Below, one piece after another: positions 1-46,024 of a DNA stretch of 46,024 nt. Origin of the DNA: a virus. Both the position numbers and the translations under genes were made by a program. The stretch covers positions 1 to 46,024 of the IMG/VR virus record IMGVR_UViG_3300049489_000468; one strand, written 5' to 3'. The stretch's first letter is position 1. Each line of letters starts with the position of its first letter. Below the pieces are notes generated by a model. It saw nothing but the letters and a program-made list of their open reading frames with translations, did no database searches and was not told the DNA's origin.

Positions 1-12
1 CCCCCCCCCTAT

Positions 13-26
13 AGTGCGTCAGCACT
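13..26. other. Short inverted repeat beside first promoter
   Basis: AGTGC-GTCA-GCACT, a 5-bp stem with a 4-base loop, touches the first base of the -35 box at position 26. It could be an operator or a small hairpin; nothing else in the sequence decides. Confidence 0.35.
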
Positions 27-54
27 TGACTTAGCCACGACACTGCGCTAAACT
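26..54 (+). promoter_or_regulatory. Sigma-70-type promoter for the first gene
   Basis: TTGACT (26-31), 17-bp spacer, TAAACT (49-54), placing transcription start near 61 and the first ATG at 76. It is the obvious candidate to drive the rightward early block. The -10 shares the TAnnCT form with several other promoters here (11896, 12738, 10128, 40031 and 44434 minus). Confidence 0.65.
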
Positions 55-75
55 GATGGGCGAGGGCGGTGCTAG

Positions 76-528
76 ATGGTCGATATTACACTTAGTAGTT
101 TCAAATATGGAGTAACAAGGCATCAGATACTTATAAATAAATTACATGTAGAGTTAGTAAGTGTCTTCCCTACAGTAGCTGAGGAGTCCTTTTTCTTAGT
201 CGACTTACAAGCTAACGGTGTCTCTGCGAGCTGTACGGTTATACTAAGACCAGACCTATTTAGCTCATGTTTAACTAATCTCATTCCTACAGTGAATAAG
301 ATCCTTGCTACCACAACTAACCCACTTATTTCTAATAAACCTAAAGATGATGAGGGCGACTGGGCTCAGATAGTTAGCAATGCAGTAAGAGATGGAATAG
401 TACTACCGCATGGATACACAGTAGACAGTTACGTTAACTGCGAATGCGGCGCTGAAGCTACGTATGGCAAAGAGACTGCTGACGCGGCGAAGCTCCACAG
501 TACATGGTGTCCTAGAGGGAGGCTGTAG
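76..528 (+). CDS. Hypothetical protein with C-terminal Cys/His cluster
   Basis: 150 residues. The body is not recognised. The C-terminal 30 residues carry a CEC...HSTWC arrangement (about residues 122-146) that resembles small zinc-binding tails of other phage proteins ending in HSxWCP, so metal binding is plausible but unproven. It is the first gene after the promoter at 26-54, so it is probably expressed early. The stop TAG shares its last base with the GTG start of the next gene (TAGTG), which suggests coupled translation. Confidence 0.75.
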   Translation: MVDITLSSFKYGVTRHQILINKLHVELVSVFPTVAEESFFLVDLQANGVSASCTVILRPDLFSSCLTNLIPTVNKILATTTNPLISNKPKDDEGDWAQIVSNAVRDGIVLPHGYTVDSYVNCECGAEATYGKETADAAKLHSTWCPRGRL

Positions 529-749
529 TGATCACGAGTCCGAAGGACCTCAAGTATACAATCCATGACTTAAATAAGTTAAGGCGATTGGCTGAACTGT
601 ACCAAACGGAGCTACAGCCAGTAGATTCATTCAATCATAGGCTTGATGCAGAACAGGTGGCATCTAAAGTGTGGTTTATAGCCACTCTTGCATTACTAGA
701 GAAACTGGGCTATTCTTTAGTTAAGGAGGGCGAGGATGGCAAAAGCTAA
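528..749 (+). CDS. Small hypothetical protein
   Basis: 73 residues, GTG start chosen because GGGAGG lies just upstream at the right spacing. The middle (LNKLRRLAELYQTEL) resembles a stretch in the tiny protein at 40181-40369 (RDLKRLAELYDHKL), which may be a shared helical motif or chance. No function is recognised. It overlaps the first gene by one base and the next gene by 14 bases. Confidence 0.65.
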   Translation: MITSPKDLKYTIHDLNKLRRLAELYQTELQPVDSFNHRLDAEQVASKVWFIATLALLEKLGYSLVKEGEDGKS

Positions 750-906
750 GAGGGCGAAGCCCGTAAACAAAGAACTACGAATATTAGCGAAGCGTATCTA
801 CGTAGCTAGACTGGCCAGAGGCCAAGTCTCTGTTGACGCAACTCTTTGCTACGTTGAAGCAAAAGAAGTACTTAAAACATTAGATGAGTGTGGGAGGGTA
901 ATATGA
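736..906 (+). CDS. Small basic hypothetical protein
   Basis: 56 residues beginning MAKAKRAKPVNKEL. It opens with ATG at 736 behind a strong AAGGAGGG (723-730) and ends TGA at 904-906, overlapping the endolysin start ATG (903) in the classic ATGA manner. The Lys/Arg-rich N-terminus and helical remainder would suit a nucleic-acid or membrane-surface contact, but that is inference only. The good ribosome site and exact fit between neighbours argue that it is real. Confidence 0.7.
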   Translation: MAKAKRAKPVNKELRILAKRIYVARLARGQVSVDATLCYVEAKEVLKTLDECGRVI

Positions 907-1349
907 GCGAAGCTGCGAGCGTAGCGAGCATCACTAAAGAGGGCGTCCTTATGGGACGTGATAAGGAATACCCACTAACGCCAGCTATGGAAGCTAACTT
1001 AGAGCGCCTAGTTGATTGCGTTAATAACCTCTTAGTATTAGCAGCAGCCCGAGGGATAGTACGAGGCACCGTAACATCTGGTTATCGACCAGGACCATAC
1101 AACAAGAAGGCGGGGGGAGCTACCACATCTGCGCATTGCACCTGCGAAGCCGTAGACCTAGCAGATCCAGGACAGGACTTAGCACACTACTTACAACAAG
1201 ACTGGATACGCAATGGCAATACCAAGTCACTACTCAAATCGTGTGGCCTTTACATGGAACATCCCGATGCTACAAAGGGATTAGTGGGATCTTGGATCCA
1301 TTTAACCATTAGAGCACCAGGGAGCGGTAACAGGGTGTTTAAGCCATGA
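903..1349 (+). CDS. Peptidase M15 family endolysin
   Basis: 148 residues. It is a zinc peptidase of the M15 type, which cuts peptide cross-links of peptidoglycan (D-Ala-D-Ala or L-Ala-D-Glu bonds) and serves phages as lysis enzyme. Visible motif: SGYRPGPYN (59-67), then SAHCTCEAVDLAD (76-88) giving zinc ligands H78 and D85, and WIHL with H133. The usual SxHxxGxAxD has Cys in place of Gly here. ATG at 903 is preferred over GTG at 888 because GGGAGGG precedes it and it overlaps the upstream stop. There is no signal peptide, so it would need a holin; candidates lie at 9731 and 15499. Confidence 0.85.
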   Translation: MSEAASVASITKEGVLMGRDKEYPLTPAMEANLERLVDCVNNLLVLAAARGIVRGTVTSGYRPGPYNKKAGGATTSAHCTCEAVDLADPGQDLAHYLQQDWIRNGNTKSLLKSCGLYMEHPDATKGLVGSWIHLTIRAPGSGNRVFKP

Positions 1350-1579
1350 GCACAATGCTTTTAAAAACACGTAAAATGGAATTCTATAGCGATGGCAGAT
1401 TAGAGATATATGACTATAAGTTAGCCACTAAGCTTAATCGCCTCATTAAAAAATATGAGGGTGGAAGATACCGTTTTATACAAGGCGAGGAAGCCATATA
1501 CTACCTCCATCAGATCAAAACTATTGAGGGCCTATCCTCGTTTTTGAGTAAACTTTCATTTCTAAGTAAGGAGGCCTAG
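1346..1579 (+). CDS. Small hypothetical protein
   Basis: 77 residues, basic and probably helical at the C-terminus, with no membrane segment. It starts by ATGA overlap with the endolysin stop and is followed by AAGGAGG that serves the next gene, so it is embedded in a lysis-like cluster. No family is recognised. Confidence 0.7.
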   Translation: MSTMLLKTRKMEFYSDGRLEIYDYKLATKLNRLIKKYEGGRYRFIQGEEAIYYLHQIKTIEGLSSFLSKLSFLSKEA

Positions 1580-1580
1580 T

Positions 1581-1994
1581 ATGGACCTTAGTTTGAAGAA
1601 CCTATTCATCATGGGCGTAGCCCTATTTGCTCTTGGATTCTATACATCACAGATGTTTCGTAGGCCACAGGTTGTTACTAAGTACGTCGATAGGGACCAC
1701 ATAAAGACAAATATAGTGACCAAGATAAAGGTAATTAAGCAAAAGGATGGAACGATAGTTGAGGAGAAGGAAGTCGTAGACAACAGCGAGAGGGATCGTC
1801 AGATCGAACACGTTGTTTCTGAGACGAAACTCCGCGACTGGAATGTTACAGCACTGTACGGTGCCCCTTATAACGCTTTAAACGAGCGTATATGGGGTCT
1901 AGGAGTACAAAGAAGGGTACTAGGCCCTGTATTCCTTGGCGTTCAATATAACTCAAATAAGAGCGTTTTAGGCACCATTAGCTTAGAGTTCTAG
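1581..1994 (+). CDS. Single-pass membrane protein of the lysis region
   Basis: 137 residues. One hydrophobic segment near the N-terminus (about residues 8-24, LFIMGVALFALGFYTSQMF) is followed by a charged stretch and a beta-type C-terminal domain ending VLGTISLEF. The topology is N-in, C-out, like an inner-membrane spanin, but the C-terminal half is more sheet-like than a typical coiled-coil i-spanin. It has a strong ribosome site (AAGGAGG, 1569-1575). Position just after the endolysin makes a lysis or envelope role likely; a phage structural membrane protein is the alternative. Confidence 0.7.
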   Translation: MDLSLKNLFIMGVALFALGFYTSQMFRRPQVVTKYVDRDHIKTNIVTKIKVIKQKDGTIVEEKEVVDNSERDRQIEHVVSETKLRDWNVTALYGAPYNALNERIWGLGVQRRVLGPVFLGVQYNSNKSVLGTISLEF

Positions 1995-2005
1995 GAAGGA
2001 CTAGT

Positions 2006-2557
2006 ATGAGCGAGGAAAAGGAAGCAATAGAGGCGTTAACAGCGCCGGAGTTTATAGACCTAGAGATGGGCGAGGCTTATCTCATTGGGGCTGTGGATGA
2101 GGGGCTAATGGCGCAGTTTAGAGTAGTGCTTAAGGCTTTTAGGAAGAGTGAGAAGAAAGAGATTAAGATCTTCTTATCTACTGAGGGAGGATCTGCTGCT
2201 TGTGGATTAGGTATCTACGATATGCTCGTGTCTTATGACAAGGATATTACGATTGTAGCTAGTGGGTACTGCTACTCAGCAGGCGTTATCATTATGCAGG
2301 CAGCTAAGAAAAGGGCTGCTACTCCTCATACTACAATCCTTATTCACTATGGATCATTAGACATTGAAGGAACACTTACACCTAAAGATATCAATGAACT
2401 GCATCAGCAAACAAAGATGATTGATTCGTTCAATCATAAGATACTTAAGACTAGGTGGAAGGGTGATAGCACTGCTTTACATAATCTGCTTAGTAAAGAT
2501 GTACTACTTACAGCGAAGCAAGCCAAGGACTATGGATTAATAGATGAGGTGGTCTAG
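2006..2557 (+). CDS. ClpP-like serine protease
   Basis: 183 residues with the ClpP/crotonase fold signature. The catalytic triad can be placed at S91 (GYCYSAGVII), H114 (TILIHYGS) and D165 (LLSKDVLLTAKQA), followed by the usual GLIDEVV ending. Phage ClpP-like enzymes often serve as prohead proteases, but those are normally beside portal and capsid genes. Here it sits 30 kb away on the other strand, in the early block, so it could equally act on host proteins or form a ClpP-like oligomer. Its length is close to host ClpP (about 195). Confidence 0.85.
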   Translation: MSEEKEAIEALTAPEFIDLEMGEAYLIGAVDEGLMAQFRVVLKAFRKSEKKEIKIFLSTEGGSAACGLGIYDMLVSYDKDITIVASGYCYSAGVIIMQAAKKRAATPHTTILIHYGSLDIEGTLTPKDINELHQQTKMIDSFNHKILKTRWKGDSTALHNLLSKDVLLTAKQAKDYGLIDEVV

Positions 2558-2558
2558 A

Positions 2559-2819
2559 ATGAGTGATTACAGAGACAGTATGTACTTAAATAGAACATTG
2601 TGTGATGTCTTAAACGACATGCGAAAATGTAACGAAACACGAAATTATGCTCTTATTAAGAGCCTTATTGAAGAGGCGCAAATCATGGCTAATAGAATGG
2701 AAGCAGGGCTTTCTGACTTGTCAGACGCAAGATATAGCTATGAGCGTGTTAAAGAACTTAAAGCAGAGATTAAAAAACTCAAGGAAGAGAAGAAAAATGT
2801 CACTGGTACTGGGGATTGA
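2559..2819 (+). CDS. Small coiled-coil hypothetical protein
   Basis: 86 residues from ATG at 2559, which directly follows the protease stop. The C-terminal third (VKELKAEIKKLKEEKK) is a charged coiled coil. It overlaps the resolvase gene that starts at 2797 in another frame. Function not recognised. Confidence 0.65.
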   Translation: MSDYRDSMYLNRTLCDVLNDMRKCNETRNYALIKSLIEEAQIMANRMEAGLSDLSDARYSYERVKELKAEIKKLKEEKKNVTGTGD

Positions 2820-3303
2820 TCCCGCAACAAGAAAATGTGGACTAGCAATATTTGATCCTAAGACCAAAGAGATTTTTTTAGCTGTTATTGTGGAATCAAA
2901 GAATAGCAATTACATCGTCCGTACAAGAGAGATAGTAAACAAGATTTGTTTACACTTAGCTTTGTTTGATGCTTCGCAGGATATCTCTGAAGTTTACATT
3001 GAGAAATTCGCAATGAAGGGTATTGCAGGAGAAATGCTTCATAAATTCATTGGAGCCTGTCAGTATGGACTTGGTGAGAGGAATGTAGCAGAAGTACGAA
3101 ATACTACTGTGAAGAAGATTGTAGGTGGCCATGGACATGCAGAAAAGAATGAGGTAGCTATAGGTGTCCTTAACTATTTCGCAGAGGACGAAGTCTCTCG
3201 CAATCATATTGAACAATTAATTGTAGACGAGAAGTGGGACATTACCGATGCCTTCGCTATTGCTATAGCGGGGCTGGAGCAGAAACATGCCATACCTAAC
3301 TGA
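2797..3303 (+). CDS. RuvC-like Holliday junction resolvase
   Basis: 168 residues. The RNase H-like acidic tetrad of RuvC is complete: D8 in LGIDPATRKCGLAI, E69 in VYIEKFAMK, and D148 with D151 in KWDITDAFAIA. RuvC-type enzymes cut four-way junctions symmetrically and let phages resolve branched replication or recombination DNA before packaging. ATG at 2797 is chosen because GGAAGAG precedes it and the protein then begins, as RuvC does, a few residues before the first Asp; upstream in-frame residues are out-of-frame readings of the previous gene. It pairs logically with PolA and the Cas4-like nuclease in this operon. Confidence 0.87.
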   Translation: MSLVLGIDPATRKCGLAIFDPKTKEIFLAVIVESKNSNYIVRTREIVNKICLHLALFDASQDISEVYIEKFAMKGIAGEMLHKFIGACQYGLGERNVAEVRNTTVKKIVGGHGHAEKNEVAIGVLNYFAEDEVSRNHIEQLIVDEKWDITDAFAIAIAGLEQKHAIPN

Positions 3304-3610
3304 GATCTATAAGAAGAGACCTTCAAAGAAAGCATGGAAGATGAGTCGTACACTCTCTCTAGAGGATTTAGAGCGTCTTTACGATAAGTATGTTGCCTTC
3401 ACTGACTCCATCGAAATAGAAGTATCGGAGACGAGCTTAGAAGCAATGGACTGGCTTAAGAAAGACCTTGAACTAATCTTCGATCCTGAGACCATTTTTG
3501 ATGCACTAGTGACAGATGTAGGAGTTGGGTATATCTTAGGGACAGTAGTGACGTATCGTACACTCAGAGCACAAGGAATACTCGATAAGGATTTCTCCTA
3601 CGATGGCTAA
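3287..3610 (+). CDS. Hypothetical protein
   Basis: 107 residues, acidic in the middle and helical, with no recognised domain. Its ATG at 3287 lies inside the end of the resolvase gene behind GGAG, an overlap of 17 bases. It also overlaps the next gene by 8 bases, in keeping with one polycistronic early message. Confidence 0.65.
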   Translation: MPYLTEIYKKRPSKKAWKMSRTLSLEDLERLYDKYVAFTDSIEIEVSETSLEAMDWLKKDLELIFDPETIFDALVTDVGVGYILGTVVTYRTLRAQGILDKDFSYDG

Positions 3611-4016
3611 TATTCTTAACCAACTTTTTATTAATACTAAAAAGCAGAACACATCTAGACAACAAATCTTCGACCTCTTTGTGAGGCCGCTCCTCATGTA
3701 CTTATACAAGGACGAGAAAGAAGAGAACTTCGACATCTTGCTTGAACAATTCTTTTGCACAGATACAAGGAAAGTATCCTTTGCTTATGCCAAGGTTCGC
3801 TTTAAGATCCCTGGCCTTTATTGTACTAATCCAAATAATCCTATTCCTGGATATGGTAACCGCGACGTTGCTGCAAAGGAGCCCCTAATCCTCAGAGCCG
3901 ACGTTGTAACTAATCGATATGACTTGCAGAGAGCTAATTCGAAAGATGATCACTTTTTTAGGTTGACTCGGGCTGAGATGGAAGCTATTATGGAGAAAGT
4001 AAATATTGTTGAGTAG
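3603..4016 (+). CDS. Hypothetical protein upstream of PolA
   Basis: 137 residues with mixed helix and strand and no motif I can name. It ends eight bases before the polymerase start, so it is translated with it; a replication accessory role is a guess from position only. Confidence 0.65.
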   Translation: MANILNQLFINTKKQNTSRQQIFDLFVRPLLMYLYKDEKEENFDILLEQFFCTDTRKVSFAYAKVRFKIPGLYCTNPNNPIPGYGNRDVAAKEPLILRADVVTNRYDLQRANSKDDHFFRLTRAEMEAIMEKVNIVE

Positions 4017-4024
4017 GAGCCATA

Positions 4025-5896
4025 ATGCTATATGCACTAGATATCGAAACCACAGGACTGAACCCCTGGAAAGATAAGATCCTTTGTATTGGTGTTTACT
4101 GTTTTGGGTCATACAAAAAAGTATTTAGAGATCTAAACAAGTTTAAAAAATGGTTTGCAGATAACCCTGACCTCGTTTACGTCACGCACAACGGAAAATT
4201 TGATTGGAAGTTTCTTCTTGTAAATGGTTTAGTCACACTTGATCAAGTGGAATGTCAATGGACGCAAGATACACAATACCTCGCACACGTTATAAAGACA
4301 AAGATCCCGGAGCAGTGGCTACTTGATTACGATGAAGAGAGAACCAAGCGCAACAAAGAATTACCAACTGGAATCGAGCATAGGAAGGCTAAAGGACTCT
4401 CTCTTAAGACACTAGTGCCCTTCTTTTTAGGCTACGCCCCTTTTTGGGAAGATCCAACGAATCACGACAACGATGAATACGTCCTTAAAGATTGTGAGTA
4501 TACCTTTGATTTACTCCCAGTACTTAGATACAACGCTACTGAACAGGACGTGAAGTTCTACTTGACCCGCATGATGCCTTGGGCGAAGATGCTTCTTAAG
4601 GCTGAACTAAAAGGGATTAGTATCGATCTTGAACTCTTAGACAAAATGACGCATGAGACACAAGACCAGATTATTGCGTTAAAGGAAGTGCTAGATACGA
4701 CTTGGGGCGATATTCACGAAGCATGGAATAAGAAGCAAGTTGAAGACCTTGATGCACAGTACCGAACAATGAGGAATGCTGCACTGGAGAAGATGAAGGC
4801 GCCAACGCCTGAGAAGCGAGAAAAGCTTTACGCAAGGTACCGCGCCCTTTATGATAAAGCAGTGAGTAAATTAGAGCCCAGGCTTAATTACGACTCCCCC
4901 GCGCAAATGTTGTGGCTTATAAAAGATCATTTAAAACTAGATGCAACTACCTATAAAGGGGAAGACAGTACTGGTAAAGCAATCTTAGAAAGGTTAGCCA
5001 ATGACGGATACAAAGAATTTAAGACCCTCCTCGAATACAGAGAAGCCCAAAAACTCCACGGATCATTCCTTGAGCCCTACAGAGAAAAGCATATCAACGG
5101 AGTCATTCATCCTACTTACAATCTGTGCGGCACGCGGACTGGACGACTTAGTTCATCTGAGCCGAATCTACAGCAAGTTACCGGAGGACTGTACCCGCTA
5201 TTTCTGGCACGACCTGGAAAAACTTTATGTCAGTATGATATGGAAGCAATCGAAGCCAAGCTCATCGCTTATTATTCGGACGATAAAGTACTTACAGAAC
5301 TTGTGCAAAAAGGTCTTTCGATCCACGACGTAAATGCAATTGACATCTTTGATCTAAAATGTGAGCCAAAAGAAGTAAAGAAGCTTCACTTAGAGGAGCG
5401 TAACGCAGCTAAGCGCCTTGGATTTAGTTGCTTTTATGGTGCCGGATGGCGCCGTATCCAGCAGGCACTGCAAGAAGTAGGCTTCAGGAAGACAGACAAA
5501 GAATGTAAAGACATCCTGAGTAGGCTTAAGAAACGCTTTGAAGGAGCCTTCCGCTTTCACGACGAGATCACTGCACAACTATTAGACGGCCACGAAGTGA
5601 TCAATCTACTCGGTCGACCCCTCTATATTGAGCGACCTGAAGACGTTTACATGAAGGGCTTTAATACCCTCATTCAATCAAGTGCCTCTGATTTGGTGTT
5701 AGAGAGTGCAAGACGAAGTGGACAAGACGTTCTCCTTTTAGTACATGACTTTATTGGTACTGAAGTTCCATTAGACTGTGCTGATAAGGCTGCGAAAGAA
5801 CTCACATATTGTATGACAAATTATAAGTTGACAAATGCGTTAGGACCAATTAAACTGACTGTCGATGGTTGCGTAAACGAAAGGTGGACAAAATGA
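4025..5896 (+). CDS. polA: Family A DNA polymerase with 3'-5' exonuclease
   Basis: 623 residues, a T7/PolI-type replicase without a 5'-3' nuclease domain. Exonuclease DEDD residues: D6 and E8 (ALDIETTGL), D60 (THNGKFDWKFL), and Y152 with D156 (EYVLKD). Polymerase motif A is YDMEAIEAKL (D405, E410), motif B RNAAKRLGFSCFYG (R459, K463, F467, Y471), and motif C VHDFIG (H574, D575). The residue after the motif C Asp is Phe where nearly all PolA enzymes have Glu. The O-helix position equivalent to E. coli 762 is Phe (F467). It is somewhat shorter than T7 polymerase (704). Its stop overlaps the next ATG. Confidence 0.95.
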   Translation: MLYALDIETTGLNPWKDKILCIGVYCFGSYKKVFRDLNKFKKWFADNPDLVYVTHNGKFDWKFLLVNGLVTLDQVECQWTQDTQYLAHVIKTKIPEQWLLDYDEERTKRNKELPTGIEHRKAKGLSLKTLVPFFLGYAPFWEDPTNHDNDEYVLKDCEYTFDLLPVLRYNATEQDVKFYLTRMMPWAKMLLKAELKGISIDLELLDKMTHETQDQIIALKEVLDTTWGDIHEAWNKKQVEDLDAQYRTMRNAALEKMKAPTPEKREKLYARYRALYDKAVSKLEPRLNYDSPAQMLWLIKDHLKLDATTYKGEDSTGKAILERLANDGYKEFKTLLEYREAQKLHGSFLEPYREKHINGVIHPTYNLCGTRTGRLSSSEPNLQQVTGGLYPLFLARPGKTLCQYDMEAIEAKLIAYYSDDKVLTELVQKGLSIHDVNAIDIFDLKCEPKEVKKLHLEERNAAKRLGFSCFYGAGWRRIQQALQEVGFRKTDKECKDILSRLKKRFEGAFRFHDEITAQLLDGHEVINLLGRPLYIERPEDVYMKGFNTLIQSSASDLVLESARRSGQDVLLLVHDFIGTEVPLDCADKAAKELTYCMTNYKLTNALGPIKLTVDGCVNERWTK

Positions 5897-6111
5897 ACAT
5901 GGATACCCGAATAAAAAACAGCATTAAGCTCAATAAAGCTAAGCAAGCCGAGCGAGAGGCCTTTGCAGCGTTTCTGCTGGAAGATCCGGAACTGACGTTG
6001 TCTTATATAAGGAAGCAACCGCTCTATACGCAAGAACAATTTAAAGAGTTCGTTGCAATATACGGCATTACTCACTGCGCCCCAGGCCAACAGGCAAAGG
6101 AGCAAGCATGA
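5893..6111 (+). CDS. Small helical hypothetical protein
   Basis: 72 residues from ATG 5893 (ATGA overlap with the polymerase stop, AAAGGTGG upstream). It is strongly helical and charged (KLNKAKQAEREAFAAFLLE). It overlaps the diphosphohydrolase start by four bases. It could be a polymerase accessory factor by position, but there is no family evidence. Confidence 0.65.
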   Translation: MNMDTRIKNSIKLNKAKQAEREAFAAFLLEDPELTLSYIRKQPLYTQEQFKEFVAIYGITHCAPGQQAKEQA

Positions 6112-6524
6112 GCTACGAGCCACGCATTGTGACCCACGGACTTACTGACTTACTAGAGAAGACAAGTGACGTGCACGAGATACAACAAGCTGGGACTAAG
6201 TACGATGAAGGTAAGCCAGATATGTCATTGCTATCGTCCGTTGCGATTGAAGAAGTTGCAAAGGTGATGACGTTTGGAAAAAGAAAATATGCAGCACACA
6301 ATTGGCGTAAAGGTATTTCGTACTCACGTTGTATCGCCGCCGCCCTTCGCCATATATTTGCATACTTGCGGGGGGAAGATATAGACCCAGAGAGTGGACT
6401 TTCCCATTTAGGCCATGCGATATGCTGCCTCATGTTTTTATTAGAGTTTATTTTAACAGGACGAACAGATCTTGATGATCGCTACAAAGGAAATAAGAAT
6501 GAGCAAATACATCCCACGACATAA
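6108..6524 (+). CDS. dATP/dGTP diphosphohydrolase, MazZ-like (DUF5664)
   Basis: 138 residues of the all-alpha MazG-like superfamily. Hallmarks in order: KYDEGKPDMSLL (31-42), acidic helix AIEEVAKVMTFG (46-57), KYAAHNWRKGISYSR (60-74), AALRHIFAYLRGED (78-91), DPESGLSHLGHAICC (93-107). In phages with 2-aminoadenine (Z) DNA, MazZ hydrolyses dGTP/dATP precursors and is paired with PurZ and a DpoZ-type polymerase. No PurZ-like gene is seen here, so ordinary nucleotide-pool control is as likely. The family assignment is good; the substrate is inferred from the family. Confidence 0.85.
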   Translation: MSYEPRIVTHGLTDLLEKTSDVHEIQQAGTKYDEGKPDMSLLSSVAIEEVAKVMTFGKRKYAAHNWRKGISYSRCIAAALRHIFAYLRGEDIDPESGLSHLGHAICCLMFLLEFILTGRTDLDDRYKGNKNEQIHPTT

Positions 6525-6717
6525 AGTAGAACAAGAACGATACCAACAAATCTTACGGAGGCTACGTTTTGGCAAAGTACAACAGGAAGAAACCGAAAGT
6601 TACGCTGAAGGCACTGAAGGCAGCATTGCTGGGAGCGGACAATATTATGGAAGTGGCAGCGGCGCTGAATCTATCGAGGGCACAGACGTTTCGCTATCTA
6701 CAGAAGTACAAGCTTAA
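6499..6717 (+). CDS. Possible small ORF overlapping the HTH gene
   Basis: 72 residues, ATG 6499 behind well-placed AAAGGA (6486-6491). The N-terminal 26 residues look protein-like, but the rest is Gly/Ser/Glu-rich and lies out of frame over the HTH gene, so the tail may be a shadow. Either a short true peptide is made whose reading sets up translation of the HTH gene, or a +1 shift joins the two. Uncertain. Confidence 0.35.
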   Translation: MSKYIPRHKVEQERYQQILRRLRFGKVQQEETESYAEGTEGSIAGSGQYYGSGSGAESIEGTDVSLSTEVQA

Positions 6718-6832
6718 GGGGCCAAAGCGTCCGAAGGCAGTAGTTTCGGTGCCTGTTAAACCCCCAGCTAGAATTACAATGATTTATCAATACCAGCGAT
6801 TCATGAGTACTTGGAGAGAACATAATGGATAA
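6569..6832 (+). CDS. Small helix-turn-helix protein
   Basis: 87 residues. A Fis/resolvase-type HTH is visible at about residues 27-50 (IMEVAAALNLSRAQTFRYLQ). The N-terminus is very basic. The start is TTG at 6569, supported by GGAGG at 6557-6561 with 7-base spacing. It is the only clear DNA-binding regulator candidate of its kind in the window, although it lies inside the operon rather than beside a divergent promoter. The target is unknown. Confidence 0.7.
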   Translation: MAKYNRKKPKVTLKALKAALLGADNIMEVAAALNLSRAQTFRYLQKYKLKGPKRPKAVVSVPVKPPARITMIYQYQRFMSTWREHNG

Positions 6833-7037
6833 TAGAGATGTACAAACAATGGATGTAGATGAAAGACTAGCAAGAGCGATGCTGGCGGATATAACACATT
6901 TACGTGAACTTATCTACAGTGCGTTTGATGCTGACGGCTCCTTCATTGGAACAAGCAGAGAGACTAGACGAGAATTCGCAAAGGTAGTAGAATACTTGAT
7001 AGAGAAGAAGTTAGTAAACGAAGAAGGTGAAGAGTGA
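6825..7037 (+). CDS. Small acidic hypothetical protein
   Basis: 70 residues, acidic and helical, no recognised family. It starts with ATG at 6825 overlapping the HTH gene by 8 bases and ends overlapping the GTG start of the nuclease gene, so it is translated as part of the same chain. Confidence 0.65.
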   Translation: MDNRDVQTMDVDERLARAMLADITHLRELIYSAFDADGSFIGTSRETRREFAKVVEYLIEKKLVNEEGEE

Positions 7038-8161
7038 GCGAAGTAAATGTTCCTGGACCCTCTTGTGGCTACATAGATATCCTGGATTACCGCACAGACG
7101 AAGCACAGAAGAAAGAGATGGCTGAGTACAGCAAATATATGCCACTGCGCCCATCAAGTGCAGGAAAGTGCTCCAGAGAGTTAGCACACGAACTAATGGA
7201 ATACCGTGGTTTTGTTAAGTACGAGGGGAAAGAGATTAAGACGCCAGAGACTGTGCGACTACTATCACTAGGACACTCAGTCGAGTACTCACTCCTTCAG
7301 CAATTCGATAAAATAGAAGACTTTAAAGTAAAGTATAAGCAACAAGTTCTATCGTTCTTTGCTCTTCCAGCGACGTTTGAGATTATTGAGGGATCGATTG
7401 ACGGCTGTTTTATTTCAGAAAAGTATAAGTGCTTGTTCGACGTGAAGTCAAAGAAGGAAAAACATTCAAACTATTTTTCAAGTGATTGGGAGGATTTCAA
7501 TGATAAAATGTCTAATATGGACGGTGTTAGCGTGCTCGGCCCTTCAAGTTTCTACGTTGTGGATATTGCTTCTTGGCTACGTACCATCAATGACCCCTTT
7601 CTTGCCAATAATTTTTATCAGCTTAATATGTACTTTTATGATTCTGGTTTATTTTTACAATCGCGTGGAATAGATCACGCTGCAATTATTCAGTACTCAA
7701 AGAATACAAGTAAGCTTCGTGAGATACGCTTCACTCCTAGCAAAGAGTTGTACGAACAAGTGAAGAACAAGTATGTAGCAGTCTCTAACGCAGTAGACTT
7801 CCACAAAGACCCTACACTTGTGCCTAAAGACTTCCAATTAGGATCTATCAAGTGCGCCTTCTGTGCATATAAGAAGGAGTGCTATGGTGACAAAGACGCT
7901 CTTAAGGAATACTTTAAAACGTGGCCTAAGAAGAAGTGGCCAGATGACTCATCAAAGGTCGATGGTCTAGATGAGCTGTACCTACAGTACAAAGAGCACA
8001 AAGAAGTCTTAGCACCGCTGGAGCAAATAGAAGCCGACCTCATAAAAGCACTAGAGGACAACAAGATACAAAAGGTGAAGTTTAGCGATGGGCGTATCTA
8101 TGAGCTAAAGATGCTACAAAGCCCCCGCCCACACTTGGAATTAAGAAGGAGTAAACTGTGA
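7034..8161 (+). CDS. Cas4-like PD-(D/E)XK nuclease with Fe-S cluster
   Basis: 375 residues. Nuclease core: H81 (LSLGHSVEYSLL), D123 (EGSIDGCFI), D136-x-K138 (CLFDVKSKK) and FYQLNMY near 195-201 as the QxxxY motif. Four cysteines are placed as in Cas4/AddB: C46 (AGKCSRELAHE) and C274, C277, C283 (KCAFCAYKKEC), so a 4Fe-4S cluster is likely. Such phage enzymes are 5'-3' exonucleases for recombination or DNA end processing. There are no cas1 or cas2 genes and no CRISPR array, so this is a replication/recombination enzyme. The GTG start overlaps the upstream stop; about 85 helical residues extend after the last Cys. Confidence 0.85.
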   Translation: MSEVNVPGPSCGYIDILDYRTDEAQKKEMAEYSKYMPLRPSSAGKCSRELAHELMEYRGFVKYEGKEIKTPETVRLLSLGHSVEYSLLQQFDKIEDFKVKYKQQVLSFFALPATFEIIEGSIDGCFISEKYKCLFDVKSKKEKHSNYFSSDWEDFNDKMSNMDGVSVLGPSSFYVVDIASWLRTINDPFLANNFYQLNMYFYDSGLFLQSRGIDHAAIIQYSKNTSKLREIRFTPSKELYEQVKNKYVAVSNAVDFHKDPTLVPKDFQLGSIKCAFCAYKKECYGDKDALKEYFKTWPKKKWPDDSSKVDGLDELYLQYKEHKEVLAPLEQIEADLIKALEDNKIQKVKFSDGRIYELKMLQSPRPHLELRRSKL

Positions 8162-8526
8162 GCCAAAAAGCATACCAAATAAAATTAGACAAGAACCAGA
8201 TCATTGTACTCACAAAGACACTCTTTAGATCGACGATTCTCTTAGAGCGTGATGCAGGGCAAAAGAAGCGTCTTAATGTATATAACGACCTTATTAAGAA
8301 GCTCACTGAGATCCCAATGGAGGAGCTTGACAAACACGAAGAAGTCGTCTACAATCTAAAGCGTAAGGAAGTGAAGGAACTAAAGGAATTGGTTCTTGAC
8401 AGGATCTACGGCATTAAGGAAGGCATAATTCCTAAGTACAACAAAGATAACAGGTTTGCAGAGGCAGCCCTTGCAAGGGAACTACTCAAAGGATACGAGG
8501 ACTTGAATGAAAAACTTAAACTATAA
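8158..8526 (+). CDS. Helical hypothetical protein
   Basis: 122 residues, GTG start behind AAGGAG, overlapping the nuclease stop. It is rich in Lys, Glu and Leu (NLKRKEVKELKELVLDRI) and probably alpha-helical throughout. Unrecognised; operon position suggests replication or recombination support. Confidence 0.65.
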   Translation: MSQKAYQIKLDKNQIIVLTKTLFRSTILLERDAGQKKRLNVYNDLIKKLTEIPMEELDKHEEVVYNLKRKEVKELKELVLDRIYGIKEGIIPKYNKDNRFAEAALARELLKGYEDLNEKLKL

Positions 8527-8722
8527 GGAAGTAGAGTTCTTACATGCCACTCTTAAAAAACCTGTGAGAGTATTACTAGGAAGTATTGCTTCCTATCAAC
8601 ACTCAGACAAGGCTAACGCCGTCTGCATCTTTACGATAGCAGGCATCATACCAGTAAATGAGACAATGGACGAAGTAAGTAAAATTATTAAAGAGGCGGG
8701 AGCCTCAGAGGAGAATACATGA
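8507..8722 (+). CDS. Small hypothetical protein
   Basis: 71 residues of mixed sheet and helix. The ATG at 8507 follows GAGGAC and overlaps the previous gene by 20 bases. The stop overlaps the next ATG (ATGA). No family recognised. Confidence 0.6.
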   Translation: MKNLNYKEVEFLHATLKKPVRVLLGSIASYQHSDKANAVCIFTIAGIIPVNETMDEVSKIIKEAGASEENT

Positions 8723-9135
8723 GCGAACAGAAGAAGAGTAATAAGGTATTTACACAAGGTACAAGCTTTCGAGTAATCGATGCTAATCGAAAGACAAGCG
8801 ACGTTACTGGTGAGATGATGGAGATTATTCAGGGCGACAGCCTCATCACTAATCTCACACTAAGCACTGAGCAAGTAAATGAGCTTATTGGGAAAATTGA
8901 TGCAGTACTGCAAGCTAACCCAGGAAGCAGTAAAGTACAGATCACAGCGTATACTTCGATCCGTCAGGGCGGCGGTAAGGACTTTCTTTCGAGTAACTTG
9001 TCAGTTACTCCAGTAGTACCTAAAGATCAAGGTCAACAGCGAACATCATATGCTCCTAAGCAATACGGTAACAAGAGTGCGGTTAGCGGCGCTGAAGCAC
9101 GCGCATCAAGAGTACGTCGCGAGATCGGTGGCTAA
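8719..9135 (+). CDS. Hypothetical protein, possibly nucleic-acid binding
   Basis: 138 residues. The first 90 look like an alpha/beta domain, followed by a flexible basic Gln/Ser/Arg-rich tail (VPKDQGQQRTSYAPKQYG onward). Being downstream of a Cas4-like exonuclease, a single-strand DNA binding or annealing role is conceivable, but no signature motif is visible and there is no acidic SSB-type tip. Confidence 0.6.
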   Translation: MSEQKKSNKVFTQGTSFRVIDANRKTSDVTGEMMEIIQGDSLITNLTLSTEQVNELIGKIDAVLQANPGSSKVQITAYTSIRQGGGKDFLSSNLSVTPVVPKDQGQQRTSYAPKQYGNKSAVSGAEARASRVRREIGG

Positions 9136-9138
9136 GAG

Positions 9139-9459
9139 ATGGCTGCAGACGAGGTACCAGTACGTTATTCAGTATCAGGCCTAGAAGCAGCCGTACTTAT
9201 TTATGCATTGTATAAGGGCGTGGATATGGATGTTCACGCTGACATGAATTTGAATGAGCTAGTAAGGCAGTTAGAGGGACACAGGCATCCAGTGAAGAAA
9301 GAGATCCTAGAGGCGGCCCTTTACGCCGTTAATCTCAATGTTGAGGATGGGACTTACTGGCATCCAACTAAAATGGACTTTGATAAATTCTTGAAGGGAC
9401 TGCTCCCCTACGATAGGACGTTTAATAAAACGTACAATCTAATCGAGCGTAAGGAATAG
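9139..9459 (+). CDS. Hypothetical protein
   Basis: 106 residues, mostly helical, no recognised family. The ATG at 9139 follows the previous stop by three bases. It shares the same tightly packed early transcript. Confidence 0.6.
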   Translation: MAADEVPVRYSVSGLEAAVLIYALYKGVDMDVHADMNLNELVRQLEGHRHPVKKEILEAALYAVNLNVEDGTYWHPTKMDFDKFLKGLLPYDRTFNKTYNLIERKE

Positions 9460-9462
9460 AGA

Positions 9463-9738
9463 ATGGCAAGACCACTCAAAAAAGCAAAGGAAGCTGACCT
9501 CTTAATTGAAGGAATGCAGACCAAGCGATTAAATAAAGGATACAGAGAACTAGACAACGATCTGCAGGATTATGTTGCGGAGTTTCTACAGTGCATTCGA
9601 TACAGAAAAACAAGTCGTGGATTTATAAAGGCGTTCTATGCTGGCGGTTACCACGAGCATTTACGAAAGACCTGCGTTCGTATTATTAATACAATTGATC
9701 GATTAAAGAAAGAAGAAGGAGAAAAGAGCAATGGATAA
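9463..9738 (+). CDS. Small basic hypothetical protein
   Basis: 91 residues, strongly basic at both ends, helical. ATG 9463 is behind AAGGAA. It overlaps the holin-like gene by 8 bases. It could bind nucleic acid, but no motif is seen. Confidence 0.6.
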   Translation: MARPLKKAKEADLLIEGMQTKRLNKGYRELDNDLQDYVAEFLQCIRYRKTSRGFIKAFYAGGYHEHLRKTCVRIINTIDRLKKEEGEKSNG

Positions 9739-10096
9739 ACTAGGCGGAAGAAAGTTTGTACTTACAATACTGATGCTTATTATTGGATCGGTAGTGGAGG
9801 TGAAGAGTGCTAATGGAATGAGTGCAGTATTTGCAGGGTTCTTAGCAGCGATGTTAGCTGCGTTTAGTACAGCTAACGTGATCGCAACAAAGGCTACTGC
9901 TTCCATGTCCGCCAAGGATGAGAGTGGCGGGGAATTGGCGGAAACCGTGACCCAATTAGACAATGTAAATGGGTCAAAACTTGAGTCAATTGAGAGTCAA
10001 TTAAATTCTGTACAAGATACAATCTTGGCAATTGGCCAAACCACGCTTAATACACAAAAACTTATCCAAGGCGCATTAGGGGCTACCCCACGTTAA
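9731..10096 (+). CDS. Holin-like membrane protein
   Basis: 121 residues with two membrane segments, about residues 8-24 (KFVLTILMLIIGSVVEVKS) and 29-50 (MSAVFAGFLAAMLAAFSTAN), then a soluble helical tail (LESIESQLNSVQDTILAI) that may be coiled coil. Length, two-pass topology and small-residue-rich second helix fit a class II-type phage holin. The M15 endolysin has no signal peptide, so a holin is needed somewhere. It is the last gene of the first rightward block; a promoter-like sequence follows immediately. Confidence 0.65.
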   Translation: MDKLGGRKFVLTILMLIIGSVVEVKSANGMSAVFAGFLAAMLAAFSTANVIATKATASMSAKDESGGELAETVTQLDNVNGSKLESIESQLNSVQDTILAIGQTTLNTQKLIQGALGATPR

Positions 10097-10104
10097 AATA
10101 ATGC

Positions 10105-10133
10105 TTGCTTTTACCTCAAAGCACTGTTAATCT
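10105..10133 (+). promoter_or_regulatory. Promoter candidate (CTTGCTTT type)
   Basis: TTGCTT (10105-10110), 17 bp, TAATCT (10128-10133). The same -35 context, CTTGCTTT, recurs before the recombinase at 12714. The ribosome site GGAGG follows at once (10140-10144), giving a very short leader. Confidence 0.45.
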
Positions 10134-10149
10134 GTTTTTGGAGGTATTT

Positions 10150-10782
10150 ATGACTAAAGTATTAATCATGTTAATAGCCCTATTAGGGCTTGGTTGTGCC
10201 GAATACAAAGCCGTTGACCTGACATACTTAAATAAGTTAAAGAAGTACTGCGCTGATACAAGTTGGATAAAACCAGTACAAGTCTTTGACTTCCGCTCAT
10301 TACATAAAAGAAAGAAACACAAAGAACGTGTACTGTTGTTCGATGCTGGCAATACACCAGAACAAGTGCCGTGTATTGACTCTAAAGCAGGAGTAGGAAC
10401 ACCAAAGCCTAAGTATAAGCTTATGCAAGTTGAGCTGCGCAATATAAAACAGGGGATGGTATTGGAGTTTAATACTTACGGTGAAGTTACTAATGAGCAC
10501 CCAGAGAAATTGATGGTCGCTTGGTACTCTTCTCTTAGTACTGATAAGGATGGAAAGAATGTATTGCCAGGAGAACTTAGTGAGCCTAGGGGATACAATT
10601 TGTCAAGAGAAATGCACCATGGAACATGGTCGGACAGCGGACAGTATGTGTTCAAAGGAAACTATGAAAGAATCTTCTTGACTGTATTTATTTACAGTGC
10701 TAGCTTAGAAGCATGGGATTACATCCCTGGATTATTAATAGACAGAGATTATGGTCGATTGTATGGGAGGCTTTATGAGTAA
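10150..10782 (+). CDS. Exported or lipoprotein-like protein
   Basis: 210 residues from ATG 10150 (GGAGG upstream). The N-terminus [20 protein letters not shown] is a short signal peptide ending in GLGC, an imperfect lipobox, so secretion and possibly lipid attachment at C16 are predicted. The remainder is a sheet-rich domain with further Cys residues at about 34 and 75. There is no known family. It starts a separate small operon with the pentapeptide-repeat gene and might alter the host envelope, for example in exclusion, but that is inference. Confidence 0.7.
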
Positions 10783-11329
10783 CTTACGCGTTCTTACAAA
10801 AGAAGAATTAGACGAAATCCTAAAAAAGCATTTGAAGTGGTTACGAGATGAAGAGGGCGGCGAGAGGGCCAACCTTAGCTACGCCGACCTTAGCTCCGCC
10901 AACCTTCGCTACGCCGACCTTAGCTCCGCCAACCTTCGCTCCGCCAACCTTCGCTACGCCAACCTTCGCTACGCCAACCTTAGCTCCGCCGACCTTAGCT
11001 CCGCCAACCTTCGCTACGCCGACCTTAGCTCCGCCAACCTTCGCTACGCCGACCTTCGCTACGCCAACCTTCGCTACGCCAACCTTAGCTCCGCCGACCT
11101 TATTTATTTCACTTTTAATCGCAACACGGCTTATTTCGTTTTTGACGGAATGATCCGCATTGGATGTGAGTATCACAAAATTGAAACATGGTTAGATAAG
11201 TACGAAGAGATTGGAAAGGAAGCCGGATACTCTGATATTGAGATTATGGGATATAAGGGATTCATTGATTTATGTGTGAAATTGCAAGAGAAGAAACCGA
11301 TTGCCAAACCAAAGGAGAGTGAATCGTGA
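10775..11329 (+). CDS. Pentapeptide-repeat protein
   Basis: 184 residues from ATG 10775 (GGAGG upstream, 8-base overlap with the previous gene). After a 30-residue acidic helical start come 16 consecutive A(N/D)LxY/S-type pentapeptides (about residues 32-111), which fold as a right-handed square beta-helix, then a 70-residue alpha/beta tail starting [14 protein letters not shown]. Some pentapeptide-repeat proteins mimic DNA and protect gyrase; many have no known role. The usual A(D/N)LXX is strict here. The encoding DNA is a nearly perfect 15-bp tandem array, so repeat number may vary. Confidence 0.88.
10869..11108 (+). repeat. 15-bp tandem repeats inside pentapeptide gene
   Basis: About sixteen copies of GCCrACCTTmGCTmC in direct succession, varying mainly at three positions. 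In-frame gain or loss of 15 bp would add or remove one pentapeptide without breaking the frame. The array also produces long spurious open frames on both strands. Confidence 0.9.
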
Positions 11330-11487
11330 AACCATTTTTTACCGCGAGTGATTTTGAACGTGAAATCCTCGACATCCTCACAGCACTTGAGGAGGCGGTT
11401 CAGATTATTAACAAGCCTGATCAAGTGATGTGGCCCGAGGACTTTGAAGTTATCAAAGCGTTTAAAAAGAAGTGGGGCGAAGAATGA
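11326..11487 (+). CDS. Small hypothetical protein
   Basis: 53 residues, GTG start at 11326 with AAAGGAGAG upstream. The start overlaps the pentapeptide gene stop and the TGA stop overlaps the next ATG. It is acidic and helical with [18 protein letters not shown] at the C-terminus. The good ribosome site and ATGA-type joins on both sides make it credible. No function known. Confidence 0.65.
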
Positions 11488-11876
11488 CAGACGAAATCAA
11501 AAAGCTGCGAGAAAAGGCAGCGCACATAATTGCAAATGAGTCGCCAAAATATTCTGGTTATCCAGATCACTTCGCTACAGCTCTTGAGGCTTTTGATGCA
11601 GCGTGGGAAATTGCGGAGAAGGAAATCACTGAGTTGCGAACTGAAGTCGAGCGGCTACATATATTCGAGCGGGAAGTATACAACGGCAAAGCGAACGCGA
11701 AAATTGTTAGTGCGTTCATTGAGCAGCGCAACTTCTGGAAAGAGTGGTGTGAGAGATTGGAACAATGTCTTCTTGAGTTTGGCAACACCGACACTGCTTT
11801 TACATACATAGAATTAGTCCAAATGGCGTGTGAAGTTTTACATGACTTTAGAAAAGCAAAGAAAGAACAGGGTTGA
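11484..11876 (+). CDS. Coiled-coil hypothetical protein
   Basis: 130 residues from ATG 11484. A heptad-like stretch (AWEIAEKEITELRTEVERLH, about residues 44-63) predicts a coiled coil. No catalytic motif. Its stop codon lies within the -35 box of the promoter for the structured RNA that follows. Confidence 0.65.
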   Translation: MTDEIKKLREKAAHIIANESPKYSGYPDHFATALEAFDAAWEIAEKEITELRTEVERLHIFEREVYNGKANAKIVSAFIEQRNFWKEWCERLEQCLLEFGNTDTAFTYIELVQMACEVLHDFRKAKKEQG

Positions 11877-11901
11877 CAAAACAAAATAAGTAAGCTATTC
11901 T
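11873..11901 (+). promoter_or_regulatory. Near-consensus sigma-70 promoter for the RNA region
   Basis: TTGACA (11873-11878), exactly 17 bp, TATTCT (11896-11901). This is the best rightward promoter in the window. Start predicted near 11908, exactly where the closing stem of the structured RNA begins. Confidence 0.75.
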
Positions 11902-11907
11902 TTTAAC

Positions 11908-12186
11908 GAGGCGAAGGTGCGCAAGCTGCAACAGTCGGCATCAATGATACGGGTGACACGCGGTTGCTGGAGACGCACAGATGAAGATAATATTCGGTGA
12001 CGAAGACGTGGGTAATTACAGAGCTTGGATTCGCTGATACAAGCATAATGTAGGGCTATCAGGGCCTGAGAGAGTTAAAGGGTGCCACGGCATGTGGCTA
12101 GGACTAAACCACTACCTTTAATAATCGTTCTGTTAAACCACAGTAATCACATGGCCAGGGTCGCGGCTGGCTCGCCTCACCTTTTA
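11908..12186 (+). ncRNA. Probable structured non-coding RNA, family not recognised
   Basis: About 280 bases with no sustained reading frame between a near-consensus promoter and the next gene. The 5' end GAGGCGA (11908-11914) can pair with TCGCCTC (12172-12178). Internal hairpins include GCTTG/CAAGC (near 12024-12045), GCCAC-GGCAT-GTGGC (near 12083-12097), GTGG/CCAC and GCCAG-GGTCGCGG-CTGGC (near 12153-12170). The transcript ends in a short T run after CACC. I could not match it to tmRNA, RNase P, 6S, group I intron or a riboswitch. It could be a regulatory or counter-defence RNA, or a long leader for the gene at 12207. Confidence 0.6.
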
Positions 12187-12206
12187 ATATAGTTCCAGGA
12201 GGAACC

Positions 12207-12404
12207 ATGACAATAGATATGATAGTCCTAATAGTTTTTATGCACTGTGGAGTAAAGAATGACGGCAAGCGAATAAGCGATGCCTCTAAGAAATGCAGTA
12301 ATCAGGTGATTGAGTGCTTAGGGTATGAAGTAAAGAAACATCCACAAGTCCCAGTAGAAGTGCTCTTAGGTAAATGCCAAGAAGAGATACCCAGTGTTAA
12401 GTAG
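12207..12404 (+). CDS. Small Cys-containing protein with hydrophobic N-terminus
   Basis: 65 residues. ATG 12207 follows CAGGAGG at good spacing. A short hydrophobic start (IDMIVLIVFMHCGV) precedes a charged region with three further Cys. It could be exported or membrane-attached. With the next gene it resembles a two-gene envelope pair, perhaps spanin-like, but no lipobox is convincing. Confidence 0.6.
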   Translation: MTIDMIVLIVFMHCGVKNDGKRISDASKKCSNQVIECLGYEVKKHPQVPVEVLLGKCQEEIPSVK

Positions 12405-12711
12405 AATAAGCTTATTACTTATAGTAGGTATGCTCATGATTCTAATTGCGCAGCTTCATCTGCTTTGTACTTATATTATAGATAAGCAGGTGTGGGATAT
12501 CGATACAATTCGCAGCAGTTATACCAATACGGCGTATACAATGTATATACGAGGCTGTATGAAGGGCGTTAATGAGTACCCACAAGAATATCGTAAAGAG
12601 GATCACGGGTTCAACGTCAATTCACCTACCAACTGGTGCTATGATCAAGGACAAGACCAATCCGTTGAAATAGACGGCGAAGCCTCTAATCTAGGGAGAT
12701 TACGTAAATAG
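12394..12711 (+). CDS. Membrane-anchored hypothetical protein
   Basis: 105 residues, GTG start at 12394 overlapping the previous gene by 11 bases. A single strong membrane helix spans residues 4-27 (RISLLLIVGMLMILIAQLH), followed by a Tyr- and Cys-containing outer domain. An alternative ATG lies at 12430 but would cut the membrane helix. Unrecognised. Confidence 0.6.
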   Translation: MLSRISLLLIVGMLMILIAQLHLLCTYIIDKQVWDIDTIRSSYTNTAYTMYIRGCMKGVNEYPQEYRKEDHGFNVNSPTNWCYDQGQDQSVEIDGEASNLGRLRK

Positions 12712-12714
12712 GGC

Positions 12715-12743
12715 TTGCTTTCTGTTTAAAAGTAGCTTAGTCT
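12715..12743 (+). promoter_or_regulatory. Promoter candidate before the recombinase
   Basis: TTGCTT (12715-12720), 17 bp, TAGTCT (12738-12743), with the same CTTGCTTT context as the promoter at 10105. The gene starts at 12760 with GAGG at 12751-12754, so the leader would be about ten bases. Confidence 0.45.
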
Positions 12744-12759
12744 TATTAAAGAGGTGCTT

Positions 12760-13488
12760 ATGGTTACAAAAGAGATTATTGATCAATACTTAGAATCGAA
12801 GAGACATAAGTGGAGCATGAGCACCGTTAAATCAGAGAGGGCGCGACTTATGACATTGCTTCCTGCACTAGAAGCAGGCCTCTCACCAAATGAATGCATT
12901 GACAGATACTTAAAAAAGAATGGGTCGGGGAGCACGTATGCTGCTAAGACTATGGTGATCCGCGTGGGTTCTCTACATGAATGGATGGCACAACAGGGGC
13001 TAAGGACTGGCCCAAATTTATTCAAGGATTTCCTTAAGGATAACTATAAGTTTAAGAATGCCTACAAAAAAGAGAAACTAGGAGTAGATTATGACACAGC
13101 TAAAAAATGCATTGAAAAGATGCCAGCAGGATCTTATCGTGACTGGGCAGAGTATCTGCTTTGTACTGGTTTACGTCCTGTGGAAACTACGTCTATTTCC
13201 AGGAGCGGGGACGACATTGAGGTCACTGGTAAGCAGGGCAAATCTCGCACAGTTTTTAAGATACCACCAACTAGTCAAGCGCCGCCGTACCGAAATCTCT
13301 ACAACGCTCTTAGAAGAGTAGGGCTTAAGCCAAAGGATCTGCGTAAGCTCTTTGCGACTCGCTTGGTTGACAAAGGACTAGCAATTAAAGATGTAATGGA
13401 AGTAATGGGATGGAGTTCAATGCAAACTGCAGACTCATATCTGCAAAGTAAAAAGAAAGATGTCTTGAAAGGACTAATTTATGGATAA
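12760..13488 (+). CDS. int: Tyrosine recombinase (integrase family)
   Basis: 242 residues from ATG 12760; a GTG two codons upstream is the alternative. An N-terminal SAM-like core-binding domain (1-105) is followed by a catalytic domain with R139 (TGLRPVET), K159 or K161, R195 (KPKDLRKLFATRL) and the nucleophile Y227 (TADSYLQ). The two histidines of the usual box II are replaced (K192, W218). Such enzymes integrate phage DNA or resolve multimers. The protein is short and no attachment site or excisionase is evident, so dimer resolution or a rare integrase type are both possible. Confidence 0.87.
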   Translation: MVTKEIIDQYLESKRHKWSMSTVKSERARLMTLLPALEAGLSPNECIDRYLKKNGSGSTYAAKTMVIRVGSLHEWMAQQGLRTGPNLFKDFLKDNYKFKNAYKKEKLGVDYDTAKKCIEKMPAGSYRDWAEYLLCTGLRPVETTSISRSGDDIEVTGKQGKSRTVFKIPPTSQAPPYRNLYNALRRVGLKPKDLRKLFATRLVDKGLAIKDVMEVMGWSSMQTADSYLQSKKKDVLKGLIYG

Positions 13489-13738
13489 GAACAAAGGGTA
13501 CTATGATGGGTTCGTGGCAGGAGTAAAGTTAGCTACGCACGATCTAATATTAAAAATTGTAGACGTATCTACATTCGCTCCTACAATTAACGAGATTGAC
13601 TTTGATGATCAATACCAACTTGGCTATGAGCTAGGATACATTCGCACGTTACTAGAAGAGCAGGGATATGAAATTGGAAAGCAGTATGTTAAACCTTTTA
13701 CATTATTGGAGTTACCACATGCAAACAAAGTTCTTTAA
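13481..13738 (+). CDS. Hypothetical protein
   Basis: 85 residues starting by overlap with the recombinase end (ATG 13481 behind GAAAGGA). The repeated pattern YYDGFVAGVKLA and YQLGYELGYIRTL looks like short helix hairpins. No excisionase-type HTH is apparent. Unknown. Confidence 0.65.
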   Translation: MDKNKGYYDGFVAGVKLATHDLILKIVDVSTFAPTINEIDFDDQYQLGYELGYIRTLLEEQGYEIGKQYVKPFTLLELPHANKVL

Positions 13739-14153
13739 TGCATTTCAAAAACTACGTGAAACAGGCAAAGATCTGTACAAACTGAGAGGAAATCAACTGC
13801 TCATTGAATTGGTAGAGGAAGATGTAAAAGCATCTAAGACTTCCTCCATTATTATTGCTGAAGACGTCAGACAGGTTCACGGCGGCGCTAAAGAAAATGC
13901 TGGACTCGTTGGTATCGTACTTGATCGCGGAGAAGGTTACTACGACGAAGATACAGGAGAGACAGTTGAATTAGATGTTAAGGTCGGCGATGTAGTGCTT
14001 GTACCTAAGTACGCGATCTCGCAATACTCAACCTTCCCTGGTATCATCGGCCCTGTCTATAACAAGATTGCCTTGTGTGTAGAGAGCGAAATCAAAATGT
14101 ATTACAAAGGACAAGATGCGTATGAGAAGGCTAAGGGTATTCTAAATGAGTAA
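13719..14153 (+). CDS. GroES-like co-chaperonin
   Basis: 144 residues from ATG 13719 (TTGGAG upstream). The Cpn10 barrel pattern is visible: LRGNQLLIELVEED (24-37), a loop with TSSIIIAEDV (43-52), AGLVGIVLDRGEGYY (63-77), DVKVGDVVLVPKY (88-100). It has about 45 residues more than bacterial GroES (97). Phages encode such proteins, as T4 gp31 does, to change the GroEL chamber for folding capsid protein. The assignment rests on pattern, not on strict identity; it overlaps the next gene by 8 bases. Confidence 0.7.
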   Translation: MQTKFFNAFQKLRETGKDLYKLRGNQLLIELVEEDVKASKTSSIIIAEDVRQVHGGAKENAGLVGIVLDRGEGYYDEDTGETVELDVKVGDVVLVPKYAISQYSTFPGIIGPVYNKIALCVESEIKMYYKGQDAYEKAKGILNE

Positions 14154-14907
14154 CAAAAAACAACGCATTCTTTTATACGATCTTGAAACCAGTCCAATCT
14201 TAGCTTACGTATGGGGAGTGTGGCAACAAGATGTGGGTCAAGCAATGATTGAACATGATTGGCATTTGCTGTCGTGGTCTGCTAAGTGGTTAGGAGAGAA
14301 GAAAGTATTTTATATGGACCAGCGTGATGCTCCGAATGTAGATGATGATAAGAAGCTTCTTTTGGAATTAAAGAAACTGCTTAACGAAGCTGATGTAGTG
14401 ATTACACATAACGGAAAGAAGTTCGATCAAAAAAAGATGAACGCTAGAATGGCTTTAAATAATATACAACCGCCGTCACCTTACAAACATATCGACACGC
14501 TTCAATTAGCGCGTAAGCATTTTGCATTCACAAGTAACCGCTTAGAGCACTTAGCTGAAAAGCTTTGTACCAAATATAAGAAGAGTAAGCATAAGAAATT
14601 CGAGGGGTTTACTCTGTGGCGTGAATGTTTAAAGGACAACCCACTTGCTTGGAAGGAGATGGAGAAGTACAACAAGATGGATGTACTTGCTCTAGAGGAA
14701 CTCTACAACGTGCTTGCACCGTGGGGTACAGGAGTAAACCTGGAAGTGTATAAAGGAAAAGGAGCACCTGATTCATGTGATGCATGTGGAGGAGCAGCTT
14801 TCGTAAAACATGGGCGAACAATCAGAAATGACGGTACTTTTCAGCGATATCGTTGCAAGGACTGTGGCGCTGAGTATGTAGATACAACTAACTTAAGGGG
14901 GAAATAA
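14146..14907 (+). CDS. DEDD-type 3'-5' exonuclease with C-terminal zinc ribbon
   Basis: 253 residues. RNase H-like exonuclease with D12 and E14 (LLYDLETSPIL), D94 (THNGKKFDQKKM), and Y175 with D179 (EKYNKMDVLALEEL), close to the YprB/RNase_H_2 group. The last 45 residues form a zinc ribbon: C211-x2-C214 and C237-x2-C240 (CKDC). The polymerase already has proofreading, so this enzyme may trim or degrade DNA or RNA in recombination or host takeover. Confidence 0.82.
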   Translation: MSNKKQRILLYDLETSPILAYVWGVWQQDVGQAMIEHDWHLLSWSAKWLGEKKVFYMDQRDAPNVDDDKKLLLELKKLLNEADVVITHNGKKFDQKKMNARMALNNIQPPSPYKHIDTLQLARKHFAFTSNRLEHLAEKLCTKYKKSKHKKFEGFTLWRECLKDNPLAWKEMEKYNKMDVLALEELYNVLAPWGTGVNLEVYKGKGAPDSCDACGGAAFVKHGRTIRNDGTFQRYRCKDCGAEYVDTTNLRGK

Positions 14908-15123
14908 ATGAGTGAGACTATTGGAATAGAACCAGAAGAAATACAAGACTTCGCAGAGATGCTTCAAGATTATTGCACTGAAAAGGGTAAAGATGACCCT
15001 TTATGGTTACTCGCACTTTGTATTGGATTCTCTCAGTTACTGCAAGAAGAGTTGGGAGTAGCTAGTACGAAAGTTTTTACAAGCTTGGACGGTGCTGGGG
15101 GTGACGATGATATCACTCACTAA
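14908..15123 (+). CDS. Small acidic hypothetical protein
   Basis: 71 residues, very acidic, helical (IQDFAEMLQDYCTEKGKDD). It directly follows the exonuclease gene with GGGGGAAAT before ATG. Not recognised. Confidence 0.6.
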   Translation: MSETIGIEPEEIQDFAEMLQDYCTEKGKDDPLWLLALCIGFSQLLQEELGVASTKVFTSLDGAGGDDDITH

Positions 15124-15340
15124 TAACGATATCAATGAAATCAGAGAGATCTTTAGCAAATATGCGCCGTTTATAGGGAATGCCTATACTGAGGAAGAGA
15201 TCTGGGTAGCAACTGTCGTTGACTTCTTAAGAACGAATAAGGACGTTAATACACAACTTGTTCGAGCATTACTTAAGGACACGGTCGATACCGAGGTATC
15301 CAGCGACAGTGGTAATTACGGCAATGAGGCCCTTGGCTAA
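15107..15340 (+). CDS. Small hypothetical protein at the end of the rightward block
   Basis: 77 residues from ATG 15107 (GGGGGTG upstream, 17-base overlap with the previous gene). Acidic and helical. Its last 72 bases overlap the end of a leftward gene, so the two transcription blocks converge inside coding sequence and no terminator is seen between them. Confidence 0.6.
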   Translation: MISLTNNDINEIREIFSKYAPFIGNAYTEEEIWVATVVDFLRTNKDVNTQLVRALLKDTVDTEVSSDSGNYGNEALG

Positions 15341-15499
15341 GTGCATATCTTTTTGGAGGGAGTCTACATCAGAGCGTAGTTTCTCATGGACTTCTTCGTG
15401 CGCTTCAATATTACGACTCATGTTCTGAACGTCAGAATGCATAGCAGCTTGGCGTTCTTTAATTTCGATAAGGTGGTTAAGGAGTTCGTCTCGGTCCAT
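15269..15499 (-). CDS. XhlA-like membrane protein, possible holin partner
   Basis: 76 residues. A coiled-coil N-terminal part (about 1-50: LIEIKERQAAMHSDVQNMSR) is followed by one C-terminal membrane segment (LAKGLIAVITTVAGYLGI, 54-71). This architecture is that of XhlA/hemolysin-type phage lysis helpers. It is the last gene of the leftward virion operon. A second holin-like candidate is at 9731. Confidence 0.7.
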   Translation of the reverse strand: MDRDELLNHLIEIKERQAAMHSDVQNMSRNIEAHEEVHEKLRSDVDSLQKDMHLAKGLIAVITTVAGYLGIDRVLK

Positions 15500-15500
15500 A

Positions 15501-17531
15501 TTACTGCCCTATTTGCTGCTGTGCTTGGTTAAACAGGTCATCTTGAAACTGCGCCGCATTTTCTTCGGCCTGTGCTGGAGCATCCCACAAAGTACGTACT
15601 AATTGAGGATTACGCAATAACATAAGTTGTTCCTCTGGGGTAATAGAAGTTAAGTAGTTAACAACATGAGCAGGACCTGCTAGTATCTTTGATTGTCCAG
15701 ATAGAAGTTTGTTAGTTCCTACAGTACCTTTTGTAACTGCAGATTTAGGAGATACAATTGACCCTACATACAGATCAGATAAATTGGAGGCAGCTTTGGC
15801 TATACGTAGTTCTTTTACCGCTTGCTCTGCACCGCGCCCTGTATAAGTCGCAGCATCTTTATAAGATTGTTGTAACATTCTAGCTTCAATACTATTCTCT
15901 TTAAATACCTTATTAACGCCTTTGATTACATCGTTTATTTGTGCTTTAGGAGGAATAGCAATATTATCGTAAGCATCAATAAATTTTGAATACTTACGTA
16001 AGCCGCTGTTATAATATTCTGCAGCATCTATTACTTTTCCCTGGAGCTTTACAGAATGTCCTGCGAGTGACTGTACTTCCTTGGCACGTAGTTGTGCCCT
16101 AAATGATAACGCCATATTCCGCGCTTTTGGAGTCATAGCATCGGGGTTGGCAAATACGTTACTAGCTCGCAAGATCTCATCGACATTCTTACGTAGTTTT
16201 GTCAGTTGTTCAAACGACATCTTGCGACCTTTGGAATTAGCCCACAAATTATTATACATAGACTCTAGTTTAGCTTGGCTCTTAGAATCAAATACTTCCT
16301 GTGGAATTCCTCGCCTGGCAGCCTCTTTAGCTTTGATCCATCGACCCGTTTCATCCACTAGTCCAACATCTTTTAGCCCCTTGGAGAAGGACTCCGCAAC
16401 ATCGTCTACTTGTGCAGCAGCTTTTGTCAATACACCTTGCCCCGCAAGATCATCAATCATGCTGCCATAATCTGCACTAGCGGCTTGATGCATCTTATCA
16501 AGAGAGCGCTGAGCTGTAATTGCTAATTTTCTTTGTGAGGGTAAGATGCCTTGAAACGTGCCTTCTTTTAAAGCACGCTCAGCCGCAGCCTTATCTAAAG
16601 CTAAACTCTTAGAGACGTGTTTCGCTGCGTCATCAAGTCCGAATGTAACTAAGAAATCGTCTGCAGGTGTTCCCGTTATTTTTTCCAACGCTCCTGCCAT
16701 AATACGTCCACCAGGCCCTCGCCATGCAGCACTTGCTAATTTTCCTGCAGAGCCTAGCGCTAATTGCCACCCAGCAGCTTCAATACCTGCTTTTCCCATC
16801 TCTTTTAAGGCGTGATCCGCATCTTCCTCAGTCTTGATCCCTGCTACTTCTAACGTCTTATCTTGGACCCCTTTAGTAACAAGAGCAGCAAGTCCAGCGC
16901 CTACAGCGCCGCCAACAAGTCCTCCAACTAAAGTCCCAGGCCCTGGAGCTACGAAAGTTCCAGCAGCCGCGCCCAAAGAGGCTCCTTTTGCAGCCCCAGC
17001 AGTTGTTGCTACTAGTGATGGAATATCTTTTCCAAACTCACCTAATGCACCCTCTTCAGCCACTTTCCAAACATTCGATTGTTTTACCCGAAGTCCTTGT
17101 GGAGTTACGGCGACATTATCTTCGCCATACTTCTTTTTTAGAAAGGCTACTTTATCAGAAGGTCTACTTAGAGATGCCATAGTACTACGCTCAGCGAAGT
17201 CTAGGCCATTTTCTTGTAAGGCAGATTCCGGGCTATTTACAACCGGCTTCCACTGATTCAGTTCTTTTCCAAACTGCTCTTTTACCATTGACCCAAAGTC
17301 AAAATCACGCTCTACTTCTTCCTGTGTCTTCTCATCGAATACTTTTACTTTAGCCATCCCGTTTATGTTGTCATACGCACTTATCTCGCCACCTAGTTGC
17401 TCACGTGCAAATGCCCCGACGTCAAACTCACTTGCTTTTGATTGCGCTTTTTCAAATGACTGTCTTTTATCTTCCTTATGAGAAGACAGAACTCTAGAAG
17501 CAGTTTTTACAACAGCGTCGAAGATACTCAT
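15501..17531 (-). CDS. Internal virion / ejection protein, large
   Basis: 676 residues, mostly helical. A long glycine/alanine zipper segment at about residues 180-220 (VGGLVGGAVGAGLAALV) could insert in or cross a membrane. It is Ala- and Lys-rich with a Gln-rich tail. With the two upstream genes it fits the set of three ejection proteins that podoviruses release to build a channel through the cell envelope. No lytic transglycosylase motif is visible, unlike T7 gp16. Function is inferred from place, size and composition. Confidence 0.7.
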   Translation of the reverse strand: MSIFDAVVKTASRVLSSHKEDKRQSFEKAQSKASEFDVGAFAREQLGGEISAYDNINGMAKVKVFDEKTQEEVERDFDFGSMVKEQFGKELNQWKPVVNSPESALQENGLDFAERSTMASLSRPSDKVAFLKKKYGEDNVAVTPQGLRVKQSNVWKVAEEGALGEFGKDIPSLVATTAGAAKGASLGAAAGTFVAPGPGTLVGGLVGGAVGAGLAALVTKGVQDKTLEVAGIKTEEDADHALKEMGKAGIEAAGWQLALGSAGKLASAAWRGPGGRIMAGALEKITGTPADDFLVTFGLDDAAKHVSKSLALDKAAAERALKEGTFQGILPSQRKLAITAQRSLDKMHQAASADYGSMIDDLAGQGVLTKAAAQVDDVAESFSKGLKDVGLVDETGRWIKAKEAARRGIPQEVFDSKSQAKLESMYNNLWANSKGRKMSFEQLTKLRKNVDEILRASNVFANPDAMTPKARNMALSFRAQLRAKEVQSLAGHSVKLQGKVIDAAEYYNSGLRKYSKFIDAYDNIAIPPKAQINDVIKGVNKVFKENSIEARMLQQSYKDAATYTGRGAEQAVKELRIAKAASNLSDLYVGSIVSPKSAVTKGTVGTNKLLSGQSKILAGPAHVVNYLTSITPEEQLMLLRNPQLVRTLWDAPAQAEENAAQFQDDLFNQAQQQIGQ

Positions 17532-17533
17532 TA

Positions 17534-18499
17534 TTACTTCCAGTATTTGTTAAAGTTTTGTGCAGGCGCTGTTGGAGTTGTACTATCCGCCCCTTGCGGC
17601 ATCTTCTCAGGAGAATACCGCTCAAGTAAAGAAGACTGGATAGCTTCCGCATCAAAATTAGGATTAATCTTTTTTCCACCAGTAGCGTGTCCTTCAGCAG
17701 CCTTTTTAATACGCGCATCGGCGCTGGCTTTCATACGTTGAACCTGCTGTTTATAAAGATTAACTAAATTTTGTGGCACAGAGCCGTCTGTACGTTTGGA
17801 CGCCTCTTGTTTCATTTGATCTAGTAATCCCTGCAGTCTTCGGGCATCTCTTACGTCTTGATCTGATTGAGCGCCTGTTCCTGGATTAAGGCCCTTGATG
17901 ATCGCATTCTTAGCTATATTAATTTCACCTAGATCATATTTACCATCAGGACGGGGTTTGAGTACGACATCGTCCAGAGTTTGTGCCATTGTTTTAATGG
18001 TAAGCAACGGAGCCACGTCTTTACGTTTCTCAAACTTATCTGCATACTCTGTTTGTTTTACATTGATCCGGTCTTGTCGATCCGTTTCTTTTGTTTGGTT
18101 ATATAATGCTGCCTTTGCTGCAGCCTCTTGTGCTTGTCGCATCTTTAAAATATAATCAGGGTCCATAGTCTGTGCTGTTACGCCTATATCCTGCATCTTT
18201 TTAGAGCCTTTTGCAAGTCCCTCAAGAATATAGGAGTCAGGTGTATTTAGGGCTTTGGGAGCAGCAAGTGATACTGCGTTTGCTACTGTACTAGCAGAAG
18301 CATTAAGTCCTGTAAGACGTAACCCTAAACCATCGCTTAATTGCTTCATGGCCTGTCTTTTTTCCATCTCATCCATTTGTTGTGAGTTGAGCTGATTGAT
18401 CTGCTCAGTCGCATCAGAGACTGCGCGGTTAACTGCAAACTCTTGCACACCTTGTTGAAACATCTTTAGACCTTGCATTAGATTATCGAAATTTGCCAT
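17534..18499 (-). CDS. Internal virion / ejection protein, middle
   Basis: 321 residues, nearly all helix, with Gln/Lys-rich coiled-coil stretches (AVSDATEQINQLNSQQMDEM; LQGLLDQMKQEASK). It lies directly between two other candidate ejection proteins with two to three base gaps. No enzymatic motif. Confidence 0.65.
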   Translation of the reverse strand: MANFDNLMQGLKMFQQGVQEFAVNRAVSDATEQINQLNSQQMDEMEKRQAMKQLSDGLGLRLTGLNASASTVANAVSLAAPKALNTPDSYILEGLAKGSKKMQDIGVTAQTMDPDYILKMRQAQEAAAKAALYNQTKETDRQDRINVKQTEYADKFEKRKDVAPLLTIKTMAQTLDDVVLKPRPDGKYDLGEINIAKNAIIKGLNPGTGAQSDQDVRDARRLQGLLDQMKQEASKRTDGSVPQNLVNLYKQQVQRMKASADARIKKAAEGHATGGKKINPNFDAEAIQSSLLERYSPEKMPQGADSTTPTAPAQNFNKYWK

Positions 18500-18501
18500 T
18501 G

Positions 18502-19503
18502 TTAAAATCCGTATGTCATAGTGTTATAGTTAAATGCTCCACCTGCTGGAGGGGGAGGTGCTTGTCTTGTAGCAAATGCTGGGAGTCCTCCTGTAGGACC
18601 ATTGTATCCACCACTGCTCATTCCTCCACCGCCACCTGCGAATGCTTGTTGTGCCCCGGCTCCGTGTTGTATAGTGGGCGCTCCGCCGGTAGCAGTAAAG
18701 TCGCCCACAGTCTTAGAAGGACCACCGAATGCGTTGAACGCCATTAGGCCCGTTGCAGCGCCGCCTAGAGCACCGCCGATAGCACCGCCGAGTCCGCCAC
18801 CGCTTGATTGTGACTGCGATCCGTGTTGAATGCCTGTCTGTACTCTCCACTGACGCTCCGCGCCCTTAAGCTGTGAGCCGAGAGAGAGGAGGGTCGATCT
18901 ATTCTGGAGTGCCTGAGATGCAAGACCTTCGCGAAGACCCGCGTATTGTTGCATTGCATTTACGCGTTGTCCTGGTAGTTGCTGTGCATATTGCGCTGCA
19001 AATGCACCTTGCTGACTTTGGAGTAATGCTTGCTGTTGTGTTTGACCTTGTGCTAACTTATTCGCCAGGATAGGGTCGTTAGCCATTCGACCTGAAACGC
19101 CTGCCTGTCTATTTGCCATCATTCTTTGTTGTTCGAATGCTTGTTGTAACGCTGTTTGTTGTGGTGCAAACATCTGATTTGCAAATTGATTTGCATTATT
19201 AATATCTTGTACTTGTGGCATGCCGCCCGTTTGGGCGTACTGTTGCATGAGGTTAGCAAATTGGTTTTGTGCAGTACGTGCTCTGCTAATATCTTGAGCA
19301 CCGCCTTTGTACTGTAGTGCCATTGCTTTTCTTAGATTGGCATAATCCGTTAATTCATACTTAGCGGCTCTTTTACCTATGCTAGTATCTTTTGCTGCCT
19401 CTAACCACGAGGAGGAGTCACTGCTGGATTGGTCTCCCATAGCTCCCCCTAGCATACCTAATCCCGCTCCAACTGCAACCGCCGTTCCGACTCCACTTGG
19501 CAT
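18502..19503 (-). CDS. Internal virion / ejection protein with glycine zippers
   Basis: 333 residues. It has glycine-rich hydrophobic segments at the N-terminus (VAVGAGLGMLGGAMG) and near residues 232-255 (GGLGGAIGGALGGAATGLM), a Gln-rich helical centre (about 75-210) and a Gly/Pro-rich tail. This pattern resembles small podoviral ejection proteins such as P22 gp7 or T7 gp14 that enter membranes. It is located just below the tail genes. Confidence 0.7.
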   Translation of the reverse strand: MPSGVGTAVAVGAGLGMLGGAMGDQSSSDSSSWLEAAKDTSIGKRAAKYELTDYANLRKAMALQYKGGAQDISRARTAQNQFANLMQQYAQTGGMPQVQDINNANQFANQMFAPQQTALQQAFEQQRMMANRQAGVSGRMANDPILANKLAQGQTQQQALLQSQQGAFAAQYAQQLPGQRVNAMQQYAGLREGLASQALQNRSTLLSLGSQLKGAERQWRVQTGIQHGSQSQSSGGGLGGAIGGALGGAATGLMAFNAFGGPSKTVGDFTATGGAPTIQHGAGAQQAFAGGGGGMSSGGYNGPTGGLPAFATRQAPPPPAGGAFNYNTMTYGF

Positions 19504-19504
19504 T

Positions 19505-19885
19505 TTATAACCTCGCCATTAGGTGTGTGACACTTGTATCTGTAACCATGAATCCTCGCTCTTTTAATCTACCTATGAATCCAGGATGATTAGCTGTCGT
19601 AAAGACATGCTCGTACCCCTGATTCTTAGCATATTTTAACACATGATCGATTAAGGTATTAAGTGCTTGTGATCGTTTAAGAAAGTTGATTTCTTTATTT
19701 GCGACAGTCCACTCTAACATGGCGATATTACTGTCTAGTTCATAGAGCCAAGTAGCGCAGACCTCTTCTATAATAAACCCAGTAGGGGGCAAGGTCTTTA
19801 TAGGAATTACAGGCCAGTCATGGCGCTTCCACCATGTTTCCACCGCTTCATAGTGCTTTTCGGCATTGAAAGGGACTACGTGCAT
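19505..19885 (-). CDS. GNAT-like protein of the virion operon
   Basis: 126 residues with acetyltransferase-fold features: N-terminal strand (VVPFNAEKHYEAV), central helix LNTLIDHVLKYAKNQGYEHV and the typical end NHPGFIGRLKERGFMVTD. The canonical RxxGxG/A acetyl-CoA loop is not clear, so activity is uncertain. T7 gp13 and relatives are GNAT-fold proteins in the same position before ejection genes and are needed for assembly, which is the best analogy. Confidence 0.75.
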   Translation of the reverse strand: MHVVPFNAEKHYEAVETWWKRHDWPVIPIKTLPPTGFIIEEVCATWLYELDSNIAMLEWTVANKEINFLKRSQALNTLIDHVLKYAKNQGYEHVFTTANHPGFIGRLKERGFMVTDTSVTHLMARL

Positions 19886-19886
19886 A

Positions 19887-20726
19887 TTAAGTCTTAATAA
19901 TATATTGAACTGTTACGTTTTTAGGACGCGACTCGCTAGCTGTTCTTGGCGTACCGTTTGTACCGTCTGTTAGAGCCCCTCTTACAGAATCGTTAGCACC
20001 GTTTGTAGTATTGCTTCCAGTAGGACTTACAAATTGATACGTACCTGCCGAAGGGGAATTTGACCCGTAGTCGTAATAGAAATCGTGATAGTGACCCTGC
20101 ATGGCATCAGCTTGATACGATCCAATGTTATCGCCACTGTTCCCTCCTGTATTTGAGACAGAACGGGTACCTGCGTTTGGATCGTTTCCAGCGCCATTAT
20201 CATACCCACGAAGAAAACGTCCGCGAAGATCGGGTAAATGAAAGGTAGTAGAGCCATCACCGTTACCGTACTTAGTTCCGATAATGGCGTACAGATCTGC
20301 ATATGTTACGCGATTTACTTGAGATCCGTCACATGTAAGATAACCTGTAGGAGCAGAGCTGGCTGTATATGGCAGTATGACTCCTGTAGGCATTAGAAAC
20401 GCAGCAGTAGCTGCTGCTAATTTAGCTGTAGTAACATTGGCATCTAAGATCTTTGCAGTTGTTACAGAGTCGGCTGCAAGCTTAGCAGCCGTTACTGCAA
20501 GGGCTTCGATTTTAGCTGTAGTTACTGAATCAGTAGCGAGTTTTGCAGCAGTGATACTCGCATCGATAAGTTTACTTGACGCTGTAATACCTGCGTTCTG
20601 GATATTATCATCGTTGATCTTGGTTGTATTAAGGAAGGTTTCTAGATCATCTACGATAGCATCTAACATCGCTCCCGTCAGGGTATTGCCATCGCTATAT
20701 GACCTGGTTACATCTAAACTTGCCAT
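19887..20726 (-). CDS. Tail fibre protein with collar domain
   Basis: 279 residues. The N-terminal 110 contain repeated TAAKLATDSVTTAKI-type units typical of fibre shafts. Residues about 112-180 form the phage tail collar domain (PTGVILPYTASSAPTGYLTC, then TTFHLPDLRGRFLRGYD). The C-terminus has HYHD and PKNVTVQYIIKT as in many receptor-binding tips. It is probably part of a receptor-binding or short fibre. Confidence 0.85.
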   Translation of the reverse strand: MASLDVTRSYSDGNTLTGAMLDAIVDDLETFLNTTKINDDNIQNAGITASSKLIDASITAAKLATDSVTTAKIEALAVTAAKLAADSVTTAKILDANVTTAKLAAATAAFLMPTGVILPYTASSAPTGYLTCDGSQVNRVTYADLYAIIGTKYGNGDGSTTFHLPDLRGRFLRGYDNGAGNDPNAGTRSVSNTGGNSGDNIGSYQADAMQGHYHDFYYDYGSNSPSAGTYQFVSPTGSNTTNGANDSVRGALTDGTNGTPRTASESRPKNVTVQYIIKT

Positions 20727-20729
20727 TTC

Positions 20730-22838
20730 CTACTCCTCTACTTCTTGCCTTAAATCGGCATTCTCATACTCAAATATTATACCGTAAAGGTTTATATCTT
20801 CGTCTATTCCACTCTGTTCGACTTCAACTGTAACACCGCGACCGTACCCCTCAATAAGGAAGGTATAGGGAGCAAAGTCGCTGTCTGTACCTAGAATAGA
20901 CTCCCCAAGAACAAAAGTAGTCCCCAGTAGGTCTCCTCCTGATTCCTGACTAAATGAATAACTCTGTGTGGGTTTCTTATCTATCTTAAGCGTTACTGTA
21001 AAAGAGAAATCGCCTGTTGGTCGATAGAGGAGCGTTAGACGCTTAAAAGCCTTCATAGATACAGGGTCATTACCTGGATATATTTTCCCTGATTTAATCA
21101 GGTAGCTTATAGGGGTACTTGTATAATCAAAGTTATCGCCTGTCTGTGCCCTTACCAGGCGTCCATCGTCAGTGCCTATAGTAAGGATGCGCTCGCTACT
21201 TAATTCCATAAAACCCAAAATATTACCCGGCATCTCTGGCCAACGTAACCACTCTGGGTTTTCGCGATCAACTATCGATAAGAAGTAAATAGAGTAGGTA
21301 TCATCGTCCTCAGTAAAAGCCCAAGCAACCGCATTAAGAGCGGGTATCCATTTACCAGTACAATACATTAGGTCGTCTTTGTTGAACATATCGAATGTTG
21401 GTTTAATATCTTTAGAGAGATAAGCGCCTTGAAAAGCGCCATACTGATCTGTCGCAGCTATTGAATGTACTCCGCGAGGGGAGACAAAAAAGAGATCGTC
21501 TTGATCGACCTGAACAAATGAGTTGTGTGAGATCGATCCCACACCGTTTGTAACAGGTATTAGTAAGTAGTCTTCTGGGCTTGTTCCTATAAGGCGTTCC
21601 ATTTTATGTTTCTTAAAAACAAAGATTTCCCCTTTAAAACTAGGAGATATTGCCTGTATACCTGTAGGATCACCATCACCTGTTGAGGAGTCTAGAGCAC
21701 CGCTATCACCAAAACCATTCCAAACAGTATGGTTAAAGGTCTCGCAGTAGTGAATGCGATCAGCATTTGTCTTTTGATTTGTAAAGAGTCTCCCTTGATG
21801 AGGGCGCATTATAGAGAAGTCAGGGGGAGAGCCCTGCAAGTCATTCCACTCGTCATCTACTAATGGGTCATAAATCTTTGGTGTATTCCCTGTACCTGAC
21901 ATTGCAATAATGCATTTATTATTAAATGTCTCCATGTTGACGAAGGTGAGTGGACCTGTTATGGCTGTAGCGTCGTAAGGGGTGACTGTGTGAGTACCGC
22001 CGCCTGCTGCAGCAGTGATATCTACGACAGTACCTAATATCGCATTAGCGTATGTACTTGCTAATTTTATATTGTCTGCATCTATCTTGATTACAAAGTA
22101 ATCCATAGCAAGGGCTAAGCCTGCAGGAAGTGTGCCACTAGTGGTAAGTTGAACTTTGATACCAGTTACGTATCCGTGAGCAGTAATAGCAACATTATCT
22201 GTACCGACAGTGACGCTACCATCAGTAAATGTCTTTACTGCAGAAGTGTCAGCTACTATTTGTTTTCTTAGTCCGGCTTCAGTATGGCGAAAGAGCAAGC
22301 CTTGCGCAGTCATCGTCATATTATAGTGTTGTTTTACATTCGATGAATCTAAGTACCAGTAGTCATGACTACAGAGGACTTTACTTGATCTCTTTACGGT
22401 GAGTGTAGTAGTAGCAGTAGCGCCTTCAGTGAGGGAGCCCGAATCAGTATAGGTGATAGTATCATTTGCGACGTTAGTAGTACTGATTGCAGTGATAGCG
22501 ACATCTGTTGCAGCGTAGGTGAGATCATTACCGCTTCCAGTACTAGTTATCGTGATGTTCTCTCCTACAACCAAGATGTGGTCTAGAGGACTTGCGATAT
22601 TAATAGAAGAAGCAAAAATGAGGGTGCGTGTTGTTCCTGAACTTGAGCGTGTGATCACTGCAGGCATAGAAGTGTCTAGATAGTTTATTCCCTCTCTCTT
22701 TTTTCGTGACTTGGTCGATGTATACTGGATATTATCTGCAATGACTAGATCTGTGTCTGGGACCATGCCAGAGTCTACCGAGGTATTTAACCCCCCGTTC
22801 CAAGGTACGATCTGATGTAGCTCAGTGCGCCGTGGCAT
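20730..22838 (-). CDS. Tail nozzle-like protein (T7 gp12-like)
   Basis: 702 residues, sheet-rich. It starts with PWNGGLNTSVDSGMVPDTDL, a pattern found in podoviral tail tube/nozzle proteins, and has later segments such as GEIFVFKKHKMERLIG and QDDLFFVSPRGVHSIAA typical of beta-propeller nozzles. In place and size (T7 gp12 is 794) it fits the distal tail tube that the fibres surround. A 'phage stabilisation protein' label is an equivalent reading. Confidence 0.75.
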   Translation of the reverse strand: MPRRTELHQIVPWNGGLNTSVDSGMVPDTDLVIADNIQYTSTKSRKKREGINYLDTSMPAVITRSSSGTTRTLIFASSINIASPLDHILVVGENITITSTGSGNDLTYAATDVAITAISTTNVANDTITYTDSGSLTEGATATTTLTVKRSSKVLCSHDYWYLDSSNVKQHYNMTMTAQGLLFRHTEAGLRKQIVADTSAVKTFTDGSVTVGTDNVAITAHGYVTGIKVQLTTSGTLPAGLALAMDYFVIKIDADNIKLASTYANAILGTVVDITAAAGGGTHTVTPYDATAITGPLTFVNMETFNNKCIIAMSGTGNTPKIYDPLVDDEWNDLQGSPPDFSIMRPHQGRLFTNQKTNADRIHYCETFNHTVWNGFGDSGALDSSTGDGDPTGIQAISPSFKGEIFVFKKHKMERLIGTSPEDYLLIPVTNGVGSISHNSFVQVDQDDLFFVSPRGVHSIAATDQYGAFQGAYLSKDIKPTFDMFNKDDLMYCTGKWIPALNAVAWAFTEDDDTYSIYFLSIVDRENPEWLRWPEMPGNILGFMELSSERILTIGTDDGRLVRAQTGDNFDYTSTPISYLIKSGKIYPGNDPVSMKAFKRLTLLYRPTGDFSFTVTLKIDKKPTQSYSFSQESGGDLLGTTFVLGESILGTDSDFAPYTFLIEGYGRGVTVEVEQSGIDEDINLYGIIFEYENADLRQEVEE

Positions 22839-22839
22839 T

Positions 22840-24522
22840 TTAGTAGAATTCCTCTACAATAATTATACCGTCTCCACCAACGCCGCCTGCGCGATCTGTA
22901 GTAGAACTCTCTACGTTCCCACCAGAACCGCCGCCGCCATAGAATCCAGTCGTACCCGCCACATTTCCTATAGACTGTCTTCCACCGCGCCCTAGGTAAG
23001 ATTTACCTCCCATACCGGAAATGCCAGTGGTCCCCAGACCAAGGCCTGTATACCCATACTCACCAACAACGTCAAAATCACCAGAGACACTTGCTCCGTT
23101 ACCTACACCAGCCGCTCCCATTCTGACTACAGATGCCGAGATTGTGGCTCTACCGCCGCCGCCGCCGCCACCTGTTGCGACAAGTAGAGTTCCAAAAGAG
23201 GAGTCCTCACCGTCACCGCCGTCACCTCCACCAGAAGCAGCCCCAGCAGTTCCTCCGACACCGACAGTTACCGTTTGAGAAGAACCAAAGCCATAAGTAA
23301 AGAATTTTTCAGTGTAGCCACCAGCGCCGCCTCCTCCACCTGAGGATACAGAAGTTCCTGCACCGCCCTCAGCGCCGCCGCCGCCGCCGCCAGCAGCCTG
23401 AACTCTGACTAAAATAGCTCTACATCCAGCAGGTCTTGTCCACGTACCATCTGCAGTAAAAACTTGTCGGCTTCCAAAAGTATACCTTGGATTTACTCTC
23501 AGCGACACGTTAGAGATCGCGGTAGTCCATGTCCCTGCAGTAGTTTGCGTGGATTGTAGTATCCCGAGCAATCTAAATGCAACATTCGTTCGTGCTGTTG
23601 TAGAGTACATGACCGTAGCAGAGTCTGCTGCACCTGCACCGCCTTCTGCAGTAGTCGACACAACGTCAAGATCGTTAAATAATGACGTAGATACTGCGAG
23701 TTCTAGTGTCCCAGCATTGTTAATGGCGTATACGTATATATATTCTAAGTAAGCACTTGTGTGTCCTAGCGTTGAACCTGAACTTACTACAACTGAGGTA
23801 GCAGCAGTAGCGTTTACTATACTATACGTTCCAGTAGCAGCCGTCGCATTTCGGAAGGCGATCTTCACCGGACTTCCCCCACTTGGATCCGATCCAGAAG
23901 CATCTTTTAAAGCAATTGTAAGCGCATTTGCTGCAACAGTAGCAGTTAAACTGTAGTTCAATTCATCGTAAGGACTACTAGCCGCTGCGGTGATTGCATT
24001 TAGTTGGTTTTGTATGGAAGAGGTAGTCCCGCTAACATAACCTAGCTCAGTGGAAGTAGTTGCAATAACTGCTAACTCACTTGATGCACCTGTCACTAGT
24101 GCGCGAGATGCCGTAAGAGGAGTAGTAATAGTTCCTGAAAATGTAGGCGAAGCTGCTGGAGCTTTAGCTGCTATTTGTGTTTGAATAGCGCTTGATACAC
24201 CGCTTACATAACCAAGTTCTGTAGCTGTTACAGCAGATGCTGACTGGAAACCAGAGCCATCTGTGACCATTGCTCTGTCAGAAGTTAGCGCCGCTAAAGC
24301 AGAAGAAGGTATATTTGTAATTGTATTAGAGGCTCCGCTGATAGTCTTATTAGTAAGCGTTGCAGTCCCGTCTTCAGATACTATGTTTCTTGTAGCAGAG
24401 TTATCTCTGATCTTTAGTTTATGTGTTGAGGAGTCAAATCCAATGTCACCTTCAGTGTCCATTGTAGGACTGCCTGGGGCTATGTTTATGCTGTTCTTAA
24501 CTTTAAACGAGTCTGATGCCAT
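22840..24522 (-). CDS. Long tail fibre protein with glycine-rich tip
   Basis: 560 residues. It starts with a short attachment domain (SFKVKNSINIAPGSPTMD, DIGFDSSTHKLKIRDN), then two repeats of LTSDRAMVTDGSGFQSA/ATELGYVSG-type units (about 75-170), a beta domain, and a very glycine-rich C-terminal part (GGGGGGAEGG, SSGGGGGAGG, GGGGGGGRA; about 370-545). Glycine-rich tips are known receptor-binding modules in other phages. The ATELGYVSG units are also present in the neighbouring adaptor fusion. Confidence 0.8.
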   Translation of the reverse strand: MASDSFKVKNSINIAPGSPTMDTEGDIGFDSSTHKLKIRDNSATRNIVSEDGTATLTNKTISGASNTITNIPSSALAALTSDRAMVTDGSGFQSASAVTATELGYVSGVSSAIQTQIAAKAPAASPTFSGTITTPLTASRALVTGASSELAVIATTSTELGYVSGTTSSIQNQLNAITAAASSPYDELNYSLTATVAANALTIALKDASGSDPSGGSPVKIAFRNATAATGTYSIVNATAATSVVVSSGSTLGHTSAYLEYIYVYAINNAGTLELAVSTSLFNDLDVVSTTAEGGAGAADSATVMYSTTARTNVAFRLLGILQSTQTTAGTWTTAISNVSLRVNPRYTFGSRQVFTADGTWTRPAGCRAILVRVQAAGGGGGGAEGGAGTSVSSGGGGGAGGYTEKFFTYGFGSSQTVTVGVGGTAGAASGGGDGGDGEDSSFGTLLVATGGGGGGGRATISASVVRMGAAGVGNGASVSGDFDVVGEYGYTGLGLGTTGISGMGGKSYLGRGGRQSIGNVAGTTGFYGGGGSGGNVESSTTDRAGGVGGDGIIIVEEFY

Positions 24523-24537
24523 CGATTCACTCTCCTC

Positions 24538-26187
24538 TTAGGCTAACCATTTAATCACATTGTACTTCATTGCAGGCGCTGTGCCTGTCGAAGTACTAGT
24601 ATACCTCAATCTCACTGTTCCTGCGGAAACGTCTGCTGTAAAGGTCACACCTAAAGTGCCAAGAGACGAGATCACACCTTGAGCTAGTCCTGCACTTGTT
24701 CCATCTGTTGTAAGGACGATCTGTCCCATCTCTTTGTTACTTGCGCCACGACTTAATGAGTAGAGGATGTGAATGGAGTCAAAAGACGCTAATGTCCAAG
24801 TAGCTACGTCTGCAGCAGCCACTTGGTTGTCGCTCATTGCAAGGCTTGTTAAAGCTTCAACGTCATCTAAGTAAGTAAGTTCTGCAGAAGTAATAGCAGA
24901 AGCTGTGAGACTGCCACCGCTGTCATACACACCAACTCTTGAAGCAGTTGAGGTAATGCTGTTAGAGGCCACAGCAAGTGTTTTATTAGTGACGGTTTTT
25001 GTATTAGAGGTTGTAAGTAAGTCTGCAGTATCTGTAATACCATGGACGCTTGTGGTGGCAGCGATGTGTGCATCCATCGTAGCACCGTCGACTGAGATAT
25101 CACGCCCATCAATAGTAACACTTGCACTAACAGTAATATTGCCAGTAATCGTCGCACCATTTATTGTCACGTCCGCTAAGTAAGTGGGAGCAGAGTAACT
25201 TGATCCTCCGCTTCCTGTCATTGTACCACCGAAACCGCGACTGGATAGAGCACCTATACGACTGGCTCTTTTTGACCGAAGATATCCTGCTTTTGGGGCC
25301 AGGATGGGGGCGTCGAATCCGCCCTCAATCTTTCCTGCCATACGTGCAAGCTTTGTTTGGTACATCTGATATGCATTTGCAGATTCTTCTGGATTACGTG
25401 CTATCGTTCTCCACAGTTCTGATAAAGCACCGTAGACGATTACGTTTCTATCTTCTAAAGGAAGTACGGGTTCATCGTCGTCACTGGAGAGGGCTGATAC
25501 TTCTTGTGCATAATCGACACTGAGCGTAACACTTTGATCTGTATACGCAGGCCATATGTTTACTAAACGATATCTGTCAGCTTCCGTTTCAGCACCGCCG
25601 CTTGGATCAAAGTAGTCTCCTACATAGAAATCTGTCGGTAAGCCTTGTGCCCGTGGACCTTGATTACGTATTGCGATAAACTCTTTATGCCCTCTGCCTT
25701 CCATAGGATTAGGGAGGCGATTGTGCCACATGCTGAATACTTCTCTACAGTCAGTTGGTAGTGCTACGCGATCTGTCCAGATGGCGAATGCTGCCTCTGT
25801 ATTAACGACGCCTTGATATGCACTTGATAAAGTAAGAGTAACACTCTCACTGGTATGTGCCGAAATGTCATAGACTTCGTCGAAGCCATCTACTGCGAAA
25901 TAATAATTAGTTAACGAACCAATCGAAGATGACGGCGCGACTGAGAGGGTAACGGTCGTAGAGTCGGGCGTGACTGAGGCCGTTCCTCCTGTGTAGAACT
26001 GTTTATGGATAACCTTTGTATGCTTAGTGAGCCAGTTCCAACGCTTGAAAGGCACAATCTCATTAATGTAATAATGATTGATCGCACGTTTAATTTTATT
26101 AAGCGCATTCGTGTCTCCACTTTGGACTCCTAATTGCTCTCTGCAATGGTCGGCAATATCATCGAATGTCTTTAAAATAAGTGCCAT
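24538..26187 (-). CDS. Head-tail adaptor fused to fibre-type sequence
   Basis: 549 residues. The first 310 look like the podoviral adaptor (T7 gp11-like): LKTFDDIADHCREQLG, PFKRWNWLTKHTKVIHK, DRVALPTDCREVFSMW, NVIVYGALSELWRTIARNPE. From about 330 on the sequence changes to fibre-like repeats (TKTVTNKTLAVASNSITS, ITSAELTYLDDVEALTSL) related to the next gene's fibre. Adaptors are usually about 200-300 residues, so this is an unusual extension. Confidence 0.75.
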   Translation of the reverse strand: MALILKTFDDIADHCREQLGVQSGDTNALNKIKRAINHYYINEIVPFKRWNWLTKHTKVIHKQFYTGGTASVTPDSTTVTLSVAPSSSIGSLTNYYFAVDGFDEVYDISAHTSESVTLTLSSAYQGVVNTEAAFAIWTDRVALPTDCREVFSMWHNRLPNPMEGRGHKEFIAIRNQGPRAQGLPTDFYVGDYFDPSGGAETEADRYRLVNIWPAYTDQSVTLSVDYAQEVSALSSDDDEPVLPLEDRNVIVYGALSELWRTIARNPEESANAYQMYQTKLARMAGKIEGGFDAPILAPKAGYLRSKRASRIGALSSRGFGGTMTGSGGSSYSAPTYLADVTINGATITGNITVSASVTIDGRDISVDGATMDAHIAATTSVHGITDTADLLTTSNTKTVTNKTLAVASNSITSTASRVGVYDSGGSLTASAITSAELTYLDDVEALTSLAMSDNQVAAADVATWTLASFDSIHILYSLSRGASNKEMGQIVLTTDGTSAGLAQGVISSLGTLGVTFTADVSAGTVRLRYTSTSTGTAPAMKYNVIKWLA

Positions 26188-26486
26188 TAGTTGCCTCCAT
26201 CGGTCCCAACCAATTTTAACATAACCTTAGCTCCTGATGTAATTGATTGAATATAAAGGCCATTTGGGAATACTATAGGAGCTACAAATTGGTAATGTTC
26301 TGTGTTCTCATCAGTAGCGTTTTTAAGGGTTAGAACGGCTGCAGAGGAGGAAGTAGAGCCTATAACGACTGAATCCCCTGCTGCAGCAGTTGTGAGTAGA
26401 ATGTCCGATATGAGGATGCGCTTGCCTGTTTCAAGGGCACCTGTAGAATCTACATGCCAAATATTACCTGTACGCGCATTAGCCAC
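26187..26486 (-). CDS. Small beta-rich structural protein
   Basis: 99 residues if started at GTG 26486, which overlaps the upstream stop; a TTG at 26513 would give 108. It is sheet-rich (GKRILISDILLTTAAAGDSV, SAAVLTLKNATDE) and resembles the small beta proteins that fill this operon, e.g. that at 31121. It is probably a head or head-tail decoration component. Confidence 0.65.
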   Translation of the reverse strand: MANARTGNIWHVDSTGALETGKRILISDILLTTAAAGDSVVIGSTSSSAAVLTLKNATDENTEHYQFVAPIVFPNGLYIQSITSGAKVMLKLVGTDGGN

Positions 26487-26643
26487 GGAGCACCAGCCAG
26501 TAAAGGACGGCAATTAGCACAAGTTCTACTGCGTGCAGATAAAGTGATTTCTTAAAAAGATCTTTGAAGTAAGCCACTAAAGGTGTTGGCCTCTTTCTAC
26601 TCTCTTCTGGTTTTTCTGGATCGACCCAAACTAATTTTGCCAT
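26479..26643 (-). CDS. Tiny single-pass membrane protein within virion operon
   Basis: 54 residues from ATG 26643. It starts MAKLVWVDPEKPEESRKRPT, followed by a C-terminal membrane helix (LYLHAVELVLIAVLYWLVLRG). Its stop overlaps the next gene start, and it begins three bases after the previous gene's stop, so it fits the tight chain. A small membrane protein in the structural operon could be a holin-type or assembly factor. Confidence 0.65.
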   Translation of the reverse strand: MAKLVWVDPEKPEESRKRPTPLVAYFKDLFKKSLYLHAVELVLIAVLYWLVLRG

Positions 26644-26646
26644 TGT

Positions 26647-27393
26647 TTACTTTAATCCTAAAAACTTTCCAGTTGTTAATAGTTTCTGGACTCTCTCACC
26701 AAAAGTTCCTGAATCGTTGTTATCAGCGAGCAACGCATCCCAAGGATTTCCTGCACTTGACGCATTTGCCAGTGCCTCACCAGTCGATCCTGTTTCATTG
26801 TAGTCGGCCAAGACAGTATTCCATACTGCAGCAGCAAGTCCTTCAGGACTTAGTTCAGTAGGTCCACCTGCCTCTGCTTCCATAAAAGCTAGTGCAGTGA
26901 GAGTTGAACCAGTACCTGTAATAGAACAGCTAGAGCTTGCTGTTACAGAGAAAATAGCACCACACAATGCATCGGCTACAGTAATTGCCATTGTACTTGA
27001 TGCGTCCATATTCGCAGCACCAGCGAGTTGAGCATCGGCGACGCTTATAGTCATAGTTCCGCTTGCTACGAGTGAGACGATCTGGTCAAGCTGTGCATTT
27101 GTAACAGATATTGCTAATGTGCCTGTACCTTCAAGATTTCTTGCTGGAATGAGTGTTGCTGATCCTTCTATAATTCCTGCAGCCAGTGTGAAGGATGAGA
27201 TCGCCCCATCTTTTAATGGCAAAATAAATGCTTTTGGAGCCAAATATCCATTCGGATAAGCAGAGAAGGCTTGGCTAAGCCCAGTGTCTCTATTTCTAAA
27301 GCCACCTTTCGACCAGCCGCCCAAGTCATTAAATTGAGCCCCAGCAAGTCTTCCAGGCGTTCTAAAATTAGCTCTGCCGTTACTTAAAAGCAT
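26647..27393 (-). CDS. Structural protein with internal repeats
   Basis: 248 residues from ATG 27393 (TGATG overlap with the upstream stop; TTG 27402 also in frame). The middle contains three or four approximate repeats of about 22 residues (GTLAISVTNAQLDQIVSLVA; GTMTISVADAQLAGAANMD; STMAITVADALCGAIFSV). The end (LAAAVWNTVLADYNETGSTG, FGERVQKLLTTGK) is frequent in phage structural proteins. It is probably a virion or fibre component. Confidence 0.7.
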   Translation of the reverse strand: MLLSNGRANFRTPGRLAGAQFNDLGGWSKGGFRNRDTGLSQAFSAYPNGYLAPKAFILPLKDGAISSFTLAAGIIEGSATLIPARNLEGTGTLAISVTNAQLDQIVSLVASGTMTISVADAQLAGAANMDASSTMAITVADALCGAIFSVTASSSCSITGTGSTLTALAFMEAEAGGPTELSPEGLAAAVWNTVLADYNETGSTGEALANASSAGNPWDALLADNNDSGTFGERVQKLLTTGKFLGLK

Positions 27394-28274
27394 CAAGACC
27401 AACCAAACTCTAATGAGCCGTAAAAGTTAGTTGAGGCCGCCGTCGCAGCTCCCGCAAAATAAAGCCAAGTCAAACAAGCATCGTCAGGGATTTGTGGAAG
27501 TGCCGGGAGTTGGTTAATAAAATCACGCTCACTTGCCACTGAAACAACTGGCAGAGGTATTGTGAGAAGTGGCTTTGCAAGAACCAAAGCCGCCGTGCCT
27601 GAACCTGACGCCGCTGAAATAGTAACACTCGCCACGTTTCTGATTCCATAATCTCCGTTTGCTAGTGGTAAGAAAGGACCATAGTTGTTTGCCGCCGTAC
27701 CTGAGTGAGTTATGTGTCCCGCGATAGCTGATGCAGTACAAGCTACCGTTACAGGAAGTGTATTGCCTGTATTGCCGTCTTGATCTGTGTAAGACATTGC
27801 TACGTTATGTGCTGTAGCGCCTGAAGCAGAAGTAATGACGAGATATGCTCTAACTCCAACACCGTTTGAATACCTAAGAGTAGGTGTACCTGACATGTTC
27901 TGGGCAGAAGATGAGTTCATATTGATGCCTGGAAAATATCCACACATATCAACAAGCATTAGTTGTGATGGTACGCCTGTAGCAACGGCTGTAATGGCCG
28001 AACCGTTTAGAACATGTTTTGTGTCTGTCGACACGTCTCCGCCGTGCCTTATTCCAAAGATTTGTGTGCCGTTACCTGTGGACTCGTCGCAAGGAGTGTA
28101 AGTGAGTGAGGTACCTGCCCAAGCATTAGCTATTGGAGTACCGTTAAGCGGTGACATATCATACCAACGACCTGCTGTATAGGCAGAACCGCCTGTGATC
28201 TTATTCCAGTCTGCTCGCCAGAATTTTCCCCCCGTTATTTCTGCTACTAGATTATCGATACTTGTAAATGCCAT
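27393..28274 (-). CDS. Structural protein, paralogue A
   Basis: 293 residues, Ser/Thr/Ala-rich beta protein. It shares a plan with the next gene upstream: a near-N-terminal GRWYDMSP / GFFVDLN region, AxAGTxLxxTP, an xDQDGNxG / NQDGTSG turn, PFxPLxxGDxG and ALVxAKPL. The two are tandem paralogues, likely decoration, fibre or head-surface proteins. No catalytic motif. Confidence 0.7.
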   Translation of the reverse strand: MAFTSIDNLVAEITGGKFWRADWNKITGGSAYTAGRWYDMSPLNGTPIANAWAGTSLTYTPCDESTGNGTQIFGIRHGGDVSTDTKHVLNGSAITAVATGVPSQLMLVDMCGYFPGINMNSSSAQNMSGTPTLRYSNGVGVRAYLVITSASGATAHNVAMSYTDQDGNTGNTLPVTVACTASAIAGHITHSGTAANNYGPFLPLANGDYGIRNVASVTISAASGSGTAALVLAKPLLTIPLPVVSVASERDFINQLPALPQIPDDACLTWLYFAGAATAASTNFYGSLEFGWS

Positions 28275-28286
28275 TCATTACTTCCT

Positions 28287-29156
28287 TTATGAATTTATAA
28301 AAATTAATTCGCTTCTAAGTGATCCAGCCGCATTTCCTACACGTTGAATCAAAAAATTTAAATACGCTCCGTCAATAATTTCAGGTGCCATTTGGTTTTG
28401 AAAACCAAATGTTTTCTCAACCGCTAGTCCAGACTCATATGTCATTATTTCCGCAAGTGGCTTAACAAGCGCTGCGCACACAAATCCGCCAGCACTTCCT
28501 GCGAATGTAAATGAGTCGATACTTTGTACTCCAGTGTCGCCGCTTACTAACGGCCAAAATGGTGTAGCTTGAGCTGCGCCGCCAGCAGTACCAGTACCAG
28601 TCGCACATACTCCAATGTTTACACCTGGAATGACGTTAAAAGTTGAGACTCTACCACTTGTGCCGTCTTGATTTGTGTATGAAATAGACAGAGATGCTGT
28701 TGCAGTCATCGGCGCCTGAACAATTAAAACTATTCTAACGCCTTCGCCGTCTGTGTATCTAGTTAGTGTTTGAGTGTTATCACATGCCTGAACATCTACA
28801 TCGTCGCAATCCACAAGTGGGTAAAAACCCAAGTAGTCACATAAAAATATTCTGTCTGGAGGGACGGTATTCGCTGATGTGTTGGTATTTACGACTTGCC
28901 ATCTAACTAAGTGTTTTGTAGATCCCGTGATAAAGGGTCCTGTATAAACGCCATTATTCCCACTGCCTGTAAGAGGGGTAAATGCTAATTGTGTGCCTGC
29001 AAAAGCATTATATTTGGGTTGTCCTGACGTTTGATTTAAATCGACGAAAAAACCTGCAGTACCTGGGGCAGGTTGCGTAGTCTTTGTTACATACTGATAA
29101 TGATACTTACCATTGTCAAATGAACGTCCAATGTTACCAAACGAGTCAAGAGCCAT
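28287..29156 (-). CDS. Structural protein, paralogue B
   Basis: 289 residues; see paralogue A for shared features (SYTNQDGTSGRVSTFNV, PFWPLVSGDTGVQSIDSF, AALVKPLAEI). The N-terminal 30 and C-terminal 60 residues differ most, which suggests divergence after duplication. It follows the small protein at 29160 with a three-base gap. Confidence 0.7.
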   Translation of the reverse strand: MALDSFGNIGRSFDNGKYHYQYVTKTTQPAPGTAGFFVDLNQTSGQPKYNAFAGTQLAFTPLTGSGNNGVYTGPFITGSTKHLVRWQVVNTNTSANTVPPDRIFLCDYLGFYPLVDCDDVDVQACDNTQTLTRYTDGEGVRIVLIVQAPMTATASLSISYTNQDGTSGRVSTFNVIPGVNIGVCATGTGTAGGAAQATPFWPLVSGDTGVQSIDSFTFAGSAGGFVCAALVKPLAEIMTYESGLAVEKTFGFQNQMAPEIIDGAYLNFLIQRVGNAAGSLRSELIFINS

Positions 29157-29159
29157 GTA

Positions 29160-29567
29160 TTAATCCAAAGTGAATGCAAGGGCACCCGCCGCGAATTGTG
29201 GCTGAATTCCTGTTGATACCGGAATAGATGAGTTAAGGGCTGCTCGTACAATAATTGTTCCAGCTCCGCTTGATGTGGTTACGATCGAAGCATATGTAAT
29301 GGTCTCAGAGCCGGACGTACACTGAGGAAATTGTTCTAAGTTAGCGTTTGAGACTTGGTTTCCACTCACTGTGAAATCACTTCCTCTTGTTAAAGTCACT
29401 CGAGCATAGGAGCCATAGGCCGCCTCACTTGTGATTGCTGTGCCAGCCTCACCTGGATCAGCAGTATGAAGGGCTATCCATAAGTCCGTATTTCCGTCCC
29501 AAGAGACGTTAGTGCCTACAAACAAGTAGTTAAGTGCTGCTGTTTCAGCGGTATTTGAAAAACTCAT
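29160..29567 (-). CDS. Phage structural protein (LHTADP family)
   Basis: 135 residues. It bears a recognisable pattern of a common phage virion family: ALNYLFVGT, LWIALHTADPGEAG, YGSYARVTLTRGSDF, then a beta C-terminus. Members are usually annotated as tail or head-fibre proteins. The exact place in the particle is not known. Confidence 0.72.
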   Translation of the reverse strand: MSFSNTAETAALNYLFVGTNVSWDGNTDLWIALHTADPGEAGTAITSEAAYGSYARVTLTRGSDFTVSGNQVSNANLEQFPQCTSGSETITYASIVTTSSGAGTIIVRAALNSSIPVSTGIQPQFAAGALAFTLD

Positions 29568-29578
29568 TCTAAAATCTC

Positions 29579-29947
29579 CTAGCTATAGGACAGTGATGCC
29601 CTATTGTTCCATATATTATCATAGTTAGCGTTACCGTCGGCTTGGGTTTCTGTAAGCGTACCGCTGCCATTGTCTGTATATTTCGATATTTTCCATACTG
29701 CTGATCCTGTAGCGCTTCCTGGTGCAGCTTTGCCTACATACGTTACCGTCGAGCTGGCCTCTTCGACTATTGACTTCTCTGGCACTGTAGCTGTAGGCAC
29801 TGTATAAACTGAATTGGTCGACTGAAGTGTGAGGGTATTAGTACCGTCCCCTAACGCAATAGAATCGTCTACATGGCTTATTACTATCTCTTGTGGAGTT
29901 GTAAAGGATACTGAGGTAGAGGCGGTGCGGTTAATGCGAATAGACAT
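29579..29947 (-). CDS. Small structural protein
   Basis: 122 residues, beta-rich with VDDSIALGDGTNTLTL and TYVGKAAPGSATGSAVWKIS, a form common in phage head or fibre accessory proteins. ATG at 29947 overlaps the previous gene's stop by one base. Confidence 0.68.
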   Translation of the reverse strand: MSIRINRTASTSVSFTTPQEIVISHVDDSIALGDGTNTLTLQSTNSVYTVPTATVPEKSIVEEASSTVTYVGKAAPGSATGSAVWKISKYTDNGSGTLTETQADGNANYDNIWNNRASLSYS

Positions 29948-30261
29948 TAGTTGCGTCTCCTGAATCCAATGAGGCGGACCTTATTTCCTGTCGTTCCTGT
30001 TGTGCAGTAAACCTCACTTATGAGGAACTCTTCACTGCGTCCTTGGTTAAGGACACTTGCTGTGATATCTACGGAACCGCCTGGAGGGACAATAACGCCG
30101 CTAGTTGTTGAGACCGTCTCGTCTCCTACATAGATATTGCCTGTATTGTTATCTTCAGCTTGTATTGTTAGTGTGTGAAGTGCTAATGCACTTCCGTAAC
30201 ATGCTGTGGCTTGTCCAGATGTTAGGGTTACAGCGGGGAATGTGGCTATTTTTATTGCCAT
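29947..30261 (-). CDS. Small structural protein
   Basis: 104 residues. Pattern LTIQAEDNNTGNIYVGDETV and VPPGGSVDI is typical of small phage virion proteins with a beta-sandwich. Likely decoration or fibre-related; no closer assignment. Confidence 0.68.
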   Translation of the reverse strand: MAIKIATFPAVTLTSGQATACYGSALALHTLTIQAEDNNTGNIYVGDETVSTTSGVIVPPGGSVDITASVLNQGRSEEFLISEVYCTTGTTGNKVRLIGFRRRN

Positions 30262-30270
30262 GTTTTCCCC

Positions 30271-30765
30271 TTATACTACGATAGGTATTAATACCTGAAA
30301 CGAAATGGTGTCTAGGTTATCCCATGCCATGGGTGACGTGGAATTGAAGAAGTTGCCAGCAGCGGCGGCGTAGTGCGCGTATAATTTGGTAGCTCCAGTG
30401 CTTTGTCTGATTACGGGCGAACAAGCGTTGTAGTTAGCGGAAGCATCTAGATATGTGCCACAACCGACGCACGTTGACATGTCTAAAGCATTTGCTCCTG
30501 CGCTATCAGTAATGCCTAAGCGTTTAAAGTCAGCAGAGTATCCTCCGGGAAGTGTCCAGTACCAATTTCCTGTTCCAAAAGTGGACGTGGTACCGAATTT
30601 CATTGTGATCCGCCGATGCAGATAATCATCTTCAATTCTCCAGATACTTCGCATCGTGCCGTTGCCTATTCCTGGATCAGCGGTGTCCCCTTTCCAGAGT
30701 AAAGTGTCATATGTGACATCGCCTTTACTGACTTGAGCGCCGCGTGGGTTAACTGATACCGCCAT
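30271..30765 (-). CDS. Structural protein
   Basis: 164 residues with WRIEDDYLHRRITMKFGT and a beta C-terminus ending SFQVLIPIVV. The start is often seen in phage structural proteins with a carbohydrate-binding-like sandwich. Unrecognised in detail; it overlaps the next gene's stop by one base. Confidence 0.65.
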   Translation of the reverse strand: MAVSVNPRGAQVSKGDVTYDTLLWKGDTADPGIGNGTMRSIWRIEDDYLHRRITMKFGTTSTFGTGNWYWTLPGGYSADFKRLGITDSAGANALDMSTCVGCGTYLDASANYNACSPVIRQSTGATKLYAHYAAAAGNFFNSTSPMAWDNLDTISFQVLIPIVV

Positions 30766-31109
30766 TAGCAGGCTCCTACGTTAACCGTAACCGCTGCTCC
30801 TGTGCCACTAATTGCACTTACTCTTGCTGTGATAAAGCGCCAAGGGGCATTAGATGCAAACCCGTCAGCAGATACTGTGGTTCCAAGTGTGAGAGTAATT
30901 GTGCCTAGTTGAACTAGGGCGTTTGTTGATTGAGTATCTTCATTAGATCCATAAATGATAACAGTAGCAGCGCCAGAGCCTGAACTAGTCGAGCCATAGG
31001 CTTGAAATGTACGGTACTCTCCGCCTACAACTTCGTAGGCACTTGAGTAACCTGTGGATGTTCTACTGTCAAAGAGATTTCGTACCTGGACTTTATCGAT
31101 TTCCGACAT
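30765..31109 (-). CDS. Small structural protein
   Basis: 114 residues, Ser/Thr/Gly-rich beta protein (TFQAYGSTSSGSGAATVIIY). It lies within the run of small virion genes after the capsid gene. No motif for a specific role. Confidence 0.65.
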   Translation of the reverse strand: MSEIDKVQVRNLFDSRTSTGYSSAYEVVGGEYRTFQAYGSTSSGSGAATVIIYGSNEDTQSTNALVQLGTITLTLGTTVSADGFASNAPWRFITARVSAISGTGAAVTVNVGAC

Positions 31110-31120
31110 AAGTCACCTCG

Positions 31121-31462
31121 TTACGATTTAACGATCAGATAAGACCAATTTGAAGTACTACCTGCTAGTGCTGCAGCGTCGTTTAAGTTTGATAAACGAA
31201 CCTTTACAGTGTCAGCAGCAGATACCCATACTAGGGCAATGCTTAGACCTGCTTCAGCAGCGGCGTTAGGGGGGTTGAGGATTACGCTATCACCTGCGGC
31301 TGCGCCGGAGATAGTGAGAGTAACGTCCTCTTCTGCTGCAGCGGCGTCAGTGGCCACAACAACAGAAACAGTACCTTTTAAAAATTTTGTGATTGTAGTT
31401 CCAGAAGATCCAACGATAAGTCCGTTAGTAGATGTGACTGGTCCTTTAAAATGTGTTCCCAA
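31121..31462 (-). CDS. Small structural protein after major capsid gene
   Basis: 113 residues, TTG start at 31462 supported by AGGAG six bases upstream. It has the pattern TTITKFLKGTVSVVVA and DVTLTISGAAAGDSVIL found in small phage beta-sandwich proteins. It could be a capsid decoration or head-fibre component given the location immediately downstream of the major capsid gene. Confidence 0.68.
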   Translation of the reverse strand: MGTHFKGPVTSTNGLIVGSSGTTITKFLKGTVSVVVATDAAAAEEDVTLTISGAAAGDSVILNPPNAAAEAGLSIALVWVSAADTVKVRLSNLNDAAALAGSTSNWSYLIVKS

Positions 31463-31526
31463 CGTGAACTCCTATGTTTGTCGGTTAATAGAGGGAGGTA
31501 AGGTCCTCCCTCATCAGCACTAGCTA

Positions 31527-32456
31527 TTAGACGCCTGGTGTACCGAAGATACCGTTGACATGGTCAACGCCGATCTTTTCACGGTAACGGGCTTTGTACA
31601 TGATCGAATCGTTCAAGAAGCCTGCATCAGCGCCTGCTGCTTTAGTTTCGATATCTTTTCTAGAGATGATCTTGAGGCCAGTCTCTTGAGGAGCGGCTAA
31701 CAAGAACCATGCATCAACGTCAGTCAAGTGTGGACTTGATACTACTACCAAACCATCTTGCTTCATTGAGTTCATGTTGTTATCAGCAGTGTCAGCTTTC
31801 AAATCAGAACCGATAAGTTCCATTGCATAACGCTTATTGCTTGGGTTTACCAAGAGTACTTTTGGCATAATGCGATTGATGATACCGCTGTCACCTACGA
31901 AAACTTGCTCAAAGTCTATCAGAGCTGTTTCGAGAGAAGATTGCGATAAGTCAGCAGCAGCACTTAACTGGTTACGGATAGTGCGACCAGAAGGGAGTGT
32001 GTGTGAAGAGGAGAATACTGCAACACCGTCAGCAGCTAATTCAGAAGAAAAGCCGTTGTTGAAGATGTTCATGGCAGCTATCTCTTGGCTCTCACGAGCA
32101 GATTTAGCTAACTTCTTTAAACCGTCAGCGATGAAGTCGAACTTGCCGTCGTCAACTGCTTCTTCAGAAATCGAGAAACCCAAACCATACTTCACAGGAA
32201 CGAGTGTCTTCGAATTACCTTGATATTGACGAGAGAAAGAGTAATCAGTGCCTTCAGGGACTACTTGGAACATTGGCAAATCATGGATTTGCGAAGATTG
32301 CCAAATGTCTCGGTCAGTGCTGATCTTTCTAAAAAGCTGTTCGCGACGTGATGGGTGCTGAGCTAGCTCAGAGCGGAATAGCTCTTCAAGTGCGGGTAAC
32401 GCCGCTGAACCGAAGAGATCACTATAATTACCGCGTAAAAATTGAGGTGAAGACAT
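31527..32456 (-). CDS. Major capsid protein
   Basis: 309 residues of HK97-type capsid look. Features: N-arm helix ALPALEELFRSELAQHPSRR, PVKYGLGFSISEEAVDDGKF (about 88-107), long spine helix FIADGLKKLAKSARESQEIA, P-domain segments and NINRIMPKVLLVNPSNKRY-like strand near 193-210, and an ending YREKIGVDHVNGIFGTPGV. Position after scaffold and decoration genes and the lack of other candidates support this. It resembles the Mu gpT-like group. Its mRNA probably starts at the promoter near 33003. Confidence 0.88.
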   Translation of the reverse strand: MSSPQFLRGNYSDLFGSAALPALEELFRSELAQHPSRREQLFRKISTDRDIWQSSQIHDLPMFQVVPEGTDYSFSRQYQGNSKTLVPVKYGLGFSISEEAVDDGKFDFIADGLKKLAKSARESQEIAAMNIFNNGFSSELAADGVAVFSSSHTLPSGRTIRNQLSAAADLSQSSLETALIDFEQVFVGDSGIINRIMPKVLLVNPSNKRYAMELIGSDLKADTADNNMNSMKQDGLVVVSSPHLTDVDAWFLLAAPQETGLKIISRKDIETKAAGADAGFLNDSIMYKARYREKIGVDHVNGIFGTPGV

Positions 32457-32459
32457 TTA

Positions 32460-32951
32460 TTAGACTCCTGCAGTTCCGGTATGGCTACCGAGTTGGTGAT
32501 TGTTAATCTTTACAACACATTTTACGTTTGCGCCCAATGCGTTGTCATGGCTATCTACAATTCGGAGAACTTTTAAAGGAAGTGCTGCAGTAGTTGCTTG
32601 TGTGCTTGCATCGATCTCCATGCCTGATCTACGATAAGTAGTGTCAGGAGAACCAATAGCGATCTCATAGTTAAGGCCGATATCAGTTTGGGCATCGATT
32701 GTAGCGTCATCAGCTTGCATGATGAACATTTGATTAGGATCGTCTGCTACTAATACTTGTGCAGCAGATGCAGCATAAACCATACACACACCCATACATG
32801 CGTCAGTAGCTGCTGAAACAGGCTCAACTGTTCCGTCACTTTTAAACTTCAAGAGGTCACCTGGATAGCAGATTGCTCCGGCTTTGTACTCTTGCATTCG
32901 TAAAACTGGGCCTTTGGGTACGGCGCCATTTACAATATCGGCATTTGCCAT
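32460..32951 (-). CDS. Capsid decoration / cement protein
   Basis: 163 residues, beta-rich: KGPVLRMQEYKAGAICYPGD, CMGVCMVYAASAAQVLVADD. This resembles small cement proteins encoded directly before major capsid genes. First gene after the promoter at 33003-33031, with AAGGAG before the ATG. Confidence 0.75.
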   Translation of the reverse strand: MANADIVNGAVPKGPVLRMQEYKAGAICYPGDLLKFKSDGTVEPVSAATDACMGVCMVYAASAAQVLVADDPNQMFIMQADDATIDAQTDIGLNYEIAIGSPDTTYRRSGMEIDASTQATTAALPLKVLRIVDSHDNALGANVKCVVKINNHQLGSHTGTAGV

Positions 32952-32972
32952 AAATGTATGTCTCCTTGCATT

Positions 32973-32988
32973 GGGTCGTTATTGACCC
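32973..32988 (-). other. Hairpin in capsid leader
   Basis: GGGTC-GTTATT-GACCC, a 5-bp stem in the untranslated leader between the capsid promoter and the decoration gene. There is no T run, so mRNA stabilisation or regulation is more likely than termination. Confidence 0.35.
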
Positions 32989-33002
32989 TGACAAGAGAGA
33001 CT

Positions 33003-33031
33003 ATAACATAGAGTTGACAAACGTGTGTAAA
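33003..33031 (-). promoter_or_regulatory. Promoter for the capsid genes
   Basis: Read leftward: TTTACA (33031-33026), 17 bp, TGTTAT (33008-33003). It would start the decoration and capsid message separately from the packaging genes. The complementary strand carries TTGACA-17-TATTCG across the same bases, so the site might also fire rightward. Confidence 0.55.
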
Positions 33032-33035
33032 TGTG

Positions 33036-33500
33036 TTATTCGGAGTCTTCTCCGCCCTCACCAAAACCCTCGGAAACCTGCGTTTTTACTCCGCTTTCCT
33101 TGGCCATTTCTCTAAATTGCTCGGCATGGGTTTTATTGATGACAGCGTTGCTTTGGGCTTGCGCACGCTGTTTTAATAACTGTTTGTGCATCTGAGCAGC
33201 TTGCTCTGGCTTTACTGCCAAAATAAGGTCGCCACGGCGCACAAAACCATCTGGATCAGCTCCAAAAAGCTCAGATTTTGTTTCCCTCTTATAAGGAATC
33301 CATCGTGCTCTGTGTGAACCATTCTTTCTGTAGTGAGTTCCATTAATAAAACGGTAAGCCAAGCCTTTTTCTTTTAACTCCTTTAAAAGGATAGGGTCTA
33401 GCTCTAGCTCATTCATGAAAACATCTGCCATGTTAATGGGAGCTTCTTTGACTACGTGTTTTTCTTTTACTGATACTTTGTTTTGTTTAATGATCGACAT
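33036..33500 (-). CDS. Hypothetical protein between scaffold and capsid
   Basis: 154 residues, basic centre (YRKNGSHRARWIPYKRETKS) and an acidic, Gly-rich tail (EGFGEGGEDSE). It has a helical stretch with many Gln. Position suggests a head assembly role; no family recognised. Its stop is only five bases from the promoter for the capsid genes. Confidence 0.65.
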   Translation of the reverse strand: MSIIKQNKVSVKEKHVVKEAPINMADVFMNELELDPILLKELKEKGLAYRFINGTHYRKNGSHRARWIPYKRETKSELFGADPDGFVRRGDLILAVKPEQAAQMHKQLLKQRAQAQSNAVINKTHAEQFREMAKESGVKTQVSEGFGEGGEDSE

Positions 33501-33506
33501 ATAATC

Positions 33507-34208
33507 CTACTCATACTTCTGAAATGATTTACGTTTAATGGCTTTTTCTAGTCCGGCTTTTACTTTGGGGTCGTTTGGATCACGACCAAGTAATTTAGAG
33601 AGGGCTAAGGTCTCCTCAGAGATCTCTACCTTCTTCTCGCGCTTCTTGTTTTGATTGTTCTGGTTATTACTCACATCGCCTCCGAATGAGAAATCGTCAT
33701 CTTGTTTTCTTCGTTTAGATGCAGGAACTAATCCTAAGTCTGCTGCAGCTTCTCTGATTGCCAAGCGGATACCGCTTGACGAGTTCTTTTCACTGTCGGA
33801 AAGGGCGTTATAAGCCGATACCGCTTTTTGGTACATTTCGGAATTCTGGTTTCCTAATTCTGGGTACTCGCTTACCATTTGAGCTAGCGTGTTATTAACT
33901 GCGTTGCTTGCGTTTACTCGTGAGGATGCAGCTTCAGCGGCCATGTCAGCAATGCGTCTAGCGTAAGCTTCAGGATCTGAGTACTGAAGATCCGCTAATG
34001 AAACTTCTTGTTTCTTTTCCTGTTGAACAGGCGCAGCTTTTAGCGACGTTATAGCCTTAATGAGTTCTTGGTTCTGTAAAGTCATTTGTTCAGTAAGATT
34101 CTTCATCTTTCTGTCCATCTCTGCTTTTACATTTTTAATTGGATCTACTTCTTGGGCGTTGTCGCCATCGTTTGCGTCAGTGTCGACGCTAGTGTCTTGA
34201 TCAGACAT
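33507..34208 (-). CDS. Scaffolding protein
   Basis: 233 residues: acidic N-terminus (SDQDTSVDTDANDGDNAQEV), a coiled-coil centre (EMDRKMKNLTEQMTLQNQEL), and a basic C-terminal helix (AGLEKAIKRKSFQKYE). This charge pattern and the place between portal and capsid are typical of podoviral scaffold proteins, whose C-terminal basic helix contacts the capsid. No protease domain is attached. Confidence 0.8.
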   Translation of the reverse strand: MSDQDTSVDTDANDGDNAQEVDPIKNVKAEMDRKMKNLTEQMTLQNQELIKAITSLKAAPVQQEKKQEVSLADLQYSDPEAYARRIADMAAEAASSRVNASNAVNNTLAQMVSEYPELGNQNSEMYQKAVSAYNALSDSEKNSSSGIRLAIREAAADLGLVPASKRRKQDDDFSFGGDVSNNQNNQNKKREKKVEISEETLALSKLLGRDPNDPKVKAGLEKAIKRKSFQKYE

Positions 34209-34249
34209 ATTTTGCTCCAGTCATTACGTGACCACTCGAACTATCCTAA

Positions 34250-34522
34250 TTACGGCTTAGGAAGTTGCCGTTGGGTATCCTTTACCCTTAACTCACGAAA
34301 CTTTTTAAGTTCCGCAATGAGTCGCGCAGAGCCTTCTACTCGCGCCTTCTCTAGAAGTAGCTTTTCAGCACCTTCCGATAGGGGGTATTGTATCAGATGG
34401 CGCTCAAAGCCCGCCTGCATTTTGTCAAAAAGCTTCAGGAGAGTTTGCCAACTATCTGAAAAGAGGATCGAATTGAGGTTCTCCTCGTCGTCAAAAGAGA
34501 AGCCTGTTTTACGTGCTTTCAC
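34250..34522 (-). CDS. Small helical protein after portal
   Basis: 90 residues, GTG start at 34522 overlapping the portal gene end by 14 bases. It is helical and basic (LKLFDKMQAGFERHLIQYP, LIAELKKFRELRVKD). Not recognised; probably a head assembly or completion factor by position. Confidence 0.6.
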   Translation of the reverse strand: MKARKTGFSFDDEENLNSILFSDSWQTLLKLFDKMQAGFERHLIQYPLSEGAEKLLLEKARVEGSARLIAELKKFRELRVKDTQRQLPKP

Positions 34523-36752
34523 CTTTACCTACCGCCTGTCCTTGGGATTGTCCGCCGCCACTTAGTTGTTGCGATTGCGGTGCTACTTGCTGATTAGTCA
34601 TCATTTGTTGCTGATTACGCTGCTGAGCTGCTGCAGCCTCGATAGCTTGGATCATTTGTTGTGCCTCGTTCATCTTCGATACGAGTGCCTGTACTCCTTG
34701 TTGATCGATCTGCCCTAGTAACTCATCGTCCCCTAAGAATTCTTGGACGAAGGCTACGAACCCTTGTAAGTCTTGCGTTGGATCTAGTGGGATGTTCTGT
34801 CCAGCTAAGATGCGGTTAGCAAGTTCAACTGGCAAGTATCTGTGCTGGTATTCTGGTGGCATTGTGATGTATTTTGACACATCCTTAATGTCACGAACCT
34901 GCATCATATTCTTTAAAGCTTCGTATAGATTACCTACGTTAACGACGCCTGTCTGAAGTAACAATGGGTTTTGTAGAGTCTGGTAAATGAAATCGGCTGT
35001 CTGTATTCTGATCGACTTGTTAGAGTTAGCTGAGTTGGCATCTAATTCAAAGTCGTACATGCCTACTAGAGCTTCGCGGCTCTCGATGTGTCTCCAGTAC
35101 TCTTTACCGTCTCCTCCGATTACTCGAAACTGTAGTCCTGGAGTTACCTTTTGTTGAAGCATTCCAAAAACATAATGGAGCATCTGTCTTACACCGCGAT
35201 TCATCCGGCGAATATAAACATCTAGGTTCGCGTTAGCTTCACCTAAAAGGGCTTGGGTACCTGTTGCGGTTCTAGCTGCACCTTGTCCACCGATAATGCC
35301 AAGTGATAAGTCGGAGATACTTGTGACACGTTCAATTAGAGTGTAAAGTGCTGCCTCTTCTTGAAACCCGAAAGAGGTGCGACCTGTTAGGTTAGGAAAG
35401 AATACGTCTTGGCCTGGGTTATCTAAAGGAATCATTGTTCCCGGCTCGATTGGGAGCTTCTCTTCGGCCATCGATGCTGTAGGTTTGTAGAATCCCCACG
35501 GAAGTGATGACATGATGCCAACGTCAATGCGTATATTGTGCATTGCGTCTATCTCGCGTGCGAGTGAGTACATGATTTCTACTAAGCCGACGCCATATTC
35601 TGTGTTGTTCCGTTTATGGAAGTCAATCTTAAAGAATGGGCGCTTGCCTGTTGGGGACATTCGGTAGAGATATGTAGCGCGTAGTATCTTTCTAGATTCT
35701 TTGTGTATCCATACGACTAAGTCGGAGTTAATGCCACTATCGTCGATATCCATCTTGATGTAGGCTTCGAGGATTTGGTACCGATCAAGTTCGAATGGTT
35801 TATCTACGTTAGCTACCCCTGCAGTTTCTGTTTGACGATAGAGGTGGCCGCTGACTGCTTCAGCGCCGCGATTGTCACTTCCTGCTTTAATAACTTCTTC
35901 TACTGCGTCATAGTCAAAGATGCTCTGATCTGCTAATGACCACAGTTCACTTGCAGTCATGTATTCCGACTGTATGACGCTATCTGCTTTTTGTGGATCA
36001 CCTTCGCCGCCGACGATTAGCACGTCTTGTATGTTCACGCGCTCTACCATTGGGCCGTCGAAACACTTTACTACCTTCTCTACTTCTCTCTCTTCCTGTT
36101 TAAGAGTTGGAATAGCGTGGGTCTCTTGTGTATTGGGGTCCATTACGAATTGCATTGGGCCGGGTACAGTTACGTTTTCAACATCTACGTACTTTGTAAA
36201 TTTCTTGTGCCAACGTGCTTTTAAGATTCCGCAACCAAATGCACACCAGTCCCAGATCCAACGATCAAAGACCTCGTCAATGCCTGCGTGCTCATTCACC
36301 CACTCTTTGAAGGTGTAACGCATAAGGTCTTGGACAACCATTTCTTGCTCGACATTTTGCTCTTTGCGTGCTTTTACATTAAAGAAAGGGTCGATAGACA
36401 TAAGGGCCGCTTGCATGCGTGCGTGATACGTTTTAATTACGGTATAGATTGTGGGTAAGTGAAGGACGGAAGACCAGTCATTAGATGCTTCATAGATGGG
36501 ATCAATGAATTCATCGAACTGAATCAGGAACTCTTCCATGCGAGTGAGCCACTCTTGGCGGTCGGCGTTGCCTTGCTGCCATGCAGAAGCGATGAGTTCA
36601 CCTGCATTCTTCTCATTTAACTTCTTAAGTAGCTTTTTATTGATTTGGTCGCGGAGGTCCGCTGTTACGACAAGTCCGTTTTCCTCGTCGTCTTCTAGTT
36701 TAAATGATCGACCATCAATGATTCTGTCTTGGTCTCTATTAAAAGTATCCAA
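34509..36752 (-). CDS. Portal protein
   Basis: 747 residues, TTG start at 36752 behind GGAGATAAGG. Features include WSSVLHLPTIYTVIKTYHAR and AALMSIDPFFNVKAR (wing), FDRWIWDWCAFGCGILKARW, NNTEYGVGLVEIMYSLAREI, and GGQGAARTATGTQALLGEAN (stem to clip), with a long Gln-rich C-terminal barrel region (about 690-735). It is large, as in P22- and T7-like podoviruses (P22 725). It forms the dodecameric DNA gate at the head vertex and docks the terminase encoded upstream. Confidence 0.9.
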   Translation of the reverse strand: MDTFNRDQDRIIDGRSFKLEDDEENGLVVTADLRDQINKKLLKKLNEKNAGELIASAWQQGNADRQEWLTRMEEFLIQFDEFIDPIYEASNDWSSVLHLPTIYTVIKTYHARMQAALMSIDPFFNVKARKEQNVEQEMVVQDLMRYTFKEWVNEHAGIDEVFDRWIWDWCAFGCGILKARWHKKFTKYVDVENVTVPGPMQFVMDPNTQETHAIPTLKQEEREVEKVVKCFDGPMVERVNIQDVLIVGGEGDPQKADSVIQSEYMTASELWSLADQSIFDYDAVEEVIKAGSDNRGAEAVSGHLYRQTETAGVANVDKPFELDRYQILEAYIKMDIDDSGINSDLVVWIHKESRKILRATYLYRMSPTGKRPFFKIDFHKRNNTEYGVGLVEIMYSLAREIDAMHNIRIDVGIMSSLPWGFYKPTASMAEEKLPIEPGTMIPLDNPGQDVFFPNLTGRTSFGFQEEAALYTLIERVTSISDLSLGIIGGQGAARTATGTQALLGEANANLDVYIRRMNRGVRQMLHYVFGMLQQKVTPGLQFRVIGGDGKEYWRHIESREALVGMYDFELDANSANSNKSIRIQTADFIYQTLQNPLLLQTGVVNVGNLYEALKNMMQVRDIKDVSKYITMPPEYQHRYLPVELANRILAGQNIPLDPTQDLQGFVAFVQEFLGDDELLGQIDQQGVQALVSKMNEAQQMIQAIEAAAAQQRNQQQMMTNQQVAPQSQQLSGGGQSQGQAVGKGEST

Positions 36753-36785
36753 AGCCTTATCTCCGTTTACGTTGGGGGCTATTGC

Positions 36786-36799
36786 GTCATCAGACGCTG
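36786..36799 (-). other. Small hairpin in terL-portal gap
   Basis: The 110-base gap between the terminase stop and the portal start holds GCGTC-TGAT-GACGC and CTAGCC-AC-GGCTAG. Neither is followed by a T run. They may pace translation or processing of the packaging message. Confidence 0.35.
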
Positions 36800-36863
36800 T
36801 GGTTTAGCCCACTTGTCGCTTTCCCCTAGCCGTGGCTAGAGACTTGCTTCTGGATTAATCTTA

Positions 36864-38306
36864 TCACGAACCGCCCCATGGGGACTTGTTTTTGGATCTT
36901 ATGACCTTTGCCTTGTCTTTTCTGAAGGAAATTCCAGTAGCTAGGGCGTATTTGAGGCAGGCGAGGTAATCAGTGTTGGAAATAGCGAGTTTTGGCTTAT
37001 TCTGTCCAAGATTCTTGTCACGTTGCCATTCGACGTTACTAATGTCGCCGATAATACCTCGGCAATAACGATAAACGCGCAGTTTGGGTATTTTCTGCCC
37101 AAAGTTGTTCTCTACTTCCGGTATAAGGAGTACCTGCTGGATCTTTTGGATGAAATCTTCGTCATCTTTCTCTTTGTAACTGGTAGATCTCGCTTGAACT
37201 CCGTTTTTGCGTAATACGTCCATGAACGACAGGTTTCCGTCTCCTCCGCTGCCTGGAGTTGCGCCTAGCGAGTCACAAATAATGTCAATGACTCGGTAGC
37301 CCTGGTACATGTCCTTTAACTCTTTGGCGAATTGCTTTGCTGGGGAGGCACTCGATATCTCTTTTATGTAATATAGGTAGCCATCACGATCTGCTCCTAC
37401 TAAGCAAGCGACGTGATTTTTTGATGGGTGAGGGTCAATTGCGATGACGCATGGCCAATCCTTGTTCCATGTCTCGTGTGGGTCTACTAGATGCGTCTCT
37501 GCTCGGTAATACTTTGCAAGTGCTAGGCCCTCTAGATCAAAGAACGATCCCTCAAGACGTACTTGTCTCTCTGCTTCTGTCATTTTAGAGGCGAACTCTT
37601 CCAACCAGCCATCGCGAAGGTTTGCTTTGTTAAGTTCACTGGAGTATCGGTAACAGTTAGTATCAGGAAGGAGCCCTTTACTCCAAGGTTCCCATATATC
37701 GGTGCGAAGCCATGGCTGTCCAAGCGGCGTGCCACATACGAGTACTTTTGGTTGAGAGCCTTTCTCACGAAGACCTCGAAACATTCCGAGATAAATTCGT
37801 TTAGGTAGTGGCTCGTCGCTAAGTAATGCGTCGAAGTTGTCAATACCTTCAAATTTGAACTCATCCATATCGAAGAAGAGAAATTGGATACAGGAGCCGT
37901 TGTCGAAAGTTATCTTCGATGTGTACGGCTTTCCTTGTTTATGTAACTGCTTGTCGGTAACAACAAACCACTTTCGAAGTTCGGGAATTACTTTTTGATC
38001 GACCTTCTCTGGAGAGTCAAGAACCATGTAGACGCGTGCAGGTACTTTGCTAAATTGTTTTGTCACTGGGTTGTAGCCGTCGCAAACCCACTTAGCTTCG
38101 TTGACGAGTAGTGCAGTTTTTCCAAAACCATTACCCGAGAAAACGAAGCGTTCTTTGAACTTGGCTCCGTCTTTTACAATCTGAAGTTGACCTTCGTTTG
38201 GTTTGAACTTTGGTTTTGCGAGAAGTTCCCTTTTTCGCTTCTCCTCCATTGCCAGAAGAAGCTCTATCTTATCTTCTCTTGTTAGTTTGCTTGTGTCAAC
38301 GGCCAC
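36864..38306 (-). CDS. terL: Terminase large subunit
   Basis: 480 residues, GTG start behind AAAAGGTAA. ATPase: Walker A SGNGFGKT (57-64) and Walker B DALLSDEP (159-166) with E165. The C-terminal nuclease has the RNase H-like acidic residues in CVIAIDPHPSKNHVAC, VIDIICDSLGATPG and SNTDYLACLKYA. It cuts and pumps DNA into the prohead. The gene overlaps the HNH gene by 11 bases. Confidence 0.93.
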   Translation of the reverse strand: MAVDTSKLTREDKIELLLAMEEKRKRELLAKPKFKPNEGQLQIVKDGAKFKERFVFSGNGFGKTALLVNEAKWVCDGYNPVTKQFSKVPARVYMVLDSPEKVDQKVIPELRKWFVVTDKQLHKQGKPYTSKITFDNGSCIQFLFFDMDEFKFEGIDNFDALLSDEPLPKRIYLGMFRGLREKGSQPKVLVCGTPLGQPWLRTDIWEPWSKGLLPDTNCYRYSSELNKANLRDGWLEEFASKMTEAERQVRLEGSFFDLEGLALAKYYRAETHLVDPHETWNKDWPCVIAIDPHPSKNHVACLVGADRDGYLYYIKEISSASPAKQFAKELKDMYQGYRVIDIICDSLGATPGSGGDGNLSFMDVLRKNGVQARSTSYKEKDDEDFIQKIQQVLLIPEVENNFGQKIPKLRVYRYCRGIIGDISNVEWQRDKNLGQNKPKLAISNTDYLACLKYALATGISFRKDKAKVIRSKNKSPWGGS

Positions 38307-38817
38307 TTGTTACCTTTTTTGAAAACGTGTAAGGGATAAACCTGTTACCTTTTTCAATGTTCTTGTCTGCTGGCAAGTATTGCAAGTTAGCAACGCAGTG
38401 TAAGCCACAAATGTTGCGGTTACGTCTAGGGATAATATGATCAACGCAATGCCCTTCTGGGCAGTTATGGTAGATCTCCTGTATCTGTTCTTTCTCATGT
38501 GGGAAGGTTGGATTGTTATTGTCGTATGGCCATTGTACTGTTTGTGAGATTTCTTTTTCTACTTGTTGTCTTATCTGCTCATAGACAGCTTTTTTCATAA
38601 TGCTGTGGGGAGAAAAGCGAATGTACTGGCTTCGACGTTCTCTTTCTTTTTGTTCTTTCTTTTTTTGGCGATAACGGCGCCGAGCTGCTCTCTTGTCTTC
38701 CTTTGTGCAGTCAATGCAGCGGCTGTGAAGTCCGCTTTGGGTGCGGGTGCTTATAGGGAATGAACTGGTTTTTCTTAATCTGCAGCACTTACTGCATCTC
38801 TTTGTCGACTGTTCCAT
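38296..38817 (-). CDS. HNH endonuclease between terminase genes
   Basis: 173 residues from ATG 38817 (GGAAGAG upstream; longer start at 38838 possible). An N-terminal zinc site (CSKCCRLRKTSSFP...CIDC) is followed by a strongly basic linker and an HNH core: CPEGHCVDHIIPRRNRN, then CGLHCVANLQYLPADKNIEK. HNH proteins next to terminase genes assist DNA cleavage in packaging of several cos phages; otherwise it could be a free homing nuclease. Tight coupling to both terminase genes favours a packaging role. Confidence 0.8.
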   Translation of the reverse strand: MEQSTKRCSKCCRLRKTSSFPISTRTQSGLHSRCIDCTKEDKRAARRRYRQKKKEQKERERRSQYIRFSPHSIMKKAVYEQIRQQVEKEISQTVQWPYDNNNPTFPHEKEQIQEIYHNCPEGHCVDHIIPRRNRNICGLHCVANLQYLPADKNIEKGNRFIPYTFSKKVTSGR

Positions 38818-39202
38818 CTGTCTCTTCCTCTTCCTCAAGGATTTTTGCTGCTATCAGTGCATCAAGTTGCGCATCATCAACATCTTCAAATTTGTGTTTG
38901 ACTGTTTTGTTTTCTGCTGCTTTACCTTTCGAGCGGTCGATCACGTCCTTTGCTGCAGCGAGGGCTTTGCTGGAGTCCGCTTCTGTTAGGGCGACGGTGA
39001 TGACGCGTGCCATCGCTTGAGATTCGTACTTCTTCAATAGTTGATCGCTAGTCATACCAGCAGCTAAGTCTTTTCGAATCGCATCTAAAACAGACGCGCG
39101 GTACTGTTCAAACTCAGCGAGATCGTCAAGTGCTGCGTTGGTTTCGTCTTCTTTTTTGTTCTCGGAACGCATTTTCCAGCCGTTCCTTTTGTGTCCTGAC
39201 AT
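38789..39202 (-). CDS. Terminase small subunit-like protein
   Basis: 137 residues from ATG 39202, chosen for GGAGG seven bases upstream; an in-frame ATG at 39265 lacks a ribosome site. It is mainly helical with LAGMTSDQLLKKYESQAMAR and ALAAAKDVIDRSKGKAAENK, the kind of segment seen in small terminase subunits, and an acidic end. It is the first gene of the leftward block just before the HNH and TerL genes. No clear HTH is visible, so this is by position and pattern. Confidence 0.68.
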   Translation of the reverse strand: MSGHKRNGWKMRSENKKEDETNAALDDLAEFEQYRASVLDAIRKDLAAGMTSDQLLKKYESQAMARVITVALTEADSSKALAAAKDVIDRSKGKAAENKTVKHKFEDVDDAQLDALIAAKILEEEEETDGTVDKEMQ

Positions 39203-39610
39203 AGAACCTCCGACAATCATAATAGCACGCGGGGGCCGCTGTGTATAGCGTTTTCTTTTTCCCATGTAGTTTCAATTAGATAGGCGCGGGGGCGTCTTAA
39301 CTGTGATTTTCTTAGTTACGTAAGTAGTTGATAGTACCCCAATGCAGTCAGTGAAATGGGGGTAGCAACGTATTCTTTTTTAAGTGTTTCCAAAATAGGC
39401 GCCCCACTTATTAGCTCAAACCAATACACCGTTTCAGAGACGAGTGGCACCGTCGCGTGGCCTCGCAGAAAAGCCTTACCCTTTCAAAAGCCTTGTAAAA
39501 TCAAGTAGTTAATTAAATGACTCTTAGTCTTAGTCTATAACCTTGCTAGTTAGCTCTATTCAATAGGACATGCATTAGGGTCTATAGCCTTGTCTGTGGG
39601 TGTTATGGGG

Positions 39611-39627
39611 CTTTAGCGTTGCTAAAG
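39611..39627. other. Perfect hairpin in regulatory region
   Basis: CTTTAGC-GTT-GCTAAAG, a 7-bp stem with 3-base loop. There is no T run on either side, so it is not a standard terminator. Confidence 0.45.
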
Positions 39628-39646
39628 GGTTGTATTTACTAGTGGG

Positions 39647-39664
39647 ATTGTATTTTAATACAAT
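39647..39664. promoter_or_regulatory. Operator-like inverted repeat 1
   Basis: ATTGTATT-TT-AATACAAT, 8-bp perfect arms with a 2-bp centre, in the size range of dimeric repressor sites. A second palindrome follows 36 bp later. Confidence 0.5.
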
Positions 39665-39699
39665 GTAACTAAAAAAACACTGCGGAAAGAGTCTTATTT

Positions 39700-39713
39700 T
39701 TGAACATGTTCAA
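39700..39713. promoter_or_regulatory. Operator-like palindrome 2
   Basis: TTGAACATGTTCAA, a perfect 14-bp palindrome eight bases upstream of the -35 box at 39722. Spacing GAAC-N2-GTTC excludes the Gram-positive LexA box (GAAC-N4-GTTC). It may bind a dimeric regulator such as the HTH protein at 6569, but that is a guess. Confidence 0.5.
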
Positions 39714-39721
39714 TTCCACGC

Positions 39722-39750
39722 TTGTCAACCTATTAAAGAGGCGATATGAC
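39722..39750 (+). promoter_or_regulatory. Promoter for the small plus-strand genes
   Basis: TTGTCA (39722-39727), 17 bp, TATGAC (39745-39750). Just downstream of palindrome 2. It would start the tiny genes at 39846-40517. Confidence 0.5.
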
Positions 39751-39845
39751 CTCTTAATGAGGTATTAATAAAAAATAGCTAAAGTATTTTTAATAGACTC
39801 CGATGAGTATTATGTAAGTTGAAACAAATAAACAAAGGACGTTAT

Positions 39846-40004
39846 ATGTTGTCAAGATTGATTCAAACAAGACAAGACAATACAATGAGTCTTAGGATAT
39901 ATCTAAACAACTATTGTTTAGCTAAATTCGAAGTTAAATCAGTGTCTCATGCTGAGATTGTATTTAATATATACAAATGTAAATTAAAAGAATTTTTAAA
40001 ATAA
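39846..40004 (+). CDS. Tiny hypothetical protein
   Basis: 52 residues from ATG 39846, with AAAGGACG upstream. Basic with several Tyr/Ile (MSLRIYLNNYCLAKFEVKSV). AT-rich codons unlike the early block. It belongs to a cluster of four tiny genes. Function unknown. Confidence 0.6.
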   Translation: MLSRLIQTRQDNTMSLRIYLNNYCLAKFEVKSVSHAEIVFNIYKCKLKEFLK

Positions 40005-40007
40005 TAG

Positions 40008-40036
40008 TAGACAAGTGTTAATTAGTTTAGTATTCT
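40008..40036 (+). promoter_or_regulatory. Internal promoter in the tiny-gene cluster
   Basis: TAGACA (40008-40013), 17 bp, TATTCT (40031-40036). The -10 is identical to that at 11896. AAGGAG for the next gene follows at 40052-40057. Confidence 0.5.
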
Positions 40037-40065
40037 ATATTTAACAAGTAACAAGGAGATTTAAG

Positions 40066-40179
40066 ATGAAAAAATTAATAAATGTTTATTGGTTCATTAT
40101 TGCAGTACTCCAAACAATACCGTTTATTGCAATCGGTTTTTGGGTATGGTATCTACTAACCAAGACATTGGTAGGTTAA
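40066..40179 (+). CDS. Tiny membrane peptide
   Basis: 37 residues, ATG 40066 behind AAGGAG. Nearly all of it is a membrane hairpin or one long helix (VYWFIIAVLQTIPFIAIGFW, then VWYLLTKT). The strong ribosome site argues for real translation. Such peptides can be toxins, holin-like or envelope modulators; nothing specific can be read. Confidence 0.65.
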   Translation: MKKLINVYWFIIAVLQTIPFIAIGFWVWYLLTKTLVG

Positions 40180-40180
40180 T

Positions 40181-40369
40181 ATGTTAACGCAACTAGATTG
40201 TTATATTGCTTTAAGAGTAAATGCGATTGAAACGGCTAAAGCTAAATCGATCAGGGACCTAAAGCGTTTAGCTGAGTTATATGATCACAAGCTTTTGATA
40301 TTAGTTGAGCTATTTAATTTAAGTCAGAAGGAGACTGTAAATGAAAACACAATTAGCCTTAGTAAATAA
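40181..40369 (+). CDS. Tiny helical protein
   Basis: 62 residues, ATG 40181 one base after the previous stop. Helical, with RDLKRLAELYDHKLLILVEL, partly like a stretch in the protein at 528-749. It overlaps the next gene by 29 bases. Confidence 0.6.
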   Translation: MLTQLDCYIALRVNAIETAKAKSIRDLKRLAELYDHKLLILVELFNLSQKETVNENTISLSK

Positions 40370-40517
40370 TGATGGAACTGTCAACGTCTATACTAAATCT
40401 AGACTAAATAGGACTATCTTCATTAAAATCGAATTTTTTGATGTTTTTTTAAAGTCTAGTCGCAAGATCATGCGCCAATCCAAGGCGCAACTTGATACTA
40501 AACGTCTAGGCAACTAA
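40341..40517 (+). CDS. Tiny basic protein
   Basis: 58 residues, ATG 40341 behind AAGGAG (spacing about 7). It has a beta start (MKTQLALVNNDGTVNVYTKS) and a basic end (KSSRKIMRQSKAQLDTKR). It is the last gene before a strong terminator. Unknown function. Confidence 0.62.
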   Translation: MKTQLALVNNDGTVNVYTKSRLNRTIFIKIEFFDVFLKSSRKIMRQSKAQLDTKRLGN

Positions 40518-40531
40518 TTAGTTGCGTCCAA

Positions 40532-40560
40532 GGGGAGAGTGAAAACTCTCCCCGTCTTTT
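40532..40560 (+). terminator. Strong intrinsic terminator
   Basis: GGGGAGAGT (40532-40540), GAAA tetraloop, ACTCTCCCC (545-553), then GTCTTTT. A 9-bp perfect stem. It ends the small plus-strand genes and separates them from the convergent leftward gene ending at 40562. The same stem could act weakly in the other direction. Confidence 0.9.
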
Positions 40561-40561
40561 C

Positions 40562-40741
40562 CTACTCGTTAATAATGGCCTGTAAATCATCTATCAAGTC
40601 TAGGTCGTGTCCTAATTCAATACGCTGATGCGTTTCGAAGTCCTCATGACTCATTGTGCTAATAAGGGATTGATACTGGTTATAAGAGACAATATGGCCG
40701 TCTGGAAATTGCATTGTGAATATTAAATAATAGTTGTTCAT
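40562..40741 (-). CDS. Small acidic hypothetical protein
   Basis: 59 residues from ATG 40741, which overlaps the GP88-family stop (ATGA). It starts MNNYYLIFTMQFPDGHIVSY and is followed by an acidic helix ending LDLIDDLQAIINE. It ends right at the terminator region. Translation coupling supports it; function unknown. It may accompany GP88 and DUF932. Confidence 0.68.
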   Translation of the reverse strand: MNNYYLIFTMQFPDGHIVSYNQYQSLISTMSHEDFETHQRIELGHDLDLIDDLQAIINE

Positions 40742-41520
40742 TTTACGAACCCGCTTTCATCTTGTTTAGCTTTACCTTTGGCATTTAGTCCAACAAAGCA
40801 TTGTTTAGGGTCAAGGAATCTTAAATCAGTGTTGTCACCATTGATACACTTTATTCCTAAGTATTCACTAGGTATTGTCTTGAATACGACGGCAACACGA
40901 TAGCCACAATCTAACGCCGCTAATGCCGATTCACTGTTGTCTTCAGCCATTGAAAAGGTTAGGTCATAATTAGAGGGCATATTAACGCGCTTTAGCCGCT
41001 CATGCCGTTTCGTGTAGTCATAGAATTGCACGTTAGGGTTTAATTCAATAACGCTTTTATTGCTTGACTCAAGCTTTATTGTCTCCCATGCAATGTCACT
41101 AGTCCCGTTGAGTCTCACAACACAAGTCTTGCCTAATTTTTCCGCTTTCCGCTGTGCTCGACCTATCTCCTTATTAAGTTTAGTAAGGAATTCTTGTCTG
41201 TAATGAATGAAAAACAATGTCTTGCGTATCCTTGCAAGTTGCGTTGACTCAAACCGACCTCGACCTGAAGTGTTGAGACAGGCAGCTCTGCAACCTTGTG
41301 AAGCTTTAGGACAAACGTCAAACCCTGAAACGTCACTCGGCGCTAAATGCATAATATAAGACAAGTATTTTTCGCCGTCGTTTTTCGCTGTCTTAGTATT
41401 TGCAACTGCTGGTGTTAATAGCGTGAGCGTGTTTAGGCGCTCTAATAGTTCCAGCTTGTCTTTATTATTTAGGTTTTTAAAGTCGCGCAACAATGCGACG
41501 TCATACTTTAGTTGTGACAT
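40738..41520 (-). CDS. GP88-family protein (plasmid/phage conserved)
   Basis: 260 residues. It matches the remembered consensus of the Gene product 88 family: LAPSDVSGFDVCPKASQGC (C70, C77), AACLNTSGRGRF (C81), VRLNGTSDIAWE, VQFYDYTKRHERL, SNYDLTFSMAED, and an ending GLNAKGKAKQDESGFVK. The family is widespread on plasmids and phages; biochemical function is not established. The three close cysteines suggest metal or Fe-S binding. It lies in one operon with DUF932 and a small acidic protein. Confidence 0.82.
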   Translation of the reverse strand: MSQLKYDVALLRDFKNLNNKDKLELLERLNTLTLLTPAVANTKTAKNDGEKYLSYIMHLAPSDVSGFDVCPKASQGCRAACLNTSGRGRFESTQLARIRKTLFFIHYRQEFLTKLNKEIGRAQRKAEKLGKTCVVRLNGTSDIAWETIKLESSNKSVIELNPNVQFYDYTKRHERLKRVNMPSNYDLTFSMAEDNSESALAALDCGYRVAVVFKTIPSEYLGIKCINGDNTDLRFLDPKQCFVGLNAKGKAKQDESGFVK

Positions 41521-41522
41521 AA

Positions 41523-42299
41523 TTAAGCTCCAGTCTTATTGATATAAGTTTCAGTCAATTTCCACAACGCGACATTTAAGTCAAGATCACGGATCACCGA
41601 TGCAATGCGTCGTGTTGTTCTAATAGATGCAGTGCCGTTTAGCTGACTAGTTGACATGTATCGGATACCGTAGCGCGTTATATTTTCCTGAATTCGGTTG
41701 AATATCGTAAATAAATCGGTGCCGTTGTCCTCAATTCGACGTGTCTTAATTAAATCAAGTGAGCTTGTATTAGCTGCAAATCCTGTATCAGGTATCACTA
41801 GAGCCATTGCCTCATTGCTATAACTTATTAGTTGCTCATCATTTAATTGTGTTGCTTGCATTGCTTGAATGACTTTAGCCGTTGACGCAACCTTAGACTC
41901 AATCTCATTCATTGCAACCAGTACCTTGTCTAATGCATTACCGACGTGCACAATACGTGAATTTCCCGCGACCATAACACCGCTAATTAGTCCATTCGAA
42001 CATACTACGCGAAACACTCCTAAACGAATGCTAAATGCGCTCGATGCGTCGTACGAATTACTTATAATTAATTCAGGGACTATCCCGTCAATTTTAAAAT
42101 CCAGTGACTTGTGACGCATTGTCACTACGTGCCTTTGATATCCTTGCCGCTCTAGACTCTTAGTTCTAGCGTGTCTTACCTTAGTCACCTCAAACCCTTG
42201 ATCTATTAACCTATTGACGATTGTCTCTGTATTAATTGGACGATACCTATTAGATACATTAAATCCTTGTGATCTATTGAATACTTGAATATTGGACAT
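41523..42299 (-). CDS. DUF932 family protein
   Basis: 258 residues, with the core of DUF932: PELIISNSYDASSAFSIRLG and VFRVVCSNGLISGVM, then HVGNALDKVLVAM. Members occur on plasmids and phages, often near GP88-type or replication genes; function unknown. It starts the leftward accessory operon just after the non-coding region 42300-42670. Confidence 0.82.
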   Translation of the reverse strand: MSNIQVFNRSQGFNVSNRYRPINTETIVNRLIDQGFEVTKVRHARTKSLERQGYQRHVVTMRHKSLDFKIDGIVPELIISNSYDASSAFSIRLGVFRVVCSNGLISGVMVAGNSRIVHVGNALDKVLVAMNEIESKVASTAKVIQAMQATQLNDEQLISYSNEAMALVIPDTGFAANTSSLDLIKTRRIEDNGTDLFTIFNRIQENITRYGIRYMSTSQLNGTASIRTTRRIASVIRDLDLNVALWKLTETYINKTGA

Positions 42300-42479
42300 T
42301 GAGTGAATCCTTGTTTTTAGCGCCGCTTTATTGCGTCACTTGATTGTGATTCATTCATTATTCATGCCGTGTTTATTCGAACCTATTAGAGCTAATGCGC
42401 TAAACGTGTCTAAGATTTATTATTGTGTCCAGAAAATCGGCGCATAAAGCAATTGCCGTGCCATTATTTTAAATAACCC

Positions 42480-42510
42480 TTGACAAGTATTGTCTTAAGA
42501 CTCATAGTCT
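42480..42510 (+). promoter_or_regulatory. Promoter candidate with overlapping inverted repeats
   Basis: TTGACA (42480-42485), 19 bp, TAGTCT (42505-42510). The spacer is longer than optimal. It contains GTCTTAAGAC (42492-42501) and AGACT-CAT-AGTCT (42498-42510), so a bound regulator is likely. Confidence 0.4.
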
Positions 42511-42516
42511 AATGCA

Positions 42517-42594
42517 TAACGCGTGCCACGGAAAAATCCGTGCCATGTCTCAGGTGCCTCACTCTACTATAAAGTTTTTGAACTTTTCTTTTTT
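42517..42594 (+). ncRNA. Possible small RNA
   Basis: From the predicted start about 42517, the transcript would form CACGGA-AAAA-TCCGTG (42527-42542) and end in AAAGTT-TTTG-AACTTT followed by TCTTTTTT (42571-42594), a weak but complete intrinsic terminator. No coding frame. It would be antisense to nothing but the leader/trailer of the leftward genes. Confidence 0.35.
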
Positions 42595-42670
42595 AAAATA
42601 AATCCTTATTAGCAGAAATTCTGATTGAAAGTTAATGGGATGCTTATAAAAACGACTTCCTCGTTACTAC

Positions 42671-44410
42671 TTAAGAGTCAATCTGGTTCCACTTCCTCGG
42701 TGGTCTCTCAGTTGGCGGTGCTAGTCCTCGTCTGTGCTGTCCAGACATGCCATGGGGTTGGAAGGGATTTTGAGCAGGTTGCACCACTCTCTCGACTTCT
42801 CCGAATCTAGTTGTTTCTGGATTATATTCAAGTAAGATCTCGCCAGGTTTGCAGAGTCTGTGTCTTGCTGCATCGAGACGTAATCTCGATACGTTCTTTT
42901 CACCTTGTACTCGCTCCAGAATAAGCAGGTTATCCAATGCTTGTCCGATTGCAGAACCGCCTTTAATCGTATTGAGTCCCATCTTCTGCCTAATGCCGTT
43001 GTATTCCCCAATCTTATTTGGTTGAACGATAAGGTTGATATGTATTCCTAATTGTTTCGCGAGTGTCTTTAGTTCTTTGATGAGTTTTGATGCATGCTTA
43101 TGTTCTTCTGGTTCTTCTAGCATGTAATGCAAATGATCGAGCCAGAAATGTTTTACTCCTACTTTAACTAGGTTGATGAACCAGTCCTGCAGAGAGGCTA
43201 GAGGGAAATATCCATAACCTTCCGCAAAATGAAGTTGCCATTTGCTTGTTGCTTCTCTTGCTAACGTCCGTACTTCAGGCGTAATATCAGTGGACCATAG
43301 ATTCTTTTCGAACTCAATAGATAGGAGGTTAGGTATTACCTCACGAGCCGGGTCCAACTCTCTAGATGCATATCCCATTGCAATTCCTCGACAGAGTTGC
43401 TTATGCATAAGGAAGTGATAGAGGGCATTCTTTCCTGTCTTAGCTTCTGCCATTAGCACTGTAAGTTCTCCTTCTCTAAACCCTCCACCAAGCATTCGAT
43501 CAAGTCCTTCAAGGCCAGATGGCTCCCCCTTAACGAGATCTTTGTCTGCTAGATAAACGAACGACTCATCTAATAACTCTCCTACGGTCTTACTAGTAGA
43601 TAGAATAGGTGTACTATTTTGTAGTACGGTGTCTAAATCATCTTCTTGTGTCTTAAACTCATACTTAGTTTCACGGTTAAGGTAAACGTCTCTGATGAGA
43701 GCAAGGTCCTTATAGTCAAGGTCTCCAGTAGAATATTCAGATACTGCACACATCGACGCCAGTCTCTCTTGCGCCTCGTCTTGGCTATATCCTTGCTCCT
43801 TCATATTCCGCAAAGCTTTGTGCATCTCAAAGTGCCATTCTCCTTGCGGAGCGCCTTCTAATAAGAACTTAAGTGTGGACTTCCAAAGGTCGCCCTTCTC
43901 AGTTTTATGGGTATTTGCGGGTGTTTTTGCGGGTGAAGCACTGGCCCTCACAGTCTTAAACGGCTTTCCCTTCATATGACATAGCCACTCTTTCGCTGGA
44001 TAGAAGAAGCGTGAGATATCCTTACACGCCTTATCTACATAAGGGAACTGTGCTTGTACGGCTTGAAACGTGGCTTTAAAGTCGTTATCATTTTTGATAG
44101 ACTCATCTAGCAAAAGAATAAAACGGAAGCGATTAGCCTCATATGTGTGGCTCTTAGATGTCATGAGAGCGAACTCATACCCATGAGCTGCTACATCTTT
44201 GTTGAACTGATCTAGCGTACAACCACTATCGACATCAAGAACAATAATGTCTGTCTGTATTGCTTCCTTAATGGTGCGGCGTCCTGAGAACCTCGCTGGA
44301 GCCCAGTTACTCTTTACGCATGTAGTCCGTAAGAAGCTTAAGTTGGGTACTTCTCTCGTTGCAGTTACTTTCCCTAGATCGTTTTCGTCTATTAGAGATA
44401 CTGTTAGCAT
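42671..44410 (-). CDS. AEP-type primase fused to RecA-like helicase
   Basis: 579 residues. The N-terminal part (about 50-145) has archaeo-eukaryotic primase motifs: D59-x-D61 (IVLDVDSG), TSKSHT (84-89) with RFRFILLLDE, and DISRFFYP (131-138). The C-terminal part (about 290-530) is a DnaB/RecA-type ATPase with Walker A AEAKTGKN (321-328), where Thr/Ser is replaced by Asn, and Walker B FWLDHLHYML (422-431), then QPNKIGEYNG. T7-type phages use a TOPRIM primase instead. It is the likely replicative primase-helicase partner of PolA. It starts from a promoter just upstream and has a proline-rich C-terminal tail. Confidence 0.85.
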   Translation of the reverse strand: MLTVSLIDENDLGKVTATREVPNLSFLRTTCVKSNWAPARFSGRRTIKEAIQTDIIVLDVDSGCTLDQFNKDVAAHGYEFALMTSKSHTYEANRFRFILLLDESIKNDNDFKATFQAVQAQFPYVDKACKDISRFFYPAKEWLCHMKGKPFKTVRASASPAKTPANTHKTEKGDLWKSTLKFLLEGAPQGEWHFEMHKALRNMKEQGYSQDEAQERLASMCAVSEYSTGDLDYKDLALIRDVYLNRETKYEFKTQEDDLDTVLQNSTPILSTSKTVGELLDESFVYLADKDLVKGEPSGLEGLDRMLGGGFREGELTVLMAEAKTGKNALYHFLMHKQLCRGIAMGYASRELDPAREVIPNLLSIEFEKNLWSTDITPEVRTLAREATSKWQLHFAEGYGYFPLASLQDWFINLVKVGVKHFWLDHLHYMLEEPEEHKHASKLIKELKTLAKQLGIHINLIVQPNKIGEYNGIRQKMGLNTIKGGSAIGQALDNLLILERVQGEKNVSRLRLDAARHRLCKPGEILLEYNPETTRFGEVERVVQPAQNPFQPHGMSGQHRRGLAPPTERPPRKWNQIDS

Positions 44411-44433
44411 CGATTACCCCTTTGCACTCTTTA

Positions 44434-44462
44434 AGAGTAGCGGAGATCCTGCCTAAAGTCAA
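44434..44462 (-). promoter_or_regulatory. Promoter for primase-helicase
   Basis: Leftward TTGACT (44462-44457), 17 bp, TACTCT (44439-44434). Start near 44428, ribosome site AAAGGGG before ATG 44410. It matches the TTGACW-17-TAnnCT style of the other promoters. Confidence 0.65.
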
Positions 44463-44635
44463 CTCAATTTTGTGTAGATTCTGGAACAAATTGGTAAAAG
44501 CTAATTCCGTGGCTTGTTTTCTGTAGTTTAAAGGTCTCAAAGGTCCCCCTGTCATAGCAATATATTAATGACGGTGTGAATAAGGTACTCCAACTGGATT
44601 GGTATAGCCAAAGTACATTCTCTCTACAAAGAATC

Positions 44636-45469
44636 TTAATTCGCCGGGTCTTTTTCATCTCTTGGCCTTACAACGTAATCATCCGGTATCTTGTGTTCAG
44701 GTGGCTTGGCTTTACGTCTAAAGAACTCAGCAATGTACTTCCCTACGGCAACCGGAGTAGCGTGACTAGTTCCACAGAACTCTAGTTCAGCATCACAGAA
44801 AGGCTCATACTCGTCTACAGGGCCGCCGTAGTAACTTTGGGGATGTATCGTTCCAGGAACAAGATAACCCCCGATGACATGCATGTTCTTCTTATTGCCT
44901 ACAGCAAGACATGCTGGAAATACATGACAAACCTCGCTCAAATTAGCGTTCTCCTTGTCTCCTCTTGATCTCACGTTACCTGCAGCCATGAATAGAACAG
45001 TATTGCTATTAGCTAAGCTAATAAGCACTTTCTCTTCTAAAAGAATCTCGTCCTTACCGCCGTTATCAGTAACGCTACTAAACGACATATTCACCACATC
45101 AGGCTTAATCTTATAAAGATGCGTATAAGCTCTAATGAACGACTTCTCAATGCTCTCTCTGCCTGCAGTAAACACCTTAATTACAATAAAACAGTAGTCA
45201 GCTTCAGCACCGCTATAGCCTTTGGCACCGCTATTCGCAAGGAAGCTCCGCTCAATAGTATCTAAAACATAGGTACCATGTTGTATTTCATCTCGGCCTA
45301 CCTCGGCCTTATTAGTAGATGCGTCGTAATGGCCTTCTTTGCAAAGCTTCGTCGACTTTCCGCTATAGCCTGAGTCCATTACAGCTACCCGCAGCGGAGC
45401 TGCGTTAGCCGCGAGCGCCGCCATAACAACTAACGCGAGGAAGGCAAGCCTTAGTATTGTGTGCTTCAT
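44636..45469 (-). CDS. Secreted subtilisin-like serine protease
   Basis: 277 residues from ATG 45469 (GGGGGTG upstream; GTG 45475 also possible). A signal peptide of about 23 residues (MKHTILRLAFLALVVMAALA, cleavage after ANA) precedes an S8 peptidase core with the complete catalytic set: D32 (VAVMDSGY), H64 (IQHGTYV), oxyanion N165 (FMAAGN) and S235 (CGTSHATPVAVG). There is no propeptide inhibitor domain of usual length. It has about eight Cys, consistent with extracytoplasmic disulfides. A phage-encoded exported subtilase is unusual; a role in lysis, envelope alteration or superinfection exclusion is possible. The end is rich in Lys, Pro and Asp. Confidence 0.87.
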   Translation of the reverse strand: MKHTILRLAFLALVVMAALAANAAPLRVAVMDSGYSGKSTKLCKEGHYDASTNKAEVGRDEIQHGTYVLDTIERSFLANSGAKGYSGAEADYCFIVIKVFTAGRESIEKSFIRAYTHLYKIKPDVVNMSFSSVTDNGGKDEILLEEKVLISLANSNTVLFMAAGNVRSRGDKENANLSEVCHVFPACLAVGNKKNMHVIGGYLVPGTIHPQSYYGGPVDEYEPFCDAELEFCGTSHATPVAVGKYIAEFFRRKAKPPEHKIPDDYVVRPRDEKDPAN

Positions 45470-45522
45470 GTGCACCCCCTAACAACAGAATAGCACTAAA
45501 CGGCATTACGTTACAAGACAAA

Positions 45523-45543
45523 TAAGGCAATAGTAATGCCTTA
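45523..45543. other. Hairpin upstream of subtilase
   Basis: TAAGGCA-ATAGTAA-TGCCTTA, 7-bp stem. In the leftward leader of the subtilase gene, 54 bases from its start. Possible mRNA element or operator. Confidence 0.45.
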
Positions 45544-45547
45544 ACAC

Positions 45548-45567
45548 AATCTTAATGAAATCTTAAT
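45548..45567. repeat. 11-bp spaced direct repeats upstream of subtilase
   Basis: AATCTTAAT occurs twice with an 11-bp period (45548-45556 and 45559-45567), with TTTAGTTAAC following. One-turn spacing resembles sites bound by response regulators such as PhoB/PhoP in host genes, so host control of the subtilase is conceivable. It is a short motif in AT-rich DNA. Confidence 0.4.
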
Positions 45568-45632
45568 ATTTAGTTAACAGTCTAAATACCTGATTCAACG
45601 TAGACCAAGCCCCGTTTCTGCAAAATCGCCCC

Positions 45633-45660
45633 TTGCATTCCCCCCAATTTCATGTATAAT
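45633..45660 (+). promoter_or_regulatory. Rightward promoter near the circle junction
   Basis: TTGCAT (45633-45638), 16 bp containing a C tract, perfect TATAAT (45655-45660). It would transcribe rightward through the hairpins and across the junction toward the first gene. The start lies directly at the G-rich tracts. Confidence 0.5.
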
Positions 45661-45754
45661 TCAAGGAAAGGGGGGTAGGGGGGATAGGTGAGAGCATCTA
45701 ACGACATATGTAATATGGAGTTTGATGCGAGCATAGTACCTTACGAGCGAGCGG

Positions 45755-45940
45755 TTAGAGTGAGCGAGATATAGGTACGCATCCCTTCGGATGCGCGTTA
45801 CAGTAAGCGTCACTGCCGTTCCGCACATGGTCGATCAAGACCATGGTGTATCTATTAATAACTAGCACCGCTATCACGCCGCCGTTAACAGCTACGCCCC
45901 CCCCCCTATAGTGCGTCAGCACTTGACTTAGCCACGACAC
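45755..45940 (-). CDS. Doubtful small membrane protein
   Basis: Open frame of 61 residues; an internal GTG near 45892 would give about 45 residues. A hydrophobic stretch (GGVIAVLVINRYTMVLID) is followed by NGSDAYCNAHPKGCVPI. It crosses the C run and overlaps hairpins and promoter, with no clear ribosome site. The content looks more protein-like than random, but the C homopolymer makes the frame unsafe. Confidence 0.25.
   Translation of the reverse strand: MSWLSQVLTHYRGGGVAVNGGVIAVLVINRYTMVLIDHVRNGSDAYCNAHPKGCVPISRSL
45778..45795. other. Hairpin in junction region
   Basis: CGCATCC-CTTC-GGATGCG, 7-bp GC-rich stem with a 4-base loop. No T run follows. Confidence 0.45.
45826..45845. other. Hairpin in junction region
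   Basis: CATGGTC-GATCAA-GACCATG, 7-bp stem with 6-base loop. It is 31 bases after the previous hairpin and 52 bases before the C run. Confidence 0.45.
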
Positions 45941-46024
45941 TGCGCTAAACTGATGGGCGAGGGCGGTGCTAGATGGTCGATATTACACTTAGTAGTTTCA
46001 AATATGGAGTAACAAGGCATCAGA
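45898..46024. repeat. 127-bp terminal direct repeat, right copy
   Basis: Identical to 1-127, with the first promoter and the first 52 bases of the first gene. Ten Cs precede the common part. See the left copy for interpretation as overlap of a circular assembly. Confidence 0.95.

What the first reader, a model, noticed from the sequence alone, without database searches (positions are those of the whole stretch)
11873..12206. Unrecognised structured RNA with its own near-consensus promoter
About 280 bases with a 7-bp closing stem between exact transcript start and 3' end, several internal GC hairpins, no reading frame, and the best rightward promoter of the genome. It does not fit tmRNA, RNase P, 6S or group I motifs I know. 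This is the strongest candidate for an undescribed element here.
Basis: partly seen in the sequence, partly recalled or inferred. Interest (0 to 1): 0.8.

Follow-up and report, generated by a model that had tools for sequence, protein, structure and literature searches.

The report
New structured RNA family in phages
A roughly 275-base stretch of this virus of bacteria is a gene for a folded RNA that matches no catalogued RNA family, and at least a dozen other phages carry versions that keep the same fold while the letters change, so it is real and useful to phages although what it does is not yet known.

Summary
The finding holds. Window 11908-12185 encodes a free-standing structured RNA behind a TTGACA-17-TATTCT promoter, closed by a 7-bp stem and ending in a U tract. 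Rfam 15 gives no match even at E<=10.

A model built from this one sequence found homologs in two related phages. A DNA pattern taken from the shared core then reached about twelve phage contigs, from small fragments up to 155-165 kb. On 16 natural sequences, 95% of pair cells are standard pairs and 23 of 28 pairs show compensatory double changes; none of 500 shuffles reached this. A model that never saw the window scores it at E=2e-23.

The fold is a four-way junction (P1, P2, P3-P5, P6) around about 45 near-invariant, mostly unpaired bases. P1 has 7 bp, a 2-nt linker leads to P2, and a 5-bp hairpin abuts P1', which are tRNA-like distances. Two members lie beside tRNA genes. Three phages carry tandem copies, and two of these copies have the third arm swapped. 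Neighbouring genes differ from phage to phage, so a cis-regulatory leader is unlikely.

Function is inferred, not shown: probably a trans-acting RNA that docks on conserved host machinery. Host and expression are unknown.

The parts
11873..11901 (+). sigma70-type promoter, TTGACA-17-TATTCT
   Evidence: 10/12 consensus; only 0.4% of random positions score as well at this placement; same position in L048 (10/12) and L210 (9/12)
11908..12185 (+). structured RNA gene, about 278 nt to the end of the U tract
   Evidence: R1 (window alone) finds homologs in two related phages, E about 4e-12; leave-window-out model R3 finds it at E=2.3e-23; covariation
11908..11914 (+). P1 5' strand GAGGCGA
   Evidence: all 7 pairs of P1 show double-sided changes across members
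12172..12178 (+). P1 3' strand TCGCCTC
   Evidence: as above
11917..11921 (+). P2 5' strand GTGCG, 2 nt (AG) after P1
   Evidence: GUGCG/CGCAC here, GCGUG/CACGC in most, GCGGA/UCCGC in L051
11974..11978 (+). P2 3' strand CGCAC
   Evidence: as above
11928..11967 (+). P2b variable arm (GCAAC/GTTGC at its base)
   Evidence: folded with P about 0.7; length and sequence vary between members
11979..11996 (+). conserved mostly single-stranded joiner AG-ATGAAGATAATATTCG
   Evidence: GAAGAYAAUA conserved in all type-A members, including L115 and L146
11997..12000 (+). P3 5' strand GTGA
   Evidence: pairs GUGA/UCAC here, GAGC/GCUC, GUGC/GCAC, GCAC/GUGC, AUGC/GCAU, GGGC/GCCC elsewhere
12147..12150 (+). 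P3 3' strand TCAC
   Evidence: as above
12008..12011 (+). P4 5' strand GTGG, followed by GTAATT
   Evidence: GUGG/CCAC here and in L170, GAGG/CCUC in most
12138..12141 (+). P4 3' strand CCAC, followed by AGTAA
   Evidence: as above; GUAAUY / URAA internal loop conserved
12018..12133 (+). P5 arm (ACAGAGC/GTTCTGT at its base), large variable insert
   Evidence: basal pairs covary; loop length ranges from about 4 nt to over 100 nt
12154..12171 (+). P6 hairpin GCCAG-GGTCGCGG-CTGGC, directly abutting P1 3' strand
   Evidence: double-sided changes in 4 of 5 pairs; GUCGCG-type loop conserved
12182..12185 (+). U tract closing the transcript, a few nt after P1
   Evidence: U tract after P1 in most members

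Best explanation
SHOWN: window 11908-12185 belongs to a family of phage-encoded structured RNAs that is absent from Rfam 15. A 7-bp end-to-end stem (P1) closes a four-way junction: an AG linker and arm P2/P2b; a conserved unpaired joiner GAAGAYAAUA; a long arm P3-P4-P5 with a conserved GUAAUY/URAA internal loop; and hairpin P6 stacked against P1. STRONGLY INDICATED: it is transcribed as its own small gene (own promoter in several members, U tract at the 3' end in most) and acts in trans, because members sit beside unrelated genes and occur in tandem. INFERRED (about 30% likely in this specific form): it is a tRNA-shaped RNA. P1 length, the 2-nt linker and the 5-bp hairpin abutting P1' all equal the acceptor, the position 8-9 linker and the T-arm of tRNA, and two members lie in or beside tRNA genes. 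It would use that shape and its invariant core to dock on conserved host machinery handling tRNA or translation, as mimic, decoy or regulator for the phage, while the variable P2b and P5 arms carry phage-specific functions.
For: R1, built from the window sequence alone, finds L048 and L051 at E about 4e-12 in 0.45 Mb. Held-out model R3 finds the window at 2.3e-23 and another member it never saw (L210) at 6.8e-21. RNAalifold finds the same helices, with 19 of 28 pairs doubly changed. Natural sequences: 94.9% of cells paired, 95 double-change cells against 23.4 in shuffles, slid controls 32-43% paired. No Rfam match. Contexts: holin-like gene then integrase in the window and L170; portal/scaffold/capsid genes in L048, L051, L115; UvsX-like gene in L213, family A DNA polymerase upstream in L216, IMPDH next to the array in L209. 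Tandem copies in L170, L098, L136. L115 directly follows tRNA-Thr and tRNA-Gln genes; L207 lies about 340 nt after tRNA-Met.
Against: No expression data. The mechanism is not tested. The T-arm-like loop is 8 nt in most members and does not carry the canonical T-loop; no CCA end is encoded; the alanine tmRNA G3-U70 pair is absent. Most members have no tRNA genes within the stretches scanned. Conserved single-stranded segments show no unusual complementarity to E. coli 16S/23S rRNA. T4 rnaC and rnaD do not match the model.
Confidence: 0.6

Rival explanations
1. Cis-acting 5' leader (riboswitch or attenuator) for the gene at 12207: promoter, structured leader, U tract, then a Shine-Dalgarno sequence inside a small hairpin before ATG 12207.
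For: ATG 12207 follows 21 nt after the U tract with a strong SD (AGGAGG) in hairpin GUUCC-AGGA-GGAAC (P 0.98). An invariant core suits a ligand pocket.
Against: The downstream gene differs in almost every phage; the ORF 12394-12711 has no match by tblastn in the phages collection and neither ORF after the RNA has one in the relatives scanned. Tandem copies are each closed by their own P1. L115 sits behind tRNA genes.
Confidence: 0.12
2. Scaffold or assembly RNA: copies self-assemble, or bind a phage protein, into a particle, as GOLLD and ROOL do.
For: Found in phages, sometimes next to tRNA genes, as reported for GOLLD and ROOL (PMC12286853). Tandem related copies with exchanged third arms would suit hetero-assembly.
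Against: Much smaller (about 125-296 nt against more than 600); no intermolecular contact can be seen from sequence; no relation to the GOLLD or ROOL models.
Confidence: 0.2
3. Ribozyme or mobile RNA (intron-like) that cuts or moves itself.
For: About 45 near-invariant, mostly unpaired positions, as in catalytic cores; the RNA sits in different genomic places, and tandem duplication occurs.
Against: No group I, group II or small ribozyme match. The RNA lies between genes, not inside them, in the contexts examined. No associated endonuclease or reverse transcriptase noticed.
Confidence: 0.12
4. DNA element, for example the attachment site of the neighbouring integrase or a replication origin, with accidental RNA-like symmetry.
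For: In the window and L170 it lies 0.1-0.6 kb upstream of a tyrosine recombinase gene.
Against: Compensatory changes keep pairing between strands over 250 nt apart while the sequence changes, including G-U pairs, which DNA recognition does not explain. In most members no integrase is adjacent, and syntenic relatives have the integrase without the RNA.
Confidence: 0.03

Closest known systems
GOLLD RNA and ROOL RNA (large phage/prophage RNAs)
   Same: Phage-borne, non-coding, highly structured, function unknown; often near tRNA islands (PMC12286853), as are L115 and L207 here.
   Different: Over 600-800 nt and elaborately folded; no Rfam match of any member here; different core; this family is 125-296 nt with a four-way junction.
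T4 stable RNAs rnaC and rnaD (species 1 and 2)
   Same: Small stable phage RNAs beside tRNA genes; rnaC, read by eye, has an acceptor-like end stem and a T-arm-like hairpin abutting it.
   Different: No match to model R2 with filters off; lack the GAAGAYAAUA and GGUAAUY...CCNCAGUAA blocks.
tRNA / tmRNA
   Same: 7-bp end stem, 2-nt linker, 5-bp hairpin directly abutting the 3' strand of the end stem, multi-arm junction.
   Different: No anticodon arm, no CCA, no tag reading frame; not detected by ARAGORN or by Rfam tRNA/tmRNA models.
phi29-type packaging RNA (pRNA)
   Same: Phage structured RNA; three members here lie in head or packaging gene blocks.
   Different: No Rfam match; other members lie in recombination, replication, tail or cargo regions.

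Membership tests
Any Rfam 15 family | score at or above the gathering threshold of a covariance model | tested here: not met
   0 matches in the window and in seven other members' loci; none to E<=10 for 11800-12300; in L115, L146, L207, L213 only the two tRNA genes beside L115 match
tmRNA | tRNA-like end with G3-U70, tag reading frame, pseudoknots | tested here: not met
   ARAGORN negative; no frame with an AA-stop tag; position 3-70 is G-C
tRNA | anticodon arm, canonical T-loop, CCA end | tested here: not met
   sequence
GOLLD / ROOL | match to the family covariance model | tested here: not met
Group I / group II intron or known ribozyme | match to the family covariance model | tested here: not met
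T4 rnaC / rnaD | homology to the new model | tested here: not met
   best score 6 bits, filters off, and that hit is not in the rnaC/rnaD stretch; whole T4 genome no match
The family defined here | P1-AG-P2-GAAGAYAAUA-P3-P4-GUAAUY/URAA-P5-AGUAA-P6-P1' with covariation | tested here: met
   leave-window-out model R3 scores the window 90 bits, E=2.3e-23
The family defined here | discrete transcript in infected cells | not testable with these tools
   no RNA data available
cis-regulatory RNA | conserved association with one class of downstream gene | tested here: not met
   different neighbours in most phages

The most novel reading that the evidence does not exclude
A previously undescribed class of phage RNA machines: a tRNA-dimensioned four-way-junction chassis (P1/P2/P6) with an exchangeable third arm, carried singly or in tandem sets by small and by 155-165 kb phages, that engages a universal host apparatus.
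Probability: 0.4. Interest if true: 0.9.

Novelty: categorically new. Interest (0 to 1): 0.78.

Why it matters
A structured RNA with this much invariant unpaired sequence, kept by phages that share little else, must be binding or doing something conserved. Phage RNAs of this sort (GOLLD, ROOL, T4 rnaC/rnaD) are a long-standing open question, and this one is small enough to make, fold, solve and knock out. The covariance model gives a direct way to find more members and to test function.

Tried and rejected
Blastn of the region against phages and plasmids: only chance matches. Blastn of other members against phages: no significant match. Integrase, polymerase and 12394-12711 queries in IMG/VR: nothing. 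A hairpin pattern from the window's P5 arm: one chance hit. Direct DNA search for the RNA in 27 related records: nothing convincing, so plain DNA similarity is too weak and a structure model was needed. Pattern scan of 84,980 bacterial and archaeal species: six hits, all chance, as none has the CCNCAGTAA block or a model match. R2 in 296 genomes of one bacterial phylum: no match. T4 rnaC/rnaD as relatives: rejected. Pairing of conserved joints to E. coli rRNA: no better than shuffles. The minimum-energy UUCG/CGAA hairpin at 11993-12004: rejected in favour of covarying P3. Some structure strings failed on length and were redone.

Full report
WHAT WAS CHECKED. The window is an IMG/VR virus record of 46,024 bases: genes run rightward from 76 to about 15.3 kb and leftward from 15.5 to 45.5 kb. 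Terminase, portal, capsid, family A polymerase, an integrase-like protein and a Cpn10-like protein are recognisable. At 11873-12206 there is a TTGACA-17-TATTCT promoter, a perfect 7-bp pair between 11908-11914 and 12172-12178, and ACC-TTTT after it. No frame is open across the region. Folding energy alone does not mark the region (z=-0.75).

NO KNOWN FAMILY. Rfam 15 gives nothing at gathering thresholds for the window, nothing up to E=10 for the element, and nothing at gathering thresholds for the other members apart from two ordinary tRNA genes beside L115. ARAGORN finds no tRNA or tmRNA in the window.

FINDING RELATIVES. No close relatives exist in the collections, but phage MW202601 is related (terminase 33%, polymerase 31% by tblastn, capsid 57% in alignment A3), and a capsid alignment brought in 25 contigs from IMG/VR. 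A covariance model of the window RNA alone (R1) found two homologs among them: L048:12842-12543(-) and L051:6348-6479(+), both E about 4e-12. All three share GAAGAYAAUA, GNGGGUAAUY and AACCNCAGUAA, and the spacing from the last block to CCUUUU is nearly fixed. The model then added L115, L146, a second L098 copy and L208. The second copy in L136 scores weakly (E 0.1-0.3) but shows P1, P2 and P6 when read directly.

STRUCTURE BY COVARIATION. RNAalifold on 11 aligned members independently returns the structure I had read by eye, with 19 of 28 pairs doubly changed. In that alignment (A7) I shortened the two variable loops by hand; only core columns carry pairs. The unedited alignment of 16 natural sequences (A8) confirms it: 94.9% of cells paired, 23 of 28 pairs with double changes, 95 double-change cells against a shuffled mean of 23.4, 0 of 500 shuffles as high, and slid versions at 32-43% paired. 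A8 was fitted to the model, so it leans towards it. In a few long-loop members the model misplaces the 5' P1/P2 strands (visible). A model trained without the window (R3) scores the window at 90 bits, E=2.3e-23.

ANATOMY. P1 is 7 bp (a few members have a mismatch or one pair fewer). A 2-nt linker (AG; CG or UA in a few) leads to P2, whose arm carries a conserved internal loop and a variable tip. Then come the unpaired joiner AG-nnGAAGAYAAUAYYCG, P3 (4 bp, fully covarying: GUGA/UCAC here, GAGC/GCUC, GUGC/GCAC, GCAC/GUGC, AUGC/GCAU, GGGC/GCCC elsewhere), YGAANNN, P4 (GAGG/CCUC or GUGG/CCAC), the internal loop GUAAUY/URAA, variable P5, and AGUAA. Hairpin P6 follows and abuts P1' without a gap. 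RNA lengths run from about 125 to 296 nt, and P1' is followed by a U tract in most members.

FREE-STANDING AND TRANS-ACTING. Contexts differ: holin-like gene and integrase (window, L170), portal/scaffold/capsid (L048, L051, L115), UvsX-like gene (L213), family A polymerase upstream (L216), IMPDH (L209), a tRNA-Met gene about 340 nt upstream (L207). Six syntenic relatives (L039, L044, L042, L058, L061, L063) have the holin-like or preceding gene close to the integrase or Cpn10 gene with no copy between, so the RNA in the window lies in a 2.6-kb lineage-specific insert. L170, the closest syntenic case, has two tandem copies exactly there. L098 and L136 also have tandem copies, and there the second copy keeps P1, P2 and P6 but replaces the third arm; L208 looks similar. 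These facts argue against a cis-leader and for a modular RNA. Good promoters at the right distance exist in the window, L048 and L210; others have weaker or no visible promoter and may be processed from longer transcripts.

MECHANISM. P1 length, the 2-nt linker and the abutting 5-bp hairpin equal the acceptor stem, the position 8-9 linker and the T-arm of tRNA. The two most divergent members (L115, L146) are the most tRNA-like: linker UA, a short arm GCC-AAAGAUAWA-GGC where the D-arm would be, and a 7-nt loop UGNGAAG compatible with a T-loop. L115 directly follows two tRNA genes. I therefore favour a tRNA-shaped RNA that docks on conserved host machinery, with the invariant core as contact surface. 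This step is inference, at about 30%. Assembly into a particle, a ribozyme, or a leader remain possible.

LIMITS. No transcript data. Hosts unknown. The genome-contig pattern would miss L115-like members. Paper searches covered open-licence papers only, so an earlier description elsewhere cannot be excluded. 'Categorically new' is meant at the level of RNA family; phage RNAs of unknown function as such have precedents (GOLLD and ROOL, PMC12286853; T4 rnaC and rnaD).

Noticed in passing
L098:5824-5984(-), L136:530-735(+), L208:6039-6235(-): Paralogous RNAs with the same P1/P2/P6 chassis but a different third arm lacking the GAAGAYAAUA core; in L098 and L136 they directly follow a normal copy.
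   Followed up: partly
L098 about 5730-5815(-): A third small element (GCGGCAG...TGCCGC-GCTTTT) follows the two tandem RNAs; possibly another relative.
   Followed up: no
window 12192-12206: Shine-Dalgarno sequence AGGAGG before ATG 12207 lies in a small hairpin GUUCC-AGGA-GGAAC.
   Followed up: partly
window 12207-12404 and 12394-12711: Two overlapping small ORFs with hydrophobic N-termini directly after the RNA; no relatives found for 12394-12711 and no PHROGs match for the first or Pfam match for either.
   Followed up: partly
window 10751-11329: Pentapeptide-repeat protein in the same lineage-specific insert.
   Followed up: no
window 44636-45475, 2006-2557, 13668-14153: Phage encodes a subtilase-like protease, a ClpP-like protein and a GroES (Cpn10)-like protein.
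   Followed up: no
window 8327-8355: Best sigma70-like promoter match on the + strand, TTGACA-17-TACAAT.
   Followed up: no
L048:12690-12740(-): The joiner block AGACAATATT is duplicated in this member.
   Followed up: no
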